In this document: positions 1-34,367 of the stretch, in pieces | Numbering within the stretch: the stretch's first letter is position 1 | Layout of the letters: the number at the start of each line of letters is the position of its first letter | DNA from: Arcobacter sp. | GTDB taxonomy: Bacteria > Campylobacterota > Campylobacteria > Campylobacterales > Arcobacteraceae | DNA: 34,367 nt | NCBI GenBank assembly: GCA_002869565.1 | Contig: PKUJ01000027.1 | Location: forward strand, 1 to 34,367 | Reading direction: 5' to 3' | Program-made: the position numbers and the translations under genes | Notes under the pieces: model-generated | Told to the model about the DNA's origin: nothing | Databases searched by the model: none | The model's input: only the letters and a program-made list of their open reading frames with translations

Positions 1-1
1 G

Positions 2-97
2 AAGCCTATTATTAAAAAGCCTTCTTTATTTGTTGGTGGAAATACTTTTGGGCCTAAGAAAATGATTCCTAACAAAGATGCTTACAAGAGACAATAA
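2..97 (+). CDS. C-terminal end of an unrecognised protein (partial)
   Basis: An open frame runs in from the left edge and stops at TAA 95-97. It gives 31 residues rich in Lys, Pro and Gly, with the core VGGNTFGPKKMIP and the end DAYKRQ. I do not recognise the family. The only support for coding is the open frame up to a clear stop at the window edge, so it may be a chance frame. Confidence 0.35.
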   Translation, partial: KPIIKKPSLFVGGNTFGPKKMIPNKDAYKRQ

Positions 98-286
98 TTA
101 CTCTTCTAGCGCATCCTAAGCCCGCATAGCTCCAATCGGTAGAGCAATTGAAATATATATTTATTTAGGTAAAAAAAGTTAGTATTTTATTGATAAAAAG
201 TATTAATTTTATAGGAGACTTGTTCGTCTAGATTATCTTTAGTTTATTGCTACAAGTATCCTACTTTTGTTATTTAAGAAGTGAAT
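98..286. other. Intergenic stretch beyond the tRNA-like fragment
   Basis: Apart from the tRNA-like piece, I see only A/T-rich sequence and a weak inverted pair ACTTGT/ACAAGT. There is no convincing terminator for the FecR gene that ends at 287. Confidence 0.3.
120..147 (+). pseudogene. tRNA-like 5' fragment (acceptor and D-arm only)
   Basis: The bases read like the first 26 or so nucleotides of a tRNA: a 7-base acceptor strand GCCCGCA, TA at positions 8-9, a D-stem GCTC/GAGC and a D-loop with GGTA. The D-loop has one base more than the common form. No anticodon arm, T-arm or closing acceptor strand follows; the next bases are A/T only. It looks like a truncated tRNA gene or an integration scar. 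Confidence 0.4.
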
Positions 287-1633
287 CTATTGTTTAATAG
301 CTTCAAATTTACCTTTTAGTTCAAATTCTTTTGAATCTTTTTTATCTATATTTTTGAAGTTTACATTTCCTTTCATTAATTGAGCTTTATTACCATTAAA
401 TGTACCTACTCCTGAACCTGTTGTATCTTTATCTCCATAAAGATTAAATGATGAGTTTTTACTATTAATATCACCTATAAAGTTTAGATTTTTATAATCT
501 GAACCTAAATCAATTTTTCCTTTTGATATTTGATTTGAGTTTTTGCCAAAATCAACTTTCATATTTATTTTTGAAGAACTAGGAATATTTGCTATTGTTC
601 CATCACTATTTTTTATATATTGATCAGTTGTATTGTAGTTATAGTTATTAAAGTCACCTTTATATGTTGCTTCTGAATTAAATTCATTGAAGTATGATTC
701 CGGAGTAATTTGTGATAAATCATCTTCCTCTACAATCTTTAATATTTCTGGTGAAGATGGACCATCATTTACTGGAGGATTATTATCTACTGGAGGATTA
801 TTATCTACTGGAGGATTATTATCTACTGGAGGATTATTCTCATTTGGTTCTATAGAAACAATTGGTTCAGAATTAGCTGTTTGAGATTGAGATACATTTT
901 GAGAAACAGTTGATTGCGTTGTATCTTGAGAAGCAGTTGATTGTTGTTTATCTAAATTCTGCTTTTCTTCTTTTGAATTATTTTTAACAGTTATTGTATC
1001 CGTCGCTAAGTTATTTTGAATAGTGATACTTTTATTAATCTCTTTAATATCTGATTTTTTTATTTTTTTTACTTTAATCGTATTATCATTTTTGTTATCA
1101 AATGATACAAACTCTCCTGCATTTACAAATGAACTTATTTTTGAATCTAGTTTTGTAACTAAAATTTTACCTTCTGTACAAAAAATTTGTTCTTGATTAT
1201 TAGATAGATTCATTACAATTTGAGTACCTCTAATACCGATGGAAGCACTTTTAGTTTTTAATGTAAAGTTTTTAGGCGCAATTTTTCCTATTTTCCCAGT
1301 AATTGTTTTGAATGTCCCCTTGAACATATTAAATTTTGCTTCATATTTCTTGTTTTTTTCATCATAAAAATAGTCATAAACTTGAAAAGAAGAATTTTTA
1401 CCAATAGATATAATAGTATCATCTTTAAAAAGTAATTGAACTTTAGTATTATTTCCTGTAGTAATTTCATCATGCTTTAATATCAAAGATTCTTTTGTTA
1501 ACTTGATACTACTACCTTGACGTATTATTGTAGCCTCACCATTCAGTGCTACAACTTTTGCAACGTTAGCAAAAAGTGAAGTTGAAATAAATAATAAAGT
1601 AAAAAATATTATTTTTTTAGTAGAGTTTCGCAT
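287..1633 (-). CDS. Exported FecR-domain protein with C-terminal TbpB-like barrel
   Basis: 448 residues. A signal peptide (about 1-22, ending SLFA) lacks a lipobox cysteine, so the protein should be released into the periplasm or beyond rather than lipidated. Residues about 30-180 look like a FecR domain, with the typical stretch SASIGIRGTQ. A Gln/Ser/Thr-rich linker follows, then four NNPPVD-type repeats (about 265-290). The last 125 residues alternate short beta strands with Gly-rich turns (VDFGKN, GTFNGNKAQLMKGNVNF, FELKGKF), which resembles the 8-stranded TbpB-like barrel found in Slam cargo. FecR domains elsewhere act as periplasmic signal or carbohydrate-associated modules. It lies 24 bases after the TPR-barrel gene in the same orientation. 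The start is supported by AAGGAG seven bases upstream. The C-terminal assignment is pattern-based inference. Confidence 0.7.
   Translation of the reverse strand: MRNSTKKIIFFTLLFISTSLFANVAKVVALNGEATIIRQGSSIKLTKESLILKHDEITTGNNTKVQLLFKDDTIISIGKNSSFQVYDYFYDEKNKKYEAKFNMFKGTFKTITGKIGKIAPKNFTLKTKSASIGIRGTQIVMNLSNNQEQIFCTEGKILVTKLDSKISSFVNAGEFVSFDNKNDNTIKVKKIKKSDIKEINKSITIQNNLATDTITVKNNSKEEKQNLDKQQSTASQDTTQSTVSQNVSQSQTANSEPIVSIEPNENNPPVDNNPPVDNNPPVDNNPPVNDGPSSPEILKIVEEDDLSQITPESYFNEFNSEATYKGDFNNYNYNTTDQYIKNSDGTIANIPSSSKINMKVDFGKNSNQISKGKIDLGSDYKNLNFIGDINSKNSSFNLYGDKDTTGSGVGTFNGNKAQLMKGNVNFKNIDKKDSKEFELKGKFEAIKQ
771..838 (-). repeat. 18-bp tandem repeat, about 4 copies, coding NNPPVD
   Basis: The unit ACTGGAGGATTATTATCT repeats at 771, 789, 807 and 825 with almost no divergence. 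It encodes the Pro-rich hexapeptide linker of the FecR protein. Near-identical units suggest recent expansion and possible copy-number variation between strains. Confidence 0.9.
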
Positions 1634-1657
1634 TTTATACTCCTTGTAGCAATTATT

Positions 1658-3262
1658 TTACCAAATAAAAGCTTTAAGATAATTTAGCCCTATGGCTTTT
1701 TCACTATAAATATATGCATCTTGATTAGAATCATTATTCATATATGATACATTTACAAATAATATACTATTTTTTTTAAAATTATGGCTCATAGAAATTT
1801 CAAAAAAATGTTTTTTATCTTTTCTTAGTGAATTAAATCCTAAATTTTCATATTTGTATTTACTATAATCAAATTGGTAATTTAAATTCACTCTATTTTT
1901 TTCATCAATATTGTAAAAAAGACTTAGTCCATTTTCTATTGTATATTTATCTATATCTGTTCTTAAATCATTTAATTGAATATTTTTATATAAATTAGTA
2001 TAGTAATTCAAGTTTTTAAATAAATTTATTTTTGCATACATTTGGATTTTTTCAAAGTCCTTATCTTGGTCTTCATCTCTTGTATATAAAATTTTTTGAT
2101 ATTTAAGATAAGTTGTGAAATCTTTAGTTATAAATTTAGGTGATATTGCAAAAGCATAAAAATCTTCATCTGTTTTTCTATTTATTTTATCTGCTGCTAA
2201 TTCCAATGAATACATTCTATTATTTTTATTGTCAAAATAATCCAATGCTGGTTTATATGAAAAAACTGTAATATTTTCATCCTTTTCATTAAAGTAGTTT
2301 TTATTAAAGGCATAAAATGAGTTCTTAACTCTTATAGGTAGTTTTTCAAAGTAGTTAAAGAAATTTAAATTTATCATTTCTAAATGAGAATTATCCGCAA
2401 TAGGTTCTTCCCCTTCAACCAAGATATTATTAAGTCCCGGAAGTCTATATAGTGCACTTGACAATCCATTATTGACATTCGAGCTTCTACCAACTCCAAA
2501 CATAATATTTGCAGAAATTTTCTTTCTTTTCTTTTTTGTATTTAAAATTTTTAAATAATCTTCTATTTTCTTTTTTGTGTCATTATCTATATTTGATTTT
2601 AGGAGTTTGTTAAATTCTTTTTTTGATTCTTCATTTTGTTTTAGTTTATACAAAATTCTTGCATAATCATATCGTGCTTGATTAAAATCTGGTTTTAAAA
2701 TTAATACTCTTTCAAATGCTGCTGTTGCTTCATCATATTTTTTTAAATTAAATGCACTTTTTGCTAAGAAGTAGTTAATATTTAAATTATAGTTATTCTT
2801 TAAAAAAAGCTTATAAAATTTGTCATATGCTTTTTGGTATTGATTTGTATTATACATTATTGAGGCAGTTATATACTCATTCGTATCTTCAACATCATGA
2901 TTATATGGTTCTTCAACTATTTTTTTAGTTTTTACTTCTTCTTCTATTTTAATAACAGTATATTTAGGTTCTTTATAAAATCTTTTTATATAAGCATCAG
3001 GGTATTTTTTTTGAGCTTGAAGCAGTTTTTGAATTTTTTTGGCTTTTTCTATTGTCGGTATTTTTCTAATAATTACACTATAGTTTTTTTTAATATGTGT
3101 ACGAATTACTACATCATAAAAGTCTGGAGTATGAAACCTAATATCTTCATAATATTCTTTAGCAACATCAATGTATTTAGTAGAAGCTAGATAAAGTGAA
3201 TATGTTTTCGCATAACTTAAAGAAGATAAAATTGCAAATAATAATAGTATTTTTTTGATCAT
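1658..3262 (-). CDS. TPR protein with C-terminal outer-membrane barrel, Slam/DUF560-like
   Basis: 534 residues. A signal peptide (about 1-18, ending LSYA) is followed by a short alpha/beta region with a SPOR-like feel (KNYSVIIRKIPTIEKAKKIQ). TPR-type helical repeats follow at about 128-245 (YDEATAAFERVLILKPDFNQARYDYA). After a basic linker, residues 250-534 are alternating polar and aromatic strands, each suited to an outer-membrane beta-barrel, and the chain ends in an aromatic residue (Trp). Signal peptide, TPR and a barrel of about 280 residues is the layout of Slam/NilB-type (type XI) outer-membrane secretion proteins. The neighbouring FecR protein with a TbpB-like C-terminus would be the natural cargo. 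Other TPR-barrel proteins cannot be excluded by eye. Confidence 0.6.
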   Translation of the reverse strand: MIKKILLLFAILSSLSYAKTYSLYLASTKYIDVAKEYYEDIRFHTPDFYDVVIRTHIKKNYSVIIRKIPTIEKAKKIQKLLQAQKKYPDAYIKRFYKEPKYTVIKIEEEVKTKKIVEEPYNHDVEDTNEYITASIMYNTNQYQKAYDKFYKLFLKNNYNLNINYFLAKSAFNLKKYDEATAAFERVLILKPDFNQARYDYARILYKLKQNEESKKEFNKLLKSNIDNDTKKKIEDYLKILNTKKKRKKISANIMFGVGRSSNVNNGLSSALYRLPGLNNILVEGEEPIADNSHLEMINLNFFNYFEKLPIRVKNSFYAFNKNYFNEKDENITVFSYKPALDYFDNKNNRMYSLELAADKINRKTDEDFYAFAISPKFITKDFTTYLKYQKILYTRDEDQDKDFEKIQMYAKINLFKNLNYYTNLYKNIQLNDLRTDIDKYTIENGLSLFYNIDEKNRVNLNYQFDYSKYKYENLGFNSLRKDKKHFFEISMSHNFKKNSILFVNVSYMNNDSNQDAYIYSEKAIGLNYLKAFIW

Positions 3263-3327
3263 TGGGCTATCTTAATATTAATTTTTTATTATTTTACCCA
3301 AAACTAAATTATTATTTTATAATTTTA

Positions 3328-5505
3328 TTAACCTTTCGTAATATGTTCATAAATACCATCAAAATTTTCGGGTGGTGAAATTATAAACTCTTCACATCTT
3401 TCAATATAAATTTTATAAATATTTTTATTTGTTTTTTTCTCATTATTTTCAAGTATTTTAAATCTAACTAAGGCTTCTTTAAAATTTGTTTCTTTATAAA
3501 GTTTAATTGCATTGTGATAACTTTCTAATTCTTCAATTAGTGCATTATGTACTTTCCCTTTTGCAATTACTTGCCAAATTTCAACGGCTTCATCTTTTCC
3601 TTTTACTTTTACTTTGTCTAAAAATCTAAAAATATATTTTTCTTTTAATTCCTTTTTTGTAAAATTTGAGATATTTAATCTTGAATCATAATATTTACAT
3701 AAAGATTCAAGTCTCGCACCTAGGTTTATGGCATCTCCAATTACAGTATAATCACTTCTTCCTATACTTCCCATTTCTCCAACAATAGCTAATCCCGTAT
3801 TTATACCAATACCAATATCTATAAGTGGTAGATTTTTTTCTTTTAGTTTTTTATTTAAGAAACTTAATTCATTTATTTGTTCTAATGAGGCTTGAACTGC
3901 TTTATCGGCATGGTTTTCTACATCTGCTGGAGCGTTCCAGTATGCCATGATAGCATCCCCAATATATTTATCAATAGTTCCTTGATATTTAACTATAATA
4001 TTGCTCATAGGCTCCATATATTTATTTAAATAAGTAATTAGATTTTTTGCATCATCCATCTCTTCAGAGATTTTTGTAAAACCTCTAATATCACTAAAAA
4101 ATATTGTAACTTCTTTTTCCATAGCTTGGAATTTATTACTATCCATATCTTTAAGTAATCTATCCATTACTTCTTTTGAAACTTTAGATGCAAATTTTTC
4201 TTTTATTGCTTCTTCTTTTTTTATTGCATAAAAATAATCAAATAAAGTAGCTAAAATAGAGGCAGAAATAATAGTAAAAAGAGGGAAGAATATATTTAAA
4301 ACTATTCCATATTTAAATAAAATTTGATATATAAAAGTAGTAGTGATAAATATAAGAAAGATTGAAATTATAGGGGTTAACCAAAAAGGTGTGTATGTTA
4401 TTAAAAAAATAACAATTATTGATAAGAAAAAAATTATTGCTATATTTGCTCCATCAATCCATGAAGCCTTGTAAATAAAATCTCCTTCAATAATGTTGTC
4501 AATTACATTTGCATGAACTTCTACTCCTGGGTAGATTGATTCAAAAGGAGTGGCTCTTAGATCTAGAAGACCTGCTGCAGAAGTTCCTACAAGTGCTATT
4601 CTTCCCTTAATTTCATTTTTATTAAAGTTGTTATTATAAATATCTAAAGCAGAAAAATATTTAAAATTTCTTTCTTTCCCTCTAAAATTTACAAGTATTC
4701 TACCATGTCTATCAGTTGGAATAACAATATCATTCATAGTAATATTTGTTACTCCTTCATCGTCGTAGTTTATATAGACTCTTTTACTATCAGATAGAAT
4801 TCTAATAGTTTCTAAAGCTAATGATGGATAAATCATATCATTATAAGAGATGATTAAAGGTACGCTTCTAATTGTTCCTGAGTCATCAGGAATATTATTA
4901 AAAAATCCACTTGAGTACGAATTGTCTTGAAGTAGAGGAATATTTAATATTGTACCTTCTGCTTCTAGCAAATATCTTTGACCTAATTTTTTATTTTTTT
5001 CAATAAATATAGCTGGAATTTGTGGTGCTTTCTTATTAATATATTTAGAATTTTTTTCAAATTCAAATTGATACCCAAGTATAGTAGGTGTATTTGCAAT
5101 GGTTTTTGCAAATTCTAAATCATAGTTCGGAATATTTTCTTTTTGTATATTATATTTTTCAAAAACTTTATGGGGAGAACTATTATCTTCTTCAGCAAAA
5201 ACAATATCCATGCCAATTAAACCTACATTTGATTTTGTTAGGTTATTTAAAATTTTAGATACTTTATCCCTAGACCAAGGCCATTGTCCTAATTCTTGCA
5301 AAGATTTTTCATCAATATCAATTATTATAACACTGTTATTATTTGCTATTTCTCCTCTAATAGTAAATAGATAATCTCTTAATCTATTATCAAAAGAATC
5401 AGGAAGATTAGGAAAGAACACATATAAAAACGATAAAAATATAGAGAGTATTAAAGCTACACTAAAATATGTAAAAAACTTTTTAAATACTCTTTTTAAA
5501 TTCAT
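3328..5505 (-). CDS. CHASE2-domain membrane adenylate cyclase (class III)
   Basis: 725 residues. One N-terminal membrane segment (about 13-33) leads into a periplasmic CHASE2 sensor (about 35-340; IIIDIDEKSLQELGQWPWSR). Three membrane helices follow (about 348-430), then a class III cyclase domain (about 465-645). Both metal-binding aspartates are visible (FSDIRGFT and YIGDAIMAY). The adenine-type pair is suggested by Lys in DKYIGD and Thr in DYTVIGDA, so cAMP is the likely product. A helical tail of about 70 residues follows. The start overlaps the stop of the upstream HD-GYP gene by one base (TAATG), so the two are translationally coupled. CHASE2 cyclases are often found near FecR proteins, as here. 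Confidence 0.88.
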   Translation of the reverse strand: MNLKRVFKKFFTYFSVALILSIFLSFLYVFFPNLPDSFDNRLRDYLFTIRGEIANNNSVIIIDIDEKSLQELGQWPWSRDKVSKILNNLTKSNVGLIGMDIVFAEEDNSSPHKVFEKYNIQKENIPNYDLEFAKTIANTPTILGYQFEFEKNSKYINKKAPQIPAIFIEKNKKLGQRYLLEAEGTILNIPLLQDNSYSSGFFNNIPDDSGTIRSVPLIISYNDMIYPSLALETIRILSDSKRVYINYDDEGVTNITMNDIVIPTDRHGRILVNFRGKERNFKYFSALDIYNNNFNKNEIKGRIALVGTSAAGLLDLRATPFESIYPGVEVHANVIDNIIEGDFIYKASWIDGANIAIIFFLSIIVIFLITYTPFWLTPIISIFLIFITTTFIYQILFKYGIVLNIFFPLFTIISASILATLFDYFYAIKKEEAIKEKFASKVSKEVMDRLLKDMDSNKFQAMEKEVTIFFSDIRGFTKISEEMDDAKNLITYLNKYMEPMSNIIVKYQGTIDKYIGDAIMAYWNAPADVENHADKAVQASLEQINELSFLNKKLKEKNLPLIDIGIGINTGLAIVGEMGSIGRSDYTVIGDAINLGARLESLCKYYDSRLNISNFTKKELKEKYIFRFLDKVKVKGKDEAVEIWQVIAKGKVHNALIEELESYHNAIKLYKETNFKEALVRFKILENNEKKTNKNIYKIYIERCEEFIISPPENFDGIYEHITKG

Positions 5506-7853
5506 TATAAATCTAATTCACTTTTATCTATTTGTGATGGATTTAACTCTTCTTTTGCATAATCATATAAAACTTCACTATCATGGAAAAATTTTAATAA
5601 TTGTGCATCTATCTCATTATTTTTAGCCATGGCAGATAGTATATTAAATACTTCAGAGAGTTTTTTACCTTCTTTATAAGGTCTATCTCTAGCAGTTAAA
5701 GCTTCAAAAATATCAGAAAGAATCATTATCTTATCTTCTAATGTTAAATCTTTTTCACTTAAACCTCGTGGATAACCTTTTCCATTTAATTTTTCATGAT
5801 GATTTACAGCAATATCTAATACTTTGGAATATTTTTTTGGAAAAGGAAGTTTTGATAACATATCTAAGGATAATTGTGCGTGGCTATTCATAATATCTTT
5901 TTCTTCTTGAGTTAAAGTCCCTTTTCTAATTGATAGGTTTTTAATTTCATCTTCATTTAAAAGCGGTATTTTTTCATTCTTAAGAGTGTAAGAATATTCT
6001 GAAATAAGTTTAATTCTCTCTATTTTCTTATCATCCATAAACTCAGAACCTATATTAGCTTCTTCAATAAATTTTAAATCATCTTTAATTTGTTCTAGAG
6101 ATTCAAAATAGTCTTTTTCCGAGATTTGCTTTTTTAAAAATAAAATTTCTAAATCTTTTTTTATAATCTCAAATCGTATTTTTATTAGTTCAATTTTATC
6201 AAATATTGTTTCAAGCTTTGTAGACTTATCAATTACTGATTCTGGAATAGAAATTTTACCAATATCATGCATTGCAGCAGCTAGTTTTATTTGTCTAAAA
6301 TCATTTTTAGTGTAATGGACATTTTTATAAATTGTTTTATTTTTATTTATTGCTTCTGCAATTAACTTAGAAACTTTGGATACATTTCCTATATGGTTCA
6401 TTGTATGTTTTGATTTAGCATCAATAGCTTGTGCAATTGTATTTACATAAGCATTTAAAAAATCATCTAAACTTGATATTAATAGAGTATTTGTTAATGC
6501 CATTGCTGCTTGTCCTGCAAGTGCTTTTATAATTGCTTTATCCTCACTATTAAAAGGAATTATTTTATTTAAAACTTTTGACTTATTAATAAGTTGTAAT
6601 ACTCCTATTACATCTTTTTCATGATTAGTAAGTGGAATTACAAGCATGGATTGGGATCTAAAGCCAGTACTTTTATCAAATCTTTTTGTACCTTCAAAAT
6701 CATATTTTTTATCATTATAAACATCAGGAATATTAATAATTTTATTTTCCATTGCGGAGACTACTGCAACCATATTTATATTTTTACTGCCATCTTCTAA
6801 ATACAAAGGTAAGGGCTTCCATGTAAGATTATCTCTAGTCCCTCCCATTTCAATATTTAATGGTTTATTTTGCACTACTTTAAATTCTAAAGTTTTTTTA
6901 TCTTTACCCATAAGATAAAGAGTACCTGCCTCAGAATGTGTAAGTTCTCTGGTTAAAGTTAGAATCATTTCAAAGAGTTTGTTTTTATCTCTTTGACTAG
7001 ATAATTCAAGATTGATTTCCATAATTCGTTCAAATTTATAATTAGTAATTGCATCTATTTCAATTTTACCTGTTTCAATATGAATTACATCACCATCCTC
7101 TAGTATTTTCCCACCTTTTGAAAGGATTTTAAATTCATTTATCTCTTCAAGCATTTTTTTATAATAAAGAGGTTTTAAATGATAAATAAAAATTTGTACA
7201 TCTTCTCTTTTTAAATTATTAAGTTCTTTTTTTAATATTTTAGGGGTTAAGTGTTTACTTGTCTGCGCAAGTTCTTGCATATTACTAGGAAAAGAACACT
7301 CTATAATTAAAGATTTGATTCTTTTATCACCATTAATTACGTCCCATAGAACTTTATTTTCGTAAGTATCTCCGCTAATTACATATCCATTCTGATGATC
7401 TTTTATAATTTTAAAGCCAAAAGATCCTGGAATATGATTTGCAATAAAAGGGGTAATAGAATATGTATTAAGATGGATTGTTTCATTTGCATTAATCATT
7501 TTAAAAACAAGTGATTTTTCTTCTGAATTTAAAAGATTTATTTTAGAAAAATCAGGCCATATCTCATCATTAAAAGTATGCGCTTTCAATGAATTTATAG
7601 TCTCTTCTGAACCATATACTACAAGAGGTTCTGTTCTTTGTTCAAAAAAACCTTCTATTATAAATGGTAAGTCAATTATATGATCAGAATGAGAGTGTGT
7701 TAAAAAAATATGATTGATTTTTAAAGCTTCATCTCCCAATGTACCAATAACATTCCCTGCATCAACTATAATGTCTTTGAAAATTTGGAAAGATGTCGTT
7801 CCTGTAAATTTTGTTTTACTTCCACTTGCTCCTAGAATCTTTAAATAGTTCAT
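5505..7853 (-). CDS. Metallo-beta-lactamase-fold phosphodiesterase fused to GAF and HD-GYP
   Basis: 782 residues, cytoplasmic, with no signal or membrane segment. Residues 1-260 are a metallo-beta-lactamase fold with the zinc motif HSHSDH (53-58) and later His, Asp and His ligands (NHIPG, SGDTY, YHLKP). The segment HTFNDEIWPDF recalls class II cyclic-nucleotide phosphodiesterases (CpdP/PDE1 type). A GAF domain lies at about 285-450. A c-di-GMP phosphodiesterase HD-GYP domain follows at about 470-770, with HDIGK near 529, HHEKLNGKGYP near 686 and the late motif LSDIFEALTARDRPYK. A charged helical insert of about 110 residues separates HD from the HH/GYP part. Fusion and coupling to an adenylate cyclase suggest joint control of cAMP and c-di-GMP. 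cAMP as the substrate of the first domain is inference. Confidence 0.85.
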   Translation of the reverse strand: MNYLKILGASGSKTKFTGTTSFQIFKDIIVDAGNVIGTLGDEALKINHIFLTHSHSDHIIDLPFIIEGFFEQRTEPLVVYGSEETINSLKAHTFNDEIWPDFSKINLLNSEEKSLVFKMINANETIHLNTYSITPFIANHIPGSFGFKIIKDHQNGYVISGDTYENKVLWDVINGDKRIKSLIIECSFPSNMQELAQTSKHLTPKILKKELNNLKREDVQIFIYHLKPLYYKKMLEEINEFKILSKGGKILEDGDVIHIETGKIEIDAITNYKFERIMEINLELSSQRDKNKLFEMILTLTRELTHSEAGTLYLMGKDKKTLEFKVVQNKPLNIEMGGTRDNLTWKPLPLYLEDGSKNINMVAVVSAMENKIINIPDVYNDKKYDFEGTKRFDKSTGFRSQSMLVIPLTNHEKDVIGVLQLINKSKVLNKIIPFNSEDKAIIKALAGQAAMALTNTLLISSLDDFLNAYVNTIAQAIDAKSKHTMNHIGNVSKVSKLIAEAINKNKTIYKNVHYTKNDFRQIKLAAAMHDIGKISIPESVIDKSTKLETIFDKIELIKIRFEIIKKDLEILFLKKQISEKDYFESLEQIKDDLKFIEEANIGSEFMDDKKIERIKLISEYSYTLKNEKIPLLNEDEIKNLSIRKGTLTQEEKDIMNSHAQLSLDMLSKLPFPKKYSKVLDIAVNHHEKLNGKGYPRGLSEKDLTLEDKIMILSDIFEALTARDRPYKEGKKLSEVFNILSAMAKNNEIDAQLLKFFHDSEVLYDYAKEELNPSQIDKSELDL

Positions 7854-7917
7854 ATCTTGTCATATACCTTTGCTTGTAGATTTATTTTTATTTAATCATA
7901 TCGTAAAGAAGTAATGA

Positions 7918-8820
7918 TTAATTTATCGGACATACTTTTCCATTATCATTTACTTCAAAATCATCATATGGGTCCATATGAATATTTATAACCCAGTCTC
8001 TATCTGGATCAAGCATCTTAATTTTATCTTCTATTCTGTCCGTTACTCTATGCGCATCCATTAGAGTTATAATACAATCATAAACTAAATGAACTTCTAT
8101 AAAAGTTTGATTCCCTGCATTTCTAGTTTTTAGTAAATGGTGGGTATTGACTTTTTTTTCTAATTTAATTATTTCAACAATTTTTTTTACAGTTTCTTCA
8201 TCAACTGCATGATCAAGAAGCACTAATACCCCTTCTTGAATAAGTTCATAAGCTGAATAAATAATAAATATTGAGATTCCTCCACCTACTATTACATCTA
8301 TTAATTCAATACCTGTAAAGTTAACTAAAACAAGTGAAACTAAAACAGCTATATTTGAGAAAACATCGGTTTTATAGTGAAGAGCATCAGCTTTAATAAC
8401 CATACTATTAGTCTGACGGGCAATTTTATTTAGATACATAACTAAGGCAATTGTTATAACTAAAGATATGGTCATAACAGTTAAAGATATTCCTAAGTAA
8501 TGAGATACTTCACCATTAATAGCTTTTTTAATTGCTTGATAAAGTAAAAAAAGACCAGAGACTGTAATAATAGTTCCTTCAATTACAGAAGCTAAGGCCT
8601 CTATTTTGCCTCTTCCATAATTGAAGGTTTTGTCTGCTGGTTTTTCTGAGTTATTGATTGCAAAGTAGTTAAATACAGATACAAACATGTCTAAAACTGA
8701 ATCAATTGCAGAAGCTAAAACTGCAACTGATCCACTTGCTACTCCAACAACAAGTTTTATAAGGGTAAGTAGTGCTGCAACACTACTTGACACTACCGTA
8801 GCTTTCTTTTGAGGAGTCAT
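7918..8820 (-). CDS. Cation diffusion facilitator (FieF-like metal exporter)
   Basis: 300 residues with about six membrane helices and a C-terminal cytoplasmic domain, the usual CDF size. The transport-site residues match the FieF/YiiP pattern: D-x3-D in AIDSVLDM and H-x3-D in HYKTDVFSN. The loop YGRGKIEALA fits the conserved segment after helix 2. It should exchange divalent metal (Zn, Fe, Mn or similar) for protons at the inner membrane; the metal cannot be read from the sequence. It starts two bases after the stop of the upstream aminotransferase gene, so the two are probably co-transcribed. Confidence 0.88.
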   Translation of the reverse strand: MTPQKKATVVSSSVAALLTLIKLVVGVASGSVAVLASAIDSVLDMFVSVFNYFAINNSEKPADKTFNYGRGKIEALASVIEGTIITVSGLFLLYQAIKKAINGEVSHYLGISLTVMTISLVITIALVMYLNKIARQTNSMVIKADALHYKTDVFSNIAVLVSLVLVNFTGIELIDVIVGGGISIFIIYSAYELIQEGVLVLLDHAVDEETVKKIVEIIKLEKKVNTHHLLKTRNAGNQTFIEVHLVYDCIITLMDAHRVTDRIEDKIKMLDPDRDWVINIHMDPYDDFEVNDNGKVCPIN

Positions 8821-8822
8821 AA

Positions 8823-9995
8823 TTAGTAGTTATTTTCCACAAAGTTTTTAATTCTACGGATTCCCTCTTCAATACTTGCTAAATCTGTAGCAAATGAGAA
8901 TCTAAAATATCCTTCTGTTCCAAAAGCAAGACCTGGTACAACGGCAACTCCTTCTTGTTCTAATAAATCAGCAACAAATTTCATTGAGTCAGGATCTACC
9001 TCTTTAATATTTACAAAAAAGTAAAATGCTCCATCAGGTTTAACACAAGATAAACCTTTTATTGCATTAAATTGTTCGTAAGCAACATCTCTTCTTTTTT
9101 CAAACTCTTTTCTCATTATTTCAATATCTGCATCTGCACTTCCATCTAGTGCAGCAACTGCGGCATGAAGTGTTATAGAGTTAACATTTGATGTTACTTG
9201 TCCTTGAAGTTTTGTCATAGCTTTTACTAAATCTTTATGTGGTGTAGCAATATAACCATATCTCCAACCTGTCATAGCAACAGCTTTAGAAATACCATTA
9301 ATTGTTACTGTTCTTTTAAACATATCTTCGCTTACAGAAGCCGCTGCATTAAACTCTTTTCCATCATAAATGATTTTTTCATACATCTCATCTGAAAGAA
9401 CTATAATATCAGTTCCTTTTAAAACTTCTCCAAGTGATAAAAGTTCTTCTTTTGTATAAACTCCACCCGTTGGATTTGAAGGAGTATTTAATAATAATAT
9501 TTTTGTTTTATCTGTTATTGCTGCTCTTAATTGTTCAGCAGTTATTTTAAAATTTGTTGAATCATCTGTATCAATAAATACTGGTACTCCATCTGAGAAT
9601 TTTACTTGTTCAGGATATGTAACCCAATATGGTGCTGGAATAATTACTTCATCACCTTTTTCAATTAAACACTGAAAAAGATTGAATAATGAGTGTTTAG
9701 CTCCATTTGAGACTATAACTTCATCTAGTTGATATTCTATACCATGATCTTTTTTTAACTTATTAATAATTGCTTTTTTTGTTTCAATTGTACCTTCTAC
9801 AGCGGTATATTTTGTTTGTCCATCTCTAATAGCATTTATAGCTGCTTCTTTGATAACTTCTGGAGTGTCAAAATCTGGTTCTCCAGCACTAAAACTTAAA
9901 ATGTCTTTCCCTTGAGCTTTTAATTCTCTTGCTAATGCAGTAATAGCCATCGTCACTGATGGCGATAGGCTTTCCATTCTACTTGCAATTTTCAT
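8823..9995 (-). CDS. aspC: Class I aminotransferase, aspartate aminotransferase type
   Basis: 390 residues, full length for the PLP-dependent fold-type I aspartate aminotransferase 1b group. Visible motifs are SNGAKHSLFN (PLP phosphate cup), NTPSNPTGGVY, SDEMYEKIIYDG and the PLP-lysine region GISKAVAMTGWRYGY (Lys near 236). The C-terminal FRFSFA carries the arginine that binds the substrate carboxylate. It should interconvert aspartate and oxaloacetate with glutamate and 2-oxoglutarate; prephenate or kynurenine activity occurs in the same subgroup. AAAGGGATG precedes the ATG. It is divergent from the metallopeptidase gene. The symbol is given by family; aspB would be an equal choice. Confidence 0.85.
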   Translation of the reverse strand: MKIASRMESLSPSVTMAITALARELKAQGKDILSFSAGEPDFDTPEVIKEAAINAIRDGQTKYTAVEGTIETKKAIINKLKKDHGIEYQLDEVIVSNGAKHSLFNLFQCLIEKGDEVIIPAPYWVTYPEQVKFSDGVPVFIDTDDSTNFKITAEQLRAAITDKTKILLLNTPSNPTGGVYTKEELLSLGEVLKGTDIIVLSDEMYEKIIYDGKEFNAAASVSEDMFKRTVTINGISKAVAMTGWRYGYIATPHKDLVKAMTKLQGQVTSNVNSITLHAAVAALDGSADADIEIMRKEFEKRRDVAYEQFNAIKGLSCVKPDGAFYFFVNIKEVDPDSMKFVADLLEQEGVAVVPGLAFGTEGYFRFSFATDLASIEEGIRRIKNFVENNY

Positions 9996-10055
9996 TTTTT
10001 ATCATCCCTTTAATAAATTTAGACTATGATTTTAACTAAATTTTACTTAAGAGTG

Positions 10056-10649
10056 ATGATGAATTTTACAAGCGAAATACTAAATAAAACAATCGATATA
10101 CAAGTAATAAAAAAAATAAGAAACCGACATACATACTTAAGAATAAAAAGTAGTAATTTGTTAGAGATATCATCTCACATTTTTTTTACAATTAATGATG
10201 CAAAGGAACTTATTGAGAAAAAAAAATCCTGGATTGAACAACATATAATTTCTTTAGAGAAAAAAGCAAAAGAGGAGGGCATTTATAGATATTTAGGACA
10301 AATTTATGATTTGGATTTGTCTTCAAAAGAATTAGAAGAATTTTATAGAAAAAAAGCAAAAGAGATTATTCCTAAATTAGTAGATAAACACTCTATAAAT
10401 ATGAATCTTTATCCAAGTTCAATAAAATTTAGAAAAAATAAAAATACTTGGGGTTCTTGCAACTATAAAAATGGTTTAAATTTTAATATTTTACTTATGA
10501 AATTTCCCCTTGAAATAATTGAATATGTGGTAATACATGAATTAGCACATATTAAGCATAAAAATCATTCAAAAAGATTTTGGAATTTAGTAGAAATTTA
10601 CTGTACTGATTATAAACAAAGAATAAAACTTTTTAAGACTCTTTTATAA
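10056..10649 (+). CDS. YgjP-like metallopeptidase (M48-type, WLM/DUF45 family)
   Basis: 197 residues from the ATG at 10056. The zinc site HELAHIKHKNHSKRFW near the C-terminus and the upstream TWGSC match the YgjP/SprT-like group. The frame opens earlier at 10026, but that ATG has no ribosome site, while AAGAG lies just before the tandem ATGATG at 10056/10059; I prefer one of these. No signal peptide is seen, so it is cytoplasmic. Its 3' end overlaps the convergent gene by 17 bases. The substrate is unknown. Confidence 0.8.
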   Translation: MMNFTSEILNKTIDIQVIKKIRNRHTYLRIKSSNLLEISSHIFFTINDAKELIEKKKSWIEQHIISLEKKAKEEGIYRYLGQIYDLDLSSKELEEFYRKKAKEIIPKLVDKHSINMNLYPSSIKFRKNKNTWGSCNYKNGLNFNILLMKFPLEIIEYVVIHELAHIKHKNHSKRFWNLVEIYCTDYKQRIKLFKTLL

Positions 10650-11049
10650 TCTTTCTTATCTCTTCAACTTTGTTATGAAGTTTTTGATTTTTTATGGGGT
10701 TTTCAAATATTCCATATGATCTTTCATCAAAATGGTCATTTTTCTCTTCTTTTTTAACTTTTCTTTCTATTTTATTAGTTACAAAAAAATTAAGCTCTTC
10801 TACATTTGCTATCTGAGCTTTTTTTAATAGTGTATTTATTAAACTCTTGTTATACTCAAACTCCATTTTATAAACAGGATGGGTTAATACAAAATATAAT
10901 ATTTGCCGCTTTACATAGGCAAATTTTATACCTTTTTTGAGCTTCAAGGGTAATATATTGATAAATCTTTGAATTGTCTCTTGTGTATTAATCTTTCTGA
11001 ATTCAGGATTATTTTTAAGATGACAAAGTATTTCATTCATTTTTTTCAT
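10633..11049 (-). CDS. Small basic protein, possibly DUF721/DciA-like
   Basis: 138 residues, lysine-rich. The middle (ETIQRFINILP, FAYVKRQILYFVLTHPVYKMEF, then LLKKAQIANVEELNFFV) resembles the DUF721 layout, whose DciA members help load the replicative helicase; this is a weak resemblance by eye. The tail is charged and probably disordered. A TATAAT on the minus strand lies only six bases upstream of the first ATG, so the message may be leaderless or start at the second ATG (Met4, 11040). It overlaps the metallopeptidase gene at its 3' end and a lipoprotein gene at its 5' end. Confidence 0.55.
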   Translation of the reverse strand: MKKMNEILCHLKNNPEFRKINTQETIQRFINILPLKLKKGIKFAYVKRQILYFVLTHPVYKMEFEYNKSLINTLLKKAQIANVEELNFFVTNKIERKVKKEEKNDHFDERSYGIFENPIKNQKLHNKVEEIRKIIKES

Positions 11050-11145
11050 GCTGTAATTATAGCAGGAATTTTATTATCTTTTAGTGGTTGTGGCTATAAA
11101 GGGCCACCAGTTTATGTAGGTGATAGTAAGGAAGTAGCAAAATAA
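11020..11145 (+). CDS. 41-residue lipoprotein, LptM/YifL-like
   Basis: A short frame starting at ATG 11020 gives a hydrophobic leader (AVIIAGILLSFSGC) with a lipobox cysteine, then GYKGPPVYVGDSKEVAK. The CGxKGPxY start of the mature part is typical of small YifL/LptM-type lipoproteins, which in enterobacteria assist LptD. The stop overlaps the nadB start (TAATG), indicating translational coupling. The first 30 bases overlap, antisense, the 5' end of the DUF721-like gene. No other ATG, GTG or TTG is available in frame. It is short and easily missed. Confidence 0.75.
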   Translation: MTKYFIHFFHAVIIAGILLSFSGCGYKGPPVYVGDSKEVAK

Positions 11146-12596
11146 TGATATATGACTATATTATTATAGGTTCTGGGATTGCGGGTTTAAACGCTGCTAG
11201 ACTTATTCCGAAATCAAAAAACGTTTTAATATTATGTAAAAAATCTCCTTGGGAATGTAATACTTTTTATGCCCAAGGTGGTATTGCTTCCGCTGTCAAT
11301 GAAGAAGATGTACCTGCACATATTCAAGATACTTTAATCGCAGGTGCAAATTATAATAATAAAGAAGCTGTAAAAGTTTTAAGTGAGAACTCTTTTAAAG
11401 CAATTCATGACTTGATTGATGATGGTTTAGAATTTGATTTAAATGATAAAGGTGAGTTAGCATTTACAAAAGAGGCTGCACATAGTAGAAGTAGAATTTT
11501 ACATGCAGATGGAGATGCAACAGGAAGAATGATGCATCTTTTTTTACTAAAACAGTGTGAACATGAAATGGTAACAAATGCAGTTGTAAATGATATTTTG
11601 ATTGAAGATGGTGTTTGTTATGGAGTTCAATATTTTACTAGTGAAACAGAACAAACTACAGCATATGCACATAATACAATTATTGCAAGTGGTGGAATTG
11701 GCTCAATTTATAAATATCATACAAACTCAACCACTGTTGCAGGTGAAGTTCAAGGTATCTGTTTTGAAAAAGGGCTTATTTTAAAAGATATGGAAATGAT
11801 GCAATTTCATCCAACTGTTTTCAAAGGTACATCGTTTGCTAGAAAAACTTTACTTAGTGAAGCTTTGCGAGGTGAGGGGGCTTATGTTGTTGATGAAAAT
11901 GATTATAGGTTTTTATTTGATTATCATGAAGATGGAGAATTAGCTCCAAGAGATGTAGTTAGTCGTTCTATCTTTGATTACAATCAAAATACAGGACTAG
12001 GTGTTTATCTCTCTTTTGATAAGTTTGAAAAAAACTTTTTCAGAAAAAGATTTCCAAATATATATTCAAATTTAAATGACTTAGGTTATGACTTACCTTT
12101 TGAAAGAGTTCCAATTTCTCCTGCCTTTCATTATGCGATGGGTGGAATTGCAACTGATATAAATGCAAAAGTAATAAATACCAAAAATCTTTATGCAATA
12201 GGTGAGGCTGCTTGTACTGGAGTTCATGGGGCAAATAGATTAGCTTCAAATTCTTTACTTGAAGGGATAGTTTTTTCAAAGATAGCAGTTGAAAATATTG
12301 AAAAAGAGAATTATCAGATTCAAAAATCTAACTATACTAAGATTATAAAAACTTATACTAGAAATAAAAATATTGATAAAGATATAAAAAATATTTTAAG
12401 AAAAATTATGTGGGACAATGCAGCAATTGTAAGAGAAAAGTATAAATTAATTGACTCTTTGAAACAAATAGAAACTTTTTTAAAAGAAGATGTTGGAAGA
12501 TTATTATTTTTAAGGTTGCTTACGGCAAAATCTATTTTAACAGCTGCGATTGAGAGAAAAGAATCACTCGGAGCACACTTTATTAAGGAGAAATAA
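11145..12596 (+). CDS. nadB: L-aspartate oxidase
   Basis: 483 residues. This flavoprotein oxidises L-aspartate to iminoaspartate, the first step of bacterial NAD synthesis. Visible features are the N-terminal FAD dinucleotide motif GSGIAGLNAA, then FYAQGGIAS, the active-site region HSRSRILHADGDATGR, MQFHPTVF, SEALRGEGAYVVD, APRDVVSRSI, and the FAD-binding tail ANRLASNSLLEG. It is shorter than the enterobacterial enzyme (about 540 residues) because the C-terminal helical domain is trimmed. Its start overlaps the lipoprotein stop and its stop overlaps the nhaD start, both as TAATG, so the three genes form one coupled operon. Confidence 0.93.
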   Translation: MIYDYIIIGSGIAGLNAARLIPKSKNVLILCKKSPWECNTFYAQGGIASAVNEEDVPAHIQDTLIAGANYNNKEAVKVLSENSFKAIHDLIDDGLEFDLNDKGELAFTKEAAHSRSRILHADGDATGRMMHLFLLKQCEHEMVTNAVVNDILIEDGVCYGVQYFTSETEQTTAYAHNTIIASGGIGSIYKYHTNSTTVAGEVQGICFEKGLILKDMEMMQFHPTVFKGTSFARKTLLSEALRGEGAYVVDENDYRFLFDYHEDGELAPRDVVSRSIFDYNQNTGLGVYLSFDKFEKNFFRKRFPNIYSNLNDLGYDLPFERVPISPAFHYAMGGIATDINAKVINTKNLYAIGEAACTGVHGANRLASNSLLEGIVFSKIAVENIEKENYQIQKSNYTKIIKTYTRNKNIDKDIKNILRKIMWDNAAIVREKYKLIDSLKQIETFLKEDVGRLLFLRLLTAKSILTAAIERKESLGAHFIKEK

Positions 12597-13978
12597 TGTT
12601 AAAAGTTTTAATGACATTACTGATTACATCAGTAGCGTTATTTGCTAGTTCTGGCGCTAGTACAGGTGAAATTCCTGATATAACAATGACATGGGTTGGA
12701 TTCGCTTGTTTATTCATATTTGTTGTGGGGTACTATTTTGTAGCTGCAGAGGAAAAGTACGAGATTGATAAGGCAAAGCCTGCATAATTTATTGGTACAT
12801 TTATGTTTATGTTAGTGGCTTTATACTACTCTTTAAATCATATGAATATGGATTTAGTACATACTCAAGCACAGCATCTAATTTTAGAAATCGCAGAGAT
12901 TTTCTTCTTCTTATTTGTTGCAATGACTTATATTGAGTCATTATTACATATGTGTGTTTTTGATAAATTAAAATATAATCTTGTTTCAAAAGGTTATACA
13001 TATAGAAAGCTTTTCTGGGTAACTGGATTTTTAGCATTCTTTATTTCACCAATTGCTGATAACTTAACTACAGCTCTTATTTTATCAACTGTATTAATTA
13101 CAATTGAAAAAACAAGAAAAGATTTCTTGGTACCAGGTGCAATTAATATTGTTGTTGCTGCAAATGCAGGTGGAGCTTGGTCTCCATTTGGTGATATTAC
13201 TACTTTAATGGCTTGGACAGCAAAAAAAGGAGAATTTACTGATTTCTTATTTTTATTTCCAGCTGCTATTGGAGGATATCTAATTACAGCAGTAATTTTG
13301 GCTAAATTTGTGCCAAATGAAGTACCTGCTTTTGATGTTTCGAAAGAGAAAATACCTGTTATGTCTGAAGGTTCAAAGGTAGTTATGGGATTAGGTGTAT
13401 TTACTATTTTTTGTGCTGTAATGTCACATCAAATATTACATTTACCAGCTATGTGGGGTATGATGTTTGGTTTATCTTTACTTAAAGTTTACTCTTATGG
13501 TTTAAAAAGAAGATATGGAGTTGATCACTTCAATATTTTCCATTCAATGGCAAAAATTGAAAATAATACATTAATGTTTTTCTTTGGTATTTTAGCAGCA
13601 GTTGGTGCTTTATACTTTATTGGTTGGTTAGGTTTAGCAGCAGTAGTTTATCATCCAGATGTACTAGGTGCAACTTGGTCAAATATTGGTGTTGGTTTTC
13701 TTTCTGCAATAGTTGATAATGTTCCTGTTATGTCAGCAGTTCTTAAAGCTTCTCCCGAAATGGGACTTGAGCAATGGATGCTTGTTACTTTAACAGCAGG
13801 AGTAGGTGGTTCATTGATTTCATTTGGATCCGCAGCAGGTGTTGGTGTTATGGGTAAACTACATGGTATCTATACATTTGGTGCACATATGAAATATGCT
13901 TGGACTATTTTTATTGGATATGTTGCTTCAATTGTTATTTGGTATTTACAATATGAAGTATTAGGAATAGGGCACTAG
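12596..13978 (+). pseudogene. nhaD: NhaD-type Na+/H+ antiporter gene interrupted by an in-frame TAA
   Basis: Read through, the frame gives about 460 residues, full length for NhaD (ion-transporter superfamily). It begins with a signal-like helix (ALFASSG) and a first membrane helix ending AAEEKYEIDKAKPA. A TAA at 12785-12787 then stops translation after 63 residues. The same frame continues directly (FIGTF, then ATG at 12803) for the remaining helices, including PIADNLTTALI, NAGGAWSPFGDITTLM and DNVPVMSAV, the conserved NhaD core. No base is gained or lost, and TTA to TAA is the simplest cause. Options are a true nonsense mutation, a sequence error, or reinitiation at 12803, making a two-piece protein. 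No clear ribosome site precedes 12803. The role would be sodium export and pH homeostasis. Confidence 0.85.
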
Positions 13979-14000
13979 TCTTATTTTAATATCAATTATA

Positions 14001-14036
14001 AAAAGCTTCTTAGTTTTGCTAAGAAGCTTTTTTTTT
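14001..14036 (+). terminator. Intrinsic terminator after nhaD
   Basis: A perfect 13-base stem (AAAAGCTTCTTAG / CTAAGAAGCTTTT) with a 5-base loop is followed by an uninterrupted T run, 22 bases after the nhaD stop. It closes the lipoprotein-nadB-nhaD operon and insulates guaA. Confidence 0.92.
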
Positions 14037-14114
14037 GTCTAAATTTATTTAAACAATTTCAAATGATTTTTTAGATAAAATAGCGGATATAATAAAAATA
14101 GAGGAATTTATTTA

Positions 14115-15650
14115 ATGAAACATGTACCAATAGTTGTATTATATTTTGGTAGTCAATATACACAAATCATTGCAAGAAAACTAAGAGAAGCGGGTGTTTA
14201 TTCTGAAATTGTACCTTACAATGAAAGAATTGAAGATATTTTAGCAAGAACACCAAAAGGTATTATTCTTTCAGGTGGTCCAGCATCAGTTTATGCACAA
14301 GATGCTTATCATCCAGATGAAGAAATTTTCAATCTTGGTCTTCCTATTTTAGGAATTTGTTATGGTATGCAACTTATCTCACAATTTTTTGGTGGTTCAG
14401 TAATTCCTGCTGATCATCATGAATATGGTAAAGCAAAATTAAAATTTGAAAAAGAAAATGCAATTTTCAAAGACACAGATGATGGGCAAACAGTTTGGAT
14501 GTCACATGGTGATAAAGTAGATAAACTTGCAGATGGTTTTGAAATAATTGGGACAAGTGAAAACTCTCCATTTGCTGCGATTGCAAATGAAGCAGAAAGA
14601 ATTTATGCATTTCAATTTCATCAAGAAGTTTATCATTCAGAGCAGGGTTCAAAAATTCTTAAAAACTTTGCAAAATATATTTGTGGTTGTGAATCAACTT
14701 GGAATATGGGTGGATTTGCAAAAGAACAAATCAAAAAGATTCAAGATACTGTTGGGGATAAAAAAGTTCTTTGTGGTGTATCTGGTGGAGTTGATTCATC
14801 TGTTGTAGCAACACTTTTAGCAGAAGCAATAGGTACTCAAGTTATACCTGTATTTGTTGATAATGGGCTTTTAAGAGCAAATGAAAGAGAACAAGTAGAA
14901 GCTATGTTTGCTGCACGTGGTGTTCCTTTAATCACAGTTGATGCATCTGAGCAATTCTTATCAAAATTAGCAGGTGTTACAGATCCTGAAACAAAAAGAA
15001 AAATCATAGGTGAAACATTTATTAAAGTATTTGATGAAGAAGCAAAAAAACATGATGGTATAGAATTCTTAGCACAAGGAACTTTATATACTGATGTTAT
15101 TGAATCAGTATCAGTAAAAGGACCTTCAAAAACTATCAAATCACATCACAATGTAGGTGGACTTCCTGATTGGATGACATTCGAATTAATCGAGCCATTA
15201 AGAGAAATCTTCAAAGATGAAGTTAGACTTCTAGGATTAGAATTAGGACTTCCAAAAGATATGATTGGACGTCATCCCTTCCCTGGTCCAGGACTTGCAA
15301 TTAGAGTTATGGGAGATGTAAATAAACCTGACTTAGAATTACTGAGACGTGCAGATACTATTATGTTAGATGTATTACATGCAACTGGTCTTTATGATAA
15401 AACATGGCAAGCCTTTACAGTTTTACTAAACGTAAAATCTGTAGGTGTAATGGGTGACAACAGAACTTATGATAACACAGTATGTGTTAGAATAGTAGAA
15501 GCAACAGATGGTATGACAGCAACATTTGCTCATATTCCTCATGATATTTTCGAAACAATTTCAAGAAGAATTATTAATGAGGTTGATGGGATCAACAGAG
15601 TTGTGTATGATATTAGTTCAAAACCGCCAGCAACTATCGAGTGGGAATAA
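14115..15650 (+). CDS. guaA: GMP synthase (glutamine-hydrolysing)
   Basis: 511 residues, full length. It converts XMP, glutamine and ATP to GMP. The N-terminal class I glutamine amidotransferase shows the nucleophile LGICYGMQ (Cys near 82) and the His-Glu of [13 protein letters not shown]. The ATP-pyrophosphatase domain has the P-loop [12 protein letters not shown]. The C-terminal dimerisation domain has [14 protein letters not shown] and ends PPATIEWE. One oddity: the strongly conserved LDFGSQYTQ near the N-terminus reads LYFGSQYTQ here, a GAT-to-TAT change. The integron integrase lies just downstream on the opposite strand. Confidence 0.96.
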
Positions 15651-15752
15651 AAGCGATAGCTTTTATTCATCTTGCACTAGATTTAGGTTCGAGGTACTTT
15701 TAGTACATCTTCACCTAAATCTAGCACAATCTAAACAAAATCTATCGCTTTT
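15649..15752. terminator. Large nested hairpin between guaA and the integrase gene
   Basis: The outer arms AAAAGCGATAG (15649-15659) and CTATCGCTTTT (15742-15752) enclose inner arms CTAGATTTAGGT (15677-15688) and ACCTAAATCTAG (15713-15724), which in turn enclose GTAC/GTAC. It starts in the guaA stop codon and ends in T-rich sequence, so it probably terminates guaA and perhaps the converging integrase transcript. It is unusually long for a simple terminator. Confidence 0.6.
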
Positions 15753-15808
15753 AAAATTTTTATCTAAAACTAAAATCTACAGCTTTAATCGAGTCTTCTA
15801 ATATTTTG

Positions 15809-16771
15809 TTAGAAATCCAATGGGCTTCTTATTTCACCTTTATTTAACTCTTTTATGACATGTGTATATATCATCGTTGTTTCTATTGACTTATGACCTA
15901 ATAGTTCCTGAATACTTCGTATATCAGTACCATTTTGAAGTAAATGAGTTGCATAAGAGTGTCTAAAAATATGAGAGGTTACTCTTTTGTCGATATTAGA
16001 CTTTTGGACTGCATTTTTAATATTTCTACTTAAAGTTACATCTAAAATATGATGTCGTCTTTGTTCACCGCTTCTAGGGTCTGTTGAAATTTTATTCATG
16101 GGAAAAATATACTGCAATTTGGTTTCAGATTTTGCTTTGGGAAATTTTCGCTCAAGTGCATAAGGGATATATACACTTCCAAAGCCATCGTTTAAATCTT
16201 TTTGGTGTAGCTCTTTTACTTTTTGTACTTGAATCTTTAATTCATCCTTTATTTTCAAAGGAAGTGGTAGTGTTCTATCTTTTAGTGACTTACTGTCCCA
16301 TATATAAAGTTTATCAAATCCAAAATCAATATCTTTTATACGTATGTTCTGAACTTCACTCATTCTCAACCCACATCCATACATAAGCTTTGCCATAAGT
16401 TGATAGATGCCCTTCATATTAAGAATGATACTTTTTACTTCCTCTATAGTTAGAACAACTGGAATATGTTTTCTCTCTTGTGCCCTTAAAGCTTGTATAT
16501 TCTCATTTTTTAACGATATATTTAAAACTTGTTCGTATAAAAATAATATTGCATTAAATGCTTGGTTCTGTGTGTTTGGAGATACATTTAACTTTGTAGC
16601 TAAATGAGTAAGAAACTGTTCGATTTCTAATTTCCCCATTTCTTTTGGATGTCGCTTATTATGGTAAAGTATATATCGTTTAGCCCAATGTATATAAGTT
16701 TTTTCTGTACTTATACTGTAGTGTTTAAATCTAATTTTATCTTTCATAATATCCAATAATTTTTTGCCCAT
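15809..16771 (-). CDS. intI: Integron integrase (tyrosine recombinase)
   Basis: 320 residues from the ATG at 16771, which has GGAGGTG seven bases upstream; an in-frame extension to 16837 lacks a ribosome site. The N-terminal part is a core-binding SAM-like domain ([18 protein letters not shown]). The catalytic domain shows Arg in GCGLRMSEV, Lys in [28 protein letters not shown] and the nucleophile in TMIYTH. The stretch [18 protein letters not shown] is the extra alpha-I2 helix that separates integron integrases from other tyrosine recombinases. It should insert and excise single-stranded attC cassettes at attI. Gene direction, promoter and attC sites on its 5' side match a complete integron. 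Confidence 0.93.
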
Positions 16772-16832
16772 AATACACCTCCAAATAAACTTAACAAAAT
16801 GCAGGTTTATCATGATATTGTCATAATATACA

Positions 16833-16888
16833 TACATTATGTACTATTATCGTCTAGATATCGATAATAAACATACATAAAAATTATA
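16833..16888 (-). promoter_or_regulatory. Putative intI promoter region with inverted repeats
   Basis: Reading toward intI, a TATAAT (complement of 16883-16888) could be the -10 element. The leader that would follow holds the inverted repeat ATTATCG/CGATAAT (16846-16852, 16862-16868) and the palindrome TACATTATGTA (16833-16843). These could be operators or integrase-binding sites. There is no match to a known LexA box that I can recognise. Confidence 0.35.
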
Positions 16889-16955
16889 GCAAATGATTAA
16901 AATTTATTTAAAAAATATAACAAATTGCAATATTTTTTATAGTTAAATATGTAAT

Positions 16956-16975
16956 AATACCTTATTTAAGGTATT
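16956..16975. repeat. 8-bp inverted repeat in the intI/attI interval
   Basis: AATACCTT and AAGGTATT are separated by four bases. It sits between the divergent integrase and cassette promoters, so it is a possible regulator or accessory integrase binding site. It has no T run and is unlikely to be a terminator. Confidence 0.45.
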
Positions 16976-17018
16976 TGTTGTTGTTTTAATATACAACATA
17001 TATTGTGTATATTATTTG

Positions 17019-17046
17019 TTGATTTTCAGTCTATCTTGTATATAAT
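17019..17046 (+). promoter_or_regulatory. Putative cassette promoter (Pc)
   Basis: TTGATT (17019-17024), a 16-base spacer and a perfect TATAAT (17041-17046) point into the cassette array and lie just upstream of the attI core. This is where integrons place the promoter that drives cassette expression. Confidence 0.6.
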
Positions 17047-17069
17047 GTATGTTCAATAAATAGTTAACT
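17047..17069 (+). other. attI insertion site (core GTTAACT at 17063-17069)
   Basis: The core GTTAACT is the exact reverse complement of the AGTTAAC box opening the attC of cassette 1, as expected when a cassette is cut between the first G and the next T. Exchange would be between 17063 and 17064. The outer limits of attI and its accessory sites cannot be fixed from the sequence. Confidence 0.7.
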
Positions 17070-17082
17070 GTAAAGGCACGTG

Positions 17083-17589
17083 ATGAGAAATATTCTTACA
17101 ATTGTAGTTTTTCTATTATGCTTTTCGAGTCATGCAGTAGGTTTCGAAAGACATGAAATTGAATTTTCGGTGCCAGTTAAGTATGGAGTTGAAGCCTATA
17201 AGACAGACTTACAAAATTGGGTTTCTTCGCTTGTGAAAGGGCTTGGCTACGACTCGTCAAAAATAGCCACATATGTATTTCTCAAAACCGATATATCAAT
17301 ACGAGCTGATGGCAAAATTGTGGAAGGTGCAATATATCAGAACAAAGACAAGCCAACGCAGTTTTATGTTTCTAAGCCTAAAGCCGCTATCGTTGATTTT
17401 TCGGCAGGTAAGGTCGGCACCATGGGGGTTTCGGGAATATCTACACATCCTACTCCGAGCGGTCGTATGGTGGTGGTTTTGTCTCCGCAAAAGGGTACAA
17501 ATATTCTGGGCGTAACCCTAGACTTTACGTTTAAAACTCAAGTTAAAGAACCAAAGTTTAGTTCCAATAGTGTCCACTATGAGTGGTAA
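17083..17589 (+). CDS. Cassette 1: exported protein of unknown function
   Basis: 168 residues from ATG 17083, six bases after AAAGG; the GTG at 17080 is too close to that site. A signal peptide (about 1-20, ending SHAVG) is followed by a soluble, mostly beta chain (FERHEIEFSVPVKYG, GKVGTMGVSGISTHPTPSGRMVVVLSPQKG) with no cysteine in the mature part. I do not recognise the family. The DNA is visibly richer in G+C and uses codons such as CGG, GCG and GGC that neighbouring genes avoid, so it was probably acquired recently from another lineage. Its stop lies six bases before its attC, as is normal for a cassette. Confidence 0.75.
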   Translation: MRNILTIVVFLLCFSSHAVGFERHEIEFSVPVKYGVEAYKTDLQNWVSSLVKGLGYDSSKIATYVFLKTDISIRADGKIVEGAIYQNKDKPTQFYVSKPKAAIVDFSAGKVGTMGVSGISTHPTPSGRMVVVLSPQKGTNILGVTLDFTFKTQVKEPKFSSNSVHYEW

Positions 17590-17594
17590 AACAC

Positions 17595-17672
17595 AGTTAA
17601 CAAAGCCAAGCAGCATCGCCAGCAAAGCTGGCTGGACCTCGCTACGCTCGGCCGCTGTTGGCGGCGTTATGT
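17595..17672 (+). repeat. attC site of cassette 1
   Basis: R'' AGTTAAC (17595-17601) and R' GTTATGT (17666-17672) flank L'' GCCAAGCAGC (17605-17614) and L' GCTGTTGGC (17654-17662). L'' and L' pair with one unpaired G, the extrahelical base typical of attC. Between R and L is the unpaired spacer. An inner stem GCCAGC/GCTGGC is present. The short, G+C-rich form resembles attC sites of gammaproteobacterial cassettes. Confidence 0.9.
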
Positions 17673-17721
17673 TTACTGAGCAACTGCCTTTATGTAAATC
17701 TATTTTAACAGAGGATATTTA

Positions 17722-18669
17722 ATGAGCAAAAAAGAAAACAATAAAGAATTAGAATTTTTAGAAAATTATAAAGTAATAGCAGTAATAATTTTAGGTACTG
17801 TATTTCTTACCTATTTGTACTCCAAAACTGGTTTACAGTTTACAATATCTACAGCTAGTGATATGGGAGCAATTGGTGATTTCTTTGGTGGTTTATTGAA
17901 TCCCATATTTGCATTAATAGGACTATTCGCACTTTTAGCAACTATTAAGATTCAAAGTAAAGCACTTAAAATTTCAAGCGAAGAGCTTGTAAATTCACGA
18001 AAAGAACTTAAATTGACACGAGGTGAGTTAGAAAAATCTGCAATAGCTCAACAGGAACAAAGTCAATCTATAAAATTACAAAATTTTGAAAATACTTTCT
18101 TTAAGATGATAGATGTTTATAATTCAATTGTATTTGATTTATCATTGGATAAATTTGAAGATGCTCCACAGTATAATGGTCTTTATAATATTAGTTTTTT
18201 AAATAAAAAGATTGATTTAAAAAAGAATGAAGATGTGAAAGAAAAAGAAACTATTAAAAAATTAGTAACTATTTTGAGAGCTTATAAAAAAGTAGAGACA
18301 AAAGAGTACAAACTGATATATGATAAATTTCATCAGAACTATGAAGATAAAATTGGTCACTACTTCGGTTTTATATATCAAGTATTAATATTTATAAAGG
18401 ATGCTGAAGAAAATAATAAAGTTGAAGATGCAAAAAAATATGCTCATCTTTTCAGATCATTATTTTCAAAATATGAACTTGCTTTATTATCTTACCATTG
18501 TTTAGGTAGCATAGGAAGCAAAAAGTTTAAAGGGTTAGTTGAGCATTTTGAATTCTTTGAACACTTACCTATTAATATTTTAACTCATGAACTTATATTA
18601 ATGTATAACAAAAATGTATTTGGTAAAAATGAAAAGTGGAATAATAAAATAAAGAAATTAGCACAATAG
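17722..18669 (+). CDS. Cassette 2: putative phage abortive infection membrane protein (putAbiC-like)
   Basis: 315 residues. Two N-terminal membrane helices (about 16-34 and 55-80; GDFFGGLLNPIFALIGLFAL) lead into a long coiled coil with repeated Ser/Lys-Glu-Leu patterns (SRKELKLTRGELEKSA), then LQNFENTFFKMIDVYNSIV and a cytoplasmic helical domain (HYFGFIYQVLIFI). This order is typical of the putAbiC family (putative phage abortive infection proteins). The mechanism is not known to me. ATG 17722 follows GAGGA. Base composition resembles the host. The stop is 16 bases before its attC. The family call is from pattern recognition. Confidence 0.75.
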   Translation: MSKKENNKELEFLENYKVIAVIILGTVFLTYLYSKTGLQFTISTASDMGAIGDFFGGLLNPIFALIGLFALLATIKIQSKALKISSEELVNSRKELKLTRGELEKSAIAQQEQSQSIKLQNFENTFFKMIDVYNSIVFDLSLDKFEDAPQYNGLYNISFLNKKIDLKKNEDVKEKETIKKLVTILRAYKKVETKEYKLIYDKFHQNYEDKIGHYFGFIYQVLIFIKDAEENNKVEDAKKYAHLFRSLFSKYELALLSYHCLGSIGSKKFKGLVEHFEFFEHLPINILTHELILMYNKNVFGKNEKWNNKIKKLAQ

Positions 18670-18685
18670 GTTCATATGCAATAAA

Positions 18686-18818
18686 ACATAACAAAACCTA
18701 GGAGAGGAACAATCTACCCATCGGCTTTAAAGTAGTTTTAGGCTATCATTTACAAATTAACAAATAAGTAGTTTAAAGTGATAAAAGGGTAGCGTGTCCC
18801 TCAAGTCAACCGTTATAT
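18686..18818 (+). repeat. attC site of cassette 2
   Basis: R'' ACATAAC (18686-18692) is the reverse complement of this cassette's 5' core GTTATGT at 17666. R' is GTTATAT (18812-18818). The two ends fold back on each other, with matched segments such as CTACCC/GGGTAG and CTTTAAA/TTTAAAG toward the loop. At 133 bases it is a long attC. Confidence 0.85.
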
Positions 18819-18839
18819 TAAAGAAGGGAATACAAGTAT

Positions 18840-20060
18840 ATGAGTAATTGGTTTAAAGTAATTATACCAGAAGAAAAACTTCATCCTAAATTTATTCATT
18901 TATCAGATTTTGCCTATTTAGAGGAAAAAAATTTAGTTAGTGAATGGATAAGAAGATTTGTAAATAAAGACGGCAATAAGAAAACTATTACACAGTTTCA
19001 AGAATCATTTCATTCTATGATTTGGGAACTATATTTAAATGAAGCTATTATCACTTCATCTATAAATATAATTAAAGATGAAAATAAAGAGTCTGTTGAT
19101 TTCTTTATTCAAAAAAATAATCAAAAGGCAAATATAGAAGCCGTAGTTTCTAATATCTCTGATAGTTCTCCAAAAGAATCAGAAAGAACACTAAATGATA
19201 TTTACGGCAATAATGATTATTATAAGATCATGAATGAATCGAGTCCTAGATTATTAAATTCTATTATAAGTAAATCAAACCATTACGAAAAACATTATAT
19301 AAAAAATAGCAATATTAGAGATAATCCATTTGTTTTAGCGATTAGTGATCATGCACAAATTAATTCAGGCCAATCATCATATTACCCTTTACTTAATATT
19401 TTATATAATGCTTATTATGATCCAGAAGATAGAGAAAATTTAAAAATATATGGTTATGATAATTTAGACCATGAATATAAATATAAAGATACTTATCTTA
19501 AAAGTAATGGTACTCAACTTGAGTTAGGATTATTTTCTACAGAAAAATATAAACATATTTCAGCAATAATCTATAGTTGTACAATGACACTAGGAAAATT
19601 AACATCTTTGTGTGTTAATCATTCAACACCAAAATTTATAGTTACAGAATGGGAAGAACATAAAAAATTAAGATATTCGAATACAATAAGTGATGAAAAT
19701 TTATTAGATGGTCTATTTATATTTCATAATCCCTATGCAGAAAAAGAATTTTCAAATGATTTTTTTAATCAAAAAGGGATAACAAATATATATTTTAATG
19801 AAGATGATTGTGATGAGTTTATAGTGTTAAATACAAAAGAAAGATATTCTCCATTAGTAAGAAGATATGTAGGGGTAAAGGGAGATGAATTTAATTTAAT
19901 AAAAGATATAGATGAATTTATGTTTATACCAACAAATATAACAAATCATTGGAAAAAGAACAAGGCAATACTGCGAAAATATAGACCTTTAAAGTATCGC
20001 AGAAAGATTTTTAAAAGAGTTGAAAGACAAGACGTTAAATTGCCTTATCCTTCAATTTAG
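18840..20060 (+). CDS. Cassette 3: unknown cytoplasmic protein, possible PD-(D/E)XK nuclease fold
   Basis: 406 residues, with no signal or membrane segment. I do not recognise a named family. Near residues 50-105 it has FQESFHSMIWELYLNEAI, then ESVDFFI, then NIEAVVSNI. A helix with Glu, an Asp before a strand and a following Glu-x-hydrophobic strand is the skeleton of PD-(D/E)XK restriction-type nucleases, but the lysine is missing or replaced, so this is a hint only. The rest is acidic and aromatic-rich, with a basic tail (KYRRKIFKRVERQD). The last 40 or so codons lie inside the cassette's own attC. Position beside a putAbiC gene makes a defence role plausible but unproven. The ribosome site (AAGAAGG) is rather far from the ATG. 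Confidence 0.7.
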   Translation: MSNWFKVIIPEEKLHPKFIHLSDFAYLEEKNLVSEWIRRFVNKDGNKKTITQFQESFHSMIWELYLNEAIITSSINIIKDENKESVDFFIQKNNQKANIEAVVSNISDSSPKESERTLNDIYGNNDYYKIMNESSPRLLNSIISKSNHYEKHYIKNSNIRDNPFVLAISDHAQINSGQSSYYPLLNILYNAYYDPEDRENLKIYGYDNLDHEYKYKDTYLKSNGTQLELGLFSTEKYKHISAIIYSCTMTLGKLTSLCVNHSTPKFIVTEWEEHKKLRYSNTISDENLLDGLFIFHNPYAEKEFSNDFFNQKGITNIYFNEDDCDEFIVLNTKERYSPLVRRYVGVKGDEFNLIKDIDEFMFIPTNITNHWKKNKAILRKYRPLKYRRKIFKRVERQDVKLPYPSI

Positions 20061-20069
20061 TCGTTATAC
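19936..20069 (+). repeat. attC site of cassette 3, overlapping the 3' end of its gene
   Basis: R'' ATATAAC (19936-19942) is the reverse complement of the cassette's 5' core GTTATAT at 18812. R' is GTTATAC (20063-20069). The arms fold: ATTGG/TTCAAT, AAGGCAAT/ATTGCCTT and CTGCGA/TCGCAG (19971-19976, 19997-20002). The stop codon at 20058-20060 is only two bases before R', so the attC is coding through most of its length. Confidence 0.82.
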
Positions 20070-20089
20070 AAAAAAATAATTAGGGTAAA

Positions 20090-20295
20090 ATGAATTGTAT
20101 TTTTTGTTTTGAAAAAGGTTGATATAATACAGTTGAACATATTATCCCTGAATCTTTAGCTAATGGTGATATTTTACTGCATAAAGCTATATGTGATAAA
20201 TGTCAAAATTATTTTGGCGTGCCTGGTATGGTTTAAAAATTTGGGGTTATGTAAAACCAAGTGAGGAAGTTGTATTCTACAAATCAAAAACATAA
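20090..20295 (+). pseudogene. Cassette 4: decayed HNH endonuclease gene
   Basis: From ATG 20090 the frame reads NCIFCFEKG, then TGA (20120-20122), then YNTVEHIIPESLANGD and AICDKCQNYFG. This is the C-x2-C, EHIIP, C-x2-C pattern of small HNH (HNH_5-type) nucleases. The frame stops at 20234-20236; the shifted frame continues as GLKIWGYVKPSEEVVF to a TAA at 20293. So the gene has a nonsense codon and a frameshift or internal deletion. It lies 21 bases after the R' core of the previous attC. Confidence 0.7.
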
Positions 20296-20313
20296 CAGAA
20301 TAAAAGGAACAAT
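20286..20313 (+). repeat. Truncated attC (left half only) of cassette 4
   Basis: AAAACATAACA followed by AAAGGAACAAT closely resembles the left arm of the cassette 2 attC (AAAACATAACA, then GAGGAACAAT). No matching right arm or GTTATGT-like core is found before or after the acetyltransferase gene, so this attC is probably cut short by a deletion at the array end. Confidence 0.5.
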
Positions 20314-20319
20314 TATAAA

Positions 20320-20754
20320 ATGAAATTGAACATTAGAGCTGCAACTGTTCAGGATGTGGACTCAGTCTATGAGCTGGTCTGTGAATTAGAAAATATACAA
20401 TATACTAAAAAATCATTTGTTGATTTATATAAAATAAATATTGATGACTTGCATATAGGTTATTTTGTGGCTGAAATAAATGAATCAGTAGTTGGATTTG
20501 GGAGTGTTTATATCAATAAATTGTTGCATCACTGTGGAGATATTGCTGAAATTCAAGAATTGATTGTTTCTCAAGAATTTCATAATAAGAATATAGGGAA
20601 AATCCTTTTGAATAATCTGATTGAATGGGGTAAAAAACGAGGAGCAGCCCAAATAGAAGTAACTTGTAATATTCTTAGGGTCAAAGCTCAGAAATTTTAT
20701 AAAGCTAATGGTTTTCTTAACACTCATCAGAAACTTGTGTTTATGTGTGATTAA
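20320..20754 (+). CDS. GNAT-family N-acetyltransferase, PhnO-like
   Basis: 144 residues, one complete GNAT domain. The acetyl-CoA loop is seen as VSQEFHNKNIGKILLNNL (usually Q/RxxGxG/A; here NKNIGK), and the end has KAQKFYKANGF. The order RAATVQDVDSVYELVCELE, the LHHCGDIAEIQELIV strand and overall length resemble PhnO, which acetylates aminoalkylphosphonates. The true substrate is unknown. AAAAGGAAC lies upstream of the ATG. It begins 25 bases after the dead cassette 4, so it could be the last gene of the array or the first chromosomal gene beyond it. Confidence 0.75.
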   Translation: MKLNIRAATVQDVDSVYELVCELENIQYTKKSFVDLYKINIDDLHIGYFVAEINESVVGFGSVYINKLLHHCGDIAEIQELIVSQEFHNKNIGKILLNNLIEWGKKRGAAQIEVTCNILRVKAQKFYKANGFLNTHQKLVFMCD

Positions 20755-20910
20755 AAAGTGCCAACAATACAAAAAATTGTATGCTAGTTATAGTTGTTAT
20801 TAAAAGATATTTAATCAAATATTTATATTTACAAAAAATAATTTTGCAGTCTTTTTTAAGGATGTAAGCCTAATTTCATTAGAATACAAAGAATATTTAA
20901 AGGATAATTT

Positions 20911-21261
20911 TTGAACGAAAATATAATTTATGCATTTATTGCATTAGCAGCTTTTATAGCTTATAAAAAATATACACAATACCAGGTATTAAAGCTTGTT
21001 CCAACTCTGCTTTCTCAAGGTGGTCAAATTGTTGATGTTAGAAGCGTTGAGGAATTTGTAACAGCCCACAAAGATGGAAGTATTAATATCCCATTTGATT
21101 TGCTTAAAGATAGAGTGAGAGAACTAGATAATTCCAAGCCTATAATTCTTTGTTGTGCAAGTGGAAGTAGAAGTGGACTGGCAAGGCGTACTTTAATAGC
21201 CAAAGGATTTGAAAATGTTTATAATGCAGGGACTTGGAAATCTCTTATGAAGTTTCAATAA
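20911..21261 (+). CDS. Membrane-anchored single-domain rhodanese
   Basis: 116 residues from TTG 20911, seven bases after AAGGAT; no ATG fits. One N-terminal membrane helix (about 5-20) precedes a single rhodanese domain with VDVRSVEEF and the active loop CCASGSRSG, where the catalytic Cys sits at the loop start. It should carry sulfane sulfur, but donor and acceptor are unknown. A strong terminator follows directly. Confidence 0.85.
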   Translation: MNENIIYAFIALAAFIAYKKYTQYQVLKLVPTLLSQGGQIVDVRSVEEFVTAHKDGSINIPFDLLKDRVRELDNSKPIILCCASGSRSGLARRTLIAKGFENVYNAGTWKSLMKFQ

Positions 21262-21265
21262 TGAA

Positions 21266-21303
21266 AATTACTTATAATCAACACTTCTTGATTATAAGTA
21301 ATT
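21266..21303. terminator. Perfect 16-bp hairpin after the rhodanese gene
   Basis: AATTACTTATAATCAA and its exact complement TTGATTATAAGTAATT surround a 6-base loop, five bases after the stop. The T run after it is weak, but position and perfection support termination for the rhodanese message. It may also act on the converging kinase message. Confidence 0.75.
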
Positions 21304-21389
21304 ATTGTAATTATTGTTTCATACAAATTAAGATGTTCTAAGAATTGGAAAGATAGGGATTAAGAATTAAGGGTAAAAATAAATAAAAA

Positions 21390-22886
21390 TTATATAGGCA
21401 AAATAATAAAAAATTTTGCGCCTTTATAAGTTGTTTTTTCAAATTCTATATTTTCATTTTTAACAAGTATCTTGCCTGCAAAATGTTCATGAATAATTTT
21501 TGCACTCATATACAACCCAATACCTGTCCCTTGACTTTTATGTTTTGTAGTAAAATATGGGTCAAATATTTTATCAATAATATTATCTTGAATTCCACCT
21601 GCATTATCATGAATTGTAATAATTATTTGATTATCTTCTTTTAAAAATTTTACTTCTATTATTTTTTCTTTTACTTTATTCTCAATTAATATATCTTTTG
21701 AATTATTAAGAATATTTATAAAAATTTGACTTAATTCATTTATCACTCCATCTACTACTAATTCATCTTCACAGGGTACAATATTTAGGGTAATAAAATT
21801 GTTTTCTAATGAAGCAGATACTATATCAAGAGCTTTTGTAAAAGAAGTTTCAATATTAAAATATTTCTTCTTAACGCTATAATCTTTTGCATAATCTCTA
21901 AAATCATCAATGGTTTTACTTAAATAATTTGCATATTTCATTATACTATCTGAGGTGTTTTCAATTTCATTCTCTTCTAAAAGATTTAATTCTTTTCTTA
22001 GTTTTAAACTACTCATTTGAACAGTAATAGCACTTAAAGGTTGTCTCCACTGGTGGGCAATATTATTAAGCATTTCACCAATAATTACCATTCGAGATTG
22101 ATGTTTAATCATAATATCTTGTTCTTGATTTTTCTCAATTTGGGATTTTAGCTCATTAAATAATTTTTTTTCTTTTTTATTTAAATACTTTAAATCTATT
22201 ATATTTTTTTCAATATTTTTTGCCATTAGATTAAAAGATTCTTGTAGTTCAAATATCTCTTTGCTATCTCCTAAGTTTATTCTTTGTGCATAATCTCCAT
22301 GAGCAATTGCATCTGCACTTTGCGTTAATTTAACTAGATTTTTTATAATCCATTTGCTTATTGCTATAAGTAAAATTGCTGATAATATTAATTCTATTAA
22401 AGCAATAACAATACTTCGAGTAATCATCTCTTTTTTTGCTTGAACGTAGTATTTCGTAGAAAGACCTAAATAGACTTTGCCTAATGACTGCGAAAATAAA
22501 GTTATAGGAATGTTTGTATCAAATCTTTGATCTTTCAGTGATTTTTCACTAAAAGGATCTACTTCTGTTGGCGGCAATTTTGAACAACCATTCCATCCAA
22601 CAGAGGAAATACAGTTGTTTTGATTATCAACAACAACTAAATAATCTACGGTTTGAATATTTTTAGTCTCATTTAAAATTGCATGAATTGTTGCATAATC
22701 CATTTGAACAAGAGGTGCAACTAAGGCACTTTTTAATAATATTTTTTGCTCATCTAATCTTATATTTGTTTGTGTTGATAGGTTTATTTTTAATTGATCT
22801 ACATTTTTCATTACCATTAAAGTGAGCATTAAACTCTCTATTAATAAACTAGCAACTACCCATTTCCAAGCTAAAGATACTCTCAT
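21390..22886 (-). CDS. Membrane sensor histidine kinase with periplasmic sensor and HAMP
   Basis: 498 residues. Membrane helices at about 7-27 and 158-182 flank a periplasmic sensor of about 130 residues, which holds a close cysteine pair (NNCISSVGWNGCSK) able to form a disulfide. HAMP and a coiled coil follow. The phosphoacceptor region is GEMLNNIAHQWRQPLSAI (His near 278) and the ATP-binding domain shows DNAGG, DPYFTTKHKSQGTGIGLYM. It starts directly after the stop of the PhnD-like gene, with no spacer, so the binding protein and kinase probably work together, as in TorT/TorS or AioX/AioS. No response regulator gene lies beside it. Confidence 0.9.
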   Translation of the reverse strand: MRVSLAWKWVVASLLIESLMLTLMVMKNVDQLKINLSTQTNIRLDEQKILLKSALVAPLVQMDYATIHAILNETKNIQTVDYLVVVDNQNNCISSVGWNGCSKLPPTEVDPFSEKSLKDQRFDTNIPITLFSQSLGKVYLGLSTKYYVQAKKEMITRSIVIALIELILSAILLIAISKWIIKNLVKLTQSADAIAHGDYAQRINLGDSKEIFELQESFNLMAKNIEKNIIDLKYLNKKEKKLFNELKSQIEKNQEQDIMIKHQSRMVIIGEMLNNIAHQWRQPLSAITVQMSSLKLRKELNLLEENEIENTSDSIMKYANYLSKTIDDFRDYAKDYSVKKKYFNIETSFTKALDIVSASLENNFITLNIVPCEDELVVDGVINELSQIFINILNNSKDILIENKVKEKIIEVKFLKEDNQIIITIHDNAGGIQDNIIDKIFDPYFTTKHKSQGTGIGLYMSAKIIHEHFAGKILVKNENIEFEKTTYKGAKFFIILPI

Positions 22887-23708
22887 TTAGTTATATAACC
22901 TTTTCATTGTTTTATCTACTATTGGACCAAGATTATCTAAATCTTTTGCTTTTATATTTTTAAATTCTTCTAGTTTTGTAATTTTTAAATGTCTTTCACC
23001 TTCGGAAGATTTTGAAAAAGCATCTAATGCTCTTTTCCATTCTTTTAAAGTAATAGTATCAGAGTCTTTTGCTAGATATATTCTACTTGGTTTTGCTTTA
23101 CTTTGATATATCACATGAACCAAATTTTTATTCTTTTTTGTCATAAGTTTTATATAGTTTGGCAAAGACATAATTATCATATCTGCATTATTATTTAGAA
23201 GTATAGATATTGAACTGTCTGTTGCACTTGTATATGTATATTTTACTTTTTCCCCATCTTCAAAGCCTTTTTTTGCCAACCAATCTTGGGCATCTAAAGT
23301 TGGAAAAGAGACAGGATCTAAACCAATGACATTAAGTGGTAGTTTTTTACTTTTTAAAATATTTTTATCATAGGATAGAAGAATAGTTGATAAACCTTTT
23401 TTGTAAGTCATTAAAGGTGTATATCCACCTAGTCTTTGAGACAAAACTGCTAAGTTTGGTGAAGTTAAGATTAAATCGTAATATGTTCCTTCATTTGAAC
23501 GTTTTGCAAATTCACTAAAGTTTTTTGCTGTCAAAATTTGTATAGGTCTTTTAAAATAGTTTTCTAAAAAAAGCTTCAAATCTTGATGAGACTGCAATAT
23601 AATTCTAGTTGAAGACTGAGGAGCAATACCTATTTTTATTGAATTATCTTGTGCTTGACAAAGATTTGATATAAAAAGAGTTAATAGAAGTAATAGTTTA
23701 AGTTTCAT
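22887..23708 (-). CDS. PhnD-like periplasmic substrate-binding protein
   Basis: 273 residues from ATG 23708, which has AGGTGAG about nine bases upstream; an upstream GTG gives four more residues. A signal peptide (ending LCQAQ) is followed by a two-lobed binding protein of the phosphate/phosphonate type: IKIGIAPQSSTR, YDLILTSPNLAVLSQ, GLDPVSFPTLDAQDWLAKKG and TDSSISILLNNNADMII. There are no ABC permease or ATPase genes nearby, and a sensor kinase follows at once, so it probably presents a ligand (oxyanion or phosphonate-like) to the kinase rather than to a transporter. Confidence 0.82.
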   Translation of the reverse strand: MKLKLLLLLTLFISNLCQAQDNSIKIGIAPQSSTRIILQSHQDLKLFLENYFKRPIQILTAKNFSEFAKRSNEGTYYDLILTSPNLAVLSQRLGGYTPLMTYKKGLSTILLSYDKNILKSKKLPLNVIGLDPVSFPTLDAQDWLAKKGFEDGEKVKYTYTSATDSSISILLNNNADMIIMSLPNYIKLMTKKNKNLVHVIYQSKAKPSRIYLAKDSDTITLKEWKRALDAFSKSSEGERHLKITKLEEFKNIKAKDLDNLGPIVDKTMKRLYN

Positions 23709-23720
23709 AGTATTTCTCAC

Positions 23721-24035
23721 CTATAAGAATCTAGTCCCATTATAACAAAGAATGATATTATTACTTATTAAATGTTTCTTTTTTGTCACTAAAAATTAAA
23801 ATTATTAAAATGAAAAACTTTTTTTTTGAAGAAAAAATAATTTTTTTGATAATAAAGTGTTATACTTAGAATATTTAATATTTTTGAGTTTTAAAAAGTT
23901 TTTTATTATGCAAAATTTTGTGTATTAATTTAAGAAAAAAAGACATATAATAGTTTTTTATTTAACTATTTATAGAGTTAATATTGTACTTTATAAAGCA
24001 AAAGAAAAAGTAAAAATTATAGTTGAAATTAAAAA
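23721..24035. other. A/T-rich intergenic region without a recognised gene
   Basis: It holds long A and T runs, no credible open frame and no tRNA-like fold. A plus-strand TATAAT-type box near 23945 has nothing evident to drive. At its right edge AAAAACT/AGTTTTT (24031-24037, 24041-24047) forms a short hairpin across the stop codon of the AbrB-family gene. Confidence 0.4.
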
Positions 24036-25124
24036 CTAAGAGTTTTTAAACCTTTTAGCAAAAAGTGGGGCAATCCCCATTACTAGAAAAAGTCTAAATA
24101 CATGATGTATTGCAACATAAGGTAGGTTTACTCCTATAACAATTGCTATTAGATTTATTTCTGCTTGTCCTCCTGGAGAAAAAGCTAATATAATTGAGAG
24201 TAAATCAAAATGAGTGATTTGTAAAACTATAAATGTAAAAAGAGCAGTTACAGCTAATAGAATTACAAAATAACCCAAAGTACTTAGTATCGTTGTTATA
24301 ATCTCTTTGAAAGGTACTCCTCTAAAAACAAAACCAACTGATGTTCCAAGTATTATTTGAACTAATTTTATGATTTCATCAGGTGGACGAGAAGTTACCC
24401 AACCATTTAGAAAAGCTATCATACTAACTATCATAGGTCCTATTATAAAAGGAGCTGATATTTTTAGTTTTTTAGCTAAAAAAACTCCAATAACTGCTAA
24501 TGCTACTAAAATAAACATATCAACTATTGCAACATCTCTTATTGGTGTTGTTATTGTTCTATTCCCATCTAGACTTATGCCTCCAACAATTTCTATGATA
24601 AAGGGTAAAGAAAAAACAATAAGAAGAAGTCTCGTTGATTGGAAAAGTGTTATTTTATATATATTTGCGCCCATTGATTCACCAATGGCTATCATTTCTA
24701 AAAGTCCACCAGGCATAGCACTAAAAAAAGATGTTATTTTATCATGTCCTAAAATTTTCCAATAATAAAAAACTCCACATATGGCGATTATTATTACAAA
24801 AGGTATAATCAAAACTAAGCTAACAAGATAATTTCCTATGTATTGTATTATTGCAGGAGTAAAAGCACTACCTATCATAAGACCTAAAATAGATCTTGCA
24901 GGTGGAGATAACATTTTTGGATTTTTCACTGGAATAAAAGTTAGTCTTGAAGCAATCGCCATAGCTGTAATTGAGCCTAGTAACCAAGGAAGAGGTAGTT
25001 CTAAGTATATAAATATAATGGCACCAATAAATCCAATTAAAAGAGATAGGGCTAGATGTAAAAAGGGTATGAGTTTTCTTAACAATAGATTCCTTAGTAA
25101 ATAATAGAGAATTAATTTTTTCAT
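24036..25124 (-). CDS. AbrB-family integral membrane protein
   Basis: 362 residues with about ten membrane helices in two similar halves. Each half carries a LPWLLGSITA or APFIIGPMIV-type segment, and both contain FSAMPGGLLEM or FSPGGQAEI signatures, the internal duplication typical of the PF05145 AbrB membrane family (unrelated to the Bacillus DNA-binding AbrB, and sometimes mislabelled ammonia monooxygenase). Its transport substrate is not established. The very hydrophobic, Leu-rich first 25 residues have a poor ribosome site, so the true start may be further in. It is monocistronic. Confidence 0.82.
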   Translation of the reverse strand: MKKLILYYLLRNLLLRKLIPFLHLALSLLIGFIGAIIFIYLELPLPWLLGSITAMAIASRLTFIPVKNPKMLSPPARSILGLMIGSAFTPAIIQYIGNYLVSLVLIIPFVIIIAICGVFYYWKILGHDKITSFFSAMPGGLLEMIAIGESMGANIYKITLFQSTRLLLIVFSLPFIIEIVGGISLDGNRTITTPIRDVAIVDMFILVALAVIGVFLAKKLKISAPFIIGPMIVSMIAFLNGWVTSRPPDEIIKLVQIILGTSVGFVFRGVPFKEIITTILSTLGYFVILLAVTALFTFIVLQITHFDLLSIILAFSPGGQAEINLIAIVIGVNLPYVAIHHVFRLFLVMGIAPLFAKRFKNS

Positions 25125-25298
25125 TGTACTTTTATTTAGCTTTATTTATGGGATTTTGTAATCTTTTAAATAAAAAGATAATATTAAATATTATTAGAAA
25201 TATTTTTTTAAAGTACTTGAACTAAATAAAACTTATTTTTTATATTTAAAACCTTTTTTTATAAACTTTTAATACAATTCCATCAACAAAGGAATTCA

Positions 25299-26177
25299 AT
25301 GTCAGAAAACTTTAATACTCTATCAAAAATAAAATTAATAGATAGAGGTGTTTTATTTATGCTTTTAAGTGCCATCTTCGGTGCATTAAACGGTGCTGTT
25401 GCAAAATTTTTAACTGGATATATGGATCCTATAGAGATTGTTTTTTATAGAAACTTTTTAGGTATTTTAATTATTTTATTTTCTTTAAAAAAGTTTTCTG
25501 TATCAGTAAATACTTCGAAATTACATCTACTTTTTTTAAGAGGTTTATTTGGCTCTTTGGCAATGGTATTATTTTTTTATACTATTGCTACTATTCCTCT
25601 TGGAGAAGCAGCTATATTAAATAAAACGTCACCATTTTTTGTAACTATTCTTGCATATTATTTGATGAAAGAGACTATTACTCTTCGCATTTTTTTTGCT
25701 CTTATTATTGGATTTTTAGGAATCATACTTATTCTGAAACCTTTTGGAATAGAGATATCATTTGAGCACTTTTTAGGAGTTTTGGGTGGTTTTTTTGCAG
25801 CTGCTGCATATGCAACAATAAAAAAGATAAAAGATATATATGATGCAAGAATAATTATGCTTTCATTTATGGGTGTTGGTATTATTATCCCTCTTGGATT
25901 ATTTTTGTTTACTCCTTATGTGCAGTTTAAAATGCATACAGAGATTTATGTTTGGGCTTTAGTATGTTTTATGGCTGTCATTTCAACAGCTTCACAATGG
26001 TTTCTTACTCGAGCATATAGTTTGAGTCAAGCAAGTATTATTGGAGTAGTAAGTTATACAAATATCCCTTTTGCAATTGGCTTTGGAATCATGTTAGGTG
26101 ATTCACTACCTGATATATATACTTTTCTAGGTATTATACTAATTATCATAGGTGGTATTTTAGTTAGTAAGAAATAA
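25299..26177 (+). CDS. EamA/DMT-family transporter
   Basis: 292 residues, ten predicted membrane helices in two EamA repeats (helix pairs such as GALNGAVAKFLTGYMDPIEI and FLGIILIIIGGILVSKK). The family exports or imports small metabolites; S-adenosylmethionine uptake and amino acid export are known examples, but the substrate cannot be told here. AAGGAA is placed correctly before ATG. It precedes the pseudouridine synthase gene by 62 bases and may share its transcript. Confidence 0.88.
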   Translation: MSENFNTLSKIKLIDRGVLFMLLSAIFGALNGAVAKFLTGYMDPIEIVFYRNFLGILIILFSLKKFSVSVNTSKLHLLFLRGLFGSLAMVLFFYTIATIPLGEAAILNKTSPFFVTILAYYLMKETITLRIFFALIIGFLGIILILKPFGIEISFEHFLGVLGGFFAAAAYATIKKIKDIYDARIIMLSFMGVGIIIPLGLFLFTPYVQFKMHTEIYVWALVCFMAVISTASQWFLTRAYSLSQASIIGVVSYTNIPFAIGFGIMLGDSLPDIYTFLGIILIIIGGILVSKK

Positions 26178-26239
26178 TTAAAGTGAGCAATCGACTCATA
26201 ATCTAGTATACTGTTTCATAATCACAAGGAATATACCCA

Positions 26240-26818
26240 ATGAATGGAACAATATACGATTCAAGAAAACTCTTAGTACTTAATAAACCTAAAGGATATT
26301 TGGTCACTCGTTCTGATGACCTTGGACGAAAAACAGTTTATGATCTTTTACCTGATTGGGTTTTTCATGATCAATGGATGCCAATAGGACGTCTTGATCT
26401 AGAATCAAAAGGACTTTTATTATTTACAAGAGATGGCAAAGTAGGTAATTTTTTGACTAAGCCAGGTAATTGCATTAAGATATATGAGATTTGGGTTAGA
26501 GGTCATGTAACAAATCAACATATTGCAGAGGCTTTAAAAGGAGTTGAAAGCAAACATGGGTTACTAAAAGCTCTTGTTGTAGAAAAAATTGGTATGGGTG
26601 GAGCGAAAACAAAACTTAGGGTACAAATTGATGAAGGAAAGAATAGGCATATCCGTCGACTTTTTGGAGCAATGAAAGATTTGAAATTTGGTACACCCTT
26701 AAAAGTTTTAAGTTTAAGCAGAATTAGTATTGGCAGTTTTAAACTCAACATAAAAAGTGGCAAATGGCGTTACCTTTTATTGGAAGAAGAAAAAATGTTA
26801 ATTAAAAATTTTAATTAA
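26240..26818 (+). CDS. RsuA/RluE-family rRNA pseudouridine synthase
   Basis: 192 residues. The catalytic segment GRLDLESKGLLLFTRDG contains the invariant Asp. LNKPKGYLVTRSD, KIYEIWVRGHV and KNRHIRRLFGAM complete the RsuA-type pattern. There is no N-terminal S4 RNA-binding domain, as in RluE, which modifies 23S rRNA; RsuA and RluB/RluF carry one. The exact rRNA site is unknown. AAGGA precedes the ATG. It converges on the GGDEF-EAL gene with 15 bases between stops. Confidence 0.88.
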   Translation: MNGTIYDSRKLLVLNKPKGYLVTRSDDLGRKTVYDLLPDWVFHDQWMPIGRLDLESKGLLLFTRDGKVGNFLTKPGNCIKIYEIWVRGHVTNQHIAEALKGVESKHGLLKALVVEKIGMGGAKTKLRVQIDEGKNRHIRRLFGAMKDLKFGTPLKVLSLSRISIGSFKLNIKSGKWRYLLLEEEKMLIKNFN

Positions 26819-26833
26819 GATGATGTCTCATTT

Positions 26834-28771
26834 TTATAAAGTGATACTATCTTGTGGCTGGGCAAGGAAGAATCCTTGAGAACGGTTTATATCTAATTCT
26901 TTTACTTTATTATAAATAGCTTCATTATGAACATATTCTGCTATAACTGTCATATTAAGTTTTTTAGCAAAACTAACAATTGTCTCTACGACAATTTGTG
27001 AATTTGTATCTGTATCAAGATTTTTTATTAATGAACCATCAATTTTAATATAGTTGACATTAAGTTTGAGTAGATACTCAAAATTTGAGTAACCTGAGCC
27101 AAAATCATCAATTGCAATTCTGCATCCTAAGGATTTCATTTCATTGATAAAAGATGAAACCTCTTCATAGTTTTCAATCTCTTCAGTTTCAAGAAGTTCT
27201 AATATGATTTTTTTATTAACATTGTATTTTTTTACGCAGTATGAAATATATTCTACAATCTTCTCATCAAGTATATCTTCAACTGATAAATTAATTGAGA
27301 AATCACAATCAAGGTGTTCAAAATATTGACAGCTTTTTTTAATCATTATTCTTGTTAATTTAGAGTAAAGCTTACTTTTTTTCGCAATTGTTAAAAAATG
27401 ATAAGGAGTTATAATACTATCATGTTCATCAATTAAACGGATTAAACATTCTGCACTTACTATTTCATTTGTTTTATTATCATATATGGCTTGGAAAAAA
27501 GGTTTGATTCTATCATTTTCAATTGCCCAATTAATTTTTTTTGTCCATTCCATATTATTTTTATACTGTTGTTCTACCTTTAAAGTCTCATCATAAAGTA
27601 AAAAATCTTTTCTTTGTTTTTTAGCTGATTTTAACGCAATATCCGCTTTTTCTAAAGCTTCTTGAATTTGAAAAGTACCTCCAATAGTAACTCTTATTTT
27701 TAATTCATTATTTTTATGATTAAAAACCATTTTTTCAATATTTCTAAGAAGTACAGTTACAAACTTTATAAAGCTATCTAAAGAAGGCTTTTTTATATAA
27801 AATAGAGCAAATTCGTCACCTGTGAGGTGTATAAGTCTTGCATCATGCTCTGTTTTTATCATTTCTGATAACTCTTGTGAAAATGATATTAGAACATTAT
27901 CTCCTACTTCATGTCCAAAGAAATCGTTAATCTCTTTAAAATCATCTATATCAATTATTAATAAGGCTCCCTCTTTATAATGATTAATATCATGCAAAAG
28001 ACTACGTCTATTAGGTAAACCTGTTAGGGCATTTGTATATAATTGTTGTCGTAGTTCTATAGTTTTTTCATCTACTTTCTCTTCAAGGAATTTATTCATA
28101 TTTTGTTGTTGTTGTGAATATTGCATAATACTTTGTTGCATATTATTTAAGGCATTTGAAATAAATCCTATTTCATTGTTTTGATTATCAAATGGAATAT
28201 GAATATTTTTATCAGGAGAATAACCTCTTACTAATTTTGCAATTTCTCGTAATGGAGAAAGCATTTTTTTTACGTATAAACTAAAAAGTAAGAAAAGTAT
28301 TCCTAGCAAAAAAAGTACTTTGAGTAATAGTGTTCTATATGTAAGTAGAAGTTCTTTATAGTTTTTATTAGAATAGGTAAGTATTAATGTTCCTATCTTT
28401 TTTTGGGAATTTGGCTGAAAAATAGAATTTTTAACAACAAATGAATCATCAAAATGATTTTCAAATTCTTTTGACTTTATTTCATTAATAAGTTTATCGC
28501 CTTTTAGTACTTTTATGGCTAAGATATTTGGATTTGTTACAAGTTGCTTTGTTAATTGTTCAATTCTATCGTCTAGATTTAAATAAATGTTTAAAGCAAT
28601 TAGCGGTTCAATAGTACTTAGTACTAGTTTTGCTTTTTCTGTTTCAACATTGTAAAATGCTTTTTTATTTATTTTTTCAAAAATATTAAAAATAATCAAA
28701 ATGGAAACTAAGGTTATAATGGTAATAAAAAAAACTATTTTACTAGAGAGTGATTTTATTTTTTGTTTCAT
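26834..28771 (-). CDS. Membrane GGDEF-EAL protein with periplasmic sensor (YfiN-like front end)
   Basis: 645 residues. Helices at about 13-30 and 146-166 flank a small periplasmic domain; a HAMP-like segment and a Gln-rich coiled coil follow. The GGDEF domain (about 245-380; LTGLPNRRS, IDIDDFKEIND) has LTGDEF in place of GGDEF, and no RxxD inhibitory site is visible. The EAL domain (about 405-645) has ECLIRL, INLS, LELLETEE, DDFGSGYSN, YIKID, IAEYV and QGF, so the metal and catalytic residues are present and phosphodiesterase activity is likely. Cyclase activity is less certain. It is last in an operon after a TonB receptor and a periplasmic protein. Confidence 0.88.
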   Translation of the reverse strand: MKQKIKSLSSKIVFFITIITLVSILIIFNIFEKINKKAFYNVETEKAKLVLSTIEPLIALNIYLNLDDRIEQLTKQLVTNPNILAIKVLKGDKLINEIKSKEFENHFDDSFVVKNSIFQPNSQKKIGTLILTYSNKNYKELLLTYRTLLLKVLFLLGILFLLFSLYVKKMLSPLREIAKLVRGYSPDKNIHIPFDNQNNEIGFISNALNNMQQSIMQYSQQQQNMNKFLEEKVDEKTIELRQQLYTNALTGLPNRRSLLHDINHYKEGALLIIDIDDFKEINDFFGHEVGDNVLISFSQELSEMIKTEHDARLIHLTGDEFALFYIKKPSLDSFIKFVTVLLRNIEKMVFNHKNNELKIRVTIGGTFQIQEALEKADIALKSAKKQRKDFLLYDETLKVEQQYKNNMEWTKKINWAIENDRIKPFFQAIYDNKTNEIVSAECLIRLIDEHDSIITPYHFLTIAKKSKLYSKLTRIMIKKSCQYFEHLDCDFSINLSVEDILDEKIVEYISYCVKKYNVNKKIILELLETEEIENYEEVSSFINEMKSLGCRIAIDDFGSGYSNFEYLLKLNVNYIKIDGSLIKNLDTDTNSQIVVETIVSFAKKLNMTVIAEYVHNEAIYNKVKELDINRSQGFFLAQPQDSITL

Positions 28772-28792
28772 TGTAAAATTTACACTCTTTTT

Positions 28793-29410
28793 TTATTTCT
28801 TATTAAATAGACTGGCATAATAACTTTTTGTATCTAATCTATTTTGATATTGTTTATCGTCTTCATATGCATAATCTTTTTCAACAAATTGAACCATTTG
28901 TAATAAGGCATCTACAAATTCTATTTTTTGGGTAAATAGGATTTCTTTTTTTAGATACAATACTGTTGACTTTTCAATTACTAAAGAGAACATTAATCCT
29001 TTACTAAGATTATTAAGATCATATGAAAATGAAATAATTCCCTTTTCTCTTGCTATTTTAGCAATCTTTTCAACTCTTTCACTCAAGTTAAGTACATAAA
29101 CAGCAGAAGAGTTTGTTTTCTCAGAAAAGTTTTCAAAATCTACTAAGTTTATTTTATATTCATAAGTATCTAAATGTCCTTTAAAATTTTTATCAATAAA
29201 ATTTTGAATAGATAAAGCAGTAATATAGTCTGATTTATCATAAACAATAGTGTAAACTATTTTATCATCAATAAGTTTATCCTCTATTTTTTTATCTAAA
29301 AGAATAATTTTAGGGAAAATAGAAGCTTGTGCTTTAAGTATGACATCATCATAGTTATATGCAAAAACTATATTAATAAGAGTTAAATAAAGAAAAAGTA
29401 TTTTTTTCAT
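28793..29410 (-). CDS. Small periplasmic protein, possibly YfiR-like
   Basis: 205 residues. A signal peptide (ending IVFAY) leads to an alpha/beta protein: AQASIFPKIILLDKKI near the start, VYVLNLSERVEKIAKIAREKGI in the middle and GLMFSLVIEKSTVLYLKKEIL near the end. Size, compartment and position just before a membrane GGDEF gene match YfiR, which restrains the cyclase YfiN from the periplasm. YfiR's cysteines are absent, so the match is by context more than sequence. It starts directly after the TonB receptor stop. Confidence 0.65.
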   Translation of the reverse strand: MKKILFLYLTLINIVFAYNYDDVILKAQASIFPKIILLDKKIEDKLIDDKIVYTIVYDKSDYITALSIQNFIDKNFKGHLDTYEYKINLVDFENFSEKTNSSAVYVLNLSERVEKIAKIAREKGIISFSYDLNNLSKGLMFSLVIEKSTVLYLKKEILFTQKIEFVDALLQMVQFVEKDYAYEDDKQYQNRLDTKSYYASLFNKK

Positions 29411-31525
29411 CTAAAACTCCTTTCTTATAGTTAGCAAAACAGTTCTGCCTTCTTGTTCATAATCTTCAGTATATGTATTTGGAGCAGAGGGATAGATGAC
29501 TTTTTCATTAAAAATATTTTTTATACTGAGAGTAACATTATAATTATTTTTATAATTCTTATAGTTTAAAGTTGTGTCAAAAGTAGTATATGAAGGAACT
29601 TTCTCTCTTCTGTCACCTGTTATTCTATCTTTTGAACTAACATACTTTGCAATACCACCAATAGATAAAGTATCATTTATATCATAAATATAATAACCTT
29701 TAGCTAAGTGATGTGCTACATTTGAAAGATTTGTATGAGCTCTGGTATCTTTTATATTAGAAGTTCCTGTTACATATGAATAGTTTAAATATAATTTATC
29801 AGATGAAGTGATATGTCCGGTATATTCAAGTTCTAAACCATGAATATCTGTATCTAAGACATTTCTATATAATGGATCTGTTGCTGAGTTATATATTTGA
29901 TTTTTGTTCTGTAAATAGAAAAGATTTGCTTGTAAAGATGATTCATTTGAGAATTTCTTAATATATGCAAGCTCAAAGGCATCTACTTTTTCTGGTTCTA
30001 TACTTGTACTACCAACACGTGCAGAATTATTTGCTGTAAACATCTCTTGCCAAGATGGATTTCTATGTGAACGGCTATAAATTCCTTTAAATATATTTTT
30101 CGAGTCGTGTTGATATACCATTGATATTCTTGGTTCAATTCCTGCATTTTTATAAGATGTTTGTTCGTAATTAAAACCATATATAAAACTAAGACTATTG
30201 TTATATTGAAATTCATCTTGTAACGAAAATATTTGAATGTCACGCTTTGCATTTTTATCAAAAAAAGGAAAAGTCTCTGTGTAATCTACAAGTAGGGCAT
30301 CTCCAGTATCCCAATTTGATAATTTGGAAACCATATCTACCGTCTCTTCTCTTATCAATCTATATCCTGTAGTGATTATATGTTGTTCAAGTCCAGTATA
30401 AGTAAGATATGTAGATTGGTATAAGGTTCTTTGTTTTGCTAAGTGCTCTCCATAAATACCATTATTGAAAGTAACATTTTCAATAGTACCATCTAAATTA
30501 TATTGGTAATAATCCATGAATTTTTCACCATCTGCACCTAGTTTAGATTTTGAATTAAATGAATCATATTTAATCCCAGCTTTTATGTCAACATAAAAAT
30601 CATTAATTGTTTTATCATAACCTAATTCAAGATAAGAACTTGGTAATTTTAATCTATCTTTGTCTTGTGGTAAGGCAAGATTAATTCCGTAAGCACTTCC
30701 TTGTGTATGATCAAGAACACGTCCTTTAAGAGAAAAGTCTTTATATTTAAGATTAAGACCTAATGAATAGTCTTTAGTCCAAACAGGAGCATCACCAGTT
30801 TTAGATAGACCTGTATTATCATAAAGGCCAGGGATACTCATAGAACCTTGGGAAAATCCATCTGGTCCTGCATATAGTTTTTTGTTGTCTTCTTGATAAT
30901 AAAAGTCTACAGTGGCATTAAGATTTTCTGTTTTAAATTTTTTAATAAAGCCACCCATTCTATAATCATATGAACCATATTTAAAGATAAATCTATCTTT
31001 TGACTCAAAATCTTTAAAATCTTCAGCATATGTTATTATATTTATTGATCCAGCATATGCATTAACACCGTTAGTTTTACTTCCAGGACCTCTTACCACT
31101 TCTATTCTTTTTATCATTTCAATTGGAAATCCAAGGTATTCAGAATAGGCATCAAAAAAGAGGTTATTTACTAATACATCATCAATAAAAATTTTTGTTT
31201 GACCATAAGCAAGAGAATTTGAACCACGAAATATAGGAGTTTGGTTATTGAAATTATCAGTAGTTATATCAATCCCAGGAACAAGTAGAAGTGCTTCTTT
31301 GAGGTTAGATATACCTAATTTCTCTAACTGAGTACCTTTAAATACTGATATGATATAGGGTTGATAATTTTCATTTTGTTTTGTTATAGTAGCAACACTA
31401 TTAAATCTATTCATGTCCTTAGAAATAGAATCTAATATATCATTGTTTTGAGCATTTAAACTAGTAAAGTTCATAACTAGTAATGAAGATATTGCTAAAA
31501 AATTCCAAAAAAACTTACGTTTCAA
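29411..31525 (-). CDS. TonB-dependent outer-membrane receptor
   Basis: 704 residues from TTG 31525, which has AGGGAGA five bases upstream and begins a proper signal peptide (KRKFFWNF through TSLNAQ). The longer frame to 31594 would add 23 residues before the signal and is unlikely. A plug domain (about 55-170: LKEALLLVPGIDI, RIEVVRGPGS, AGSINIITY) precedes a 22-strand barrel ending in the aromatic LTIRKEF. The ligand is unknown; the plug resembles siderophore, cobalamin or heme receptors in general. No exbB/exbD/tonB or ABC importer lies nearby. It is followed without gap by a periplasmic protein and a c-di-GMP enzyme. Confidence 0.9.
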   Translation of the reverse strand: MKRKFFWNFLAISSLLVMNFTSLNAQNNDILDSISKDMNRFNSVATITKQNENYQPYIISVFKGTQLEKLGISNLKEALLLVPGIDITTDNFNNQTPIFRGSNSLAYGQTKIFIDDVLVNNLFFDAYSEYLGFPIEMIKRIEVVRGPGSKTNGVNAYAGSINIITYAEDFKDFESKDRFIFKYGSYDYRMGGFIKKFKTENLNATVDFYYQEDNKKLYAGPDGFSQGSMSIPGLYDNTGLSKTGDAPVWTKDYSLGLNLKYKDFSLKGRVLDHTQGSAYGINLALPQDKDRLKLPSSYLELGYDKTINDFYVDIKAGIKYDSFNSKSKLGADGEKFMDYYQYNLDGTIENVTFNNGIYGEHLAKQRTLYQSTYLTYTGLEQHIITTGYRLIREETVDMVSKLSNWDTGDALLVDYTETFPFFDKNAKRDIQIFSLQDEFQYNNSLSFIYGFNYEQTSYKNAGIEPRISMVYQHDSKNIFKGIYSRSHRNPSWQEMFTANNSARVGSTSIEPEKVDAFELAYIKKFSNESSLQANLFYLQNKNQIYNSATDPLYRNVLDTDIHGLELEYTGHITSSDKLYLNYSYVTGTSNIKDTRAHTNLSNVAHHLAKGYYIYDINDTLSIGGIAKYVSSKDRITGDRREKVPSYTTFDTTLNYKNYKNNYNVTLSIKNIFNEKVIYPSAPNTYTEDYEQEGRTVLLTIRKEF

Positions 31526-31540
31526 TTTCTTCTCCCTAAA

Positions 31541-31567
31541 TTGTAAAAATCTGGGAGGTTTTTCCCA
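31541..31567 (-). promoter_or_regulatory. Leader hairpin before the TonB receptor gene
   Basis: On the minus strand TGGGA, a six-base loop and TCCCA are followed by GATTTTT. The stem is only five pairs, but a hairpin with a T run just upstream of the ribosome site could attenuate transcription of the receptor operon. Confidence 0.3.
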
Positions 31568-31594
31568 ATTTATATATATGAAATAATTGTACAA

Positions 31595-31838
31595 TTTTTT
31601 GATAAAGTAATTAATTAATAATTTATTCTAGCATATGTAAACTGTTCTAATCTTTAATTTGACTTAGTATAAAAATAATATATTATTTTTATAATTAATT
31701 AAAGTATTACGTATGTAAAGATTAATCTTGAATTTAATAAATTTTTTTAAATAAATAATACTTGCATATTTTTCTATTTAATTTAAAAAAAATAATAATC
31801 AAATCATTATTCTGAAAATTGACTTTTCAAGAATTAAG
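31595..31838. other. A/T-rich intergenic region upstream of the TonB receptor operon
   Basis: About 240 bases of A/T-rich sequence. It should hold the promoter of the receptor operon and the end of the DUF3144 message. I could not fix either with confidence. Confidence 0.3.
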
Positions 31839-32117
31839 TTATTTAAATTCAAAAGCCTCTATATGACTATCAATATGCTGTTCTAACATTTGTTTATACT
31901 CTTTTAGGAAGTATTCAGTTATTTCATCTTTTGCTTCTTTCATATTTTCTGCTGATTCAAATTCACATGCCGCTACCCAAGCATTGAATCTTGCTGCACC
32001 AAATAAAAATGAAGCACTAACTTCTCCTGGTGTTAATGTTTCTGTTTCACTTAATTGTTCATTTGCTAAAAAAATATAAGCATCTGCTCTTTTAATAAAT
32101 GGTTCTTTATTTTCCAT
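31839..32117 (-). CDS. DUF3144-family small protein
   Basis: 92 residues, acidic, no signal or membrane segment. The core LFGAARFNAWVAACEF after an N-terminal FIKRADAYIFLANEQ matches what I recall of DUF3144, a family without known function. AAGGAAG is well placed before ATG. It lies 76 bases downstream of the FIST kinase gene in the same direction and may share its transcript. Confidence 0.75.
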   Translation of the reverse strand: MENKEPFIKRADAYIFLANEQLSETETLTPGEVSASFLFGAARFNAWVAACEFESAENMKEAKDEITEYFLKEYKQMLEQHIDSHIEAFEFK

Positions 32118-32193
32118 TAATCTTCCTTGTTAATTTTGTGAATTATATATAAATTTTACTTCATATAAATTTTATTTTAGTTTAGAAGAGAAA

Positions 32194-34104
32194 TTATTTT
32201 GGGATATAAATATTAACACATACTCCATTATTCTTATTTTCAACAGATATTTTTCCATTCATATGTTTTTCAATAACTATTTTGCTCATATAAAGTCCAA
32301 GGCCTGAACCATTTAAGATATTTTTTGTTGTGAAATATTGATTAAAAATATTATTTATGATTTTACTATCTATTCCTCCTGCATTATCACAAATACATAT
32401 TTCAATATTTTCAATATTTTCAATAGCTGATATTATAATTATTCTTTTTTCTTTTTGATTTAATATAAATGCTTCTTTTGAGTTATTTATTAAGTTTAGT
32501 AAAACTTGCATCAAGTCACGTTTATGGATAAGGATAGTAGTGTCGCATTTATTTTGAATTATTAATTTGATGTTGTTATCTTCAAGGTTTGAATTTATAA
32601 TATCTGTTGTTTCTTCTATAATAGTTTTAATTGAAATTTCTTTTTTATCTTTTTTAGGGCTAAAATAGTCTTTGAAATTTTCTATTATTTGTGAAAGATC
32701 TAAAGATTCTTTTAAAATAGAATTTATATTTTCATTAAGACTTTTTTCATCTAAAGAATCAAGTTCTTGGTCAGCCAAAATATTATTTGCATTCATTGAA
32801 ATTATATTCAGAGGTTGTCTCCATTGGTGTGCAATCATATTTAAAAGTTCACCCATGGCTGCATTACGTGATTGTGCTATCATAATTTCATCTTTACGTT
32901 GAAGTTCTTCTGTTGATATATGTATAAGGTGTGCTAAGGCTTGAACTGTAGAACTTGCATTCTTTTCAATATCAAGGATAACTTTTTTTCTGTTATTGAT
33001 ATCTACTTCACTTAATGCAAGTATAGTCATACTTTGATTTAATAATTCTTTATTTTTTTCACTACAAAAAAATTCACCATAAGTATAAAAACCACTTGTG
33101 GGAGCTATTTGATTATAAATAAGTGTTTCATTTTCAATTTTTTCTGGCATAAATCTTCTTCTTGCCATACATGAATAAATAAATATACTCTCTATTGGTT
33201 GATTATAAAGTTTATCAATATGATATTGTGTTTTACCAAGTATTTTATCTGCATTCCCATAAGCAAATCTAACTTCATCTAATTCATGAAGATTTCCAGC
33301 AAAAAGTAAAGAACCATCATCGTATTTTCCAATAGCTGCTCTTGCAATTTCAATACCATCTTTTTCTAAGATTAGAGGAAATTCAATACCAATATGTGGC
33401 AATTGTTCACTTATATCTTTCCCCAGATAATAGCTGTATGTTTCCACTGCAGTTTTATCATCAATCATATAGACTCTATTTTTATCTGATTTCGTAATTT
33501 TTAGTTTTTGACCAATTGGAAGCCAATTAAAACTATAATCTGTAAATACTTCTAACTCAGAACTACTTAAAGATACTCCTACAACTCCTTTTTCATATAT
33601 TTTATCTTTTGTGAAAATGTAAGTTTGTGTAAACATTGCATTATCTCCAGCAAGTCCACCAGATACAATAATTTGTTTATTAATTGAATTGATTCCATTT
33701 AGATATTCTTCTCCATTACCTTCTAGTCCATCAATAAAAGATATTATGACTTTACTATCCTCTTGGATTATATTTGTAGCCAAATCAGAGCCTGCTTGAA
33801 AATAGTTTTCAAACTCATTAGATATATGTGTTTTTAAGGTCACTTTTTCAAATATTGTAAAACTTATTACGGTTTTTTCCGTGGATACTTCTCCGTCTTT
33901 TATCTCTCCATCTGTAGTTGAACCTATTAGTGAAGATAAAGGAAAGTTTTCTAAAAAAAATCTTGTTAATTCCTTGATAAAAGTTAAATCATTATTATGA
34001 GTGAATATTTGAATTAAGAGTTTTGAGGAGTCCTTGATATTGTTTTTTTTTATAAAATCACTTAGATTATCATGTGAAATATAATATGTATTTATAGTTT
34101 TCAT
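32194..34104 (-). CDS. FIST-domain cytoplasmic sensor histidine kinase
   Basis: 636 residues with no membrane helix. Residues about 25-225 are FIST_N (LIGSTTDGEI, VSGGLAGDNA) and about 225-370 FIST_C (IYSCMARR, PTSGFYTYGEF), a sensor pair thought to bind small ligands such as amino acids. The kinase part has GELLNMIAHQWRQPLNII (phosphoacceptor His), then DNAGG and GSGLGLYMSK. AAAGG is eight bases before the ATG. A response regulator is not next to it. The kinase half is similar in style to the membrane kinase at 21390-22886. Confidence 0.9.
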   Translation of the reverse strand: MKTINTYYISHDNLSDFIKKNNIKDSSKLLIQIFTHNNDLTFIKELTRFFLENFPLSSLIGSTTDGEIKDGEVSTEKTVISFTIFEKVTLKTHISNEFENYFQAGSDLATNIIQEDSKVIISFIDGLEGNGEEYLNGINSINKQIIVSGGLAGDNAMFTQTYIFTKDKIYEKGVVGVSLSSSELEVFTDYSFNWLPIGQKLKITKSDKNRVYMIDDKTAVETYSYYLGKDISEQLPHIGIEFPLILEKDGIEIARAAIGKYDDGSLLFAGNLHELDEVRFAYGNADKILGKTQYHIDKLYNQPIESIFIYSCMARRRFMPEKIENETLIYNQIAPTSGFYTYGEFFCSEKNKELLNQSMTILALSEVDINNRKKVILDIEKNASSTVQALAHLIHISTEELQRKDEIMIAQSRNAAMGELLNMIAHQWRQPLNIISMNANNILADQELDSLDEKSLNENINSILKESLDLSQIIENFKDYFSPKKDKKEISIKTIIEETTDIINSNLEDNNIKLIIQNKCDTTILIHKRDLMQVLLNLINNSKEAFILNQKEKRIIIISAIENIENIEICICDNAGGIDSKIINNIFNQYFTTKNILNGSGLGLYMSKIVIEKHMNGKISVENKNNGVCVNIYIPK

Positions 34105-34227
34105 TTAAATACCTTTAAAATATCTTTAAAACATTTTACATCATACACTATTAATATAAGTTCAAATCTCTTGTTATAAGTCTCTCTTATTTTAAAATAG
34201 GATAGAATTAAATTAAAAAAGAGCCAT

Positions 34228-34367
34228 ATGTTTGAGACAAATGATTATTGGGAAGAAGAGTTTATAGAATATGATGACAAAAATTTGGATTCAATATATT
34301 TTGATGATTGTACTTTTATAAAATGTGATTTTTCAAAAAGTAATATATATAATTGTAAGTTTACGGA
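34228..34367 (+). CDS. N-terminal part of a pentapeptide-repeat protein (partial)
   Basis: 46 residues run off the right edge from ATG 34228. After an acidic start (DYWEEEFIEYDD) the pattern becomes A/C-D/x-F steps: LDSIYFDDCTFIKCDFSKSNIYNCKF. These are pentapeptide repeats, which form a right-handed beta-helix; function cannot be told from the fragment. It diverges from the FIST kinase gene. Confidence 0.75.
   Translation, partial: MFETNDYWEEEFIEYDDKNLDSIYFDDCTFIKCDFSKSNIYNCKFT

Follow-up and report, generated by a model that had tools for sequence, protein, structure and literature searches.

The analysed window, i.e., the whole stretch of 34,367 nucleotides of contig PKUJ01000027.1 of an Arcobacter sp., carries beside guaA a complete chromosomal integron with a first cassette of foreign origin, probable defence cassettes, and an integrase gene, intI, which likely stands under a palindrome common to repair genes in place of LexA, in bacteria regarded as having no SOS response. 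That the integron is complete is supported by its parts (Table 1), whereas the initial annotation did not include that cassette 1 is foreign, nor the defence genes, the repair-gene palindrome and further attI platforms in the genome.

Table 1. Features of the integron, in positions of the window; E-values of model R2 are rough.
Feature	Position	Strand	Basis
intI, integron integrase, 320 aa	15809..16771	-	TIGR02249; 2a3v; tree; GGAGG ribosome-binding site before the start codon (read from the sequence)
Predicted -10 box of intI, TATAAT preceded by TG, 27 nt behind the palindrome core	16883..16888	-	21 of the 31 distinct intI leaders in which the palindrome is good have a TATAAT-like box at the same spacing
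Palindromic operator-like site AAATATnnCAnnnTGnnATATTT in the intI leader	16913..16935	.	recurrence in intI leaders; genome searches
attI, core GTTAACT 17063-17069, TATAAT 17041-17046 as probable cassette promoter	17040..17069	+	common to other intI leaders; promoter-like match TTGATT-16-TATAAT
Cassette 1: ORF 17083-17589, 168 aa, without family match over the cut-off	17064..17666	+	family searches; relatives gammaproteobacterial
attC1, 78 bp, gammaproteobacterial type	17595..17672	+	fold; homology to gammaproteobacterial cassette; unrecognised by the order's models
Cassette 2: ORF 17722-18669, putative AbiC-type abortive-infection protein	17667..18812	+	PF16872 74.2 bits, cut-off 22; weak AbiP match
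attC2, 133 bp, the order's long type	18686..18818	+	55.1 bits, E 3.6e-8 (model R2)
Cassette 3: ORF 18840-20060, PD-T7-5-type defence protein	18813..20063	+	PDLC04110 217.7 bits, E 5.7e-65
attC3, 134 bp, the order's long type	19936..20069	+	67.5 bits, E 1.8e-10 (model R2)
Stretch behind the last attC, interrupted short reading frame	20070..20313	+	sequence; R1, R2

The integrase had been described as being of the integron type with the extra helix, which is borne out by all comparisons. The intI product scores 403.8 bits against TIGR02249 (integron integrase, cut-off 265), as well as 131.6 bits against XerD and 125.7 bits against XerC, both far below the respective cut-offs. Its alignment with 2a3v, the chain of an integron integrase, covers the full length (E 5.4e-78), whereas the alignments of XerA and XerC-like chains are interrupted between approximately residues 168-182 and residue 238, an interval which we take to be the integron-specific insertion. 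A grouping with XerC/D, named beforehand as the result that would speak against an integron, was not observed: in the tree the product belongs to a seven-row set from its own bacterial family (support 100/100), nested among the order's integron integrases. It is separate from the genome's three further tyrosine recombinases, which served as outgroup with very long branches and one of which is XerH-like. A XerH-type recombinase, a mark of Campylobacterota, is present in the genome (5jjv, E 9e-106). The identity of IntI to IntI1 is 42.9%, and it is not the IntI1-like integrase of a mobile class 1 integron.

Core sites are located at 17063 (GTTAACT), 17666 (GTTATGT), 18812 (GTTATAT) and 20063 (GTTATAC), and R'' boxes at 17595 (AGTTAAC), 18686 (ACATAAC) and 19936 (ATATAAC). 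As reported by the initial annotation, the R'' box of all three cassettes is the exact reverse complement of the core at the cassette's own 5' end, a test which is weak alone in AT-rich DNA. Of the three attC sites claimed, attC2 and attC3 are scored by the independent covariance model R2, whereas attC1 is identified by homology and fold only and is not scored by the order's models. The second result named beforehand as speaking against an integron, no site scored as attC by covariance models, was thus not obtained either. R2 was built from five long sites of other genomes of the order and none from the window, in which its next best place reaches 20.0 bits (E 0.12; all E-values of R1 and R2 are rough, since the models were short-calibrated). 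Model R1, built from 36 short sites, did not recover attC2 and attC3 as a whole, and gave part-matches of 19.1 bits (E 0.093) to attC2 and of 10.4 bits to attC3; attC1 scored 11.2 bits (E 6.1). Both models were trained on chain sites with AA behind the R'' box and with lengths of 66-73 (36 sites) or 125-135 (five sites); others, some of poor likeness, were dropped. The attC models were also applied to 55 regions intended as negative controls, of which L143, L144, L169 and L177 matched with E < 0.001; since the surroundings of L143, L144 and L169 are integron-like, the control regions are no clean negative set. Folding of the bottom strand gave z-values of -2.7, -2.0 and -2.5 for attC1 to attC3 in the excised form and of -1.2, -1.6 and -2.1 in the integrated form. 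A search of positions 14000-22000 against Rfam returned three matches, none of which reaches its gathering score or coincides with an attC. The array ends at 20069, and neither R1 nor R2 found an attC between 20070 and 20313.

Judged from its sequence, cassette 1 is a capture from a gammaproteobacterial cassette pool, with an attC1 of gammaproteobacterial type. Its G+C content is 43% compared to 27% for the window, and in the order to which Microbulbifer belongs relatives were found in two of 390 genomes, but in none of the 397 other genomes of the window's own order (398 searched, with only the own genome matching). A pattern scan with one genome per species matched one named genome, and all relatives found are gammaproteobacterial. 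The relative in the gammaproteobacterial locus L121 lies in a cassette of 604 bp, compared to 603 bp here, with an identical core GTTAACT, R'' box AGTTAAC and next core GTTATGT. Searches against plasmids gave no match to cassette 1 in protein or DNA mode. A gammaproteobacterial cassette in first position points to capture across phyla. Furthermore, 82 of 5426 E. coli genomes contain a stretch of 43 bp that matches attC1 in its 3' half and is at most an attC-like remnant; in the one genome viewed it lies near a tyrosine recombinase gene and ychF. An AlphaFold model of the cassette 1 protein, made from two sequences, was set aside (mean pLDDT 40).

Cassettes 2 and 3 probably encode anti-phage proteins, as suggested by family membership: the product of cassette 2 passes the gathering score of PF16872, and that of cassette 3, the last codons of which fall within attC3, matches the PD-T7-5 model. 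Defence genes as cassettes are likewise described for Vibrio integrons in passages of the review PMC12409362, whereas the putative defence genes here are of the AbiC and PD-T7-5 types and belong to another phylum. With these two genes, the view that integrons store defence functions would apply to Campylobacterota as well.

The attI core that had been placed 5' of the integrase gene is recovered as the conserved sequence AATAAATAGTT, which 31 of the 43 distinct intI leaders contain without mismatch, together with the core GTTAACT at 17063. A conserved TATAAT-like box in attI may represent the cassette promoter Pc; promoter-like matches as such, on which the -10 box of intI is likewise based, are no more frequent than in shuffles (36 in the region versus 36.9). 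IntI would recombine single-strand-folded attC sites with attI at 17063, by which cassettes would be excised and inserted, and the promoter inside attI would give the strongest expression to the newest cassette. Cassette 1 would have been acquired from the gammaproteobacterial pool, and cassettes 2 and 3 would supply the probable anti-phage genes.

The 19-base core of the palindrome recurs with at most one mismatch in 31 of the 43 distinct intI leaders (shuffles 0.6%), and a good palindrome is missing in the other 12. Seven leader loci were fetched twice (L013/L092, L019/L091, L024/L098, L026/L101, L032/L100, L035/L099, L037/L097); counted with most of these duplicate pairs the values are 35/49 and 24/35 rows, which become 31/43 and 21/31 after de-duplication. 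In the own genome the palindrome occurs at 12 places with at most one mismatch, compared to one for a control pattern; five of them are integron leaders (C16:16913, C16:63830, C4:8922, C16:130307, C16:256348), and sites are also found at radA and radC. Among 26 hand-picked genomes of the order, 20 of which have an integrase match, 16 contain altogether 52 exact palindromes and none of the control pattern; the exact palindrome is absent from the remaining ten, some of which have near matches in intI leaders (G332, G125, G182). Of the 51 exact sites that were fetched, 41 lie outside ORFs and are followed by an ORF start within 120 nt (6.9% for random positions in the same regions). Twenty-six precede repair or recombination genes, namely radC (6), recA (5), radA (4), comM (4), recG (3), the pol IV gene (2), ruvA (1) and recQ (1), with identities checked on representatives, pol IV matches below the curated cut-offs, the same for recG and comM, for which the fetched stretches are cut, and one radC behind a PemK-type gene. 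Three further sites precede intI or an intI remnant, and others a methyltransferase gene, ORF6N or unknown genes; the ruvA site falls in a predicted ORF of the opposite strand. A -10-like box is located 27 nt from the palindrome at 25 of 29 gene sites, compared to a background of 6%, and the distance from the palindrome to the start codon is about 140 nt at intI and mostly <100 nt at the repair genes.

The own genome, which is 99.7% complete, contains no LexA over the cut-off. Three partial matches were obtained, the best with 47.5 bits versus a cut-off of 110.95 and in the C-terminal part only; Epsilonproteobacteria or Campylobacter are given as being without LexA in passages of PMC13114513 and PMC5665897. 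Compared to a LexA-controlled SOS regulon, the LexA repressor is not found, whereas a common operator at repair genes is present with another motif, in other genomes of the order at recA and further repair genes and in the own genome at radA and radC. The likeness to LexA-controlled integron integrases lies in an intI-leader palindrome that is common to host repair genes; the differences are again the motif and LexA. According to passages of PMC3108266, the only kind of LexA motif found at the intI promoters analysed there was the E. coli type, and an alternative factor is a possibility to explore; integrase control without LexA is left open there, and the shared site makes this question testable. 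We infer a LexA-independent repair regulon including intI, with a putative regulator and inducer. A candidate for the regulator is an S24 protein resembling phage repressors; an activator is also considered, because the spacing between palindrome and -10 box is fixed, which agrees better with an activator than with a repressor of the LexA kind. The S24 protein gene at locus L181 has the palindrome in its own leader, and the region upstream of the candidate S24 gene of the own genome (C7:79712-80359) matches it with no fewer than four mismatches. In Bacteroidetes, a group without LexA, a phage-repressor-related S24 protein is described as non-canonical LexA and SOS regulator in passages of PMC8565304, which resembles the situation at L181. 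However, motif and fixed spacing to the -10 box are different here, and the regulator is only a candidate. In open-licence PMC, searched by title and start of the abstract, nothing on the palindrome or on a Campylobacterota SOS regulon was found among the matches listed.

We consider it rather probable that in Campylobacterales a LexA-independent SOS-like regulon, consisting of palindrome, 27-nt spacing and -10 box, took over intI, and that one integrase serves several attI platforms, whereby the shuffling of defence cassettes would be tied to DNA damage or DNA uptake. The palindrome at 16913-16935 and the -10 box at fixed distance would control intI in the same way as recA, radA, radC, comM, recG, the pol IV gene, ruvA and recQ in the order. 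Since the palindrome is common to intI and repair genes, the integrase would be expressed more strongly whenever DNA repair and recombination increase. For the phylum to which Campylobacter and Helicobacter belong, the shared site predicts that repair genes form an inducible regulon. Alternatively, the palindrome could mark a regulon of natural transformation rather than of DNA damage, and intI would be raised during uptake of single-stranded DNA. The genes comM, radC and radA, which belong to competence regulons elsewhere and make up 4, 6 and 4 of the 51 sites, agree with such a competence regulon, but the pol IV gene, recQ, ruvA, recG and recA carry the palindrome too and are closer to an SOS set, and no DNA-uptake gene was recognised among the neighbours (few unknown neighbours were compared with family libraries), which makes this explanation an unlikely one.

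It is slightly less likely still that the integron is decaying and immobile with an integrase that is intact by chance. Five further species of the genus have an interrupted or fragmented intI at guaA (G403, G374, G404, G397, G401), and the end of the array is a remnant, as would be expected for decay. However, the intI frame here is complete and its product scores well above the cut-off, and the foreign cassette 1 occupies the position of the newest capture at attI. Finally, other integrons have repeats that bind the integrase in the interval from intI to attI, in which the palindrome is located, and five of its 12 own-genome places are integron leaders, yet with 26 of the 51 sites in other genomes preceding repair or recombination genes at the same -10 spacing, and with attC models matching just two of the other-genome regions given (L169, L177), it is very improbable that it is a part of the attI/IntI binding region instead of an operator, with incidental likeness elsewhere.

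A superintegron has many cassettes with near-identical attC sites; the integron here, with three cassettes and two attC types, is none. Like the chromosomal integrons of Vibrio and Xanthomonas it has an intI divergent from an attI-led array of co-oriented cassettes, and the shared chromosomal position at guaA corresponds to ilvD for the Xanthomonas integron, which lies there in many members of that genus according to passages of PMC12444791. Different from both are the three cassettes only, the two kinds of attC, the lack of a LexA over the cut-off and the several leader lineages at guaA. Integrons had been supposed to be seldom described in Arcobacter-type genomes, which does not agree with the finding that, of the 398 genomes of the order, 60 contain a TIGR02249-type integrase over the cut-off; Campylobacterota are also among the integron-bearing phyla listed in passages of PMC8618304. 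The own genome contains four further attI platforms without an intact integrase. The intI leaders at guaA fall into at least four groups in five species, which weakens a simple vertical descent of one integron at this position.

The integron itself is a member of an already known kind, and its distinguishing trait, as judged from sequence comparison, is a LexA-free candidate operator that intI has in common with repair genes of the order to which the window was assigned in genome searches, taken as Campylobacterales. The genome of the window contains no LexA above the cut-off (110.95), and three matches below it (38.7-47.5 bits) cover the C-terminal peptidase part only. Of 43 distinct intI leaders, 31 contain a conserved palindrome, ATATnnCAnnnTGnnATAT, with no more than one mismatch; counted by rows including duplicate loci, 35 of 49 leaders do, versus 0.6% of mononucleotide shuffles. 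With the same tolerance, AAATATnnCAnnnTGnnATATTT is found at 12 places in the own genome and the control pattern at one, and in 26 genomes of the order chosen by hand the exact palindrome occurs at 52 sites in 16 genomes and the control pattern at none. We fetched 51 of these sites; judging from its position, the last one, G091:C13:80779, belongs to an intI leader. Of the 51, 41 are outside ORFs and have an ORF start no more than 120 nt downstream, compared to 6.9% for random positions in the same regions, and three are inside ORFs of at least 80 aa. The neighbours were grouped by BLAST, and representatives were then run against Pfam or NCBIfam. Genes for repair or recombination are downstream of 26 of the 51 sites, namely radC (6, one of them separated from the site by a PemK-type gene), recA (5), radA (4), comM/YifB (4), recG (3), pol IV (2), ruvA (1), and recQ (1), and intI or a remnant of it follows three sites. 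The remaining neighbours are cytosine methyltransferases, ORF6N proteins, a family of 109-113 aa and unassigned genes, most of them without a family-library comparison. The five exact sites of the own genome precede radA, a PemK-radC pair, intI, and genes for a 126-aa and a 262-aa protein. A PemK/MazF-type gene lies between palindrome and radC in the own genome (L139, by Pfam) and in G368 (L170, by likeness); four further genomes from the genus have radC directly behind the palindrome. Among the papers listed in literature searches limited to open-licence PMC papers, none described this operator as judged by title and start of abstract, and an alternative regulator of intI is named as a matter to be explored (PMC3108266).

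Of 29 sites in front of a repair gene or a candidate repressor gene, 25 have a -10-like hexamer that starts exactly 27 nt after the 19-base core (background 6%), and 21 of 31 distinct intI leaders have a hexamer with at least five of six matches to TATAAT at the same spacing, which places the centre of the palindrome near -48. This constant spacing suggests contact with RNA polymerase and hence an activator, a repressor being conceivable as well. Two genomes carry a gene with a phage-repressor-like N-terminus and the palindrome in its own leader: L181 has an HTH domain (PF07022, 26.7 bits) and an S24 peptidase domain (PF00717, 67.6 bits), and L207, with 78 aa and no Pfam match, is 39% like L181. 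The own genome encodes L214, which has 38% identity to L181 and a leader without a good site. In comparisons with phage proteins, L214 and L181 come closest to repressor-like proteins from phages of Campylobacter and Helicobacter, with 34-44% in the best rows. Since S24 proteins are described as SOS regulators in Bacteroidetes (PMC8565304), an S24 protein is a reasonable, though not proven, candidate regulator acting at the palindrome.

The leaders of the order's integrases also have a common attI, AATAAATAGTT, an exact copy of which occurs in 31 of the 43 distinct leaders, and a TATAAT-like box about 20 nt 5' of the attI crossover. In the window, TTGATT and TATAAT are taken as the predicted cassette promoter. 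Promoter-like matches in this region are no commoner than in shuffles (36 vs 36.9), and therefore the case for this promoter rests on conservation.

Features of the window, further attI platforms of the own genome and hairpin units in other integrons of the order
Feature	Location	Remarks
guaA	14115-15650	intI follows downstream of it
intI product		320 aa; minus strand; downstream of guaA
Predicted -10	16883-16888	window
Palindrome	16913-16935	window
TATAAT	17041-17046	window; TTGATT upstream, 16 nt spacing
attI core GTTAACT	17063	window
Platform (L084)	C16, ~63.8 kb	intI remnant 71 aa; attI 1 mismatch; no attC found
Platform (L143)	C16, ~130 kb	no intI match; attI 5 mismatches; two attC
Platform (L144)	C16, ~256 kb	no intI match; attI 3 mismatches; two attC
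Platform (L147)	C4, ~8.9 kb	intI remnant 34 aa; attI 1 mismatch; two attC
136-139-bp hairpin units	L093 from 3712, 10330; L094 from 1897, 2566; L095 from 5005	0-based, array orientation
136-139-bp hairpin units	L099 from 4329, 4889, 5777; L100 from 6247	0-based, array orientation

The integrase is of the integron type, as the initial annotation had claimed. It scores 403.8 bits against a curated integron-integrase cut-off of 265, with XerC and XerD scores far below their cut-offs, and aligns end to end to the integron integrase chain 2a3v (E 5.4e-78). Alignments to a XerA and a XerC-like chain are interrupted at the position of the extra segment of integron integrases. A tree built from 48 recombinases puts it in a seven-member group of integrases from its own bacterial family (support 100/100), nested within integrases of the order. 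It is the sole match above cut-off in the own genome (3.49 Mb, 42 contigs of which C16 opens with the window, 99.7% complete), and across the order an integrase above cut-off is present in 60 of 398 genomes (69 at E <= 1e-60). The initial annotation read the genome as Arcobacter-type; the own genome also encodes an XerH-type recombinase (5jjv match, E 9e-106, full length), a marker of Campylobacterota, which fits an assignment to that phylum.

All three attC sites have an R'' that is the reverse complement of their own 5' core, exactly as first read from the sequence; with covariance models, two of the three were recovered. These models were built on core chains from other genomes, taken at 18 integron loci (short model, 36 sites of 66-73 bp; long model, five sites of 125-135 bp). 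With the long model, attC3 scores 67.5 bits (E 1.8e-10) and attC2 55.1 bits (E 3.6e-8), the next-best place in the window having 20.0 bits (E 0.12). The short model did not recover attC2 and attC3 as whole sites, and attC1 got no meaningful score with either model in the window. The excised form of attC1 has the lowest folding z of the three, -2.7 (3 of 300 shuffles equally low; other sites -2.0 and -2.5); the integrated forms of attC1, attC2, and attC3 have -1.2, -1.6, and -2.1.

Cassette 1, which adjoins attI, has a G+C content of 43% versus 27% in the window. Its gene is absent from the other genomes of the order, the own genome being the sole carrier among 398, and searched plasmid records gave zero matches. 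A pattern scan of one genome per species found relatives at two loci, both of one uncultured Microbulbifer (Gammaproteobacteria), and searching 390 genomes from the order of this Microbulbifer added one carrier, G730 (57% identity). In G730 the relative lies within a unit of 604 bp whose 5' core is GTTAACT, whose R'' is AGTTAAC, and whose next core is GTTATGT; cassette 1 (603 bp) has identical cores and R'' and an attC of like make. AGTTAAC follows both Microbulbifer copies, one of which is preceded by GTTAACT and the other by an in-frame stop; no integron integrase was found in that genome at E <= 1e-30. By its carrier distribution and the matching unit, cores and R'', cassette 1 is a member of a gammaproteobacterial cassette family that entered the own genome. 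Of 5426 E. coli genomes, 82 contain a 43-bp stretch with 93% identity to the 3' half of attC1 (e.g., L104 3001-3043), with ychF and a tyrosine recombinase nearby in the one genome inspected.

The cassette 2 product has a putative AbiC domain (PF16872, 74.2 bits, cut-off 22) and relatives in 14 others among 104 family genomes; of eleven loci (L126-L136), the nine scanned besides the cassette-3 ones showed no attC near the cassette-2 relative. Cassette 3 encodes a putative defence protein with a match to the PD-T7-5 family (217.7 bits); PD-T7-5 is listed with a PD-(D/E)XK nuclease domain (PMC10952713). Four others among the 104 genomes carry relatives (30-41% identity), and in G443 an attC lies close by. 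Vibrio integrons are known to carry anti-phage cassettes (PMC12409362). Behind the array, at 20320-20754, lies a GNAT acetyltransferase gene (PF00583, 63.0 bits), for which no own attC was found. Acetyltransferases are common cassette cargo.

The position beside guaA recurs in the genus, with leaders of several lineages. Among 15 other genomes, ten have attC matches (E <= 0.01) within 6 kb behind guaA, six of them together with intI or its fragments, intact in G402 (85%) and fragmented or interrupted in G403, G374, G404, G397, and G401; G405, G243, G399, G362, and G406 showed neither attC match nor intI there. The leaders at guaA fall into four or more groups (window and G404; G402; G401; G397), so guaA is a common position whose integrons have been replaced or recombined. 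In G368 (L079) the 3' end of guaA is duplicated downstream, probably the mark of another element inserted there.

Palindrome copies in the own genome led to four extra attI-bearing leaders with palindrome and without intact integrase. They belong to different lineages, three are followed by attC-bounded stretches, and the integrase of the window may act on all five platforms. Five integrons of the order contain, near attC or attI, 136-139-bp units with very stable predicted hairpins (-44 to -63 kcal/mol, DNA parameters).
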